Below the pieces are notes generated by a model. It saw only the letters and a program-made list of their open reading frames with translations, searched no databases and had not been told where the DNA came from. Source: Eopsaltria australis (lineage: Eukaryota; Chordata; Aves; Passeriformes; Petroicidae). Taken from it: a stretch of DNA of 64,000 nt. The stretch spans positions 1-64,000 of the forward strand of contig JAVTVJ010001162.1 in NCBI GenBank assembly GCA_034509425.1, read 5' to 3'. Numbering within the stretch: position 1 is the stretch's first letter; every line of letters begins with the position of its first letter. Of this stretch, positions 1 through 64,000 are shown one piece after another. The position numbers and the translations under genes were made by a program.

Positions 1-2043
1 CACCGGACCTGTGGCTGCCGCTGATCCGGTGATGCTGAGCCGCCGGGTCACACCTGGGATTAGGGACGGGCAGCAGCGGGACACGAGCGGGGCTGGCCTG
101 GGGACACTTGTGTGACAATGGGGGGGGGCTGTGTGACAATGGTGGGGGCTGGCCCGGCAGGGATGTCCCTCGGGGCGCTGTGACATTGCCAACCCCCCGT
201 GCCCTTTGCGGGGTGACCCCGGTGCCAGCGGGGCACTGTCGCTGTCCCCTGGCTGTCCCCCTGCCCTTCCCCTCCGAGTGGCAGCGTTTAAACCGCTTCA
301 TTTCCGTGCCAGGGGCCGTGGGTGCCCAGGGCACCGCTGCAGGTGGCACCAGGGGGTGCTCAGGTGGCACCAGGGGGTGCTCGGGGGTTCCCCAGGCTCG
401 GGGATTTGGGATCAGTGCCCATCCTTGGCACTCGAACCCCCCTGGCTTTTGAGGAATCCTGGTCCCCCCTGTGTCCCCAGGTTAGCCCAGCATCCCCCCC
501 CCAGTCCCTGGCTGTTCCTGCCCCTCTCCAGGTGTGTCAGGTGAGACCCCCGCCCTCCTGGGGACCCCTCCCAGCCCTGTCCAGCCTCAGCCCATCCCGG
601 GGCTCACCTGGGCGAGGTGCAGGGCTCATCTCCCATCCTGAGCCTGACTCAGCGGGGCTTGCCCGGGTCCTGGCATCCCCACAGGTGAGGGGGGAGCTCT
701 GGGGCCGGGCCCTGCGGGTGAGGGGGGAGCTCTGGGCTCAGCCCTGCAGGTGAGGGGGGAGCTCTGGGCCGGGCCCTGCAGGTGAGGGGGGAGCTCTGGG
801 CTCGGCCCTGCAGGTGAGGGGGGAGCTCTGGCTCGCGCCCTGCAGGTGAGGCGGAGCTTCTGCGGCTCCCGCCGCCCCCCCCCCCCCCCGGGGGGCCCCC
901 CCACGGCCCAGGCCCTGCGGATGTGAGGCGGGGAGCTCTGGGCTCGGCTCTGCAGCCGTGCAGGGGGAGCTCTGGGCCGGCCTGCAGCGTGAAGGGGGGA
1001 GCTCTGGGCTCAGCCCTGCAGGTGAGGGGGAGGCCTCTGGGGCCGGGCCCTTGCAGTGAGCGCGGGGAGCTCTGGGCTCAGCCAAGGCCCTGCAGGTGAG
1101 GGGAGCTCTGGTGGCCGGCCCTGCGGTTGAGGGGCAGCTCTGGGCCGGGCCCTGCAGGTGAGCGGGGAGCCTCTTGGGCTCAGCTCTGCGGGGTGAGGGG
1201 GGAGCTCTGGGCTCGGCCCTGCGGGTGAGGGGGGAGCTCTGGGCTCAGCCCAGGCCCTGCGGGTGAGGGGGGAGCTCTGGGCTCAGCTCTGCGGGTGAGG
1301 GGGGAGCTCTGGGCTCAGCTCTGCAGGTGAGGGGGGAGCTCTGGGCTCGGCCCTGCAGGTGAGGGGGGAGCTCTGGGCTCAGCTCCAGGCAGTGAAGCCT
1401 CAGGGCCGTGTTTTGTCTCTCCCATCCCTCCCAGGGCTGTGGTTTCTTTCCCTCCTCCTGCACATCCCAGGGTGTCTGAGGTTGGCTCCCGTGATGGCAT
1501 TTCAGGTTTAGGGACCCCTCCCTGCCTTTCACCTTGGCCCCACACCAGTCCCTGTACTCAGAACCCCCCTTCCCACCCCCCAGCCCTTCAGGGACGAGGC
1601 CAGGGGTGTTTCCAGGGGGAGAGCAGAGCCCCCTGCCCCTGAGGGGCTCCTGGGGGCTGCAGGTGACTGATTCACCTCACCTGGATCCCAGCAGCTGCCC
1701 CGGCTTAGCAGCAAATCCCTTTTTATCCTCCTTGTGTAGGTGATGCTTTGTGGGGTCAGGTCACTGGGTGGCACCCAGCCCTGCCCTGGGGGCTCTCCCA
1801 GTTAAACTGGGGGCTCCTCAGGGGTTCCTGCTGTTCGTTGGGGCTTGTGGAAGGGTTTTTGGGGTTTGTTCTGCCTTGGAGAGGCTCCCCCCTCGTGGCT
1901 CAAGTGCTGCTGCCTCCTCTCTCTGCCCCATCTCCCCTTGCAGGCTCCCAGCCCGGGGCTCCAGGAGCTCCAGGCAGGAGCTGAGCCCCTGGGGATGTCC
2001 CTGGGGGTGTTTGGGACTCCAGGAGCGTTCCCTGTGTCCCCAG
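1..2043 (+). other. LDLRAP1 intron 1, 3' part
   Basis: No exon 1 of LDLRAP1 (human start MDALKSAGRAL) is visible here, so the first exon must be left of the window or in an assembly gap. The stretch is very GC-rich and holds the donor-like minisatellite at 683-1390. The C/G homopolymer at about 876-902 and irregular repeat units around it suggest sequence errors. I see no convincing coding sequence. Confidence 0.7.
683..1390 (+). repeat. Minisatellite, about 32-bp unit carrying CAG|GTGAGG
   Basis: Roughly 20 copies of a G-rich unit of about 32 bp with the core ctgcaggtgagggggg followed by agctctgggctc. Each typical copy contains CAGGTGAGG, a full match to the vertebrate 5' splice-site consensus. 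Copies between 850 and 1180 are irregular in length, perhaps from sequencing error in G-runs. It lies in intron 1 of LDLRAP1. Confidence 0.9.
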
Positions 2044-2186
2044 AGCTGCCCGAGAACTGGACGGACACGCGGGAGACGCTGCTGGAGGGGATGCTCTTCA
2101 GCCTCAAGTACATGGGCATGACCCTGGTGGAGCAGCCCAAGGGGGAGGAGCTCTCTGCAGCCGCTGTCAAGAGGATCGTGGCCACC
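2044..2186 (+). CDS. LDLRAP1: LDLRAP1 exon 2 (start of PTB domain)
   Basis: The acceptor (tgtccccag) ends at 2043 and the donor GTGAGT starts at 2187. The exon begins with AG, completing a lysine codon split by intron 1, then reads LPENWTDTRETLLEGM and onward to VKRIVAT (47 full codons). This is nearly identical to human LDLRAP1 residues from about 31 onward. FSLKYMGMTLVEQPKG is the first strand region of the PTB fold. The exon ends in phase 0. Confidence 0.97.
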
Positions 2187-5100
2187 GTGAGTGTCCCCTG
2201 AGTGTCCCCCGAGTGTCCCTGCTGGCCCCGAGTGTCCCTGCAGGCTCTGCTCTTCGGGGGAGGCTCAGAGCTGCAGCTGGGGCTGGGGGGTCAGGGTTGG
2301 AGGTTTAGGGGGGTCAGGATTTGGAGATCCAAGGGTTCAGGATGGCAGATCCAGGGGGCTAAAGATTGGAAGTCCAGGGGGTCAGAATTCCAGCTCCAGG
2401 GGGATCAAGGATTGCAGGTCCAGGGGTCTCAGAATTGCAGTTCCAGGGGGTCAGGATTGCAGGTTTAGGGGGGTCGGGATTGCAGGTTTAGGTCAGGATT
2501 GCAGGTTTAGGGGGTCAGGGTTGCAGGTTTAGGTCAGGATTGCAGGTTTAGGGGGGTCGGGATTGCAGGTTTAGGTCAGGATTGCAGGTTTAGGGGGTCA
2601 GGGTTGCAGGTTTAGGAGGGGTTCAGGGTTGCAGGTTTAGGGGGTCAGGATTTGGAGCTCCAGTGGCTCAGAATTGCAGCTCCAGTGGCTCAGGGTTGCA
2701 TCTCAGCCCCCCAGGGCTGTGGGTGTGGCTGCAGGCGGTTCCAGGCCCTGGGAAGCGTTGGGATGAGCCCAGCCCTGGGATGAGCCCAGCCTGGGCTGTG
2801 CTGAGCTCTGGCTCCCCTGATAAGCCCGGCTGGCCCTGGGTGTGTGGGGAGGCTCTGACCTGCAGGGATCAGCCTGCCCTGGGCTGGGCCAGCGTTTGGA
2901 GCGGGGCCAGAGCCCCTCGGGCCTTTCCCGCTCAGGATTTGGGGGATTAGAGAGGGGAAGGGAGGGGACAGATCCAGCCAAGGCAGCCCCTGTCCCACTG
3001 TGACCTCAGGGGGGTGGATCCCCAGCCATCCCCTCATTCCCAGCCATCCCCCCTCATTCCCAGCCATCCCCCCTCATTCCCAGCCATCCTCCTCATTCCC
3101 AGCCCATTCCCAGCCCTCTCCCTGTTTCCCAGCACATACGCAGTCATCCCCCCCGATTCCTAGAACATACCCAACCATCCTCCTTATTCCCAGCCCATTC
3201 TCAGCCATCTCTCCTCATCCCCAGCCCATTTCCAGCCCTCTCCCTGTTTCCCACTCCATTCCCAACCATCCCCCCTGACTCCCAGCCCATTCCCAGCCCT
3301 CTCCCTCATTCCCAGCCCATTCCCAGCCCTCTCCCTCATTCCCAGCCCGTTCCCAGCCCTCCCCAGGCTCTCCGTGTAGAATTAAAGCTCCTTTAAGCCC
3401 TTGTAAAAGTGAATGAGGCAGAGCCTTTCACCATCCTAAAGCTCAGTGGGCTGGGAGTGCTGGATCCTCTCCTGGCAGGGGCTGGGCTGGGCCAGGGGAG
3501 CAGGGAATCAGGGAATGAATCCCTCCCTGGAATGGGAGCTGCTGGCAGCTCTGATGCACTGGGAATGGAGCTTTGACTCAAACCCCGGGGCTGGGGCAGC
3601 CTCAGAGGGGCTGGGCTGCTCTGGGCACATCCCAAACAGGGAGTGGGGCTGAGGATTCCAGCCTGGAACTCGCTGGATTGTTTACTTTTGGGGGAAGCAG
3701 AGTGGGAGCTGCAGGCTGAGGGCACCAGGCCTGAAAATGAGAGAAAGTGGCACTGGAAATTCTGCTTTTCAGCTGCTGTCCTGCCCCTGGAGCAGGGGGA
3801 GCACCCCCAGCCCCTGCTCCCGCACCTCTGGAGGTGTCACTGGGGAAAAAACCTAAAATTAAATTAAATTAAAAATTAAAATCCGGCACTTCCCCTCCCT
3901 CCTTGCCTCCCCAAGGCCAAAGCCAGCGGGAAGAAGCTGCAGAAAGTGACCCTGAAGGTGTCACCTCGGGGCATTGTCCTCAACGACAGCAGCACCAACG
4001 AGCTCATCGACAACATCTCCATCTACAGGTGGGTCCGGGGCCGCTCCCCTGGCCTGCTCCTCACCCTTGGCTGCTGCAGGGCAGCTGGGGGACGATTGGG
4101 GTCAATTTAAAACTGATTTACAGTGAGGGGCTGGCAGGCAGAGGGGGCAGAGCCTCCCTGAGCTGGGACTCGGAGCCCCAGGAGGGTCTGGGGCCTCTGA
4201 GAGCCCCAGGAGGGTTTGGAGCCTCTGAGAGCTCCAGGAGGGTTTGGGGCCTCTCCCCAGAGCCCCAGGAGGGTTTGGGGCCTCTCCCCAGAGCCCCAGG
4301 AGGGTTTGGGGCCTCTCCCCGGAGCCCCAGGAGGGTTTGGGGCCTCTCCCCGGAGCCCCAGGAGGGTTTGGGGCCTCTCCCCGGAGCCCCAGGAGGGTTT
4401 GGAGCCTCTCCCCAGGGCTCCAGGAAGGTTTTGTTGTGTCTTTCAGGATCTCCTACTGCACAGCAGACAAGACCCACGACAAAGTGTTTGCCTACATCGC
4501 CCAGAACCAGCTGAATGAGAACCTGGAGTGCCACGCCTTCCTGTGCACCAAGAGGAAGATGGTCAGTGCAGGGAGGAGGAGGAGGAGGCACAGGGGGGCT
4601 GCAGGGCTGGCAGGAGGCTCAGGGAGAGCTGCCAGGGTCCTGCTGCTCCCATCCCAGCTCATCCCAGCTCTGGCTGGGGCTGGATTCTTGTCCTGGGTGG
4701 TAAATCCTCTCTGGGTGAGGCTGAGAGGACCTGGCCCTGCAGCAGCACCTGGGAGCCCCATCCCAGCTGAGCCCCAGAGCCCCTCCCTGTGCTGCCCAGG
4801 GACCCTGCTGGGGACACCCAGGGACCCTGCTGGGGACACCCAGGGACCCTGCTGGGGACACCCAGGGACCCTGCTGGGGACACCCAGGGACCCTGCTGGG
4901 GACACCCAGGCAGCATTCCCGGGCTCCCTGCCCTGGCTGCCAGCCCTGGAGGCTCCATGGGTTCCAGTTTTGAGTTTCCATCTCCCCCCAGGAGACCCCT
5001 CTGTGCTGGGATGGGCTCAGGGCAGAGACCTGGCTGAGGGGGAGAGCCTGGCTCTGGCTCTGAGCTCTCCTGGGATCTTCTCCTGCTGCTCCAGGATGGG

Positions 5101-8100
5101 CAGGACCCAGTGGGAAGAGAGGAGTGGAGTCTGTGGTGGAGCCAGAGCTGGGACTGAGCCCCCTCCCCGTGCCAGGAAGGGCCCTGAGGGCGGAGAAAGG
5201 GCAGAAATCCTCCCCTGGTGCCTCTTGCAGTGAGGGCTGGGATATCCCAGATCCCCTTGTGCATCCCAAGCTGGTCCTTGGGCTGTGCCTGGGATGCTCT
5301 GTTGATATTCTGTGCCTCTCCCAGCTCCTGTTTATCCCTGGGAGACAATAATGGGAGCTCCAAGTTGTCTGTGCTGTCCTCACCCTGTGCTCCCATCCTT
5401 GCACGGCCGAGATGAGCCTGGCTCTGCAAATTCAAATTTAAACCTTCCTGCTGCTAAAAGAATTCTCTCAGTGCAGCATCAGCTCAGTGCAGCCCCCTCC
5501 AAATGAAGTTCTCATGTGGCAAAAAGCTGCAGGAATAATTCCCTTTTTTTCCTGGGTTCTAAAGTGCAGGAATGCTGAGGGTGATCCCTGGTTCCCTGGA
5601 TGCTCCCAGTCACTGCCATGGAATGAATCCACATTTTTAGTTCCTGGGTGATGCTCAGCGCTGGCTGGGTCTATTAAACTTGATTCAGATGTGACAGCTG
5701 AAATGGTAAACAGCTGTGAGGAGTTTCATCCTTCATTACCATATTTAAGGGTTTTTTTTGCCATAAAGCATTTGCACTCCCATCAAGGATGTAAACAGCT
5801 CTGCCATGCAAATGAGCTCCTGCCAGCCTTAATTGGCACCGCTGGCCCCGGGGGTCTCCTGGGGGCCCTGCCTGGGGGCCCTGCCTGCCTTTTGGGGGTG
5901 CTGTGCCCTGGGAGGTGCCAGGGGTGCAGCTCTGGGGGGTTCCAGCCCCAGTTCAGGCCTCTCCCGGGGTGTTGGGAGCCCCCTCACCCCGTTCTGTGTC
6001 CCCTGCAGGCTCAGGCTGTCACCCTCACCCTGTTCTGTGTCCCCTGCAGGCTCAGGGTGTCACCCTCACCCTGTTCTGTGTCCCCTGCAGGCTCAGGGTG
6101 TCACCCTCACCCTGTTCTGTGTCCCCTGCAGGCTCAGGCTGTCCCCCTCACCCTGTTCTGTGTCCCCTGCAGGCTCAGGCTGTCACCCTCACCCTGTTCT
6201 GTGTCCCCTGCAGGCTCAGGCTGTCACCCTCACCCTGTTCTGTGTCCCCTGCAGGCTCAGGGTGTCACCCTCACCCTGTTCTGTGTCCCCTGCAGGCTCA
6301 GGGTGTCACCCTCACCCTGTTCTGTGTCCCCTGCAGGCTCAGGCTGTCACCCTCTGCTCTCTGTGTCCCCTGCAGGCTCAGGCTGTCACCCTCACCCTGT
6401 TCTGTGTCCCCTGCAGGCTCAGGCTGTCACCCTCACCCTGTTCTGTGTCCCCTGCAGGCTCAGGCTGTCACCCTCACCCTGTTCTGTGTCCCCTGCAGGC
6501 TCAGGCTGTCACCCTCACCCTGTTCTGTGTCCCCTGCAGGCTCAGGGTGTCACTCTCTCCTCTCTGTCCCCTGCAGGCTCAGGCTGTCACCCTCACCGTG
6601 GCTCAGGCTTTCAAAATCGCCTTCGAGTTCTGGCAGGCAGCAAAGGAAGGTGAGCTTCGTCCCCTCCAGCCCCAGGGCTGATTCTGGTGTTTTTCCAGCT
6701 CTCAGGAGCCTTTTCCCCCTCCCTGCCTCCCGAATTTCCAGGTTTCCCTGTAAATCCAGGCAGGTTCTGCCTGTGCTCCTTGGCTGCTGGAGCCCCCCTG
6801 GGATTTCTGCTCCCACCTTCCCTGGGGTGATGGCAGCCCCCCCCCCCCCCCGAGGTGGCCTGGCCTGGCCTGGTGTCCCCAGCCCTGTCCCCAAAGCTGG
6901 CAGCACTGATGGGGCTCCCTCCTTTTGCAGAGAAGGAGAAGAGGGAAAGATCCATCCTGGAGGCAGAAGGGACGAGCAGCCCTGGGTCAGGAACTGCTGC
7001 TCACCCTGGCACACGTGAGGCACCTGGGCAGGGCTGGGGATAGGGGATGGGGACAGGGGAGGGGTGTGGAATTGTCCCAGACTGGGCAGGGGACTTGAGG
7101 GATGGGGAATTGTCCCTAAACAGGGCAGGGAACAGCCTGAGGGATGGGGATTGTCACAGCCTGAGGGATTTTCCCCAAACAGGGCAAGCTCTGAAGGCCT
7201 GGAGGAGCAGCACTTCAGAGTTCCCGGCTGCATCCCCCAAATCTGCCCAGCCCCAATCCAGGCTGCCCTGCCCCAGGCTCTCTGGCTGTGATGTCCTTCG
7301 TGGGCTCAGCCTGGATCTGCACACCCCAAGCTCAGTTTTGGGGTTTTGTCAGACCCCAAACCCCCCCCATGCCCTGAGGGGGGGGATGGACACCCAGGTG
7401 TCCCTGAGGAAGGGGAGGTGAAATCAAACAATTCAATATTAAATCTCCTGGTCCAGGGCCTGGCCCTGGCTCCTCTGCTGCCTCCAAAGTGGGGCAAGAG
7501 GCTGATCCCAGGAGATAAGAGGATTTGGCAGGGAGGAAAACAGCTTTAAACTGGGCTTGCCTCCAGGCTGGCACATCCTGCTGCTCCCCAGGGAGGCTCA
7601 GCCCTCCAGGAATCTCCGGGATGAGCCCAGCCTGGGGCTGCAGGGATGGGCTCAGCACCTCCCTGGTGCTCCTGCAGCCACCCCAGTGAGGGCTGCTGGG
7701 GAGGCTCAGGGCTTCCCAAGGGCAGGATTTGCCCTCAGTCCTATCAAACACCCAGAGAGCTCTGTTATTTTTTTATTATTATTATTTCAGATGTTGTGGG
7801 CTGAGCTGAGGGGGTGGGGATGGGCTGGGGCTCGTCCTGGACACGAGTGGGGCAGCCAGGAGCGTTCCCAAGGGCTGCTGGAGGGATGGGGCTCCCCTGC
7901 ATCCCTGCTGGGAGCTGCTGGACAATCCCCAGCCCCTCCTGGGGTCCTCAGAGCTCGGATCCCTGCAGGAATTACTGCAGGAATTACTGCGGGAGCTGCA
8001 GCCCCTGGCTCCTCTCTCAGGGAGGGGGTTCCTGCAGGAAGGTCTGGCCGTGGTTCTGCTGCTCTCCCCTCACTCCCTCTCCTCTGTGCCCTCAGCAGCA

Positions 8101-11026
8101 GCCACGGGGACCCTGCTGGACCTGGAGGAGCCTGGCAGGACCCACCTGGGCAGCCCCAGGGAGCCCCCAGGGCTGGACAACAGCAGCAGCAGCAGCAGCA
8201 GCTTGGGGCCCAGCCCCTCGGTCAACAACAACGTGCTGTGGGTAAGGCACAGCCAGGGCTGCTCCAGTTCCCAGCCCAGGGCTGATACTGGGAAAACTGG
8301 GAGCTCTGGGGTGGCTGAGATGCTCAGGGATGCTCCAGCTCCCAGCCTAGGGCTGATACTGGGATAACTGGGAGCTCTGGGGTGGCTGAGATGCTCAGAG
8401 GCTGCCAGGGGTTCTCCAGTTCCCAGCCCAGGGCTGATACTGGGATGGACTGGGAGCTCTGGGGTGGTTGAGCTGCTCAGGGAGGTTTCCAGGGATGCTC
8501 CAGCTGCCATCCCAGGGCTTTACTGGGCTGAACTGGATTCTCTGATCACCAGCCAGGCTGAGCCTTGAAGCCCCCCTTGCCCTGGGGTCTCTCCCCCTCA
8601 CAGCCCCTGCCTGCTGGACTTTGGGGAATTGCAGGATTTGGGGAATTGCTCCCTGCCTTTCCAGGTTAAAGCTGAAGATGAGCTCTGAGCCTGGATCAGG
8701 TCCTGGAGGCTCAGCAGCAATCTGCAGCCCCTGCCTGCTCACAGGGTTCATGCTTCACTTTTTCCTGGCATTAATGCTGGAATTGCATCTCAGGATTTGG
8801 GAACAGCCCGGCCTGGCCGTGGCAAATCCTCACCCAGAGCATGGAAAACCCTTCCCAACAAGTCCAGCTTTCCCTGGGAATCCCTGGGAGCAGAGCAGAG
8901 GGAAAGGGCCCCAGAGCTGCTCTCCCTGACCCTGGAGCTCTGTCCTGGCCCCTCCTCAGAGCAGGAGCTGCAGAGCTGGGAGCGTGAGGGGTTCATGAAT
9001 CCTGGGATGGATCTGGGGCAGAAGCAGCCTGTTGGGAGAGGCAGGGAAAGGACCTGGGAACACCTGGAATTCACCTGGTCCGGAGGGAGGGGACAGAGAT
9101 TGGAGAGGAGGTGGTGGAGGGAAAGGTCTGAACTCAGGGATCACCTGGAATTCACCTGTTCCAGTAGGAGGGCAGGCAGATTGGAGAGGAGATGATGGAG
9201 GGAAAGGACTGAACTCTGGGAACACCTGGAATTCAGCTGTTCCACAGGGAGGGGAGAGAGATTGGAGAGGAGGTGATGGAGGGAAAGGATCGAGCCCTGG
9301 GATCACCTGGAATTCAGCTGTTCCAGATTGCAGGGGAGGTGGTGGAGGCTCTCACAAACCAACAGACACAGATATTGTGTGTGTGTGTGTGAGAGCAGAG
9401 CCAGAGCCCTGAATTCACTCGGAATTCACTTCTGTGCAGTTCTCTTAGCAACTCCTTGTCTCTCTCTTTATCTCCTGACAAAGGAAATGGATGATGGGCT
9501 CGACGAGGCGTTCTCAAGGTAATTCTCACGATTCTCCCTGCTCCAGCTCAGCCCCAGAGCCTTGACTGGGGGCTGCCTTTTAATAAAGCTCCTTAATCTA
9601 ATCAGGGCCGTGATCTGACCCAGGCAGCTGCCCCATCTCAGCCTCAGCTGGTAATTGAAAGATTGGCTTTGAGGCTGCCTGATAAGCCAAATATTTTGAC
9701 AACCTTTTAAGGCTGGAGAGAGGCTGTGTGTGATGGGGAATTTGATTCCCCGAGCAGTTCCTGTCTCTGCTCCCACTCACTGAGGTTTTTTCAGGCTGCT
9801 GGGCCCAGCTTCTGGCACTGGGGGGCCACGAATTCAGGGTGTGTGGCCACCAGTTCCTGGGGTTTATTCCTCTTCCCACTCCAAGTTAAAGCTTTCCCTG
9901 CCCGTGCCTGCTGAGCAGCCCAGCAAAGCCAAACAATCCCTTTTGTTTCCTTTCTGCTGGGTTTTCCTGCCTGTCCTGGCAGGGTTTGTGTGGGTCCCAT
10001 CCTCCTCTTCCTCCCCCTGGGGCTGGGAGGTGCAGGAGGAGGGGGTGAGGCAGGAGGAGGCTTTGCAGCAGCTCCTGCTCAGCCCTCGGGGTCTGGTTTG
10101 GGGCTCGGGGATGATTTGCAGTTTCCTTGGCCCAGGCTGATTTCTGTGCTGCTCTCTCTGTTCCCTGCCCCTCTCCCTGCCCCTTCCAAGGGCTCTTCAG
10201 GGCAGTTTTTGGGCTGTGTTGAGCATTTTTGGGTGCTGAGCTGTCACATCCCCCTCGGCCCTCTGGTGACTCAGAGTTTGGGCTGCTCATCCTCCCGAGC
10301 TCCTTCCTGCCACATCATCACCGCTGCACATTTCTCCCCTTTAATCCCCAATTTTTAATAATCTCAGGCTTTTTGGGACGTTGTGGCTCCCCTGGATGAA
10401 CCCCCAAGAGTCTGGGTGAGCCCCCAGCCCCGGTGCTGCAGAGTTTTCGCTGTGGTGTTCAAACCACACAGCAGCAAACCGGGGCTGCTCGGGGTTTGTG
10501 AAACATCTGGGGCTGCAAAGCCTCTCCCAGCTGCTCCCGGGGCTGCTCCACATCAGCTGAGCCCTCCCGGGCCAGGGCAGAGCCGCTGGGGCAGAGCTGA
10601 GTCACTGCTCAGAGGAGCCAGAGCAGCTCCCGGGATGGCTCTGGGGAGGAGAGCCCCGTGAAATCCGGGATGTGCACATTCCCGGGATGCCTGCAGGGGA
10701 AATGCTGGGAGGAGGCAGAGCTGAGCAGGGTGGGAGGGCCGGGAATGCTCAGGGCCAGCTCCCCCCGGGCTGATTCCATCCCTTGGAGGGTGCGGGGATG
10801 TGGAGCTGGCAGTGCTGGGGCTTGTGCAGAGCCTGATTTTGTGTCTTTAGTGATTTTTCTGTGTTCCTGTGCCCTCCCCAGGCTGGCCCAGTCGAGGACA
10901 AACCCGCAGGTGCTGGACACGGGGCTGACAGCTCAGGACATGCAGAGTGCAGAGACTTTGTCCCCTGTGGACTGGAACCAAATGGAGCCCAGCGTGGCTG
11001 ACAAGGACGATCTGTTCATGTTCTGA
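2044..11026 (+). CDS. LDLRAP1: LDLRAP1 coding region, exons 2-9 (5' partial)
   Basis: Low density lipoprotein receptor adapter protein 1 (ARH) is a cytosolic adaptor. Its PTB domain binds FxNPxY tails of LDL-receptor family proteins and PI(4,5)P2, and its C-terminal half recruits clathrin and AP-2 for endocytosis. Eight exons join in frame: 2044-2186, 3916-4028, 4447-4561, 6577-6649, 6931-7014, 8096-8241, 9484-9518 and 10882-11026. All introns are GT-AG. They give 283 residues; the roughly 30 residues of exon 1 are outside the window, so the total is near the human 308. The PTB domain is encoded by exons 2-5, the clathrin box LLDLEE by exon 7, and the AP-2 beta-appendage motif DEAFSRLAQSR by exons 8-9. 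The linker between clathrin box and AP-2 motif is poorly conserved and contains seven serines encoded by AGC repeats. Introns are short and loaded with minisatellites. Identity is by recall of the human protein and is very secure. Confidence 0.97.
2281..2695 (+). repeat. Degenerate G-rich minisatellite with TTTAGGGG cores
   Basis: About 20 copies of a roughly 20-23-bp unit (gattgcaggtttaggggg and variants) just after the exon 2 donor. About ten units contain TTTAGG or TTTAGGGG, which resembles telomeric repeat sequence but is interrupted by gtcaggattgcagg. Confidence 0.85.
3017..3366 (+). repeat. C-rich degenerate tandem repeat (attcccagcc)
   Basis: Tandem, imperfect repeats of a 10-15-bp motif such as cattcccagcc and ccctctccctc in LDLRAP1 intron 2. 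The block is strongly pyrimidine-biased on the + strand. No coding role is evident; exon 3 follows 550 bp downstream. Confidence 0.8.
3916..4028 (+). CDS. LDLRAP1: LDLRAP1 exon 3 (PTB domain)
   Basis: The acceptor AG is at 3914-3915 and the donor GTGGGT starts at 4029. The exon reads AKASGKKLQKVTLKVSPRG and on to NISIY, 37 codons plus AG of a split arginine codon. It corresponds to the PTB strands in which the human protein has ILTDNLTNQLIENVSIYR. The bird version IVLNDSSTNELIDNISIYR is a conservative variant. Confidence 0.96.
4185..4432 (+). repeat. 31-bp minisatellite abutting LDLRAP1 exon 4
   Basis: About eight copies of a unit reading gagccccaggagggtttggg then gcctctcccca. Early units are shorter. 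The array fills most of the 418-nt intron 3 and stops about 15 nt before the exon 4 acceptor at 4446, so it occupies the expected branch-point region. Each full unit contains CTCTCCCCAG, an acceptor-like string. Confidence 0.92.
4447..4561 (+). CDS. LDLRAP1: LDLRAP1 exon 4 (PTB domain)
   Basis: The acceptor (gtgtctttcag) ends at 4446 and the donor GTCAGT starts at 4562. The first G completes the arginine codon, followed by ISYCTADKTHDKVFAYIAQ to CTKRKM. The TADK..DKVFAYIA and ECHAFLCTKRK stretches are typical of the ARH PTB domain, where the beta5 strand and its surroundings contact the FxNPxY peptide. The intron just before this exon is only 418 nt and more than half of it is minisatellite. 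Confidence 0.97.
4797..4909 (+). repeat. 21-bp minisatellite, five copies
   Basis: Five nearly perfect copies of a 21-bp unit with the core ggaccctgctggggacaccc in intron 4 of LDLRAP1. Because 21 is a multiple of three, long open frames on both strands run through it; they are by-products. Confidence 0.93.
5980..6597 (+). repeat. 41-bp minisatellite copying the exon 5 splice acceptor
   Basis: Fifteen acceptor-like junctions ctgcag|gctcagg place exon starts at 6009, 6050, 6091, 6132, 6173, 6214, 6255, 6296, 6337, 6376, 6417, 6458, 6499, 6540 and 6577 (the real one). Spacing is 41 bp except for one of 39 and the last of 37. Each unit carries a pyrimidine tract (ctgttctgtgtcccctgcag) plus the first 21 coding bases of exon 5, which encode AQAVTLT. 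That peptide is conserved in human, so the exon edge is the source. Confidence 0.95.
6577..6649 (+). CDS. LDLRAP1: LDLRAP1 exon 5 (C-terminal helix of PTB domain)
   Basis: The acceptor (tctgtcccctgcag) ends at 6576 and the donor GTGAGC starts at 6650. The exon reads AQAVTLTVAQAFKIAFEFWQ then AAKE, matching the human C-terminal PTB helix, and ends in phase 1. I chose this acceptor because it is the last of 15 near-identical ones and gives the human-like junction KRKM/AQAV. The acceptor copies starting exons at 6499 (+26 codons) and 6376 (+67 codons) are also in frame and stop-free, so longer isoforms are formally possible. Confidence 0.93.
6931..7014 (+). CDS. LDLRAP1: LDLRAP1 exon 6 (linker)
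   Basis: The acceptor (ccttttgcag) ends at 6930 and the donor GTGAGG starts at 7015. AG completes a glutamate codon, then KEKRERSILEAEGTSSPGSG and TAAHPGT follow. Only the first five or six residues (EKEKR) match the human protein; the rest is a divergent hydrophilic linker. Length (84 nt) and phase fit the human exon. Confidence 0.85.
8096..8241 (+). CDS. LDLRAP1: LDLRAP1 exon 7 (clathrin box, polyserine)
   Basis: The donor GTAAGG starts at 8242. The acceptor is a triple NAG (CAGCAGCAG ending at 8095, 8098 and 8101); all three are in frame and differ by one residue each. The first was chosen, without proof. The product contains ATGTLLDLEE, the type I clathrin box (human ATGNLLDLEE), then a divergent proline/glycine linker, seven serines, and NNNVLW just before the AP-2 motif in the next exon. 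Confidence 0.88.
8182..8202 (+). repeat. (AGC)7 microsatellite coding polyserine
   Basis: Seven uninterrupted AGC codons inside LDLRAP1 exon 7 encode seven serines in the unstructured linker. The human linker has no such run as I recall it. Length polymorphism would be expected. Confidence 0.95.
8258..8520 (+). repeat. Tandem repeat of about 70-80 bp, three to four copies
   Basis: Copies share cccagggctgatactggga and actgggagctctggggtgg followed by ctgagatgctcag. It begins about 16 nt after the exon 7 donor of LDLRAP1. Copies are diverged by insertions. Confidence 0.8.
9061..9345 (+). repeat. 81-bp tandem repeat, about 3.5 copies
   Basis: The anchor cacctggaattca recurs at 9061, 9142, 9223 and 9304, an exact 81-bp period. 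Units also share gattggagaggaggtg and gagggaaagg. The array lies in LDLRAP1 intron 7, about 140 bp before the 35-nt exon 8. Confidence 0.9.
9484..9518 (+). CDS. LDLRAP1: LDLRAP1 exon 8 (35-nt exon, AP-2 binding motif)
   Basis: A very short exon between the acceptor AAAG (ends at 9483) and donor GTAATT (starts at 9519). It reads EMDDGLDEAFS plus AG of a split arginine codon. Together with the next exon it forms DEAFSRLAQSR, the helical motif (acidic-F-xx-[FL]-xxx-R) that docks on the AP-2 beta2 appendage. Human has ELDDGLDEAFSR. Confidence 0.95.
10882..11026 (+). CDS. LDLRAP1: LDLRAP1 exon 9, terminal coding part with stop
   Basis: The acceptor (ccctccccag) ends at 10881. G completes the arginine codon, followed by LAQSRTNPQVLDTGLTAQDM, then SPVDW and the C-terminus DKDDLFMF with TGA at 11024-11026. 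Human ends in EQDDLFSF, so the conserved acidic-LF C-terminus is kept. A minisatellite starts 18 nt after the stop codon. Confidence 0.97.
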
Positions 11027-11044
11027 GGGAAACCACTCCCAGGT

Positions 11045-11540
11045 CAGCCTGGACTGTGCTGGTCAGCCAGGACTGTGCTGATGGTCAGCCTGGACTGTGC
11101 TGATGGTCAGCCTGGACTGTGCTGATGGTCAGCCTGGACTGTGCTGATGGTCAGCCTGGACTGTGCTGGTGGTCAGCCTGGACTGTGCTGGTGGTCAGCC
11201 TGGACTGTGCTGGTCAGCCTGGTCTGTGCTGGTGATCAGCCTGGACTGTGCTGGTCAGCCTGGACTGTGCTGGTCAGCCTGGACTGTGCTGATGGTCAGC
11301 CTGGACTGTGCTGGTGGTCAGCCTGGACTGTGCTGGTGGTCAGCCTGGACTGTGCTGGTCAGCCTGGTCTGTGCTGGTGATCAGCCTGGACTGTGCTGGT
11401 CAGCCTGGACTGTGCTGGTCAGCCTGGACTGTGCTGATGGTCAGCCTGGACTGTGCTGGTCAGCCTGCTCTGTGCTGGTCAGCCTGGACTGTGCTGGTGG
11501 TCAGCCTGGACTGTGCTGGTCAGCCTGCTCTGTGCTCATC
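11045..11540 (+). repeat. 19/22-bp minisatellite in the LDLRAP1 3' UTR
   Basis: About 24 copies of cagcctggactgtgctggt, with a 3-bp longer variant ending gctgatggt or gctggtggt. A run of about seven units is itself duplicated with a 145-bp offset (compare 11163 onward with 11308 onward). Each unit has CAGC and GCTG arms that could form a small hairpin in RNA. It starts 18 nt after the stop codon. Confidence 0.93.
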
Positions 11541-11910
11541 AGCTGCTGCACCCAGGGAACCCTCCCAGGGCTCTCCAAGGATGCCCCAGCCCAGTTTAGA
11601 CCAAAGCTTCAGGAACCCAGCGTGGATTTTTTTTACACCTTGCTTTTCTCTACGCCACGAGATGCTCTCAGCCGTTATTTATTCACCGTTTACAAGAGCT
11701 CCAGGCAGGTTTGGAGAGCCTGCGGTGGGCTCCCAGCCCGGGAGGAGCTGCTCCTCCTGCAGACACCACCAAAGCCCCTCTGAGAGCATCCCCAGGCGAG
11801 GGGACACAAAGCCAGCCCCGAGTGTCACTGACCCTCAGCTCTGGAGCAGCTCAGCACCTGCCAGCCGTGGCCAGGGAGGGTTTGCAGCAGCTGCTGCCAG
11901 CGTGGGCTGC

Positions 11911-12187
11911 AGGAGGGGGCAGAGCTGGCCTTGGTGGCAGTGTCTGGGGCTCTCTCAGGAGGGGGCAGAGCTGGCCTTGGTGGCACTGTCTGGGGCTCTC
12001 TCAGGAGGGGGCAGAGCTGGCCTTGGTGGCAGTGTCTGGGGCTCTCTCAGGAGGGGGCAGAGCTGGCCTTGGTGGCAGTGTCTGGGGCTCTCTCAGGAGG
12101 GGGCAGAGCTGGCCTTGGTGGCAGTGTCTGGGGCTCTCTCAGGAGGGGGCAGAGCTGGCCTTGGTGGCACTGTCTGGGGCTCTCTCA
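11911..12187 (+). repeat. 46-bp minisatellite, six copies
   Basis: Units start at 11911, 11957, 12003, 12049, 12095 and 12141, an exact 46-bp period, with the core aggagggggcagagctggcc. Copies differ mainly at one base (cagtgtctgg versus cactgtctgg). It lies in the LDLRAP1 3' UTR. Confidence 0.95.
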
Positions 12188-12498
12188 CAGCTCTCACTCA
12201 GCCCCGGGATCGACGCTTTTTAAACCCAAAGACTCGACCAAGTTTTGCACTTTAAAAACTGGAGCTGAGAGCAGTGGTCTGAATTGTCAAGGTAAGCAGT
12301 GCCTGGAACTTCTCTTGAGGAGCTATTTACCCAAAAAAACCCCACCCTGGCAATGCTGCAGCTCCGAGCTCTGAGCCCTCACCTCTGCTGCGACTCCAGA
12401 GCCTCGAGCTCCGCTGGCTTCGGAAGCAGAACCGCCAGGGAGGAAGGATTTGTTCTGCTGGAAGAAGCAGCTTGGGAGGAGCAGCAGCAGCACAGATC

Positions 12499-12597
12499 CC
12501 TGTTCCTGTCTCGGATCCCTGTTCCTGTCTCGGATCCCTGTTCCTGTCAGGGATCCCCGTTCCCGTCACCCATCCCTGTTCCTGTCACCCATCCCTG
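12499..12597 (+). repeat. Short 18-19-bp tandem repeat
   Basis: About five copies of a ccctgttcctgtctcggat-like unit with variants (ttcctgtcacccat). It lies in the presumed LDLRAP1 3' UTR. Confidence 0.75.
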
Positions 12598-13139
12598 CCC
12601 AGGACTCGTTCCTGGTTGTTGCTCAGGGGATGGAGGGGGGCAGGCAGCAGTGGTACCTGGCTGCCCTCCCAGTGCTGCTCCCAGCCCTTCCCCCTGGCAG
12701 CCACAGCTCCCGGGGGGCTCAGGAAGCTCCATCTCCCCCTGGAGCTGAGAACCAGCAATGGAGGTGTAAAGCTTATGCTAATTAAGAGATTTAAGTTTAA
12801 CGATCCTAAACAGTCGCACTGACACCTCGCAGTGTTTGTGGCCTTACTGGAGTGTGCTAATCTGTTTTATAGATTTGTAACTTGGGTTTGGAGCACTAAT
12901 TCATTCCCCAGACAGCTCTTTAGAACTCCCTTAAAAACTGCTCACAGGAGTTTAAAAAAAACCCCTCTGTGTCAGCTGTGAGAATTCATGAGGAAGCAGC
13001 TGAGTGACTCTGACTTGGATTGGAGAGATTTTTTTTTCCCCCTCCCAAGTGTGAGTGTGAGAAGGTGTGGAGCACTCGTGGGGCTGACTCACCACGTCTG
13101 TGAGCAGACCTGTGCTCTGTGGCTGCTGCAGGGTGGATT

Positions 13140-13275
13140 TCTGGTCAGATCTGTGCTCTGTGGGTCTGGGATCACACCTTTGCTCTATGGGTCTGGGATC
13201 ACACCTGTGCTCTGTGATCACACCTTTTCTCTGTGGGTCTGTGATCACACCTGAGCTCTGTGGTCACACCTGAGC
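13140..13275 (+). repeat. About 25-bp degenerate tandem repeat
   Basis: Five or six imperfect copies of a unit such as ctctgtgggtctgggatcac followed by acct. It is near the presumed end of the LDLRAP1 3' UTR. Confidence 0.7.
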
Positions 13276-13602
13276 TCCGTGGCTCCTGCAGAGTGGGGTT
13301 TAAAGCAGTTTCACATCCCTGAGTGCCCTCCCTTGCTCCTGGGAGCAGCCCCAGCCCCTGGGATGGGGGAATGGGCAGGGTTTGTGCTGCAGGCTCAGGG
13401 CACACACAGGACCTGGGGCTCTGCAGTGCTGGGGGCTCCCCTGACCCCCAGGACACTGGGATGGACAGTGAGGATTGCTCTGTGCCCTCTCTCCTTTCCT
13501 GGGCATCCTGACACTCACAACTCTCTCTGTGTGCCCAGAGTGGTTTTGGTTTTTGTTTTTTAAGAAAACCTGACGCTGTCAGGAATTTTCTGTACTGAGG
13601 GG

Positions 13603-13608
13603 AATAAA
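13603..13608 (+). terminator. Candidate polyadenylation signal of LDLRAP1
   Basis: AATAAA about 2.6 kb after the stop codon, followed within 30 nt by T-rich and TG-rich sequence (tgtgctgggtgagttt), the usual arrangement of a cleavage site. It is the first canonical hexamer after the stop that I noticed. Confidence 0.55.
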
Positions 13609-13750
13609 AACTCTGCCATTTTTTGGAGCCTCTGTGCTGGGTGAGTTTATTTTCCCTGCGGTGCCTTTAATGGGGGGCAGATTTTGTGTGTCTGAGTGGA
13701 TCAGAAACGTCCTCAGGAGGTGATTCCAGAGGCATCCGGGTGGGAGGGAG

Positions 13751-13830
13751 CTGGACACTGACCCCTGGGCTGGGACTGGACACTGACCCCTGGGCTGGGA
13801 TGCTGTGGGAATGGACACTGACCCATGGTG
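13751..13830 (+). repeat. 25-bp tandem repeat, three copies
   Basis: Three copies of ggacactgacccctgggctg-type units, the third diverged, just downstream of the putative LDLRAP1 polyadenylation site. It is followed by degenerate tcccagt repeats to about 13925. Confidence 0.75.
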
Positions 13831-14663
13831 TGTCCCATCCCAGTTCCCAATGTCCCAATCCTAGTTCCCAGTCTCCCATCCCTGCTCCCAGTGTCCCTGC
13901 TCCCAGTATCCCATCCCAGCTCCCAGCCCATCACTCGGCCACTGCCTCCATCTCATTAATGAACCCTGGGTCTAATTAACAGAATAAAAAGTGTCAAAGT
14001 CCTAAATGTGCAGTTTTCTCTCCAGCCCTGTCACAGCAGAGTAGAACTGACAGCAAGGAATAAAACACTTGCGTCTCTGGCATTTTTTATTACTTTTAAT
14101 GTGCTGCTTTTTTGTGAGTTACTGGAAATTTAAATTATAATTGTATGCTTCACTTAAAGAAAGTATCCATAGCAACAGGAACATCTAAATTACTGCAGGC
14201 TGATCACTCCTCTGCTGGAGTCACATCACTTGCCTTTCAAAGGCAGTCCCAGAGGTGCAGCATTTTAATAGATTTATTTTTTTTAACCTTTTTTTTTTTT
14301 TTCTTTTGCAAATCAACAAGGGAACACGGAGCACTTTCTCCATCACTGCAATACCTACAGCAAGATCTAAAGTGAGCGAGTGCCAGCTCCCGTTGCTGCC
14401 CAGAGAGGGGGATCCAGGCTCAGCCTTGAATCACAGACTTTCTCCTCTGCCTCAGTGGTTATTCCGTGTGGAACTGGGGAATTTCTGTCCAGTCCAGCTG
14501 CTGGGAGTTCCCTTGGAGCAGGGGAAGATCTGAACCTGCAGCATCAGGAATGTGCTTGTTTGATTCCCATGGGTTTATTTCTGTTTCCTTCTTTCCAAAT
14601 TCCTGCTTCACAGGACAAAGGGGAATGGGTTAAAGCTCAAAGAAAGGGGGATTAGATGAAAAA

Positions 14664-14865
14664 GTAGGAAGAAATCCTTCCCTGTGAGGGAGGGGAGGCC
14701 CTGGGATGGAATTCCCAGAGGAGCTGTGGCTGCCCCTGGATCCCTGGCAGTGCCCAAGGCCAGGCTGGGGCACCCTGGGACAGTGGAAACGTCCCTGCCA
14801 TGGCAGGGGTGGGAAGGGAATTACCTTTAAGGTCATTTTCCCACCCAAAACCATTCCACGATCCC
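14664..14865 (+). mobile_element. CR1 LINE 3'-end fragment, sense orientation
   Basis: The string gaagaaatccttccctgtga is followed by gaggccctgggatggaattc, gagctgtggctgcccc, ccaaggccaggctggg, gtccctgccatggcagg and ctttaaggtcattttcccac. This is the ordered signature of the avian CR1 3' end, truncated at the 5' side as usual. It ends at accattccacgatccctca, a decayed form of the CR1 terminus. It is intergenic between LDLRAP1 and MAN1C1. Confidence 0.88.
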
Positions 14866-16052
14866 TCAGAAACCAACTTCAGCAGCTCTGAAATTCCAAA
14901 GAGAATTTCCTGATATTTTGCTTCCACTTTTTGGGCTGAAGCAGCTTCAGCTTTCCACCCTTAAATAAATTCCTGCACTTTAATCACAGCACAAGCCCGA
15001 GTGAGGCACGCACGGAGCTGTCAAACGTGAGAAACAAACTCGCTGGGGGAAATGGCAAGGCTGCTTTTTTTTTTCCTGCTTTTTTCTCTTTTTTTAAATT
15101 CCAATCTCAATTATAGGAATCGAATGCGTCATCTGGATCGATAGCAGGTTGAGATTGCTCAGCCAGGAAGAGTTTGGATATAAAAAGCTGCAGCTGAGAG
15201 GCTTCCTCTGAGCTCGTGTTTTATTGTAAGTGGAATGATGACAGTGAGCCGTGTTTGCAGCCTCCCCTGGACAGCTCAGGGTAAGGACAGAGCTTTAATC
15301 AATGTCCTCGTGTGCAGGAACAGGGTCCTGAGCCCAGGCGGATCCTGTCGTGCTCAGGAGCAGCAGGAATTTGCCTTTATTTAACATCCTTTGGGTGCCA
15401 GGAACATGCCCAGGTCATCACGTCCAATCCACGCAGATCTGTCTGCAAATTACAGGGGAATTGTAGAAAATCTGGGATATTTCTGATCACTCAGCCCTTG
15501 CAGAGCAAGAGCTGATGTGCAGAGAAGCGGCTGCGGCTCACCCAGCCCGAAGGGAAATGTTAAAAACCGGGCGGATGTGTGAGAATTCTTCGGGTGATTT
15601 GGTTTGTGAGGAAGGAGGGATGGAGGAGGCTCCGTGTCCGTGGAAAAGGAGGTTTTGGGAATGGAGTTTTCGGGGTGACAGCAGCGAGGCAGTGACAGGA
15701 GCCAGGTGCAGCTGCTGCCAGCGACTCCCAGATCAGCTCGGCTTCACGTGTCAGTTAAAAACAGAGCACAGAAGGTGGGTGGTGGAAGAGGGCTGAGAAT
15801 GATGCAAAAAAATCTGCTGGACCGGCAGATCCGGCTCAGGTTTGAAAATCACAGCTCCCTGAAATCACCTTTAATGAGGAGCCTGGGACAGGAGCCTGTA
15901 ATTTCGTGGTTGGTGCAGGATGATCCAGCTGACTCTGGCAGAGCTTTGTTGGAGCCGTGGTCCTGCTGGAGTCAGGAATATTTGCTGGGTGTTGAGCGTG
16001 GGTCAGCCAGGAAGCCACAGCCCTGAGCTGCAGCAGCAGGCACGGAGCTGGG

Positions 16053-16139
16053 GCTGGCATTGTCACTGGCATTGTCACTGGCATTGTCACTGTCACTGGA
16101 ACTGGCACTGTCACTGATACTGGCACTGGCATTGGCACT
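16053..16139 (+). repeat. 12-bp tandem repeat (ggcattgtcact)
   Basis: Seven or so imperfect copies of ggcattgtcact, also broken into 6-bp subunits (ggcact, gtcact). Simple intergenic repeat. Confidence 0.85.
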
Positions 16140-16683
16140 GCCCAGCTCAGCTCCTTCCCAGCTGCTCCCCATCAGCTCAGGCCTCCCCCTGCACAGCTGG
16201 AGCCCTCTGACTCACAGCTTCCCCAAATCCACCTTCCCACCTCTCAGAGGAACCGAATAAATCCCAAAGCCACGGCCCCAGGCTCTGGAGAGGATCTGTC
16301 ACCTGTGGTGGGGCTGTGCTGCTACGCTGGGCATTTGCCTCTCAAATGGGGCCAGGTCTGACTCTCCACATTTATTTTTGAGGTTTGATGGGTCCGTGAG
16401 AGTTTGGGGGCAAAATGTGGGAAGAGCCAGTGCTGGGCAGGCAGGAGCTTTGCTTTGGGGGATGTGAGAGGCTGGAGTTGGTTTTCTGTGCTGGTTAAAA
16501 AACATCGTGATCCAGCCGAGAGCTGGTGGTGAGGATCGAGATTAAATTGGGGAAGGTCTGGCAGAATCTGGGTCACCTGCTCCTCTGTGGTCTCCCATTG
16601 ATATTTCGAGCTGGCCTGAGTCACGTCTGCGGAACGGGACGGGAGAAGTGGGAGCGCTCCTGGCGCAGTCCCTGCAGGGCTGC

Positions 16684-16713
16684 AGACAGACAGACAGACA
16701 GGCAGGCAGGCAG
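16684..16713 (+). repeat. (CAGA)n/(CAGG)n microsatellite
   Basis: Four CAGA-type and three CAGG-type tetranucleotides in a row, within a GC-rich intergenic block. Confidence 0.85.
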
Positions 16714-16779
16714 GAGCACTGAGCCATTTCCCAGCCCCGGCAGCAGAGGCTGGGCTGCCACAGCGGCTCTGCACCGCCG

Positions 16780-17460
16780 CTGCTTCCCCCGACGCCTCGA
16801 GCCTCTCCAGTTCTGCGTTTCGTGGGCTCCGAGGTGGGGATGGGACGCAGCAGCACCGGCTGGAGCTGCTCCTGCAGCGCCGGGCGTTCCCAGCCTCGTC
16901 ACCCATTGCACAAGGAGCCGCAACACCGCTGAGCCCCAAATTCCATCCCCTCCTCTGCCGCCTGACAGCAGCTGGGAGAGCTGCAAGCAGGTTCAGGTTC
17001 CTCAGAGAGGCTGAGTGGCCGAGAGCCCCGGGGGGAGCTGGCTGTGGCTGCCGGAGCCGGTGATGCCAACCCGGGGGTGGCACCGGGCACCCGCCCGTGA
17101 GCGAGCGCGGATTGATGGCACCGATGGAGGAGAGCCCGTGACGGGGCTGGGAAGGGCAGGGAGCAGAGCCACCAGCCCGGGGTGCTGTGAGTGTCCCCAG
17201 GTCACCCCTGCCGCGGCCGCGATCCCGGCCCGCAGCCCTCACCGGGAGCCGCAGGGACTCAGGTGTGTCCCTGCCCCCGGACTGGCACCGCTCCGCCCGT
17301 GCTGGCCCCGCCAGCCTCAGTGAAATGTCACTGGATCCGTCTCTTCCGAGTGATTAACCCCGCTCAGAGCCTCGGGGTGAGGCGGGAGCTGGGAGATGTC
17401 CAGGCTGAGCATCCCGACCTGCCCGTGCCTCCCGCCCGGCTCCGAGAGAGCGGCGAGTGA
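16780..17460. promoter_or_regulatory. Small intergenic CpG-rich block
   Basis: CpG density is clearly higher than on either side (for example at 16785-16870, 17090-17120, 17205-17300 and 17430-17455, including GCGGCCGCGATC at about 17212). It lies about 7 kb upstream of the MAN1C1 island. No exon is recognised. It could be an orphan CpG island, an enhancer or the first exon of a noncoding transcript. Confidence 0.4.
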
Positions 17461-20400
17461 TAAAGGATCCTCTAAACGCTGATTTAGAGCTGCCTGCCCC
17501 CATGAGCTCGGGCTTTGTCTGATTTGGGTCATCTCAGGGAGGTGATGGAGTGATAACACAATATCTGGAGAGGAGTTCCTGGCTGTGGTGAGAATCAGAA
17601 CCATTCTCAGCATCTGCTCTGGCTTCAGAGAGCCCCAAAACCTGGGAGAAAATCAGCAGTGAAGGGTTGGCATTGCAGTGACCCAGGTCTTGCCAAGCAA
17701 TTTTTGGGGTTTTTTCCTTCCCAAAGCCAGGACAGGAGGACACAGCCCTGAGACAGTAATTCCCTTACCTCCTAAGACTCCTCTTCCTCCCCTCCCTCGC
17801 ATTCCCGATACCTGGCAGGTATTTTTATAATCCCGTAATTGCTGTTTTTCCCAGCTCCCGATTTCTGTGTCCCAGCCAGGCCACCTGGGCAGAGCCTTTT
17901 CCATCTGCATGCGGCGTGCGTGGCTGGAGCAGCCCCTCGGGGACAGCGCTCAAACCTGTGAGCTCATGCAGCACAAACACCTCACCTCCCCCTTTCTCGG
18001 GCCCTGGGGCGAGCTCAGTGCTCACCCAGACACGGGGAGGGGACAGGGACACGGGCAGGGTCTGCTGGGGTCCCTCGGGAGGATCTGCCCAGCCTCGGGG
18101 AGGCTCCAAGGAAGGTGGTTTTGTTTTTTCTCGTGGGTTAAGCAGTGCCCTGTGTGCAGTTCTCAAGGAGGCAAAGGAAAGGTGAGATATGAGTGGGTCT
18201 GTGGGTGCCTGTGGGAGGTTTGTCATTTCGGGGGATCTCGTGGGATGCTGAGCCTGAGCTGGGGCCACGCGGAGACACCAGGGAGGAAAAGCATTTCTGT
18301 TTCACACCAGCACCACGGAATAGTTTCATTTTCTACTGACCCAGGAACAATTGAGAGGCCACTGAGGACACTACTGAACAGAGCTGGAGGATCAAAACCC
18401 CCTCTCCCACCGGCAGCAGGGGCTGTGCTGGCACAGGGCCACCAGTAAAGGGCCATCATCAGCCACTGGGTGATACTGGAAGAGAAAACTGCTCAGAGGG
18501 GAGTGCAGAGCCCTGCCCAGAGCTGCTGCTCAGGCACCTCCAGGCCGTGGCTGTGGCACAGGACGCGTTTTGCTCGGAACGTGGGACACCAGGCTGGCAA
18601 AATGCCAACAATTGGGAGCTGACCTCCCCGGGCTGCGTTTAAATATAGAGCAGACAGTGATTCATCCCAGCCAGGTCGGGAGTGACCCGTTCCTCAGGTC
18701 GGGACGCATGAACTTCACCCTCAAGGTGACTGGGAAGTTATTTTGGGCTGCAGAGAAGCCTCTCCTTATTTCAGTGCCTGCCAGGGAGCTGGGGCAGCTC
18801 AGCAGAATCGGCTGAACGGGTCGGGGGGATTTGGGCACCCAGGGAAAAGCTGGGGTTGTTTTGCTTTCACCGAGTTCCTCCCTGATTTATCCTTGGCTCT
18901 GGTTTGCCCGAGCTGCATTTCCTGGCAGGTGAAGGCTGAAAATTATTCTTAGACCTTTCCCACTTGGGATCTTGTTGCTGAAGCCATCTAAAATAGGCTG
19001 TTGCTCCACATCCACGGGAGCAAATTCACGGCGTTCCTGCGGCCCTCTCCTGATTTAAGCAGGGCAAAATGGAAGGCAGGCGTTCTGATGATGCTGATTT
19101 GAAGGAGAAAAAAGGAAAAAAAAAGCTGCAGCCTGCTCCATTAGTCACCTGGTGCTACAGGAAAATAATAAACCAGAAATGTTCCTGCTCTCTCCTCCGT
19201 GCACCTTATGTTGTGTTCCTGCTTTTGTGCTGCTTTTCAGAGTGTTTGATATTTTCCCTGGCACACAGGAGGTAAGATTGCTGAGATGTAAACCTTTACC
19301 ATAATTAAGCAAGATTCCTCCTCTTGTGAAGGCTTGTTCCTACACAGTTCCGGTGTGAGGGACTCAGAACAGGTTGTTATCTCAGATGTGAGTGGTTTTT
19401 TTTCCCCCTCTTCTGGGACAGAACACGAGTCTGGCTGAGGTGCTGGGGTTTACATTGTGCAAATGTCTCTCTCCTGCCTGCAGAGAAAGGCTGGAACTCT
19501 CAGCAAGGCTCCTGTGCATCCCTAAGTGTGACTCTGAATTCAGATAATTAATATCTTGCATGGAGGAATGGGGAGTTAAAAGCAAAGCAGCCAGACCTGC
19601 AGATCAGTGTGAGATGATGCCCCTGAATTCAGAGCTTTGGGGGGTCAAATATCCCATTTTCTGTGGGCTGGATGTGGCATTTCTGTAGCTCCAGGAGCAC
19701 TGACCATCCACTCCTCACTGGCAGAGAGGGGGCTTAGGAGCCTCTTTTTTTTGGAGGTTTAGCTCATTAAAATTCTCCAAATGAAATCAGGGCAAGCCCC
19801 ACTTCTAATTTATCCATTTCTGTAACTTCCAGCCTGCAAACATCCTCCTCACAGCACAGGATGGTCAGGAGGGGATCATTGGAAGGAGGAAGAGGGAGGC
19901 AGCTCCACAGAACATCTTTATCCTTCCCCACTTTACCCATCGGTTTCCCCACACCTCGTGCTGGCTGAGTTCCTCGGGGCTCTCCATGCACCTGCTCAGG
20001 TGACACTGCCAGCTCGGGTTACTGTCACAGCTCAGCCTTTCGGGTGTTCAGCCAGAACAATCCCTCCCCAGACAATGCCAGCAATCCCTCAGCACGCGGT
20101 TTGATCTCTCCCCAGCAGCCCTGCCCCTCTCTCCCTGCTCCCGGAGTAACTCGAGGAGTTCAGGAACCCCTGCAATCCACGGCCAGGGAGCAGATAATGA
20201 GCTTCCCTAATTACCCGGGCTCCTCCGCAGCCTCCTGCCCTCTGCTCGCCTTTCTAAAGCCTCCACGTAATCGATACCACACAGATTTCTCCCGGCCGGA
20301 GTCATTGCAGCCCATCGGGGATTGTTTTGCTCGTTCTCCCCGCAGTGGAGACGAGCCCTGCTCGGACAAGTTCAGGGCTGGTGTTTGCAGGATGGCTCAG

Positions 20401-20925
20401 CCGGGTTTAAATGTCTGGGTTTCCCCTGATCTGATCCCAAGCAGATAAACCCAGGCGCAGCTGAGACGGGCCTGGCACACGAAATAACAGCAGCCCGTGC
20501 TGCTTGCAGGGCAGGAACAGCAGCTTTGGGGAGTTTTGTCCTCCCCAAACATTCCCTGCTGGAGCACAGGTGAGGAAGGGCCGGGTGGGAGCAGCCAGGA
20601 TCCATCCCGGCGGAGGGAGTCTCTGAGATGAGGCTGCAGGGAGCTGAGCCGCAAATTGGGCTCCCCGGCGCTGCGGAGTGTCGGAGATGTTCGAGCGCCG
20701 CGCTCCTTGTTCTGTCAGCGCCGTGCTTGTTCCCCGCGAGGGGAAGGATCCCTTTCCTTTCAGGGCTGGCAGCCCCAGCAGGGTTTGCTGTCACTGCCTG
20801 CGCTTTGTAGTGGCGATCACCGGAGCCTCGGTGTCTGCTTCACACGCCGGGGCTGCCCTGTTCTGGGATGTGTTGGGATGTACAATCCCTTTCCACCGCG
20901 CTGGAACAACGCTGGGTTATTGGGT
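17460..20925. other. Intergenic region, no gene recognised
   Basis: Mixed-composition sequence without any ORF resembling a known protein and without repeats longer than about 30 bp. I see nothing that I can name. Confidence 0.5.
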
Positions 20926-20928
20926 TCA

Positions 20929-21224
20929 TTTCCTTTCCTTTCCTTCTTCCTTTTCCTTTCCCTCCCTTTCTTTCTTTTCCTTTTCTTTTCTTTTCCTTTT
21001 CTTTTCCTTTTCTTTTCCTTTTCTTTTCCTTTTCTTTTCCTTTTCTTTTCCTTTTCTTTTCCTTCCTTCCTTCCTTCCTTCCTTCCTTCCTTCCTTCCTT
21101 CCTTCCTTCCTTCCTTCCTTCCTTCCTTCCTTCCTTCTTCCTTCCTTCCTTCCTTCCTTCCTTCCTTCCTTCCTTCCTTCCTTCCTTCCTTCCTTCCTTC
21201 CTTCCTTCCTTCCTTCCTTCCTTC
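20929..21224 (+). repeat. 296-nt uninterrupted pyrimidine tract (CTTTT)n/(CCTT)n
   Basis: Every base from 20929 to 21224 on the + strand is C or T. The first part is (TTTTC)n-like; the second, from about 21060, is (CCTT)n of about 40 units with one TTC slip. Pyrimidine bias continues with few purines to about 21300. The mirror symmetry of (CCTT)n favours triplex (H-DNA). It sits about 3 kb upstream of the MAN1C1 promoter. Confidence 0.97.
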
Positions 21225-21559
21225 AGCCCTCTCCTCTCCCCTCTCCCTCTTTTCCCCCCTCCTTCCCTGCCCACCCCCTCCCTGCGCTGCCTCTGCCCCC
21301 GAGCCTCTCTCCCATCTGCCTGCTCCATCCTCTCCCGGCTGCCATGCCCCAAAATCCCCGTCTGGAGCGATTCCGGGAGCTAGGGAGGCTTTTTCTGGAG
21401 TCTACTCCAGCGCTGGGATTCATCCCGCAGCCAGAAGCAGGAGCATTTTCTGCTCGGAGGGAGGAATAAACACCGAGGCTCTTTAAAAGATAGTCTGGAG
21501 GCTGGAGTGCAATAATCGGGCCAAACTCCTTTGCCCTCACTGTTATCTATCTCTCTGTA

Positions 21560-22140
21560 GTTTGCTTCCTCACAGAAAGGTGGATATTAAATTCTATTTT
21601 TCTTATGCCCATTAAAAAAAAAAAAAAAAAAAAGAGGAAGAAAAGAAAGTAATTTTCTCTAAATTATTTCTCTCAGAGCTGCTAAAAAAAACCCGAGAAT
21701 CATAATGCAGCAGGACCCCCATTTCCCCAGTAATTACACTCTGCCTCCTAATTCCTTCAACACCAATTTCTCAATTTATTTGGCTTCCGCCTGCAACTGC
21801 AGTCACAGGCAGAGCTGGGCTCTGCCTTATTATTGCACAGACAAAATTGTTTTTAAAATGTAATTAAACATTTACCTTGAAGACAATGCTTTGTCTTCTT
21901 TAAGAAGCATAATATCTTAATTTAACCTAATCTAGAAAACCTCCCGTTTCCAAGCTTTTACCTCCAAGACAATGTTACGCCGAACACAAAGCAAAACAAA
22001 AAGATTTCCTAATTTAACCTAATTAAAAGATAAGCCTCCAACTTTTCCACTGCAGCTGCCTGGAATGAGGAGCGAGGCGTAGCCTTTTGGTTTGCTCAGA
22101 GCTGTCTATTTTATCACCCCTCTGTCAATTTTTATTTATT
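21560..22140. other. AT-rich intergenic block with diverged internal duplication
   Basis: An AT-rich island in GC-rich surroundings, with a poly-A run at 21614-21633. Two similar segments (21870-21932 and 21956-22030) share ttacct, aagacaatg and aatttaacctaat in the same order, which suggests an old tandem duplication. It could be a conserved regulatory element, which cannot be judged from one sequence. Confidence 0.35.
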
Positions 22141-22695
22141 ATCCTCCTTGATGCCCCCAAATCCTCTTAGGAAGCGGAGCCATCCAACCTTTCCCATCCT
22201 GGGGCTTTCCCTGAGAAGATCAAGGGACCACCACTGGAACAGCGCAGAGCTTTGCTTTGGTGAGGTTTTGTTTGGTTTGTTTATTTTCAATAAGGATGAG
22301 CCACAACGCAGCCTGCCTGCTGTGTGAGGTTTCCCCAGGGACAAGGAGATTTGAGGAAGGTGAGGGATTGTTTCTGTTCAGTCCGAGGTGAGGTGAGGGG
22401 AGCAGGGATGCGGGCAGCCCAGGGAGCGATGGGCTCTGGCTGGTGCCGCTCCCTGGGGGCTGCCCGAGGTGGAAGCGCTGCCAAAATCCATCCATGCTCA
22501 GCGGGATGGAACCGGCAGCTGGCTCGCAGGAGCAGCTCTGCCCTGCTCCCGAGCAGAACCCAGCCCTCCTTTGCGAGCTGCTGCTCCCCGGGGCTGCGAG
22601 GAGCATCTGCTGTGCCCTGGGAGCGCCGGTGCCAACCTGCCGAGGCAGAGCAGCTCCGTCCTTCCCTCCTTTCCTTCCTTTCCTTGCTTTCCCTC

Positions 22696-23045
22696 GTGGT
22701 GCAGCCATGGGCAGGAAGGGAGGGAGCTGTGCCAGGCTGGGCTGGCTCCAGCAGCTGCTCCGAGCCCGGGCCGTGGTGCCCGCAGCTCCCTCATGATCAG
22801 CAGGCCCTGCCTGAGAACCACAGGATGGCAAAAAGAGCCATTTCAAACCCAAATCTTCAAGATGTAAATCTGCCTTGTGGTGCAGCCATGGGCAGGAAGG
22901 GAGAGCAGCTGATCTTGTGCCAGGCTGGCTCCAGGAGCTGCTCCAAGCCCGGGCCCACAGCTCCCTCATGATCAGCAGGCCCTGTCTAAGAACCACGGAG
23001 GAAAGAGCCATTTCAAACCCAAATCTTTAAGATGTAAATCTGCCT
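22696..23045 (+). repeat. Tandem duplication of about 175 bp
   Basis: Two copies (about 22696-22874 and 22875-23045) share gtggtgcagccatgggcagg at the start, agctccctcatgatcagcag in the middle and atttcaaacccaaatctt then aagatgtaaatctgcct at the end. Differences are scattered substitutions and small indels. It is intergenic, about 1 kb upstream of the MAN1C1 island. Confidence 0.93.
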
Positions 23046-24049
23046 CAGGGGGTGGCTGCCTTCAAGGTCTGCCGGGCAGCCACTGGAGCTGTTTTTTTAG
23101 GTTTATTTTAGTTTTTTTTAGGTTTATTTTAGCGTTTTTTCACAGTTTTTTTAGGTTTATTTGGACCAAACCTGCAGCAGTTGAGGCGGTGTGGGGAGGG
23201 TGAAGTGAGACACTGGCCAGGCCTGGTGTCAAGGGCAGCTCCCCAACCCTGCTGTGCTGGCAGTTTTATACCCCTTAAAGCACTTTTCAGGGGAAAATGG
23301 CAATATCAGCCGTGTGTCTGACCCTGAGAGGGCGTGGGCCCTGCAGCCCCAGCCATCAGCTCAGGTGTTTGTCCCCCGCAGCGCTGGTTGTGGAGCAGGA
23401 GGCACACACCGAGCACACACAAACAGCAGATGATTCCTCTCCTCGCAGCTCCGGCTCCTTCCCTGCCTACAAAATGTTCCCTTTTAGCTCTTCCAAGTTT
23501 AGTCACAGCCGTTCTCCGGTGCCTGCGTTCACCCTTTCCTGGGAGCCTCATCCCGTTATTGCTGAGGGGTTTCAGATTCCTCTGCGTTTTGTGACGCCCT
23601 TTCCTCCCTGTCATTGCTAACTCTGCAGGTTTGAGGGCTTTTTTGGTAACACTTATGAGCAGAAATTCTGATTTATTGTTTTCCCCTCTTGTATGGCATT
23701 AACTCACAGGGTCACTCAAATTTACCCGGTGATACGTTGAAGGCTAAGGTGCGGATTGAAGGATTTGGGATTAGGAAACGCTTCACGGCACTCGAACATG
23801 GGCTCGCATAAACCAGAAAAGGGGCTCCCCAAGGCATCTCCAGCCCCTCTCTGAGACTCCTGCCCCCCTCTTCGTGCCAGGGAGCGAGGCAATGCCCTCA
23901 GAGCCACGGCTCCCGCGGGGTACGGAGCTCCTCGTGGGGGATCTGTGGGTAAATCGGCCCCTCAGAGCCCTCACGGTGCGTGAGGATCGGAAACAGCAAC
24001 AGCACCGCCTCCAGCACCCGCCGAGCCCTCACAGCGTCTGGAACCACCT

Positions 24050-24698
24050 CGCGCCCGCAGCCCCTTTTTAAAGTAGCGGCGCCCGCCCTCCGCCAATCGC
24101 AGCGCGGACGGGACGCCCTTCCAGCCAATGGGAGGCCGCGGCTGAAAGAAAGGGGCGGGGCCATCCCTCCTCGAGCTCGAGCCGGGCAACTGTGGTAAAC
24201 AAGGGGGTGGCACCCGCGCCTTCCCCGGAGGGGGCAACAGCCAATGAGCGACCTCAAGAGGGGCCAACCAGCCAATAGCGAGCGAGGGCGGGCAGAGCGG
24301 TGCGCGCGGATTGGGCGGCGCGGCGGCGGGGTGACCGTTGGCGGGAGGGGGCGTGGCGGGGGCGCGGCGGGGCGGGGCGGGCGCTGTCGCAGTGAGCGGC
24401 GGCGCGGGCGGGGCCGGGCGAGCGCACCGGGCAGCGCTGCCGCCGGTCCGGGCACGGTGCGGCTGAAACACCGCCTGCCGAGGAGCTCGGGGCAGTCGGG
24501 TGCTTCCCTCCTGCGTGCTCGGGTGGGCACGGGGAGGAGCTGTCCCCCCGGAGAGCGCGGCATCTTCCGTCTCCTGATTGAGCGGGCGCCCGGGAGCGCC
24601 GGCAGCGGCGAGGGGCTGCCGGCTTTTGGGATGAACGGGCAGGACTGAGAAGATTTTGCTCGCTGTAGGAGCCAGAGAGGCTTGGATCTGTCCGAGGG
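24050..24698 (+). promoter_or_regulatory. MAN1C1 CpG-island promoter and probable noncoding first exon
   Basis: A CpG-dense block with four CCAAT boxes at 24093, 24125, 24241 and 24272 (NF-Y type) and GC boxes such as ggggcggggcc near 24155 and gggcggggcgg near 24370 (Sp1 type); I noticed no TATA box. Transcription probably starts at about 24300-24450. A strong donor, GTGAGTAAG, begins at 24699, so a noncoding first exon ending at 24698 is likely. A good acceptor (tgtctccccccgccccgcag) ends at 25395. Exact start sites need RNA data. Confidence 0.65.
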
Positions 24699-25395
24699 GT
24701 GAGTAAGCAGCGCTGGCGGTGGGAGGGTGGATGCCCCAGCGGGTGCGGCGGCTCTCGGGGGGCAGCGCTGTCCCTGCCCGCAGGAGAAGCGGCGATTTGG
24801 GGATCGCAGCGAGGGTTTGAAGCCGTGTCCTGCAGCCTTGCGGGCTCTGAAAGTTGAGCTCTGTCTCTTCCGCAAGGAGAGGCTTTCTGGGAGGGTATAG
24901 ATAACTCTAGCAGGCAGAGATTTGGGAGAAATTTGCCGTAGATTTTTTTTATTATTGCTATTTTTTCTGCCTCAAGAAGCTCAGCCCGAGCCGAGCTTTC
25001 CGCATGGCTGGGTTGCAGCCCCATCGTCCCCAGCCCGGCGCGGGCGAAGGCAGCTCCTGGCAGGGGAGCGGAGCAGCCTCGTCCCTGTCTGTCTGCTCTG
25101 TCCGAGAGCACCTTGTCCCTCCCGGGGTGTCCCAGAGCACCCTGTCCCTCCCCGGATTCTCCCCCTTGTCCCCGGGCTGCCCCGCCAGCAGAGCCCGGCA
25201 TCCCGCCGATGAAAGGGAGATGCTGCAGAGCTGGGAGATGCTCACAGAGCGGAGACTTGATGCCAAGTCCGGACACAGGGAACCGAACTAGTGCCGCTGG
25301 AGGGTGGGGGACCGGCCGGGGACAAAGGCTCGTCTCGCCGGCCGCATCCTTGGCGGTGTTGAATGACCGCGCTCTTGTCTCCCCCCGCCCCGCAG
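24699..25395 (+). other. Probable 5'-UTR intron of MAN1C1
   Basis: Bounded by GTGAGTAAG at 24699 and a pyrimidine-rich acceptor ending in CGCAG at 25395. No start codon in this stretch continues in frame into the MAN1C1 coding exon. Inferred from splice-site quality only; an unspliced or alternative 5' UTR is possible. Confidence 0.5.
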
Positions 25396-25397
25396 AA

Positions 25398-25427
25398 ATG
25401 CTGCAGCATGAACCCACCGCCGCCTAG
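25398..25427 (+). other. Upstream ORF in the MAN1C1 5' UTR
   Basis: ATG at 25398, two bases into the exon that follows the 25395 acceptor, opens a nine-codon frame (MLQHEPTAA) ended by TAG. A second ATG at 25408 opens an 18-codon frame, and two further short uORFs start near 25557 and 25576. Several uORFs before the main ATG at 25758 would be expected to lower translation. Confidence 0.5.
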
Positions 25428-25757
25428 AGAGACGGGCTCGCACCGCCCCGGCGCCGCTGCCTGAGCCAGCCCCGGAGCACCGTCCGGCCGGGAGCCCGCA
25501 CCGGGAGCAGCCCAGCCCAGCCCAGCCCAGCTCAGCCCAGCCCCGGCCCCGGCGGGATGCGCTCGCCGCCGCCTTCATGCCGGCAGGGGGGACGCTGAAC
25601 CGCCGCTCCGCCCGGCCCGGAGCCACCCACGTGCGGTCGCCGGTGAAGGCGGCCGGTGGCGCCCAGGGCGGGCCCCCGTGAGGCTTTGGCCGCAGGAGGC
25701 AGCGGCAGCCCCCGGCGTGGCGGCGGGTCCCGCCCGGCGGCCGCGATCCGGTGCCCC

Positions 25758-26324
25758 ATGGTGGTGCTGCGGAAGCTGCCGGGCATGCCGGGCTGGCCGG
25801 CGGCGCTGGGGCTGCGGCTGCCGCAGAAGTTCCTGTTCCTGCTCTTCCTCTCGGGCCTGCTCACGCTCTGCTTCGGGGCCCTGTTCCTCCTGCCCGATTC
25901 CTCCCGCTTCAAGCGCCTCTTCCTACCCCGCCGGGCCACCGCCTCCGCCTCCTCTTCATCCTCCGCCTCCTCGTCCTCAGCCTCCTCCTCCTCCACCCGC
26001 GACACCGAGCTGCCCCGCAGCCCCCCCGCCGCCGCCGAGCCCCGCCACGCCAGCCCCGCCGCCCCGCGCCGCCTGCGGGAGAAGCTCCGCACGGCCGCCC
26101 GCATGGCCGGGCCGCCGGCCCGCACCGCGCCCGGCTCCCGGCAGCAGGTGCAGGGCGGCCAGAGCCCGGCCCAGCCCGCCAGCGCCGCGCCCCCGGCCCG
26201 CCACACGCGCGCCCCGTTCCGCTTCGACTACGAGCGGTTCCGCCGGAGCCTCCGGCACCCGGTGCGGGGCGAGCGATCCGGAGAGGACCCCGAGACCCGC
26301 GGCCGCAGGATGAAGATCAAAGAG
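25758..26324 (+). CDS. MAN1C1: MAN1C1 coding exon 1 (tail, signal anchor, stem)
   Basis: ATG at 25758 (context ccccATGg) opens 189 codons ending at the phase-0 donor GTGGGT (starts 26325). It is the first in-frame ATG; the frame is open further upstream but without an ATG. Residues 1-24 are the cytosolic tail (with LRLPQK as in human) and about 25-45 the single membrane anchor (FLFLLFLSGLLTLCFG...). Residues 46-59 are DSSRFKRLFLPRRA-like, then a serine-rich stretch (about 62-79) and a proline/alanine/arginine-rich stem. APFRFDYERFRRSLRHPV at about 152-169 matches the human VPFRFDFNAFRSRLRHPV region, and the exon ends in KIKE as in human. The serine run differs from human and is likely lineage-specific. 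Confidence 0.95.
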
Positions 26325-29300
26325 GTGGGTGAGGAGCGCTCCGGGCCGTGCTCCCGCTCCGGGCTCCCTCCGTGGCCGCGGCTCCCCTCGGGCAGCGCTC
26401 GGCTCGCCTCAGTGCTCGCATCCCCCTCAGGCAGCCTTCACCTCGCCTCACCTCGGAGCTCCATCCCCCTCAGTCAGACCGCCTTCCCTCACGGGTGTGT
26501 GTCCCCTGAGTCAGCCCTTACAGCCGTGTCGCCCTCAGACCTGGCCTTCCCTCACAAGTTTGTGTCCCCTCAGTCAGACCTGGCCTCCCCTCACGGGTGT
26601 GTGTCCCCTCAGCCCTCACGTCCCCTCACCCCATCTCCCCTTCAGTCAGCCCTCACCTCCCCTCACAGCCACATCACCCTCAGTCAACCTTTGTCCCCTC
26701 ACGGCCATGACCCCCCTCAGTTTTCGGGGCCGTGTCCACCTCAGCCCTCACAGCTGTGTCCCCCCTCCATCAGCCGTCACTGCCCCTCACAGCCGTGTCC
26801 CCCGCACTCAGCCATGGTGCCCATGGCCCTCCTCAGTCAGCCCTTGCCCCCCTGACAGCTGTGTCCCCCTTCAGTCCCCCCTTATGGCCATGTCCCCCCT
26901 CGATCAGCTGTCACCTCCCCTTGATCAGCTGTCACCTCCCCTAACAGCTGTGTCCCCCACTCTCGTCACCCACCCCTCACCTCCCCAGCCTCACCCCCAT
27001 TTCTCTCACAAGGCACCCGTGTCCCTTGCTCCCTCCTTTTCCCAAGGAAGGTGGCAGGAATTGGGGTGTCCCTTGCTCCCTCATTTCCCAAGGAAGGTGG
27101 CAGGAATTGGAGTGTCCCTTGGTCCCTCATTTCCCAAGGAAGGTGGCAGGAATTGGGGTGTCCCTTGCTCCCTCATTTCCCAAGGAAGGTGGCAGGAATT
27201 GGGTGTCCCTTGGTCCCTCATTTCCCAAGGAAGGTGGCAGGAATTGGGGTGTCCCTTGCTCCCTCATTTCCCAAGGAAGGTGGCAGGAATTGGGGTGTCC
27301 CTTGCTCCCTCATTTCCCAAGGAAGGTGGCAGTAATTGGGGTGTCCCTTTCCGAGGGAGTGTCCCTGTCCCTGAGCACACACCTCACCGGAGAGGAGACC
27401 TCGGGGCTGCCTGGTGGGAGGGGGTGACTGAAATCAGCGAAATTTAAATTTCAGCTTGGTTATTATAGGGGGAAAAAGGTTTATAGAGATGTCAAAACTT
27501 GGCTGGTCCGTGGGGATGGAGGCAGGTCCGTGGATGTGCCCTGGCAGGAGTCGGGGAGGAGCAGGCGGCTCTGTCCCCGTGGTCTGGCACTGGAATTGTC
27601 ACTGGAATTGTCACCCACTGCTGGGAGCTGCCCCATTCCTGACCCCACCGAGCCGGGGTGGCCTCTTTGGGGGGGGATCCAGGGGGCTCAGGGGTTTGGC
27701 CCCGTGCCCGCTGCTCGTGCAGGGAAGCCTGGCAGCCCCGCAGACAGCGCGGAGCAGCCCGTGACCCACTTAACCAGGTTTGTGTGGGATTCGATTGTGG
27801 CTGTCGGATCCTTTGCCGTGATGGATCACCGGCTTGGAGGGAATTCTGCTCCGGGAAGAGGTGCCAATAAGTAAAAAGCACAGATTTAATTAAGCAGAGT
27901 ATAAATTTCCTGGGTCTGTGCTCTCGCAGAGGTGCAGGCATCCAGCGACGGCGCTGCCCTGGGCTGGAGTGAGAATCAAGGCAGGGAATAACACACCGAG
28001 GGCTTTCATCCTCTCCAACCTGCATCTGAAAAACAGTTTTTAAAGCTCCCCTCCTGGTGTCTTTGTCAGGCACTAAAACAAAGGCTGCACCACTGGTAAA
28101 ATTCCAGCTCCTCTGCCAGGCAGCCAGACACAACACACCCAGGGGTGCTGGGTTCCTGTAGGATCCCAGGAGGGATTGAGCCGTCCTTTGCTGCTGCAAG
28201 GTGTTTGGAATATTCCAGCACTCACCTGTGCCCGGATCTCTGCAGGTTCCCACCTCCAAGGTGTGCCAGGGAGCTCGACGTACCCGGGAATAACCCAGCC
28301 TCCGCTCCCTGCAAACAAATCAAATTGAAAAATCAAATCTAGGGGAATGCGAGTGGCATTCAGCCCTTCATTTGGAGTTAATTATTTTTTAAATGTAGCA
28401 TTATTTCAAGCTGTATGGATTCAGCCCCATCTGTTTCTAACAGCCATAATCAGTGCTGGGTAGCAGAGTTAGAGTTTTCAAGGATGAGAATCCATAAATA
28501 TTAGTTTTATGCTGACAGCTAATTACTCCTCAAACACAGCCCTTATTTCTTAAAAGTGCCTACACTTCTGTTTATTCAGAGAGAGAGAAACAAATACGGT
28601 GCTGAGATATGAGGCTGAACACGCAGAACAAGGGAGGGTGGTGCAGCCTGGGGAAGAGATAAGGTGTGTCTTTTTTTTTTTGTTAATCAAAAAGACAAGA
28701 GGGAAACAAACCAGGAAGGTGAGAAGACAAATGCTGCATTAAAAGAAACAGATGGGAAAAAAAAAAGAATTGCAAGGAAGAAGTGATGATCCAGCCTTTG
28801 GATTAGCAAATGTTGCCCACGTGGTGTGAGATGCCAGCAGGGCAGGTGGTGGCTGTTCTGAGGTGTTTGCAGTAGCTGCAAGTGGCTTTTCCCTCCTTCC
28901 TCCAGAGCTTTCAGTCCTGTGACTCGCTCAGACGAGTTCCAGACTGTCCTTGTGCTGGAAGTTTTGTTGTTTCCTTTGCCTTCCCTCAGGCCATTCCCGG
29001 GGGTCAGCACCTCTTTAAGGGAGGATGGGGTTTGTTGATATTTTTTCCCCCACTTGCCAGCCAGATGAAGGCCAGGAGGAGAAACTGCTGCATGACCAAA
29101 GATGCCCAGAGGTGATGCCCAGCCTAGAGATCCCAGCTTTCTGCTTCCCACAGGACCCTTGAGTGTGAGGAATTCCAGTCAGGAATCCGAGCTGGTGCCA
29201 GTTCTCTCCCACCACCTCTGATGCTTCAGCTGAAGAAGGGGGGGTGCCATGGCTTTGTGGCTGTTGTGTGTGGGAAGTGGCAGCTCACATAGCCCTGCAA

Positions 29301-32300
29301 GACTTTTCCTGCTGGAAAAACAGAGCTTGGAGTGGGAAGCCCCATGGCCTCTCCCACTTTATTGCTGGTTGGGCAAGCCCTTTGGGGCGTGAGGAGCGCT
29401 GGGGCTGTTTGCAGAGCGAGCAGCCAGGCTGGGGTGGATCTGCTGGGCTGACGTGTGCGTGCAGGTACCTTTACCTCACAAAGGCAAGTCCAGGGTCACT
29501 TCACAGTTGTTTTCATGAGAAATTAAAAAAAAGAGAGCACCTGTATGGCACAGACTTTGCTGCTAAAGGTCGTGGGTCACCTGGAGAGCAGCCTGGGATC
29601 CACTGCTGTGTGTTCCTGTGGGCAGCCCAGGGCTGGGGGCACTCTGACCTTTGCAGGAAAGCTGCAGAAAAGCCAAATAACAAATCTCCCCGTGCTGCAG
29701 GTTGGGAAGTTTTGGAAGGGATTATTCACTGCTTCAGATGACCTCTGGAAAAGGTATTAGCTGTGTAATTGATCAGTCAGGCATGGCTTTGGGGATTAGC
29801 TGGGTTTTTGCATGTGCCAAACACAAATCACTGATGCTCAGGAAAAAAAAGAGAAGTGGTTGTAGCTGGAGAGTGACTGCAGAAATGCCACGGTGGGATT
29901 CCATGTTTATTTGCTCTCAACAATTTCCAGATCAAATTGGCTCGGGGAGAAGTCAGAATTATTTCCCCTCCAAGTGCTGCCTCTGCAAACCCAGCCTCAG
30001 ATGTGAGGAAATCAGACCGTGTGGTTCCTGCCTTTTGCATCATAACCAGTAATAAAGATTTTGCTGGTGGAGCTGAGCTGACAGTTTTGCTGATGATGGA
30101 TGGAGCCAAACAGGCAGCTCCTTGCTGCACTCCTGCTGCCTTGGACTCGTGGATCTCGTGGCTGGGGGAGACAGGGAAAAGAGAATTTCTTTAAAGTGTT
30201 TTTGTACCAACCCTGCTAATGCCACAACCACTGGAAGCAGCCAGGGCAGAAAGTTCATCATTAAATACTTCCAGCTCAGTCATGGGGTGTGGGGAAAATG
30301 TGAACAGAGGGAAGAGATTGACTTGCTTTTCTTTTTGGTTTTGGGTGCAAAAGGCACGTTTCCATGCCTGAGGTGTGGGAATGCCTCACGCCTGGAGCTG
30401 GCAGTGTCCTTTGTCCCTTTCAGATGAGGGAATGTGCCAAATCCAGGCAGGGATTGTACCCTTGGGTCTGACACCTGCATTCACCTCCCCTGGGTTAGTG
30501 ATACCAAAGCCTGTTTGCTTCACAGTGCAGTTCTCTTCATCCTCCCATCTCCACCTCTCCCTGTCCCTTGTCCTTTTCCAACTCAGCTCTAAGGATGGAT
30601 TTGCTCTCAGAAATCAGCCCCTGAGGGGGGAAGGAGGCACCACAGCCAGTGCTCATGGTTATCCTGCATCACTCTGCACATCAGCAGGTGACTCAGTCTT
30701 TCAGACACAAGTATCTTGACAGTTTATCACTGAAAGATAATTAGCAAGAGACAGGAATGTTACCAGGAGCTCAGCTTCTGCTGGAAGCCCCTTGGTGTTG
30801 GGCGCTGAGTTCCCTTTGTGTGGTTTTGACCGCAGTGAAAAAACTGCTCATTTTTGGGGCAGAGCTGGGGAAATGCTGCAGATTCTCCTGAATTTGTGCC
30901 ACAGCCCTGACCCCAGCCAGGAGAAGTCTCAGCTGGCACACCTGAGTGGGTGTGGGTGTTCTGGAGCTCACAGGTATCAGAAGCAGGGCTCAGAGCGGCT
31001 CTCAGGCTGAGCTGGGCTGTGAGTCCCATTATTGGTCATTTCTGACCATCTCCTTTGCACAGCCAGCAGGAAAAAGACGTCAGACCTCTCCCTCTGCCTG
31101 CTCTGTGCAGCTTTCTGCTCTTCCATTTGGAGAAAATGCCTTTCCTTGCTGCAGCTGGGGCTGAGCAGCACTCCAGGCCAGTCTGTAATCCATCCGTGGT
31201 TTCGGAACGTGAGGAGCACCACGCACAGCCCCAGCTGGAAATGCACCTCCCGTGCTCCTCTTCCTCACTGAGGCACGTGGGAGAGGTCTGATCCAGATGG
31301 AAACCCAGGCACTTCCAGCAGACTCGCTCTGGCTGCAGGGGGTAAGGAAACCAGTTCTCAGTAAAATATTTACCACGGTGGAGTGGAATTGTGATCTCAA
31401 ACCAGTCAGATGTGCTGTGATCAGATTGTAATTCTTTCTCTGGGGTAGGAACACCTCTGCAAGAGAGACTTTCTCTGCAGTTTTGAAGCACTGGCTGGCT
31501 CCAGCCTTGCTGGAATTTTCCTTTGCTCCACACTCCTCATGCATTTATTTACTGAACCCGTGAGAGGGGTACTGTAGTGTAAATCCCACAAATGGTGCAT
31601 GCAGTGGGTTTTTTGCTTCAGTAGCCTCCGGTGGATTCATGCAAACAGAATTTAGACCTGACCTCGAGCCTGTTCCAGCTGTAGGGGATGCAGTTAATTG
31701 ACTAAAAATGTTTGTTCTGTTGGTGGAGTGGTGAGCACAGGAGGTGCTGGCGTGCTGTGATCGCTGCTGCAGAGCTGAGGCACCTCCGAGCCCGCTCTGA
31801 CCCAGCTCTCCCGAGCTGAGGGCACTCTGGAATTTGGGAGTGCTCTGCAATTTGCAGTCATTTGCTCTTCTCTGCCCAAATCTAGCAGTGAAAGCACTTG
31901 TTCCACAACAACTAAATTTGATGCTAGGCTGGTTTCTGAACTGCCACTTAGAGCCAGCTCACGGCTCCAGCACTGCAGAGTTGCTGGCGGGCGGGTGACA
32001 AGTGACTGCAAGTGCTGGCCGTGGGGAAAATGAGTTCCTAGGATGCCCAGAGATGTGTTGTGCTGAAGGACCTGCACTTCCCTGAATCATTTCAGGAATT
32101 ACACATCAGCTCCTTGCAATTCCTTGGGTAGGGAGCCAGGTTTAGGGCATGTGGGAGCTGTCAGTGACATCCTGCTGTAACCTCCCTGCTCTGCCGTCAG
32201 TCTGGGGGCCTGTGCACATTCAGGTCTTCAAATATTTACTGAAAAGCAGTCACCTGCATTAAGATTCCATCTTTCCAGCCAAAATTTTTATGGACTCATG

Positions 32301-35300
32301 ATTAACTTTTAATCAATGATTAAATCTGCCCCTTAATGGGAGAAAGATTTTCGTGCTAAGTGTTCTCTCCTGTGGTTCTGTTTGCCAGATGAGGTTAATC
32401 CATCATGTTTGGTTTACTCTGCTACTCTGTTATTGTACAGGTTGTTTATCATTTTGATGTTTTTGAATATGTTCTTCAGTATTGAAAACAATTCAGATTT
32501 TAGATGGGGAGGCTGAGAGGGAGAAAGGGGAATGTGGCTTAGTACTAAATGAGAGACTGACCTGAATATAAAAACTGACACGGAGCTGTCAGGAGGAGAA
32601 GGCAGGAAGGAATATTCACTCCAGTGGTGGCAAGAGGAAATCTTGGTGCTGGGAGCATTCTGATTTTTAAACTTGAGGGAGAGACCACATTTACATTCCC
32701 CAGAAAAACACTTTGCAGTGGATGCTGTGAGTGGATGTGGCACGAGGAGCACACACTGCCATGATTGCTGTCTTTACTCCGGCTCCCCTGGCACTTGAGT
32801 TCATCATCTGACACCACATTTTGGAAGGGCTCCAGAGGAGCTGTCGTGGGCAGTGGTGGCTGTGAGCTGCACATAATGCGAGGGCTTTGTGCACGATGGA
32901 GCCAGAGCATGGCAGGAGACAGAGCACAGTGGGAGCCGTGCTGGAGGAGTGGATGATAAACATCCCCTATTTATGGGACAGGATGGCACTCATTTGTGCC
33001 CTGGCTGAAGGGGCAGGGCAGCCTCTGGTTATTAAAGCAGGACACTCTGTGCTCTGTTCCTGAGGGCACATCCATCGTGTGCAGGCAGCAGTGCAATGGG
33101 CACACGCTGCTTTAATCCCTGCTCCAGCAGGAGAATGTGCAGCACAGCTCCTGTTTGCTCCTGGGCACTCAGCACTCCCTGGGAGGACTCTGGAGCGTGA
33201 GGAACAGCGAGAGGCTGCACTGAGCTGAAGTGACTCCTGTGCTTCCCTTGTGCAGCTCCTGGTGCTGACAGCAGAGCTGCACATCCCCTGTGTGACTGAG
33301 TGAGAGTGGCTGAGTGATTCCAGTGCGTGCTGGAATCAAAGGAGAGATCTCTGGCAGGTTTGGAAAGGGCAGATGTGTTCCTGAGGCTTCTTCCCTGAGC
33401 TGAAAGGTAGCGGAGAGCAGCTTTCTAGGAATGGGATTCTTGTGTGCTGAAACCCCTTTATGTCCTCAGAGCCATCCTGCAGCTGGGGACTTGTGTTTGT
33501 CATTCCCTCTGTGTCACCTGTCCCTGCCCAGTGTCCCCCGGGGCTGTGTGAGCCACAGGCACCGATCCTGATCCCTGTGCCTGTTCCTCCGTGGGACAGC
33601 AGGAACCTGGCACTGCCCCCCCTCCGTGGGGCACTCTGGGGGTCTCCCCGTGCTGGCAGCTTGCTCTGAGCTTTGCTTTCTTTGGTTTCTCTGTGACCTC
33701 TCCCCTCTGTCAAAGCCAATTGAAGTTTTCCAGCTCAGGAGTTAGCGGGGAGGACGGGCAGGCGACGGCGGAGCAGAAAACGGTTCCTGGGTTTATTTGA
33801 GCTAATTGTTCTGAAGGCTGGGATTGAGTGGCAGCCAGGAGCTCATTAGTTCTAATCTGGCCTCCACCACTTGCCTTGCGTGGCCCGTTGTTAGATTTCC
33901 TCTCTGAGATATTGCAAGAACAAGGCTGCAAAGGATAAGAAATGCAAGAGACGGAGAAATCCTGCAGCGTCTCGTGGCAGCAGCACTGGCACAGGGTGGG
34001 GATACACGGTGAGTGCTCCTCCCAGAGAGTGTCCCTTCCCTTCAGAGGGACTCGGTGACAGAGCTGCTGCTGATTTATGGGGCAGGATGGCTCTGCGGGC
34101 TGCCTGTGCTGAGCATTGGAGCCGTGTTGGAAGCAGGGCTCTTGCTCCAATTGTGTTAACATGATTTCCCTGGGCAGGGAGGGAAGTGCAGAACCGTGTA
34201 CTTTGCAGAGTAACAAAGGATAATTATGAAGTAATTGTGTTTCATCCCTCCCGAAACCCTCCCGCTGCCTGGGTTGGCCAGCAGGATAAAATACAAATAA
34301 AACACTGCCAGTGGAAACGGGATGTTTCTGGCTCTCCTTGCATCTGAGCCTCATTTTTCTCTGGAGTTATCTAGGAAGGACAGGTATTTGTGTTGGATTC
34401 AGCGCTGATGAACCCAAAGAAGCCCTTGGCTGATTCCTGGTGCTGGTCTGCCTTTTCTAAAGGCCGTGTCAGGATTGCTCGGTGCTGAAGCACCACGGCT
34501 CTCTTTGATTATCTTATCTCCCAGAGGTTTGTGCTGGGTGCTGCTGAGCCCAAACAACCAGAACATTGTTGCTGCTGGCTGTGGCTCTGCCCACTCCCAT
34601 CCCTGGCTGCACAGCAGAATAATTCAGAAGGTTCATTTCTGAAAGGCAGCTCTGGCTGGCGTAGGATGAAGCCGTAGACAGCTCTCTTCTCTTTCTGCTT
34701 CTTTCATTGCTGCCTTTCAAAGGCTTAGATAAAATTTTGAGTTGAATGTTAGGGTGGGATTTGGTAGGAGGAGGCTCGTTCCTTATGCCTGAGCAGCTCT
34801 GTGGGTGCCACTTCTGCACTGAGGTGGAGTCTGTGAGCCAGGAGGTGCCTCCTGCCTCTAATTTTGGTGACCCTTTATGTTTCTTTTCTGATTACCCAGA
34901 TGCCCTCAGCTGCCACTCCTTGCTTTATTCTGTCAGCAGTTCATCACTCACTGCCGTGTGATGGCTGTGCTGGAGCAGTGCCAGGCTGAGCCTCCATCCC
35001 TCTGAGGATGGGAGGTCAGGACCAGCACAAGCCAGGCCCCTCCATCCTGCCAGCTGCACCCTGAAATTGTTCTCACCTCCACCCCACCAACCTCATTTTC
35101 GTCAGAGATCCGGTGTTTGCCACCTGCTTTGTGTGATTTATTGTGGGCTCTGGGACTCCTGGAAGGGTTTATCAGCTTCTGGCTAATAAATCTGCTGCTG
35201 TGGTCCAAGGATTTCTTGTACCACTTTTGTGAGGTGACGGCTCTGCCACATGGCTCTAGGAAGGCTCTGAGTGAGTTTCTCGTGTCTGTTATTAGCTATT

Positions 35301-38300
35301 ACCTGTGATAAATTATTGGACTAATCTCAGCTGACTACTTAATACTCGAGAATTGCTCTGTTCCTCTCTTCAGAAGTTCCAGTCACGAGGAACTCTGGAA
35401 AAGGGAGAGGACAGCAGTGCTCCAATCTGTCCCTCTGAGCAAGGACTACAAAGACAGATGGGGAGCAGGTGAACCAGCAAGAAATCATTAAACTAAACTC
35501 ATCCTCCCAGATCTCTCCTGCTAAGCCATCCAAGTGTGAGATGAAGCACGAGGTGTGCTGGCAGTCCTCAGCCTCCCTCCTTCTCCTGTTCCAGCATTTG
35601 GATGGAGACAAAGGCATTTTCCAAACAGATGTTCCTCCTGCTCCCTAAATCCATTCTCACAGTGCAGAACAGGAGCCGTGCACGATAACTCTTGGCCCAT
35701 ATTTACATTTTTTTTTTTTCCCTTCCCTTCTTTCCTTCCCTCAGCTCTCCCATCTGCTTCTGCTGTGTTTTGGGCCCCTGAGCCATGTGTGTGTCAGAAG
35801 CAATTCACAGCCTGTGGGTGCTGCAGTGGGGAGAGGGAGGGTGAATGGAGCCTGGGACGGGGCTGTTCCTTCTGTCTCTCACAGGCGTGGTGCTTGTGAG
35901 GCTGCTCCTCACTTTTTATCCCTGAGAATGCTTTGGGAAGGTTCCTTTGGCTGGGAGGGAGCTCTGCACTGTCCAGCCTGGGCTGCTGGAGCGGGAGCCT
36001 CCCCCAGAAGCCCAGCTGTGGTGCACCCTGCTGTCCATCCCTGCTCGGGGCAGGGAAGGGTTTATTGAGCTGCTCAGGATGGATCGGTGGCACAATCACA
36101 CACAGATACTCTGGAGCCTCTTTACTCTTTCCCTTCCAAGCCCTCTGAGGATTCCTGCCATGCTCCCACATCCAAGGCTTGGGACCACAAAGCCTCATCT
36201 CTCCTCTGTTTTGTTTCTTTCCATTATTGATCTCTTTGACATTTGTCCCACAGGCTGGCAAACACACAGGCCCAATACGATCTAGAGACTTTGTTTTTCT
36301 TTTTTTTATTTTTTTTTTCCTTGGAAAAGAAAAGCAAAATGTTTCCACACCTTTTCCTTTCCTTCCCTTCCCTCTCCTTGTAGCATTTTGGGTTACTTAT
36401 GGCTACAGCTCCTTCTGAGCATCCCCTTGGGCTGTGGCTCTCCAGAAATGAGAATCCTGTGCAGGTGGCATCTGTAGGGGAAGGGGAAAAGCCTTCCCTT
36501 GTCGTAATGCAGGTGTGTAAAAACAATCCTGCTCCATGTTTGTGTTCCCATCCACCTTCCCATCCAGCCTGGGGGGATTTTGGGCAGGAGCTGATGGGTT
36601 CTGCTGCTGTCCTTTGGGGGATTTTGGGCAGGAGCTGATGGGTTCTGCTGCTGTCCTTTGGGGGATTTTGGGGAGGAGCTGATGGGTTCTGCTGCTGTCC
36701 TTTGGGGGATTTTGGGGAGGAGCTGATGGGTTCTGCTGCTGTCCTTTGGGGGATTTTGGGGAGGAGCTGGTGGGTTCTGGCCGGGCTGTGCTGCTGTTGC
36801 CCAGCACTCACCTGGAACGCTGGGCACTTTCAAGGAGAATTTGTAGCCTGTGTGTAATTAGGGATTTACAAATCCGTGCTGGAAGGGAAGCAGCTGAGAT
36901 GGAAGAGCCCTCAAGGCAGCCTGCAGGAATGAGACAGTGCCCAAAATCCTGAGAGCTCAGGGAATTCCCTGCGAGGTTTGTGCTGCAGGCACAAACCCCA
37001 GGAGGGGACTCAGAGGTGACATTTGAAGCAGCATCATTACCAGGGAAGTAATTCTTAACCCCACCTCCCTTCCTTAAAGCATGCTGGAATGCAAGAATAG
37101 TCACTGAGGAAAGTCCAGCCTGGAGTGAAAAGGACTTGAAAGAAATGCAAACAGCAGTGTCCCAGGATGGGTGCTGGTGGCTTTCCGGCCCTCCTGCTGT
37201 CCCCTGTGCAGCTCAGGAGTTGCTGTGTCTGACAATCATCTCCTAATGCACAACCTGAGTCAGTCTGGGAGGTGAACGAGGACATTGGGGTGTAAAAACC
37301 CCAAACCCCTTTCATAAGGACCTTAAATTTCTTCCTTGATTCCCTCACGCTGCTCAAAGAGCTTCTTGTGCCTTCTGTGGTAACAGCAGGGGAGATCAGA
37401 ACTCTTGGTTTCAGGCTCGTCTTTCTTGAAGTGTCACCATCAATTTTGAATCCTTCCTGTACCCCACTGTCCACGTTCTCTGAGTTTGCTGCCACAGCAT
37501 CTTCACTTTGGTCCCCCTCACACGAGCCCCAGTCAGAGCTGCCCCTCCACACTGACCTTTCTGCAGTGTTCCAGATGACCTTTGGAGTGTCCATCTAGAG
37601 AAAAACTCAATCCCTCAGCTTTAACAGGATCTGCTCCCCTGGCTGGGGCTGCCAAACCGGGCATCAGGGGTTGCCTCTTCCTGCCAGCTCCCTAAACCCA
37701 GTGACAGCAGTGCCTGAGTGTCACTGGAGGTGACAAACTCGGGACAGAAGGAATATTTATGGTGTTTATTGCTGGTGTGGCCGTGCTCTGGAATATCCTG
37801 AGCCTGATCAGCTCCAGGGGCTCCCAGGGAACACGAAGCTGAGGTGTCAGGGTGGCCAGGAGCACAAATTCCTTTTATTCCCACCAGAATTTTCCGCAAG
37901 CTTTGAGTCTGGGAAGCAAAGGAGAGGAGGCTGCAGCTCCCCCCATCCCTCCACTGAATCACCCCGTGCTTTGGTCTAGACTTGCACATTTGTTCTGGCC
38001 TCTTCCAGGCCAGCATCTCATTACAGAGCTCACTGCAAAATCAACTGCTCTTGCTGACATGTTTCCTGATTTAGATGCAGCTGGATCCAGCTGGGCTTTA
38101 ATGCCTCTGATAGCCCTAGAAGGGTTTAATTTTTTTTTCCCCCTCTTGACACGCTTAAATCTAGTTGCATTAGGAATTTAATTAGGTGTTAGTTTAATTG
38201 TGGCTTGAACTGTGTTCTCCCATTCAGCTTTCCTAGCAGGGGCTGAGTCAGGGAGACTCTTGAGTTCTATTTCTGTCCTTGCCACTGACACTGGCAACCT

Positions 38301-41300
38301 TGGACTGCTCTGGGCTGGGCTTTTTTCTGCTCTTCTGGATATTTGCACCTGAGTGTGTTTTAGGTGGAGTCCCGAGGCCCAGAGGATGTGTCAGAGTCAC
38401 CAGTGGAAAGCAGAGAGGAAACAGCTGGAGCTGGAGTTGGAGTTGGACTGTGCTCTCCTGGCTTCCCTTGGCAGTGACAGGCTCAGGTTTTACCCCTTTG
38501 CCATCAGCTGAAAGGATGGGTTTGATTTGAGGTGGGAGAGGAGGAGGATTCTGGATTGAGACATCCCAAGGTGAGGTTAAAGGCTGATTAAATGGAAACT
38601 CTGCAGCTCCCTGAGTGTTTCAGTGCAGGCAGGAGAGAGCAGGGCTGCTGGGAAGCAGGGATTCAGCCCCTTCTGAACCGCTGGGCTTCCTGTTGGGATC
38701 TATTGGATTTCCCCTAATCTTTAATTATAAAGTGTAATTACTTCAGGATGGATTCTCAGTGCCGGGGTCCGTCTGCAGGAGTTGCTTGGTAACGTCCCTG
38801 GAGCTGCAGCTCCTCCTGCTCTGCACTCCCAGGCTTTTAGAGGCAGCCAGGGGAGCCTCTGGCTATCGGTGTCTGCCTAAATGGAACATCTCCATCCACT
38901 GGAGTGAGCACGCTGCCTTTTTGTCATCATTTTGCTGTTACATAAAAGCATTACCGGGGACACTGGCCCAGAGAAGCAACCTGAGAAGTTGCTCAGCTTT
39001 CTATTAAAGGTTTTCAGATGAATCCCAGCCTTTTTTTTTTTTCATAGCATTCTGCCCTGCTGTTTGCATGGGTATTTATATCTCCCTGTGATAACACTAA
39101 AGGCAGCCACACAAAATAAACATGCTGCTGTTTCATTGCCTTTTCTGCAGATCCTGAATTACACAGGTTTATGCAAGTCTGATAAGGGAAAAAATACATC
39201 CATTATTCCAAATAGAAATGAGTTATCCCAGTGTGTTCAGGCAGACTTCTTCTTCCCACAAGACTGACAGCTCCTCTTCTTCTCTGCCTCTCGTCATTAT
39301 ATTTTATGCAGCAAGGGAAAATAAATGGCATTATTGCAGCTTAAAAACCCCACCTGGCACAGGGCTGCTGAGGGCCAGCAAGGAGGTTAAAGGAGGGAAA
39401 GAGCAGGGCCTGCTGTGGAAACTGATAGGACAAATAATCAGCTTCCAGCTGCAGGAAAAGGAAGAGAGCTGGGGAAAAAACAAGTTAGGAATACAATGGG
39501 GGAAGGAATATTTAAAATGACACTCACCCCCCCTTCTTTTTCTTTCTTTTTTTTTAATTTTTTTTCTCCTTAACCCAAACTGGAAGTTTCTTTGATACTT
39601 TACAGTGAAATATTTGAAGGGGAGTTGAAGGAAGGAGGCTAAAGAGGCACAAAAGTGGTTCTCTTGTGAAGATAATGGCTTTGTGTAATGTTCCTTGGAA
39701 GTGCCTGAAAGGGGCTGATTGGTTGGTATATTTAGATTTCATCTTTTAAGCATTTACTAATTATCCAGTCTAGATGGATAAAACTAATCAAATAGCTGTT
39801 TGGGAATGCTCTGCATTTGGAAATCTTCCCTCTTAACAAAAGGAGGGCAAGTGATGGAGCGGGGGAGCTTTTTCTTCTTTTTTTCCCCTCTCATCTCTCT
39901 GCTTTTTGCAAGCCCATAAACCCAGAGATCTGGAGTGGTTTAGTTATTAAATGTGCTAAAGATTTGCACATCTCTTCAAAGTGAAAACACTTCCTTGGTC
40001 AAGTTTTTATCCCGAGCCCTGTTTGATCCTTACCTGGATCACAGCTTCCTCTAAATGCTTTTTGTTCTGCTGCTGCCTCTGTGAAACACAGGTGGGCTTG
40101 AAAGCCACGTCCTTTTTGGGTTTGGATGGAGCAAAGCACGAGAAAAGATAAGGGTCTAGATGGTGAAAATGATAGTGCAGCTTTTCAGAGTTCAGTTTTG
40201 TTCTTTCCCCTTGATTTTAATGCAGAATTGTCTGGCTGGGCAGTGAAACTCTGCAGAGTACCCAGTGACTTACAGGTGAAAGGAAAGAAAGAGCAATCTG
40301 ACAAATTGAGTTATAAATTTGGAAGTCTCTGCTGTAAATCAGTTGAGACCCAGAGTGATTAGAACACCAGGGCCAGATAGATAATTATCTATTAGGTGGC
40401 AGATGGCTCACTGGTGAGAACAAAATCTGAAATTATGGATCCATTTCCATAATTTCTGTGGTTCCAGTGCCATTTCTCAAATGCAGAATGGCACAGTGTT
40501 AACACTGATGGATTGTGATGTGTCAGGGCTGCAGTGGCATCAAATATTCACTTCTGATCCTGGTGCCTCATCAGGAATTGCCTGGAACACCTCAGCACAC
40601 ACATTCCCCTCCCTCCTGCACCTCCATCCCTTCCCTTCCAGCCTGGAATTGGGAACCTCAGCTCAGAGGAAGCTGCTGTGAGTGTGGAGCCCCCACTGTC
40701 AGGACCTTGCTGCCTCCCTTCAGTGCTTTGGGAGCTGAGGTGCTAAATTTGGACTGGAGAGGCAGCTGCAGGCAGCCAGAACGGGCAGAGTGGTGCAGAT
40801 GCTTTTTTTTTTTTGGCTCTTCAACTTTTCCAGTCACTGCTTTTTGGAGCTGTCAGGGGAGAGAGGAGAGCTCTGGGATGCTGGGAGATGAAAAGCTGCC
40901 ACGTTGTGCATCCTGCCTCCCAAATCTGCAGGGTTTAAAGGCAGCCAGCACAGTGAGCTTCACCCAAAGGGAAGCTGGCAGCTGCATGAGGCAGCACTTG
41001 CAGTGCCATCCATCCCCTGCCTCCCTGATGAGCAGCTCAGGGATGAACACAGAGTTTGAGGCTGAGATCTTCTGCTGGGGGAAATTCTTGCAGCAGCAAA
41101 GGCAGCTGGAATGGCTGGATAGGCAGGTGAGGGATGCACGGCTTTGCTCCATCAGCACTCTGGGGCACTCTGGGGAGCCTCTCTTGCATGAGGAGACAGG
41201 AAAAAAGGAGATCTTCCCTGTGGGAGATGTGGCTGTTGGAGGCTGAAGGGAAGGCCCAGGTGGTTTTGCATCCCCAGGGAGGTGTCTGCAGGCTCTGGGT

Positions 41301-43409
41301 CCCAGGCAGCTCTGCCAGCGTGGCTGGGTTCACCCTGCACCTCCTGGGATGGAGGGGTTAAAGAAGCTGAGGGAAGGAAATGACTTTAAATTTCATACTC
41401 AGCTTAAAACAACTCAGAATTACAGCGTTAGGAGTTTTAAGGGAACAAAACAGAATCATTTCCACATCCTCTGCAGGGCCAGGCTCCCCGTGTGCCAGAA
41501 GGGTGGGTCCTCCTTCCTCAGCTCTGATTGAGGAGAGAAAGCAGCCCAGGAGGTGCCTGGCAGTTTCCTCTTGGTGCAGGAGCCCTGCTGTGGGAATGCT
41601 GTCCTTAAAGACTCCGTCCTTCCTGCTGCCAGCTCCAGCATCCAGCCCTGACACAGAAAAACCTTCGCTCTGCCTCGTCCAGAGAGAGGCCAGAGCTCCT
41701 CAGAGATTCACCCTGTGATGTTCATGAAGAATGGGAACTTCCCATTTAGAATCTGCTGCCACTGGGGAAAAAAAAAAAACCCAGAGATTTGGCAAAAATA
41801 AAGTGAACACCCCGAGTCATATGACTGGGACATGTTGGAGTGCATTTTGTGGAGGGTTCCTTCCCCCTCCCTGGGTCATTATTTCGTTTCCTCAGAGCTC
41901 TCCACTGACTAATTCATCCCACACTGAGTTTTTAAACCCCAAATTGGTTTTATTTGTTTGTCCAGCATTCCATCTCCCGGTGGTGTTGGAGCCTGGGTGT
42001 TATCAATCAGCTCAGCAAATGTTTGTCCTCCTCCATGTGAGCAGCTCCAGGGAACTTTACTTTGGAAGCTTCGTGTTTAAAAAGGAGGGGGGGGAATCTG
42101 GGGATGTGGCTTTTTGCTAATTAAGGAGGATACTGCCAGGGGCTTGTGATGTTGGGTTTTGTGAAACACACAGCTGGAGGGAAGAGTAAGAGCTGAGAGA
42201 TGACAGGAGGAATTTCAGACCAAAGCAACCTGCAGATTCTGATCCTGAAATAGAGCAGCAAACGCTGCCGCAGCCACGAGGCGGGAGCGCTCTGTGGAGG
42301 AAGGATTTGGTTTAAACTGTCATTTTCCCCTCAAAAGTCTGGTCTGAGGGAAGCATTTCAGGCTTCTCTTATCCTTGCTGGAGAACCTGGTTGATTCTCT
42401 GAAGCCCCTTCTTCCCCTTTGTTATCTTTTTTTCCCAGGGATTGAATCAAAGGATGTTCAGGTCAGTGCGACGCTGGGCTGGAACTGCTCAGAGCCAGGC
42501 TGGGGGGGTAGGAAAGGCAGCTTTATTAAGGCACTCCTTAGAAGCTGACAAGTCCCAGTCTCTCCCAGATGAAGAAAGGACACTTGTAGGTTTAATTTTT
42601 CCTCCCAGCTGGAGCCAGAGGGGCAGGAGGGACAGAAAAAGCTGCTCTGGGCTCTGTGTGTGTGTTGGAACTTGCACAAGCACTGCCCCTCAGCCCCCAG
42701 GGGAAGGCTGGGGTGCTGGGCCTGGGCAGGACGGGTCAAACATCCCAAAAGGAATTGTTTGAGTTGGAAGGGATTGCTCAGAAATCACCCAGCCCATGTG
42801 CAGAGCTCTCTGAAGAAAGCACTGTGGAGTTGTGATAGAACATAACAAAATGTCATGGGTTTGGCCTTTGTGAATGTGTTCTGTTAATTAATGGAATGGA
42901 AACCTTTCTGCAGTCCCTAAGGCCAGTTTCTCCCTGTTCTTAGGGACAGATCAGCTTTGGCCTTACACTTTCAGACTATTTTATACCCATTCTGAAATAT
43001 TGATGCTCTCTGAAAAAGGCTGGAAATTCAGAGATGGAGAGAGCTTTCTGCAAGTCCCACTTGGCTTGCAGGGCCAAGGGAAAAGGGGTTTTTGGTGTGG
43101 GATGTGCCAGGTTCTTCAGCAGAAAGGATGAGCTGGAGACTTCAGCCAGCCTCTGGATGCAGCCCCACTCCTCGTGCCCAGTGGGAATTAAGGTTTTATA
43201 ATGAACGGGCCGTGGGTTTGGCAATGAGTGGGAAACTCCCATGGATTCCCAGAGCTGAGCTCTGAGAATTCCCAGCTCTGCTGACTGTTCCCATTCCCTT
43301 TTCCCCCCTCAGATGATGAAGTTTGCCTGGGATAACTACAAGCAGTACGCGCTGGGGAAGAACGAGCTGCGCCCGCTGACCAAGAACGGCCACATCGGGA
43401 ACATGTTCG
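25758..43409 (+). CDS. MAN1C1: MAN1C1 coding region, exons 1-2 (3' partial)
   Basis: Mannosyl-oligosaccharide 1,2-alpha-mannosidase IC is a Golgi type II membrane enzyme of glycoside hydrolase family 47 that trims Man9 N-glycans toward Man5. Only the first two coding exons are inside the window (25758-26324 and 43313-43409), giving 221 complete codons of about 630 in human. Exon 1 supplies the cytosolic tail, membrane anchor and stem; exon 2 starts the catalytic domain (MMKFAWDNYKQYALGKNELR). The catalytic acidic residues lie in exons outside the window. The closest alternatives, MAN1A1 and MAN1A2, have different N-termini and a different sequence after the NELKP motif, so MAN1C1 is favoured. 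Position right after LDLRAP1 matches human 1p36. Confidence 0.95.
26400..26990 (+). repeat. Degenerate C-rich tandem repeat at the start of MAN1C1 intron 1
   Basis: Imperfect repeats built from cctcagtcagccctcac, ctcccctcacagccgtgtcc and similar blocks. Unit length varies, roughly 30-60 bp. It continues the CpG-rich exon into the intron, with CpG lost along the way. Open frames through it are by-products. Confidence 0.7.
27019..27345 (+). repeat. 46-bp minisatellite, seven copies
   Basis: Units share gtgtcccttgctccctcatt then tcccaaggaaggtggcagga and attggg. The period is 46 bp with 1-bp slips; a few copies have tggtccct or gtaattgg. It lies about 700 bp after the MAN1C1 exon 1 donor. Confidence 0.95.
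28320..28620. other. AT-rich intron block, candidate regulatory element
   Basis: Low-GC, non-repetitive sequence containing TTAATTATTTTTTAAAT, GACAGCTAATTACTCC and CATAAATATTAG. TAATTA-type homeodomain sites and the lack of repeats are what conserved noncoding elements often look like. This is a visual impression only. Confidence 0.25.
36568..36785 (+). repeat. 45-bp minisatellite, about five copies
   Basis: Units share ggggattttggggaggagct then gatgggttctgctgctgtcc and tttgg. The first two copies have gggcagg in place of ggggagg, and the last copy has ctggtgggttctgg. It lies in MAN1C1 intron 1. Confidence 0.95.
38030..38230. other. AT-rich intron block, candidate regulatory element
   Basis: Unique sequence with gacacgcttaaatctag, gcattaggaatttaattagg and tgttagtttaattgtggc, that is several TTAATT/TAATTA cores. 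No coding potential. Possible enhancer; needs cross-species alignment. Confidence 0.25.
42740..42800 (-). mobile_element. Possible small CR1 remnant, antisense
   Basis: The string gaattgtttgagttggaagg followed by gattgctcagaaatcaccca resembles the antisense CR1 3' end (gagttggaagggacct...). It is only about 60 bp, so it may be chance. Confidence 0.35.
43313..43409 (+). CDS. MAN1C1: MAN1C1 coding exon 2 (start of GH47 domain)
   Basis: The acceptor (cttttcccccctcag) ends at 43312 and the donor GTGAGT starts at 43410. The exon reads MMKFAWDNYKQYALGKNELR then PLTKNGHIGNMF plus the first G of a split glycine codon. Human MAN1C1 has MMQFAWQNYKRYAMGKNELR at the same place, directly after KIKE. The phases (0 in, 1 out) fit exon 1. 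The following exon, expected to begin with GLxGAT, is not in the window. Confidence 0.96.
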
Positions 43410-43634
43410 GTGAGTGGGGCTCAGTTTGCTGCAATTCCCCTTTCTCTGAGCTTCTCCAGGTCACTGTCCAGGGCAGCTCCTCTCTCTCTGCAGCGCAGGG
43501 AGGGGCCTGTCACAGCTTTGGTCTCATCCCTGTTGCTGTTGGTGTGGAGCAAGGCTCGGAATGCGTGTGCTGGAGGTGACCTGTGCATGTCCCAGGGCTG
43601 GGGATCTCACAGCAGCTCCAGCCTGGGCCACTCC

Positions 43635-44766
43635 TGAGCAGAGGCAGCTCCCAGTGCTTGGGAGCAGTGCTGGAATGCCTGGATCCTCCCTGAGCAGAGC
43701 CAGCTCCCAGTGCTTGGGAGCAGTGAAATACCTGGATCACCTCTCTGAGCAGAGGCAGCTCCCAGTGCTTGGGAGCAGTGAAATGCCTGGATCAGCTCTG
43801 AGCAGAGCCAGCTCCCAGTGCTTGGGAGCAGTGAAATACCTGGATCACCTCTCTGAGCAGAGGCAGCTCCCAGTGCTTGGGAGCAGTGAAATACCTGGAT
43901 CACCTCTGAGCAGAGGCATCTCCCAGTGCTTGGGAGCAGTGCTGGAATGCCTGGATCAGCTCTGAGCAGAGGCAGCTCCCAGTGCTTGGGAGCAGTGCTG
44001 GAATGCCTGGATCACCTCTGAGCAGAGGCAGCTCCCAGTGCTTGGGAGCAGTGAAATGCCTGGATCAGCTCTGAGCAGAGGCAGCTCCCAGTGCTTGGGA
44101 GCAGTGCTGGAATGCCTGGATCACCTCTGAGCAGAGGCAGCTCCCAGTGCTTGGGAGCAGTGAAATGCCTGGATCAGCTCTGAGCAGAGGCAGCTCCCAG
44201 TGCTTGGGAGCAGTGCTGGAATGCCTGGATCACCTCTGAGCAGAGGCAGCTCCCAGTGCTTGGGAGCAGTGAAATGCCTGGATCAGCTCTGAGCAGAGGC
44301 AGCTCCCAGTGCTTGGGAGCAGTGCTGGAATGCCTGGATCACCTCTGAGCAGAGGCAGCTCCCAGTGCTTGGGAGCAGTGAAATGCCTGGATCAGCTCTG
44401 AGCAGAGGCAGCTCCCAGTGCTTGGGAGCAGTGCTGGAATGCCTGGATCACCTCTGAGCAGAGGCAGCTCCCAGTGCTTGGGAGCAGTGAAATGCCTGGA
44501 TCAGCTCTGAGCAGAGGCAGCTCCCAGTGCTTGGGAGCAGTGCTGGAATGCCTGGATCACCTCTGAGCAGAGGCAGCTCCCAGTGCTTGGGAGCAGTGAA
44601 ATGCCTGGATCAGCTCTGAGCAGAGGCAGCTCCCAGTGCTTGGGAGCAGTGCTGGAATGCCTGGATCACCTCTGAGCAGAGGCAGCTCCCAGTGCTTGGG
44701 AGCAGTGAAATGCCTGGATCAGCTCTGAGCAGAGGCAGCTCCCAGTGCTTGGGAGCAGTGCTGGAA
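43635..44766 (+). repeat. Higher-order minisatellite, 56+53 bp dimers of 109 bp
   Basis: Twenty-one copies of a unit with the core cagctcccagtgcttgggag. From 43964 on, 56-bp units (gcagtgctggaatgcc) alternate strictly with 53-bp units (gcagtgaaatgcc), with dimers starting at 43964, 44073, 44182, 44291, 44400, 44509, 44618 and 44727 (last partial). The first six units are irregular. Each unit contains the inverted repeat GCTCCCA gtgct TGGGAGC. It begins 225 bp after the MAN1C1 exon 2 donor. Confidence 0.97.
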
Positions 44767-45000
44767 TCAAAGTGTCTTTATTAAAACATGAAGGCAGCCC
44801 AGAGCTGACAATGCTGCTATTTGTCTGAGCTTGTACAAGGCTTCAGGACCCGACCAAATTGAGCATTTTCTCTCTCGTTTCTCCACTGTTGAGCAAGATG
44901 GGAATTCCATGAAATATTGAGTGAATCAATATTAAAAGCTCTTTATACTCTGTGCTAACTGGCTTGTATAATTTTACTCTTTAGCAGATTACCTTTTTTT
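44767..45000. other. AT-rich unique block, candidate regulatory element
   Basis: Directly after the 109-bp array there is unique low-GC sequence with ttccatgaaatattgagtga, atcaatattaaaagctcttt and ggcttgtataattttactct. It looks unlike its repeat-rich neighbours and could be a conserved element. Confidence 0.25.
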
Positions 45001-45188
45001 ATGTGAGCCACTTCCAGTGCTATTCCCCTGCTCATTCTGGTGGGATACTTGTTGTATTTTGGGGGTATTTGTTGGCTTTTGGGGATGTAAATTGTCTTTT
45101 TGCTGCTCTGCACTCAGAGCATTTCCCTGCTCTGTTCCCTGAGCCCCTGCCTGTGCCATGGGGAGCCCAGCACAATCTGCTCCAGCAG

Positions 45189-45287
45189 CCCTTCCCTTCC
45201 CTTCCCTTCCCTTCCCTTCCCTTCCCTTCCCTTCCCTTCCCTTCCCTTCCCTTCCCTTCCCTTCCCTTCCCTTCCCTTCCCTTCCCT
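45189..45287 (+). repeat. (CCCTT)n pyrimidine microsatellite, about 20 units
   Basis: Ninety-nine uninterrupted pyrimidines in perfect 5-bp repeats of cttcc. A short (GTT)n run follows at 45340-45369. Confidence 0.97.
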
Positions 45288-45339
45288 GGGGAATTCCTGC
45301 TGTGCAGAGGGCTCTGGGCTCCTTTCCAAGGGATCTTTT

Positions 45340-45369
45340 GTTGTTGTTGTTGTTGTTGTAGTTGTTGTA
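45340..45369 (+). repeat. (GTT)n microsatellite
   Basis: Nine or so GTT triplets with one GTA interruption, 52 bp after the (CCCTT)n tract. Confidence 0.9.
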
Positions 45370-45644
45370 CAGGGATTATCTCCTGGAGTTCCTCCCCCAG
45401 AGCACAGCAGAGTTCTGTGTCCCAGAGATGGGGCTGGGGTTCTGGAGAACATTCCCACCCTGGTTTGCACTCTGTAGGTGTCCAGGTCCTTCTCCACATC
45501 AGCTCCAGGACCTGGGGGGGAGCTTCCAGCCTGTGGAGATCTGCTCTGTGTGAACCCCAACCCCAATCCTGCTCGGCTCTGGGGGCTGAGGTGTGGGCAA
45601 GGGAGGGGTGAAGGTGGAAATGGCACCAGGTGTCTCTGACACCG

Positions 45645-45835
45645 TCAGCCTGGAGAAGGGAAGGTTTGGGGTGGCCTAACTGTGGCCTTCCAGGACCTGA
45701 AGGGAGGACAGGAAGGATGGAGAGAGATCATTTACAATGGTCTGGAGTGACAGGAGTGCCTTCAAACTGACAGAGGGCAGGGCTGGATGGGATATTGGGG
45801 AAAAGTTCTGTGCTGTGGGGGGGTGAGGCCACATG
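45645..45835 (+). mobile_element. CR1 LINE fragment, sense orientation
   Basis: The order gcctggagaagggaaggttt, ggtggcctaactgtgg, aggacctgaagggagg, ggtctggagtgacagg and ctggatgggatattgggg then aaaagttctgtgctg follows the CR1 3' region, where consensus-like copies read gaggctgaggggagac...tacctgaaaggagg...tggatattaggaaaaatttc. It is strongly diverged. Confidence 0.75.
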
Positions 45836-48792
45836 TGACTCACAGCTGGCTGTGCAGGGCTGCAGGGGAGCTCCTCCACCCCTGTGGGGTGTCAGGGGAG
45901 CAGGTTTGGGACTGGCACAGGCTGGGTGTGAGCAGCCACTGCCCCTGCCCAGCCCCTCTCTGCCAGCAGAGATTTGGGAGGCTTTGCCTTTGCTTTGCTC
46001 TTTCAAACCCCTCCAGCAACAGCCAGGTTCTCTCCTTGAGGATTTGCATGGAATTCAGCATCGAGTTGGAGCATTTTGCAGCTCTTCCACTCTGGCAAGC
46101 TTGTCAAAATTCCTCAAGGAGTGTGCCAGTAAACAGACAAAAATATTGAAAGCTTTAAAATGCATTTATCATGCGAAAACAATTGCCGGTACTTAGGTTT
46201 GTTTGTAGTGTGCCTGTGAGCGCTCTCCAGGAAAAGGCTTTGGAGGATTTGCAGAGAAGCAGCTCCGTGGTGCATTTCAGCCTTTAATGGGCTTTTCCTC
46301 CTTCCAGCAGTGCCTGCTGAGGGAGGGCAGCATCAGGCAGTCCCTCTGTCTGTCCCTCTGTCCGTCCCTCTGTCCCTCCTGAGACTCACAAACAAGGCCA
46401 GGCCACGGTGGCCCATTCCCCCTCCTGTCACATCAAGTGTCCCTTTATTCCAAACTCCAGAGGGACAGGAGGCAAACCAGGCTGCAAATGTCGATATTAA
46501 GCTGAGATTTCTGTGCAGCTGCTTCCACGTGGGAGGGGAGGAACCTCTCTGGGGCTGTTTTCCAGTGTGTTTGTGAGCATGGGAAGCAGTCAGGTTCCTG
46601 GAGGCTGATGCATGCTGCTGTTGTGGATGTGCTGCTGCTCACTTGGAGCCTTCAGTGTGGCAGCCTCAGCCTGGGGGGAGCTGCTCTGGATCAAATATTC
46701 CCTCTAATCCAAGGAGAAATAAAAATGAACTCTGAATTCTGTTCCCTCTGCTGCGCTTCCTGACAGCCAGGAGAGAGCTTCTCTCCCCATCTTCCTGCCC
46801 AGCAAGGAAAACCTGGATCCCCAACAACATTAATCTCCTTCCTCTCTGCCCTGGAGGTGGCAGCTCACCCAGAGATCCAACTTTGGAAGTTCCCAGCATT
46901 TCCCAGCTGCTCCACAGGCAGCATTCCCCTTCTCTGGCCTGTGATCTGCCTTGCTCTCACGTTCCTGCTGGTGCTCCATGTTCTCCAGCTCCTGCTTCTG
47001 AGGCACTGCTCTCTCCAAGCCTCTCCCACGTTTCTCCCAGAGTTTATTTGCACAGAGCTGCTGTGATTGCTGCCATTTACAATCACTGCAGCTCGAGAGC
47101 CCTCTCCCTAAACCCACGAGCTGCTCTCCTTTCATCACCATTAATTATTCATCAGTGCTGCTTGTGATGAGATGTGCCACCTCAGCAGCCCAGCCGTGCC
47201 CTCCGCTGGGGTAAATGTGGCTCAGCCTCTCAGAGGAGTGATGATTTCCCTGGAAATGCTGCTCCACGAGGGTGCTGGGATGATCTCTGCTGGAACAAAC
47301 CCCACATCACGAGGCTCCAGTGCCTCCAAAAGGTCCTCAAGGCCGGGATTCAGGATTCTCTGCAGGATTTCTGTGTGGAACCCAAGGAAAAGCTGCAGGA
47401 TGCCAGGCACTGTTCAACCCAGCCCCCAAATGTGCTGGTTTAGGAACATTGAAGGGGAATGGCCTGGCTGAGGGTGAGGCTGGAGATCTGCAGGCACAAA
47501 CTCTGCTCCCAGAGCTGAATCAGGTATTTTAACCCTTCTCAAGCACCCCCAGCCCTGCTGCCTTTGGTGCTGGAACATGAAATGCCCCGATGTCTGCAGA
47601 CGTTGGCTGCAGGAGGGGGCAGCAGCTCCGTGTGTCACAGCCCCTGAGCTGCACCTGTCCCCAGGAGCTCCAGAGCCCTGCATTGTTATTCTGCCCGCTC
47701 CCCAGCTCTGTCAGAGCCACTTATTTTCCTGACAAAATGTTTTTAAAATCCTGTTAGCTTCCCAGAGCTGCTGCAGCTACGGGAGAGCGAGGCTGGCGTC
47801 TCGTCGTGCTCGTGCATCAGCTCAATTGTCAGTTCCATTTTGATTGCACAGTCTTCTAACAATGATAAGGTGAGAAGTCTGATTTTCAGATATCTCTTGA
47901 AGTGTGCAGTGCTGGCAGCAGAAGAATCCTTCTCTGACTTATAACCTGAGCCAATTTTGCTCTGAAATCAGTGACAGCAAGTAAATATGGAACCTTGCTG
48001 TGCTGTTAGGCGTTCTTCACCACCTCAATGCACCTTGGTTTGTTAATTTTAGTTTAAAAATAGCAATCCTTAACCAGGTTTCTCCCCTTTTTTTTCCCCC
48101 CCTTTCCCCACTCAAAATCACGCCTGAAATCATGAATTGCAGCCACTGCTCCTCTCAGCATGTGCTGGGTTTCTGCAGCTCCAGCTGATGTGAGTCCAAG
48201 TGACAACTGTCACAGGCAGGACACTGCCAGGTCACCAGGGCAGGGTGGCAGAGCTGTGCCAGCAGGGGGATGGAAAGGACAGGAGGTGTTTGCACCTCAC
48301 CCTGCAGCATTTGATTGCCTGGAGGAATTCCTGGAAAAATCCTGGGCTGTGTTTGTGTGCTGGCTTTGGCCAGAGCTGTTTGTTTTGAGCACAGGAGGTC
48401 AGTGGCCTCAGCTGCCTGGAAATGGGGCTGCTTTGGCTCTCCAGGATGAAAAAAAAGGGGATGAAGTGGCTGGGGAAGAAAAGCAGCACAGGAATATCCA
48501 GAGAGGCCTCTGGAAAGGAGCAAACTGATTGTCCTGAGGTCCAGAACGTTCAGGTTTGTCCTGCCTGGCAAATCCCCCTGGATTTGTCACTGCCCTGTGG
48601 CACTGTGACCTGGGTGGAGATTCCAGGAATCCCACTGGAAATTCCAGAAATTCCACTGGATTTAACAGCCCCAAGGTCCTGTGACAGCAGCTTTTAGCAG
48701 CAGCTGCTCTGGACCCCAAAATCTGCACATCCCAGGGTCAGTCCCTCCAACCACCCTGTCTGACTGAGCCAAACATTCTCCTTCTTTCATCC

Positions 48793-49428
48793 AGGATTGA
48801 GCCAGGATTGAGCCAGGACTGAGGCAGGATTGAGCCAGGATTGAGCCAGGACTGAGGCAGGATTGAGCCAGGATTGAGGCAGGACTGAGGCAGGATTGAG
48901 CCAGGACTGAGGCAGGATTGAGCCAGGACTGAGCCAGGATTGAGCCAGGACTGAGCCAGGACTGAGGCAGGACTGAGGCAGGACTGAGGCAGGACTGAGC
49001 CAGGACTGAGCCAGGACTGAGCCAGGATTGAGCCAGGACTGAGGCAGGACTGAGCCAGGATTGAGGCAGGATTGAGGCAGGATTGAGGCAGGACTGAGGC
49101 AGGATTGAGCCAGGATTGAGCCAGGATTGAGGCAGGATTGAGGCAGGACTGAGGCAGGACTGAGGCAGGACTGAGGCAGGACTGAGCCAGGACTGAGCCA
49201 GGACTGAGGCAGGACTGAGGCAGGACTGAGCCAGGACTGAGGCAGGACTGAGCCAGGATTGAGGCAGGATTGAGGCAGGATTGAGGCAGGACTGAGGCAG
49301 GATTGAGCCAGGATTGAGGCAGGATTGAGCCAGGATTGAGGCAGGATTGAGGCAGGATTGAGGCAGGATTGAGGCAGGACTGAGGCAGGACTGAGCCAGG
49401 ACTGAGGCAGGATTGAGGCAGGATTTAG
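48793..49428 (+). repeat. 11-bp minisatellite with two binary variant sites, about 57 copies
   Basis: Consensus GGAYTGAGSCA (ggattgagcca, ggactgaggca and the two mixed forms). About 57 copies run with almost no indels over 636 bp. Units of 11 bp keep one frame open on the minus strand for over 200 codons, which is not evidence of a gene. Confidence 0.97.
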
Positions 49429-50399
49429 CAGGCAGCAGACACACCCCCCTCAATTAGCAGCGACAGGAGTTGCTCTGTGGATCTGTGACAGAGGAGAGGT
49501 AATTGAATGAAAATATTAATTCTGCAATATCCCAACCAGCAGAAGAGAAACAGGAACCTCCAATTGTGCAATCACTCGCTGCACCTTCCCTCTTCTGTCT
49601 CTGGGTCTCTCTCCCTGTGATCACAAAATTGCAGAACCCTGGAGAGTCCTTTTATGTGATTAAAATAATAATAATAATGATGGCTCTCTTAATTTCTGTG
49701 CTGAATTATGCCTGCTGCCTATTGCACATGACATTGGATGCTTGGCTCCATGGGCTCTTTAAAGAGAAAAATACCTTGTAATGAAGATGTTGCTGGAACT
49801 CTGTTGCTCCCTGGCATCATCATCTCTTTTTTTTTTTGCTTTTTTCATGTGTAATGTTCCCCAGGTGAATAATTTTCAGGAGGGCATTTTGAGCTGACTT
49901 TGGCTTTTGCTGTCAGTGAAATCTGCAGCAGCAAACTTCTTTCCTGGCAGCAGGGAACCAGGATGTGCTCCAAGTCCCAAACTCAGTGAGTTTGGCTGTG
50001 TTGGAGCTGACATTGATCCCTGTTGTGGGGATTTTCCCCTGTTTTGAGATCACTCCCAAGCTAATTAATCCTTCAGGAGATCTGTCTCACCTTGGGCCCT
50101 GCTGGCATCCCCAAACATCGGGGTTCCACTGAACCCTAAACCCCACCCAGGGTTGATTGCAGGGGCTGAGCTGACTCCTCAGCTTGAAATATTCATTATT
50201 TAAAAAGTTTAAACAGAAAAACCCCAATGTTTCAGAGTGGCCTCCAGCCCTCCTCAAGCACCTTTGCATCCAGCCCTGGTTCTGGGGCTGGGCTGGGCAG
50301 TGACTGTTGGAAAAATGTCATTTGAAATGAGGGGATTCGTGCTGGATTTCCATCCTAGCAAGGAAATAAAGTCAGGAGAACTGGGGGGAGAAGCTGGGA

Positions 50400-50822
50400 C
50401 CTGAGAGCCCAAACTGGGGGATCTAAGAGCCCAAACTGGGAGATCTGAGAGCCCAAACTGGGGGATGTGAGAGCCCAAACTGGGGAATCTGAGAGCTCAA
50501 ACTGGGGGATCTGAGAGCCCAAACTGGGGGATCTGAGAGCCCAAACTGGGGGATCTGAGAGCCCAAACTGGGGGATCTGAGAGCCCAGACTGGGGGATCT
50601 GAGAGCCCAAACTGGGGGATGTGAGAGCTCAAACTGGGGGATCTGAGAGCCCAAACTGGGGGAATCTGAGAGCCCAAACTGGGGGATGTGAGAGCCCAAA
50701 CTGGGGGATCTGAGAGCCCAAACTGGGGGATCTGAGAGCCCAAACTGGGGGATCTCAGAGCCCAAACTGGGAGATCTGAGAGCCCAAACTGGGGGATCTG
50801 AGAGCCCCGACTGGGGGATTTG
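50400..50822 (+). repeat. 22-bp minisatellite, left arm of an inverted pair
   Basis: About 19 copies of ctgagagcccaaactggggg plus at, with few substitutions (ctaagagc, tgagagctc, cccagactg) and one 1-bp insertion near 50660. The same unit occurs as its reverse complement at 51602-52078. Confidence 0.97.
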
Positions 50823-51601
50823 GGACCCTGGACAGCTCAGCTTGGCCTGGGCCTGCCCTGAGCAGGACACTGGGTGAGCTCCACGTTATCTCCACACAAC
50901 CCCATTAATCATCCCAGCTTCCTCAGGAGCTTCCTGAACTTTCCACTGACCCCAACCCGAGTTTGGAGCTTAATGAGGCCTCCAAGTTGGAGAGGGTGTC
51001 TTGGGATTTGTCAGAAGTGCGTGGCGCAGCAAAACGGGGGAGAAGGAAACAAAACAAGAAATGGAAAAGCAGCCATTAAAGCAGCAAATGGGAGCAGGAA
51101 AAGGGAGAAAATTGCGTTGAGCTGTGAGTGGAGAGGATTCTGTGGGGCCTCTGTGCTGCTGGGACAGGAGCAGGCTGAGATGTGGAGGCAGCCACACGTG
51201 AGCAGCCCCGTGGCTGAGCAACAATCAGGCTGCAGCTATTTTTTTATCCTGTTTCTCAGGCTCTGGGTGTATTTTAAAATACAGCAAGCTCGTCTTGAAG
51301 ATTTTTCCATCTTTTCTTTGAATATTTTCTTGAAGCACCCCATTATGGATGTTGCCCGTGCCTCATTCTGGACACTAATTATGCGGAAATAATTGTCTAA
51401 TCTTCAGAGATATTGAGCGTGTGATTAAAAGGCAGCCAGCTGAGAGTGGGTGGGGTTGGGCTGCTCACAGATCCAGCTCTGGATTAGGAGGCTTTGGTGG
51501 CAAAAGCTGAGTTGGAGGCTTGGCATTTGCAGCTGCTCTGAGCAAACAGCCAGCACCTGCTGCAGGGACCTGGGCACGGCTGAGTCACCTGGGAATGCCA
51601 C
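50823..51601. other. Unique segment between inverted 22-bp arrays
   Basis: About 780 bp of non-repetitive intron sequence, including an AT-rich part (51230-51420). No coding exon is recognised. It may itself have been inverted together with one array arm. Confidence 0.6.
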
Positions 51602-52078
51602 ATCCCCCAGTCTGAGCTCAGATCCCCCAGTCTGGGCTCTGAGATCTCCCAGTCTGGACTCTGAGATCCCCCAGTCTGGGCTCTGAGATCCCCCAGTTCG
51701 AGCTCAGATCCCCCAGTTTGGGCTCTAAGATCCCCCAGTTTGAGCTCTGAGATCTCCCAGTCTGGGCTCTCAGATCCCCCAGTTTGAGCTCTCAGATCCC
51801 CCAGTTTGGGCTCTGAGATCTCCCAGTTTGAGCTCTCAGATCCCCCAGTCTGAGCTCTCAGATCTCCCAGTTTGGGCTCTCAGATCCCCCAGTTTGGGCT
51901 CTGAGATCCCCCAGTTTGGGCTCTCAGATCCCCCAGTCTGGGCTCTCAGATCTCCCAGTCTGGGCTCTCAGATCTCCCAGTTTGAGCGCTCAGATCCCCC
52001 AGTTTGAGCTCTCAGATCCCCCAGTTTGGGCTCTCAGATCCCCCAGTTTGGGCTCTCAGATCCCCCAGATCTCAGATC
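51602..52078 (-). repeat. 22-bp minisatellite, right arm of an inverted pair
   Basis: About 21 copies of agatcccccagtttgggctc plus tc, the exact reverse complement of the 50400-50822 unit, with variants tctcccagt, tctgagctc and tctgggctc. Unique sequence of about 780 bp separates the two arrays. Confidence 0.97.
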
Positions 52079-52171
52079 TCCAGCTGGAGCAGCCTGGCAC
52101 GCTGGGACGTGGCCCTGCCCATCCCAGGGGTGGCACAGGAGGGGCTCTGAGGTCCCTTCCCACCCCGACCA

Positions 52172-52343
52172 GTCTGGAATTCCACAGGGAGGTAAATCCA
52201 GCCCAGAGCTCCCAGTCTGGGATTCCACAGGGAGGTAAATCCAGTCCAGAGCTCCCAGTCTGGGATTCCACAGGGAGGTAAATCCAGTCCAGAGCTCCCA
52301 GTCTGGAATTCCACAGGGAGGTAAATCCAGCCCAGAGCTCCTG
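52172..52343 (+). repeat. 43-bp minisatellite, four copies
   Basis: Units start at 52172, 52215, 52258 and 52301 with gtctggaattccacagggag followed by gtaaatccagcccagagctc and cca. Period is exactly 43 bp. It lies 94 bp after the right arm of the inverted pair. Confidence 0.95.
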
Positions 52344-52437
52344 GCTGCCCTGCTTGGGCTGGAGGTGCTTTTTGGGGATGCTCAGGGCCGGGTGTTTCTG
52401 GCCATGGTTTGCAGTCAGATCTCAGTGAGATTTTTGC

Positions 52438-52645
52438 CAGAATCACAGAATTAAGGTTGGAGAAGAGCTTTAAATCCAGCCACTGACCCCAGGTGCCACA
52501 TGCACAGGTTTTGGAGCACTTCCAGGGCTGGTGACTCCAGTTCCAATCCCTGCCCACTCTTTCAGTGAAGGAATTTTCCCAATATCCAACCTGAACCTGC
52601 CCTGGCACAGCCTGGGGCTGTTTCTTGTCCTGTCCTTTATTCCCT
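52438..52645 (-). mobile_element. CR1 LINE 3'-end fragment, antisense
   Basis: Read on the + strand it has agaatcacagaattaaggtt then ggagaagagctttaaatcca, gccactgaccccagg, acttccagggctggtgactc, aattttcccaatatccaacc and ggggctgtttcttgtcctgt. This is the reverse complement of the CR1 3' end in the correct order. It is about 200 bp and diverged. Confidence 0.85.
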
Positions 52646-54301
52646 GACCCCTGCCCAGCTCCAGCTTTATTCCAGGAGGAGTTTGCACGCACAAACCCCC
52701 CTGCACTACCAGGAGCTGCAAAAAAAACCAGAGCAGGGTGAGAATATTTTAAAAACACACTTTAAGATGTGCCTTTTAATGTTGGAAATATCTTGAGACT
52801 CGTGGCTTTCTTACCTTTATCCCTCTGTATTTGAGCTTTCCCTTGTTTATTCAGAGGAGATGGGAACTGTACAGCAAAAAAAACCCCAAAAATCCCACTT
52901 ACTTTGGTTTTAATTCACTTGGTTTCCACTCCTGAAACTTCTGAAGAGATTAAGGAGGTTCCAAAGTGGCTTTGCTGTGTTGGATTTCCCATTTAGAACT
53001 TAACTGCTTTATCTGTTGTGTGCTGCTGCTGAGGTTTCTTTCCCCCTCGTTGTGGATCTCATTGGATATTCATCTGGATTTGTGGTGGATTCTGACGTTT
53101 TTCTATTCAGATCCTCTGTCAAACGGGTCCTGCTACAGAATTTCTTCCTCTGTAATTTCTCCAGGTGTTTCTGATTTTTTTTTCATCTCTGCTGCCTTTT
53201 CGGGGCAGGGAAGTTCCCTTATCTCAGTTAATCAGTGGGTTTAACTTCCTCCCACAGGACATCAGCTTTCACATTTGTCACTGCTGCTCTGTGTGCTCAG
53301 AATGCTGTGGCAGGCATTTGTCACTCCAAGACCTTTCTGCCTTCAGAAAACACTTCCTTTTAGCCTCCCAGGATTGTTCCTGTCTCTGGAGAGGATTTTT
53401 TGGAAGTTCAAGGGAATCCCTCAGCCTTTGCTTGAGGCAGCAGTGTGAAACAAGGGCAGGACTTTATTTTTTTATTTTTGGACTGACTCAAATTCTTCAT
53501 CCTTCTTCTGATGTTTTATTCTCAGCACCACTCCTGCACCCTAACACACTTTACATGCAGCTCCCAAAAGGGGGAGAAGAGAAAGAAAGGAGAAAAAGCT
53601 CAGCGCAGGGAAATGAAAGAGAGAGTTCTGAAGGCAGAGGTTGTTTCCTACTAATTTCAATATACCCAGAATTTACCTCTCAGGTTCAAACACAGGATTG
53701 AGAGTTCCTCTTTTTCTCTCCGCAGTGCTTTTATCTGAGCCCAGGATTGCACTGGGGTCGTTTCCTCTCAGAGCTGGGGGGTGGGAGAGCACAAATTGTG
53801 TGAGTTCTGAACTGGGGGATCCCAGCACTGAGGGATGGGTTTACAGCAGCCCTGATGGCTCTGCCTCATCTCCAGCTCCCAGCTCCAGCCCCTGCTGGGT
53901 CCCAGGGACAGAGGGAATTCAGGAACAAAGGAGCACATCAGGGTCTGCCCCTGCAGGAGTGCAGAGCTTCCACAGAGCTTCCACGGGCTTCTCCTCCAGG
54001 CAGCTGCAAGTGGAAGTCGCCTTCAGGCATTAACACCTTTTGCCTGGGCTGGAACATTCCTTCTCTCTTGGCAGCCTCCATCCTGGTTGCTGTGGGAACC
54101 AGCATTTTTAATTTCCTGACTTGTGTGTACATCCCAAATTGTGGCTGTGATGTTCCCTGTCACCGAGGCAGCTCTGGGAAAGGTCTGCAGGGGATGGAGC
54201 CGTCAGGAAACGTTTCATGGAGCGCTCCCTTCCCTCGGGATCGCTCTGCTGCCTCTCCAGGGCCACCTTCGGGAGCCTTGCTGGGCACCTGCAACTCCCA
54301 G

Positions 54302-54660
54302 GTCGTTGGTTTGAGCTGGAGATCCTTGATTTGAGCTGGAAACGGTTGGTTTGAGCTGGAAGTCACTGGTTTGAGCTGGAAATCATTGCTTTGAAGCGGA
54401 AATCAGTGATTTGAGCTAGAAATTGTTGGTTTGAGCTGGAAATGTTTGGTTTGAGCTGGAAATCATTGATTTGAGCTAGAAATTGTTGGTTTGAGCTGGA
54501 AGTCACTGGTTTGAACTGGAAACGTTTGGTTTGAGCTGGAAATGGTTGGTTTGAGCTGGAAACCCTTGATTTGAGCTGGAAATGGTTGGTTTGAGCTGGA
54601 AATCCTCGTTTTGAGCTGGAATTGGTTGGTTTGAGCTGGAAATGGTTGGTTTGAGCTGGT
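54302..54660 (+). repeat. 20-bp minisatellite, about 18 copies
   Basis: Units of ttggtttgagctggaaatgg with variants tgatttgagctaga, cactggtttgagctgg and ttgctttgaagcgg. Period is 20 bp with almost no indels over 360 bp. Confidence 0.96.
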
Positions 54661-54699
54661 TTCCAGGGCTGCAGCCTGGCTGTGCCTCTCACAGAGTGC

Positions 54700-55060
54700 T
54701 GCCTCACCATTTACTCCTTGTGCTCCACGGCTCGCTGTGCGTCCCCCGGGGCGGAGCTGAATCGCGCCCCGCTCCTTTCTGACTGCTTCCCCAATTTGCT
54801 GAGATTATTTTGATGTCTAATCCTGTCAGGCAGCGTGCTGGGGAGCATTTGGAGGCTTTCAGCCGGGGTCTTGTTGGTGTGACTTTGGCAATATGGGAGA
54901 GAAAGGGAAGAACACGGACAGATGGTCCCAAGTGATGGAGCTGCCGTGGCTTTAATGCGTTTGTGCTCGTGGTAATGGAGCATTTGCATTCTCCTGACCC
55001 ACTGCAGTCACACAGAAAATGTGTTCAGATTCTTCCACCGATGATTAGGAGGGTTCCAAG
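54700..55060. other. Unique intron block, candidate regulatory element
   Basis: Non-repetitive sequence directly after the 20-bp array, with ttgctgagattattttgatg, tttggcaatatgggag and ggagcatttgcattctcctg (an octamer-like ATTTGCAT). Its composition is typical of conserved noncoding elements. Only alignment could decide. Confidence 0.25.
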
Positions 55061-58000
55061 CTCAGCTCATGAGTGCTCAGGCCCCGTTCTGAACAGCACA
55101 GTTAATCCTGGTAATTCATTTTGGAGGCAAGGGGTGGTTTAGTTTCTTTATCTCTGAATTCTCTCACAACTGGGCTGGCGTTAAGGACCAGGTCAGTTTT
55201 GGGTTGTGGATTAAACCAGGCCAGGGGTGAGTGGTTTTCCAGCCCCAGCTCCAGCGTGGTGCCTGTTCTGCAGAGCCTAGAGCAGAGCAGATCTGAGGGA
55301 AAATCAGTGCCAGGAGTTGCAGGCTGTGCTGTCACAACACATCTGCCACGTGTTGGGAGGCGTGTGTGGGACACAGAAGGACACCTTTCTCCTGGCTGTC
55401 ATAATGAAGCATCTCCCCTTTGAATCGAGGAGGAATTAGCAGCCTCTGCTCATTAAGTGCTACCTGTGGCTCTGGCAGAGCAGGAGCACAGTTGCAGGTA
55501 GGACGAGTGTGTTTGTTTTAATGGGCCTGTTGGGAACCCTCCCGTTAAACCTGCAGCTCCTCCAGGAGCTCTGGGGAGGAGCAGTAAATTGAATATAATC
55601 AGATTACCTTTAACCACTCCAAAATTAATTCCAAACGTCCAGAACAGGGAGGCACCAGCAGTGCCCTGCCCCAGCTGTTGTCTCCTGCTTAACCTCCTTG
55701 AACTGCTCCTCCCAGAAGTGCTCCTGGCTCCTCAAATGACCCATCTTTGGCAGGAGTAATTCAATTACCTGTGCCTCGCCACCATCTGAGCCCCACTGGC
55801 CAAAAGCAGGAGGAGAGCTCTTTCCCAGAGGAGCATTTGAACAATTATCGCTTCCAATTTCCTGCTGAGCTCTCCAGGGCCTGCCTTGGAGCCCGTGTGT
55901 CACAGGAGACAGATGGGAGGCACGTGCAGGGGGATCTGCAGCATCTCTGGAGCCTCCCCTCCCTCCTCCTGACACTTGGGAACGGGAACAGTTTGATTTG
56001 AGCCCCAGGAGGTGTTGGAGCCGTGCAGGGATGGACCAGAGCTGGTTGTTGGAGGATCACTGAATGTTGAAAGATGGTTGGAGAAACTGGGGGAAGGAGG
56101 ATTAAACTGGGGAGCTGCTGCCAAGTATGAAATGCTTAAGGATCAGCTGGCACTAGGTGCTTATCATGTGCCTGCTCTCCCATCCCTCTGAAGGCAGTGA
56201 CTTATCTGAAGGGCTGCTGCTGTGACAAGCATTTCATTTTTGTGCTGAACACCTTCCTTTCCTTTTTTTTCCCCCCAGTGCATAACAAGAAAATTGCTCA
56301 CCTGTTGCCCCCAGCCTGCTCTCCTGCAGACTCTGCCTCCTTTGGCACGTCCCTCAATGAGCCCAGGCTCTGTTTTGTGTCTCACCCATCGCTGGCTCAG
56401 GGCAGAGCTGCCACTGCTGCTCCAGCTTTGAACGATAGCCTTAATTCTTCAGGGGAAATTGATATTTGAGAAACATGAGTGGTTTGTAATCCCAAAAAAA
56501 GCCATTTCTTCCCCAGCTGGAGCACACTCTCTATTCAATTTGATCAGAGCAGCCTGAAAGGCAGCACTTGAAGCTGCCTGTCTGTGGTGCCAGCTTTACC
56601 TGTGCAGCCCCATGTGCTGTGGTGCAGGTGGAGCTGGGACTCACCAGCACGTCCCAGGAGCCTGGGAGATCGCAGGTGCTGACAGCAGCGAGCAGAAAGC
56701 AGAGCTGTGGTGTGGGGCACATGTTTGGCTGGTTTCCCTCATGCCAGAGCTCAGAGGTGCCTTGCAGTGGGTGGGAGGCTCAGCCTGGGCTGGCAGATGG
56801 AGCTGGCGAGGCCCTGCTGTGCAGGGTTTCACCATTGGGGTTATGGAAATCAGGTCTGGAAGGCCCAGAATTGGCCTTTTCCATGGAGGTGACCATGGAA
56901 ACACATCCAGGTCACCTGGGATGGGCTGGGCAAAAGAATGCTGGGTTTGTGACCTTCTGGAGCAATTGTGTGGGAATATTGTGGTTTGTGCCCTTGCAGG
57001 GCATTGTTCACCTGTTCCCATCACAGGGAACATCTGGGCAATGCTGCAGGGGATTGGGGACACTCTGGGTGCATCTTTGCTGTTTGGGTGAGGTTCTGTC
57101 CTGGTTGTGTGCTGGGATTGAAGGGATTGTCACTGCTCAGTGAAGGTCCCTGCACTTCCCCTCTCGTGTGAAGTGCCTGCCCTTGTGTGGACACTGCAGA
57201 GCTGCCTCTCAGGCTGGGATGTGCCCACGCGCTCCAGCGTTCATTGCTCTGCTGTTCCTGAGCTGCTTCTCAGGGAATGAGCAGCCCTTGGACCTTCCCT
57301 TGCCTGGGGCAGGTGTGGCTTTACCCTGCAGAGCACAGGACAGGGCTGGAGCTGCTTCGGGTGTGAGCTCAGAGAGCACGGGGCCTCAGGGTGAGCTGAG
57401 GGATGCCCTGTGCCTCACAAATCCATGGAATTCCAAAGGATCCAGTGTTTCCTCCAGATCTGCATGGAAATCCTCATCTCCAGGGCCAGGGAATGGACAG
57501 CTGGAGAGGCTGGCAGCCTGCAAAGCAGGGCCAGCATCCTGTGAATGCTGAGTGCACCAGGAGAGAGCAGGACATGAACTGAAACCAGGGGGAAATTGTG
57601 TTTTGGGGTGATGGGGGCTGGGTTTGTTGGGGTGTGGGGTGGGGCTTGGCACAGGCTGTCACCCCAGGACCCCCATGGGTGAGGGGCAGGAGCAGGGACA
57701 GGGACAGAGCTGCCCGTGACCCCACAGGGCTCTGCCTGGTGGCCTTTGGTGCCCGTCAGGGGAGCTCCTCTGTGCTCAGGGGTGACCCTTTGACCAATAC
57801 CTGGAGAGGAGAGCGAGGAAGATTAATGTGAGGAAGATGGGAAAATAACCTTGGCCACGAAGTGGTTTTTGATGAGGTCCCTGAAGTGAAGGTGCAGTGG
57901 TTTATTTGGAAAGCAAAGAAAAATGAGGTTGCTCCAAAGCTAATGGACTTTGGTTTTTTTTTTTCCCCCTAACTCTGCGAGAGAATGTGCTGATACAAAA

Positions 58001-59714
58001 AGAAATAGATCTTTTCTAATTCTTGGACTACTTCTTTGTCCTCTCCATCTCTCCCTTCTGCTACCTCGTTGCTCAGATGTAATTTGTTTAGTTTGCCTTG
58101 AATAAAGGGAATGCAGTTACTCTGTGTTGCAGCTCTCAGGTTCACAGACAAAAAACTCAATAAATTTCAGGCTCTGGCAGGGCTGTAGCTCAGCTCTGGT
58201 GCTTCTGGCTCCAGCTGCAGCAGGTACCACTCACAGGCAGCTGAAGGACTGGGCTGCAATGAGATGATTGTGGATTTAACTGAGGAATCCTGAAAAGAAA
58301 ACCCATTTCCCAGCTGCATTTGGGTTTCCTGTTGAATCTCTGTCAGCTGGAGCAGCCCTGTCCTGGGGCTCCCTGGCAGCTGGGGCTGATCCTCACAGTG
58401 GGAGCAGAGGGATTTCCACTGGAGAGCATCTCCTGGAGCTGGAGTTTGCCCACCCCTGGTGTGAGGTGTCAGGAAATGTTAAATAACATCTGGGGAGTGT
58501 TTGTGCACAGCTCAGAGGGGAGGTGGACGGCAGGGCAAGAGCAGACACACCAGCTCGGATGAGATGGATAAACTAATTCTTATTTCTCTATCTCTTTCTT
58601 TAAATCCTCTTTCTTTTCATACTTTGAAGGAAAATCCTCCTGGTTTTTGGGCTGGCAGGAGAAGCTGGAGCCCAGAGCAGGCAGGGAGCTCTGGCCTGAG
58701 CCCAGCTCCAGCTCAGGAGCTGCAGCTCCCAGCCCCTCCTTGTGCCTGGCCCAGAGCACTCCACACGGGGACTGGCAAATCCTGGCTGCAGGGCAGATTT
58801 CTCCAGGAGCTGCGGTGATTTTCACAGTTTCCTTGGTTGCCAGGATAATCCTGAGCTGTGTGAAACGTCTCTGGGTGGATTTCTCCCCGAGCTGGGCAGT
58901 TTGCAGCGGGCAGGAGCAGCTCCCAGGCTTCTCACACACAGCTCGGGATGAATGTCAGCAGTTCAGGCTGCTCCCCAAGCCCTGCCAGGCAGAAAAAGGA
59001 CCAAAAAGAGCAGGAAAAGCAGCGCTTGGAGATGGTCATTTCTCAGACTCAGGGCACTGATTTTAATCGAAGCCTTCAGAACCAGGGGAAGGGATCTCGA
59101 GCTTCCCCCTGCACCCCGAGAGGTGAAGGCAAACAACCAGAGCCCCTTGTGCCTTGGCAGTTAACAACTTCATCATGCTTCATAGAAACTGCATGCTAAT
59201 TTTTATTCCAAACAAGATTTCAGCACTAATTTCTGTTTTGACAAACACGACTTGACACAAGAACAGTGGGAGTCAAGACCTTTCATTTTTGATCTGGGTT
59301 TACATCGCGCTGATCTAAATTCCTCCCCCTTCTGCTCTTGCCTTTCAGTTGTAAACTCTGTTATTAAAGTTAGCAAAGAGCAATTTGAAACCCCCTGCTC
59401 TGCAGCATTTGAGCAGCCCTGCTGTATGCAAGGTGAAGCCTGATATCTTCCTAATGGCCTGTGCTGTTGATGGGAGGCGCTGGCACAAAGCGACACGGGA
59501 GGGATTTCCAAAGGGCTTTGTTGGAAATGAAGGATTTGGTTTCTGTGCACTCATAAAGGGTTCTTTACCAAACAGCAGGACCCTGAGGGCTCAGGGCACC
59601 AGAGATGAGGATCCCCAAGCTCTCTGCCTGCCCCAGGGCTGGCTGGGGTCAGCGTGGGCTTCCAGCCATCCCTGGGGCAGGCAGCTGATGGCAGCCGCAG
59701 GGGAACGTGGCTCT

Positions 59715-59795
59715 GAACAGCACAAGGAGCTCTCCAGTGGAAGGTTGGGATTGGAGGATCTTCCAACCCAAACCGGCCTGTGAAAGGATAATTTA
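59715..59795 (+). mobile_element. Possible CR1 3'-terminal remnant
   Basis: The string ggaaggttgggattggagga followed by tcttccaacccaaaccggcc and tgtg resembles the CR1 terminus (ttggattagatgatctt...ttccaacccaaaccattctgtg). The similarity upstream of 59715 is weak. Confidence 0.55.
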
Positions 59796-61260
59796 ATTTG
59801 AGCTAAACCCTGCAGTGCATCAGGGAGTGCTGGAAAGCTGGTGGAGATCCTGGTGGGGATGCTCCCATCTCCTGCTGGCTGGAAATCCGTGTCCAGCTTC
59901 CCAAAGGCACTCCCTGGACTCCTCCTTGTTCCCTGGAGCCCAAAGCAGAGCTGGTGGCAGGTGGGACAGGAGGCTCCAGGCTCCCCAGGCACAGAGAGAG
60001 GGATGGATTCAGGAGAGCCTGGGGAAGGAGCTCTCCTTGCTGAGGAAAAGGTTATTTCAGAGCCCACTCGCAGCTACTTGGTTGCTGAGGCATCACTTCT
60101 GTGGCTTTTTTTAAGGCTCTCAAGGGACAGAATCGCAGCTGGGAGCCCTTCAAGTCTCTGCTCTGGCCTGTGATGCTGCACGTTGGTTATTTTGGGACGA
60201 GGGGAGCGAGGGGAGGCAGCTGCTCCTCCTTGGCAAGTCAGGCATGTGCTGAGCTCTGGCTGCTGGGTCGGTGCTGGGGCTGGGCCCCTTGTCCAGGTGC
60301 TGGCACAGGCAGGTGCAGCTGAGCCTGGGCTTGGCCAGGGAGATCCCCAGCCCACCAACACCTCACCCCAGGGGTTTTCATTTGGGCCAGGATTCCTTCC
60401 TAGGGCCTGAGTCATTCCCCACAAAAAGAAACCAAATAAAAAATAATAATTAAGAAAAGAAGAAACAAAACAAGGCAAAAACCCCCTCAGAGGCACCAGT
60501 GGCAGGCAGCTCCTCTGCAGCCAGCACCTTTCCCCAGCGCTTTGTTAATTGAGTTAATGTTCATTAATGCTCTCTGTGGCAGGGTTGGGCAGGCTCCTGG
60601 CTGGGTGGCAGCAGGAACAGAGCAGCCTTGTTGCCCTCTCTCCGTTCTTCTGCTGCACAAAAGAGCAAATGCAGGGTGGCACAGGCCCTGCTTCAGCTCA
60701 GGGAGAGATGAACCTTTGTCTGCTCCATCAGCTGCTGCTTCTCCTCCCCGATCATCCCTCGGGGGACAGCTCTGGGCAGAGGCCCTGTCCCTGTGACACT
60801 GAGTGACAAATGCCCCCAGATCTCCTGGGTTCCTCCCACTGGTCCCAGTGGAGGGGAGTGGGTGATGCTGGTGGGTCCTTCCAGCCCAGCTGGTCTGGCT
60901 TCTGTGGCTGTTCTGTGCCACGCAGTGAGGAGCTGCTGTGCCCAAAGTCCCACCTGCCCTTCTGGGAGCAGCAAAGCCTCTCTGCTCTCCCTGGTGAATT
61001 CTCCCCACTCCAAACCAGGCTGGGGCAGCATCAGGAGGGGCTTTTCTCAGCACCTGGGTTTGTGGAGACCTGCAGAATCTCAGGCGTGGGGTCCTGCTTA
61101 AAGCCACAGCTCTGGGTGCTCCAGGAGGGTTTCCTTTGAGGATTTCTTCTGAGGGTTTCTTGGCTCCTACTTGAAAACTCCCCCAGAGCAAGCACAGCGA
61201 GGCTGAAAGCAGCAATTTCGAGAGGAGGGTGTCAGGCAGAGTCAGGAGTGACAGAGAGGG

Positions 61261-61289
61261 GTTTGGTTTGGTTTGGTTTGGTTTGGTTG
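61261..61289 (+). repeat. (TTTGG)n microsatellite
   Basis: Five to six copies of ggttt in a row. Short simple repeat within MAN1C1 intron 2. Confidence 0.9.
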
Positions 61290-61999
61290 GGTTTGGAGCT
61301 GCCTCCCCTTTGATTGCACCCCTGCCACCCTCATGTGCGGGTCTTAGGGGTGCTGGAGGTGCTGATCTCCTGGCAGAGGCAGGCGGGAGGTGGCACCGCC
61401 CTGCGGGGTGGGAGTGTTTGTGCTGGGGTGTGCACACCCCAAATTCTGACAGCTCCATCCTGCTCTGGTGCAGCCGAGCCTGAGCAGCAAGGAGGGAATA
61501 TGCTCCCCTGGCAGAGAGGTGACAGCCTGGGGGTCGGGGATGCTCTGGGTGCCCTGGCCAGGGATGCTCTGGGTGCCCTCTGCCCTGGCCAGGGATGGGG
61601 CACAGCCCAGTCCTGCTTTGCTCTGGGGCTGAGGAGGAGCAGGAGCTGCTTTTTCATCCCAGAGCTGCCACGGCCCCTCCTGGCGTGGGGAGGGCTCTGG
61701 TCGCTGCAGGAGAGGAGGCTCTGAGCATTTGCAGCTCCTTCAAAGCCGGTGCAGAAGAAAGGGAGCACAGCCCGGCCCCTGGTACAAAACCCACAGCCCG
61801 AGGTTCCTCCGATGGGAGGGTGAGGGAGTATTTAAAACAAATGTTGAACGTGGCACAAAGGGAAGCCAGCAGGGGAGCGAGGTTTGCCCTGCACTTTGTC
61901 AAACGCAGGCAAGGCAGGAAAGCTGAGCCACTGCAAGGAGGAGCAGAGATGGGAGTGTGTTCCAATCCCCAGAGCAATTCACAGAGTTAAAGGCCTGCC

Positions 62000-62400
62000 T
62001 TGCTAAAATCATAAAAGGCTCTGTCAGTCCCAGCAATGTTTCTCACTTCAATTAATCACTCCAGAAAACGGTGAGTTTATTATTGTCTCTTTGTCTCCAT
62101 TTAGCTCCAGCAAATCCAACTTTGCTCATTGTCTCTCTGCAGATCATGAAAAGCTTTTGTTGATTTTATCACCAAGTGAAGGCGAGCCCAGCAGTGTGAT
62201 TCTCCTCTCACAATATCCCAGTGCCAGGCTGTGCCTCAGGTGCCACTGCCCGCCCTTCCCTCCTTAAAATGCTCTCCCTGTCTCCCTGTCACGTCTCTGC
62301 TCGCTAGCAGCAAAGTGTATAAAAATCACATAATCATTAATATTGAAGAATCATTAGTGCTGATAAAGCAGCGCTGCCTGCGATGCTGTTGTTTTTCATG
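62000..62400. other. AT-rich unique intron block, candidate regulatory element
   Basis: Low-GC sequence with ttctcacttcaattaatcac, gtttattattgtctctttgt, aaaatcacataatcattaat and gaagaatcattagtgctgat. No coding potential or repeat. Possibly conserved; not testable from one sequence. Confidence 0.25.
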
Positions 62401-63261
62401 CTCGGTGCTTCTGGCAAACACTCCAGGCCCACATCAGCCTGCCTGGTTCTTAGAGCCCACCAGTTGATCCAGTGGCTGTTTGACTCCATCCACCCATTGC
62501 TCCAGTTAGAAGATATTTCCAGGCCTGCAGGAATAAATGGATTCCGAGCTGCCTCCCTCCTCTGCCACAGCCCCTGCTTTTGATGCAGACAGCATCCGAG
62601 AGGCAGCAATCTGTGCTTGAGCAGTAAAGTCCTGCTTGGGTTTTTATTAAAGCAATGATGTGCTGGCTGGCTGAAAAGTGTCAAAACTGCAATCTTGTAA
62701 CATCAACAAAATAGTGCAGGATCCTTCCCCGCGGGAGGGGAATGCTGAGAGCAGGAATGAGCCCGGAATGGGTGGATCTGAGCCCTTCCCTGGGCTGCAG
62801 GGATGGGGCACATCAGCCACAGTCCCTGTGTTCTTTGGGGAGAGCAGCCCAAGGGTTCATGGCTCACAGTTCCCCTTTGCCTCCCTCTCCCCTCCTCAGC
62901 TGGGTTTGCCTCTCCTTAGCAGGACTGGAATTGAAGTAGCACAAAAGTGCCAATCTGAGCATGGGGGGATTTGGGAGAGCAGCTGAAAGTCTGGGAGTGA
63001 GGAGGAGGAACTGACCCGAGCCAAACAGGAATGAGTCTCAGGAAAAGCCCTGGGCACAGCAGTGAGTGAGTCCTTGTGGAGAGGGAGGTGATGGGGACAG
63101 GGTTGGTACGAGGAGCTTCTGCTGCAGAAACAAAACCTGAACCTCATCCAAGCATCTCTGCTGGCAGAGATCCCCAAAGGGCTGCCAGGGGGTGGGTGGG
63201 AATGTGGCTCAGCTGAGCACAGTGTGTGTGGTGGTGCAGAGGCAGCCTCATGGCCCTGCTG

Positions 63262-63635
63262 CATCCTGGAGGGATGGCTGGGGATGGATCCAGACTGGAG
63301 CCCTGGATGGCTGGGGATGGATCCAGACTGGAGCCCTGGATGGCTGGGGATGGATCCAGACTGGAGCCCTGGATGAGTGGGGATGGATCCAGACTGGAGC
63401 CCTGGATGAATGGGGATGGATCCAGACTGGAGCCCTGGATGAATGGGGATGGATCCAGACTGGAGCCCTGGATGGGTGGGGATGGATCCAGACTGGAGCC
63501 CTGGATGAGTGGGGATGGATCCAGACTGGAGCCCTGGATGAGTGGGGATGGTTCCAGACTGGAGCCCTGGATGAGTGGGGATGGATCCAGACTGGAGCCC
63601 TGGATGAGTGGGGATGGTTCCAGACTGGAGCCCTC
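63262..63635 (+). repeat. 33-bp minisatellite, about eleven copies
   Basis: Units of ggggatggatccagactgga followed by gccctggatgagt, exactly 33 bp. Copies differ mainly at gatggctg/gatgagtg/gatgaatg and ggatcc/ggttcc. Because 33 is a multiple of three, frames on both strands stay open (for example an 11-residue repeat GDGSRLEPWMS), but there is no sign of a gene. Confidence 0.96.
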
Positions 63636-64000
63636 CCCTTGCCACCTGCTGGGGAACGGGCAGTGCTCCCTAACTCACCCAGTCCCTGCTCAAGGTTCAC
63701 TGGATTCTGGTCTCAGCCTCCAGGACAGGCTGGGGTTTGTGTCTGTGCTGGTCATGGTATGGAGCAGAATTATTTGTTGCTGAGTGTGGGTTTGCAGCTC
63801 AGGAATTGCTGGAATTGCTGAGCCACTTTGGACTGGAAACAAGGCCAGGGCTTCCAGCTGTGCCTGGGGGCTTCAGGTGTGGACCCTGAGCTGTTCCTTG
63901 AGGGAATTCTTCCAGAATTCAGAATTCTTTCAGGCCTTTGGAAACTGAGCTGAGCAGCCCTGGTGGAAGCAGGGAAGTCCCAGCCCTGCTGCCTGTCCCA

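What the first reader, a model, noticed from the sequence alone, without database searches (positions are those of the whole stretch)
5980..6649. A minisatellite has amplified the splice acceptor and first coding bases of LDLRAP1 exon 5
Seen: 14 upstream copies of pyrimidine tract + CAG + the first 21 bases of exon 5, at 41-bp spacing, ending at the true exon. The copied peptide AQAVTLT belongs to the PTB domain and is conserved in human, so the exon edge is the source. Every copy is a credible 3' splice site. Those starting at 6499 and 6376 are in frame and stop-free (+26 and +67 codons inserted into the PTB domain); the others shift frame. The spliceosome must choose the last of 15 near-identical acceptors. 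The last unit differs just before the acceptor (ctctctcctctctgtcccct), which may mark it out. Copy number could change exon choice between individuals.
Basis: partly seen in the sequence, partly recalled or inferred. Interest (0 to 1): 0.75.

Follow-up and report, generated by a model that had tools for sequence, protein, structure and literature searches.

The report
Exon-edge minisatellite before LDLRAP1 exon 5
In a bird gene for a cholesterol-receptor adaptor, a 41-base stretch covering the start of one exon and its splicing signal has been copied about fourteen times into the neighbouring intron; it is a clean example of a kind of repeat growth already described in chickens and lancelets, and whether the copies ever disturb splicing is untested.

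Summary
Fifteen CTGCAG|GCTCAGG acceptors lie at 6009-6577. The array (5981-6597) runs 21 bp into LDLRAP1 exon 5 (6577-6649). The copied edge AQAVTLT stands in 119 of 120 listed relatives, so the exon is the source. All 14 extended frames cross the array without a stop; by the 50-55-nt rule none would be a decay target.

The kind is known: "exon stuttering" in chicken (Hron et al. 2026) and "mirages" in amphioxus. The array meets the published screen, just: 7 hits exactly at the 42.1-bit cut-off; shuffles reach 24.3. Arrays fill 29% of the gene, and random placement puts 2.4 across exon edges against 1 seen.

Most likely: slippage between an 8-base match in intron and exon, 41 bp apart, started an array that grew neutrally, while the terminal acceptor, with the best pyrimidine tract and the place nearest the exon 5 donor, keeps most splicing (inference). 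Splice use, copy-number variation and sister-species introns could not be tested.

The parts
5981..6597 (+). 41-bp tandem array spanning the intron 4 / exon 5 border, 15.2 copies
   Evidence: TRF; unit listing
6009..6576 (+). 14 upstream copies, each with CTGCAG and a copy of the first 21 bases of exon 5 (7 exact, 7 with one to three mismatches); acceptors at 6009, 6050, 6091, 6132, 6173, 6214, 6255, 6296, 6337, 6376, 6417, 6458, 6499, 6540
6540..6576 (+). last, divergent 37-bp unit: gives the true acceptor its longer pyrimidine run (13 against 6 in the other copies)
6577..6649 (+). true exon 5 of LDLRAP1 (AQAVTLTVAQAFKIAFEFWQAAKE), end of the PTB domain; its first 21 bases are the source of the copies
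4447..4561 (+). LDLRAP1 exon 4; the donor at 4562 could pair with any of the 15 acceptors
5981..5988 (+). CCCTCACC in the intron, 28 bases before the first acceptor; the same 8 bases lie at exon position 14, 41 bp apart (candidate seed of the first duplication)
   Evidence: read by eye; the role is inference
6590..6597 (+). the exonic CCCTCACC in exon 5, right-hand limit of the array
2044..11026 (+). LDLRAP1 coding exons 2-9 with introns (exons 2044-2186, 3916-4028, 4447-4561, 6577-6649, 6931-7014, 8096-8241, 9484-9518, 10882-11026); 29% covered by tandem arrays

Best explanation
It is an exon-stuttering ('mirage'-type) minisatellite. Shown from sequence: a 41-bp unit made of the last 20 bases of intron 4 and the first 21 bases of LDLRAP1 exon 5 stands in 14 tandem copies in the intron, ending at the real exon. 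Inferred: the first duplication arose by slippage or unequal exchange between CCCTCACC in the intron and the same 8 bases in the exon, 41 bp apart; later rounds, one probably of a 5-unit block, enlarged it, with no selected role. Inferred: the copies stay intronic in most transcripts because the terminal acceptor has the strongest pyrimidine tract and is the one that makes the normal 73-nt exon with the exon 5 donor. Some use of upstream acceptors is likely as noise.
For: Array and source. The exon-stuttering screen of Hron et al. (method read), run on this gene's 8 exons and its introns in the window, gives 12 hits of 20 bases or more, all exon 5 bases 1-21 against intron 4; 7 reach the cut-off of 42.1 (all at exactly 42.1), 5 score 34.2; the best of 100 shuffles is 24.3. 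The rest of the gene is normal and open, and 116 of 120 listed relatives join the exon 4 end directly to AQAV. Arrays fill 29% of the gene, and random placement gives 2.4 arrays over exon edges against 1 seen (P of one or fewer 0.27), so an exon-edge array is what this neighbourhood yields. Terminal acceptor 7.8 bits against 6.3 and pyrimidine run 13 against 6. Unit types run A B B A* A, A B B A' A in units 1-10, which suggests a 5-unit duplication. In amphioxus, mirages with splice signals are reported not to give aberrant mRNA.
Against: The terminal acceptor's advantage is small (1.5 bits on a recalled table), and 13 of 15 acceptors, but not the true one, have a CTCAC branch-point-like motif in the unit. 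Predicted RNA folding hides the true AG about as much as the copies (unpaired probability 0.02-0.07 against 0-0.05 for copies 2-14) and leaves the first copy most open (0.28-0.67), so folding gives no support for terminal choice. The seven screen hits only just reach the cut-off. The chicken orthologue lies on chromosome 23, not a dot chromosome, where most exon stuttering was found. Microhomology as seed is inferred from one sequence.
Confidence: 0.82

Rival explanations
1. The array is used: upstream acceptors are spliced at real levels, making LDLRAP1 proteins with 26, 67, 80, 121 or 162 extra residues before the PTB C-terminal helix, or frame-shifted proteins without that helix, in amounts that depend on copy number.
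For: All 14 copies score as good acceptors, above 6 of 7 other acceptors of the gene. All 14 extended isoforms are open through the array, and their stops lie 24 nt before the last junction, in the last exon, or at the normal stop, so by the 50-55-nt rule (recalled) they would escape decay. The first copy re-supplies the AQAVTL-type edge, so the PID match keeps 60.6, 59.9 and 54.5 bits in the three isoforms tested, cut after exon 6.
Against: A region search for the array peptide found no protein at E<=0.001 among the 7993 candidates scored (capped list, proteins of 0.55-1.75 times the query length). 116 of 120 listed relatives have no insert. Openness is ordinary: 2554 of 5000 shuffled units are open in all three frames. 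Amphioxus mirages are reported as silent.
Confidence: 0.1
2. Assembly or sequencing artefact: the copy number, or the array itself, was made by repeat handling in the assembly.
For: Reads could not be examined; long arrays of near-identical units are hard to assemble; the own-genome search did not complete.
Against: Units 4, 9 and 14 carry private changes, many arrays of other units stand in the same window, and one case of the kind, chicken PHF8, was verified by raw nanopore reads. Copy number may still be off.
Confidence: 0.05
3. An intronic minisatellite that resembles the exon start by convergence, not derived from it.
For: The window is rich in unrelated minisatellites.
Against: Seven copies match 21 exon bases exactly from base 1, in register with the splice site; shuffles give nothing near.
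Confidence: 0.01

Closest known systems
Exon stuttering / sequence stuttering, chicken (Hron et al. 2026, PMC12954441; read: abstract, sections 7, 9 and 16, part 1 of 2 of section 8, and passages)
   Same: Tandem copies of the edge of a coding exon with its splice site, inside the adjacent intron, starting at the exon border, in a GC-rich bird gene with other intronic arrays. The paper's ranges (exon part 20-187 bp, 1-44 copies, span 112-23,555 bp) include this case.
   Different: Mostly on dot chromosomes (190 of 236 introns); the chicken LDLRAP1 region is on chromosome 23. LDLRAP1 is not named in the paper's main text; its supplementary gene list was not seen.
Mirages, amphioxus Adh, globin, troponin C and PGBD5 genes (PMC3087553 and PMC3902484, passages only; the original Adh paper was not seen)
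   Same: Minisatellite-like tandem duplication of an intron-exon boundary, including acceptors; unit 10-72 bp in Adh3.
   Different: Cephalochordate; there RT-PCR suggested normal splicing, here splicing is untested.
Ordinary avian intronic minisatellites
   Same: The same gene holds 12 further array blocks that do not span an exon edge.
   Different: Of the gene's 13 blocks only this one contains coding bases.

Membership tests
Exon stuttering (Hron et al. [quoted passage not shown]
Exon stuttering (Hron et al. 2026) | blastn-short hit of at least 20 bases, not below 42.1 bits, in a proximal intron | tested here: met
   7 of 12 hits at exactly 42.1 (21 bases, 100%), so only just; the other 5 at 34.2; 100 shuffles reach at most 24.3
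Exon stuttering (Hron et al. [quoted passage not shown]
   12 of 12 hits cover exon bases 1-21
Exon stuttering (Hron et al. 2026) | Location on a dot chromosome (strong tendency, not a rule: 46 of 236 introns are elsewhere) | tested here: inconclusive
   own chromosome unknown; LDLRAP1 and MAN1C1 are neighbours here, and both are listed for chicken chromosome 23
Exon stuttering (Hron et al. 2026) | Intron length varies among individuals | not testable with these tools
   no reads or second genome; own-genome search did not complete
Amphioxus mirage | Minisatellite-like tandem duplication spanning an exon-intron boundary | tested here: met
Amphioxus mirage | Does not disturb normal splicing | not testable with these tools
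   no RNA data
Amphioxus mirage | Found in cephalochordates | tested here: not met
   best protein relatives are passerine birds

The most novel reading that the evidence does not exclude
The array is a copy-number-tunable acceptor ladder: each allele adds a different set of usable 3' splice sites, and because no extended isoform is predicted to be destroyed, individuals would carry measurable amounts of PTB-domain length variants or helix-less LDLRAP1, so that minisatellite length would modulate LDL-receptor uptake.
Probability: 0.07. Interest if true: 0.75.

Novelty: new member of a known kind. Interest (0 to 1): 0.4.

Why it matters
It is a very regular natural test of how the spliceosome tells a real acceptor from 14 near-identical ones spaced 37-41 bp apart, in a gene whose loss causes recessive hypercholesterolaemia in people (recalled). 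It also suggests that exon stuttering, described mainly for chicken dot chromosomes, reaches a chromosome-23-type region in another bird. The 41-bp spacing of an 8-base match offers a testable account of how such arrays begin.

Tried and rejected
RNA folding as the reason for terminal choice: rejected, the true AG is about as paired as the copies. Stop codons or mRNA decay as a safety net: rejected, no predicted decay target among 14. Three-frame openness as a sign of coding selection: rejected, 2554 of 5000 shuffled units are open too. Array peptide in known proteins: none at E<=0.001 among 7993 scored candidates. Exon stuttering in the neighbour MAN1C1 (exons 1 and 2 against the intron between them and the stretch after exon 2): 0 hits of 20 bases or more, first with borders a few bases off, then with corrected borders. 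Papers on duplicated acceptors or VNTR branch points: one search listed 1 paper (not read), none. LDLRAP1 exon borders first read slightly wrong were redone.

Full report
What is there. The window holds LDLRAP1 exons 2-9 on the + strand, followed by MAN1C1 (start codon near 25758, exon 1 ending 26324, exon 2 at 43313-43409; gene name from a recalled human sequence). The best relatives of the joined LDLRAP1 protein are passerine birds, at up to 89% identity, so the window is very probably a passerine. In chicken, LDLRAP1 and MAN1C1 are both listed for one association at 2.47 Mb of chromosome 23 (PMC9412053, passages).

The array. TRF gives 5981-6597, period 41, 15.2 copies, 95% matches. Fifteen CTGCAG|GCTCAGG sites run from 6009 to the true exon 5 start at 6577, with steps of 41 bp in 12 of 14 and of 39 and 37 in the other two. 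The 19-base core is found 15 times without mismatch against 0.19 expected with up to 3. No 20-mer of the array is elsewhere in the window. The exon edge is the source: of the 120 relatives listed (out of 1418 matched), 119 have AQAV before TLT(V/I)AQAF, and in 116 it follows the exon 4 end directly. One has no such motif, and three gene models (Apteryx owenii, Pycnonotus jocosus, Platysteira castanea) read other sequence before it, with one AQAV copy each. If those stretches are the end of intron 4, these three birds lack the array next to the exon; but two of the models skip exon 4 and all are predictions, so this is weak evidence.

Frames. All 14 extended frames are open through the array. 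Followed to the end of the gene, the stops lie 24 nt before the last junction (+1 frame), in the last exon (+2 frame) or at the normal stop. By the 50-55-nt rule (recalled) none would be a decay target. This openness is not remarkable: 2554 of 5000 shuffled units are open in three frames. The insertion site lies inside the PID match, residues 19-141, after residue 124. In three extended isoforms tested (cut after exon 6) the PID match ends at residue 126-131 with 54.5-60.6 bits, against 66.9 for the normal protein. The first copy thus re-supplies the AQAVTLT strand, and what is displaced or lost is the C-terminal helix (helix recalled from PTB domains in general).

Splice sites. On a simple recalled frequency table the 14 copies score 6.3 bits and the true site 7.8; the other seven acceptors of the gene score 8.0, 5.4, 5.1, 3.7, 2.8, 2.0 and -2.4. 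Of 100 AGs at 4600-5980 in intron 4, one reaches the copies' score (6.5 at 4992). The true site has a pyrimidine run of 13 against 6 in every copy. Thirteen of 15 acceptors have CTCAC upstream in the unit, all but 6376 and the true 6577; its A is at -23 in the two checked. So the true site has the better tract but a poorer branch-point match. Folding does not favour it. By eye no GT in the unit is a good donor (contexts), so the copies should lengthen exon 5 and not form small exons.

How it probably arose. The array is bounded on the left by CCCTCACC in the intron (5981-5988) and on the right by CCCTCACC in exon 5 (6590-6597). In a single copy these start 28 bases before and 13 bases after the border, 41 bp apart (read). 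Slippage or unequal exchange between them would duplicate precisely this unit; this is inference. Units 1-5 and 6-10 show the same order of variants (A B B A* A; A B B A' A, with different private changes in A* and A'), which suggests a later 5-unit duplication. The neighbourhood is prone to arrays: 29% of the gene and 15.5% of the window. Random placement of the gene's 13 array blocks, this one at its present length included, puts on average 2.4 across an exon edge; one is seen. The exon-edge array therefore needs no special cause beyond array density.

What is known. Hron et al. 2026 (PMC12954441; abstract, sections 7, 9 and 16, part 1 of section 8, and passages; [quoted passage not shown] They note that splice sites are copied and may give alternative transcripts, and that 183 of 192 such introns vary in length. 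Their screen, run here on LDLRAP1, gives 7 hits exactly at the 42.1-bit cut-off and 5 below it (34.2); the best of 100 shuffles is 24.3. LDLRAP1 does not occur in that main text; the supplement was not available. In amphioxus, mirages are the same kind of structure and are reported not to disturb splicing (PMC3087553 and PMC3902484, passages). Paper searches on this topic. None was aimed at LDLRAP1 in passerines, so I do not claim that this instance is unpublished.

Verdict. A real, clean exon-edge minisatellite; a new member of a known kind, probably off the dot chromosomes. Neutral origin with mostly normal splicing is the best-supported reading (0.82). Use of the copies is open (0.1) and testable by RNA reads.

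Noticed in passing
682-1383: A 32-bp array upstream of LDLRAP1 exon 2 whose unit holds the donor-like motif CAG|GTGAGG: 10 exact CAGGTGAG here, 13 on the + strand of the whole window. If exon 1 lies just upstream it could be a donor-side counterpart; exon 1 was not found in the window.
   Followed up: partly
2188-2245: An 11-bp array (TGAGTGTCCCC) begins at the second base of intron 2, so it abuts exon 2 without copying coding bases.
   Followed up: no
50396-50819 and 51602-52068: The same 22-bp minisatellite stands twice in opposite orientation, arms up to 268 nt at 92% complementarity with about 1.1 kb between, downstream of MAN1C1 exon 2.
   Followed up: partly
11042-11536: A 20-22-bp array (GGTCAGCCTGGACTGTGCTG) starts 16 bases after the last base of the LDLRAP1 stop codon, in the presumed 3' UTR.
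   Followed up: no
8096-8101: Exon 7 of LDLRAP1 begins with CAGCAG after an AG, a possible NAGNAG tandem acceptor one codon apart.
   Followed up: no
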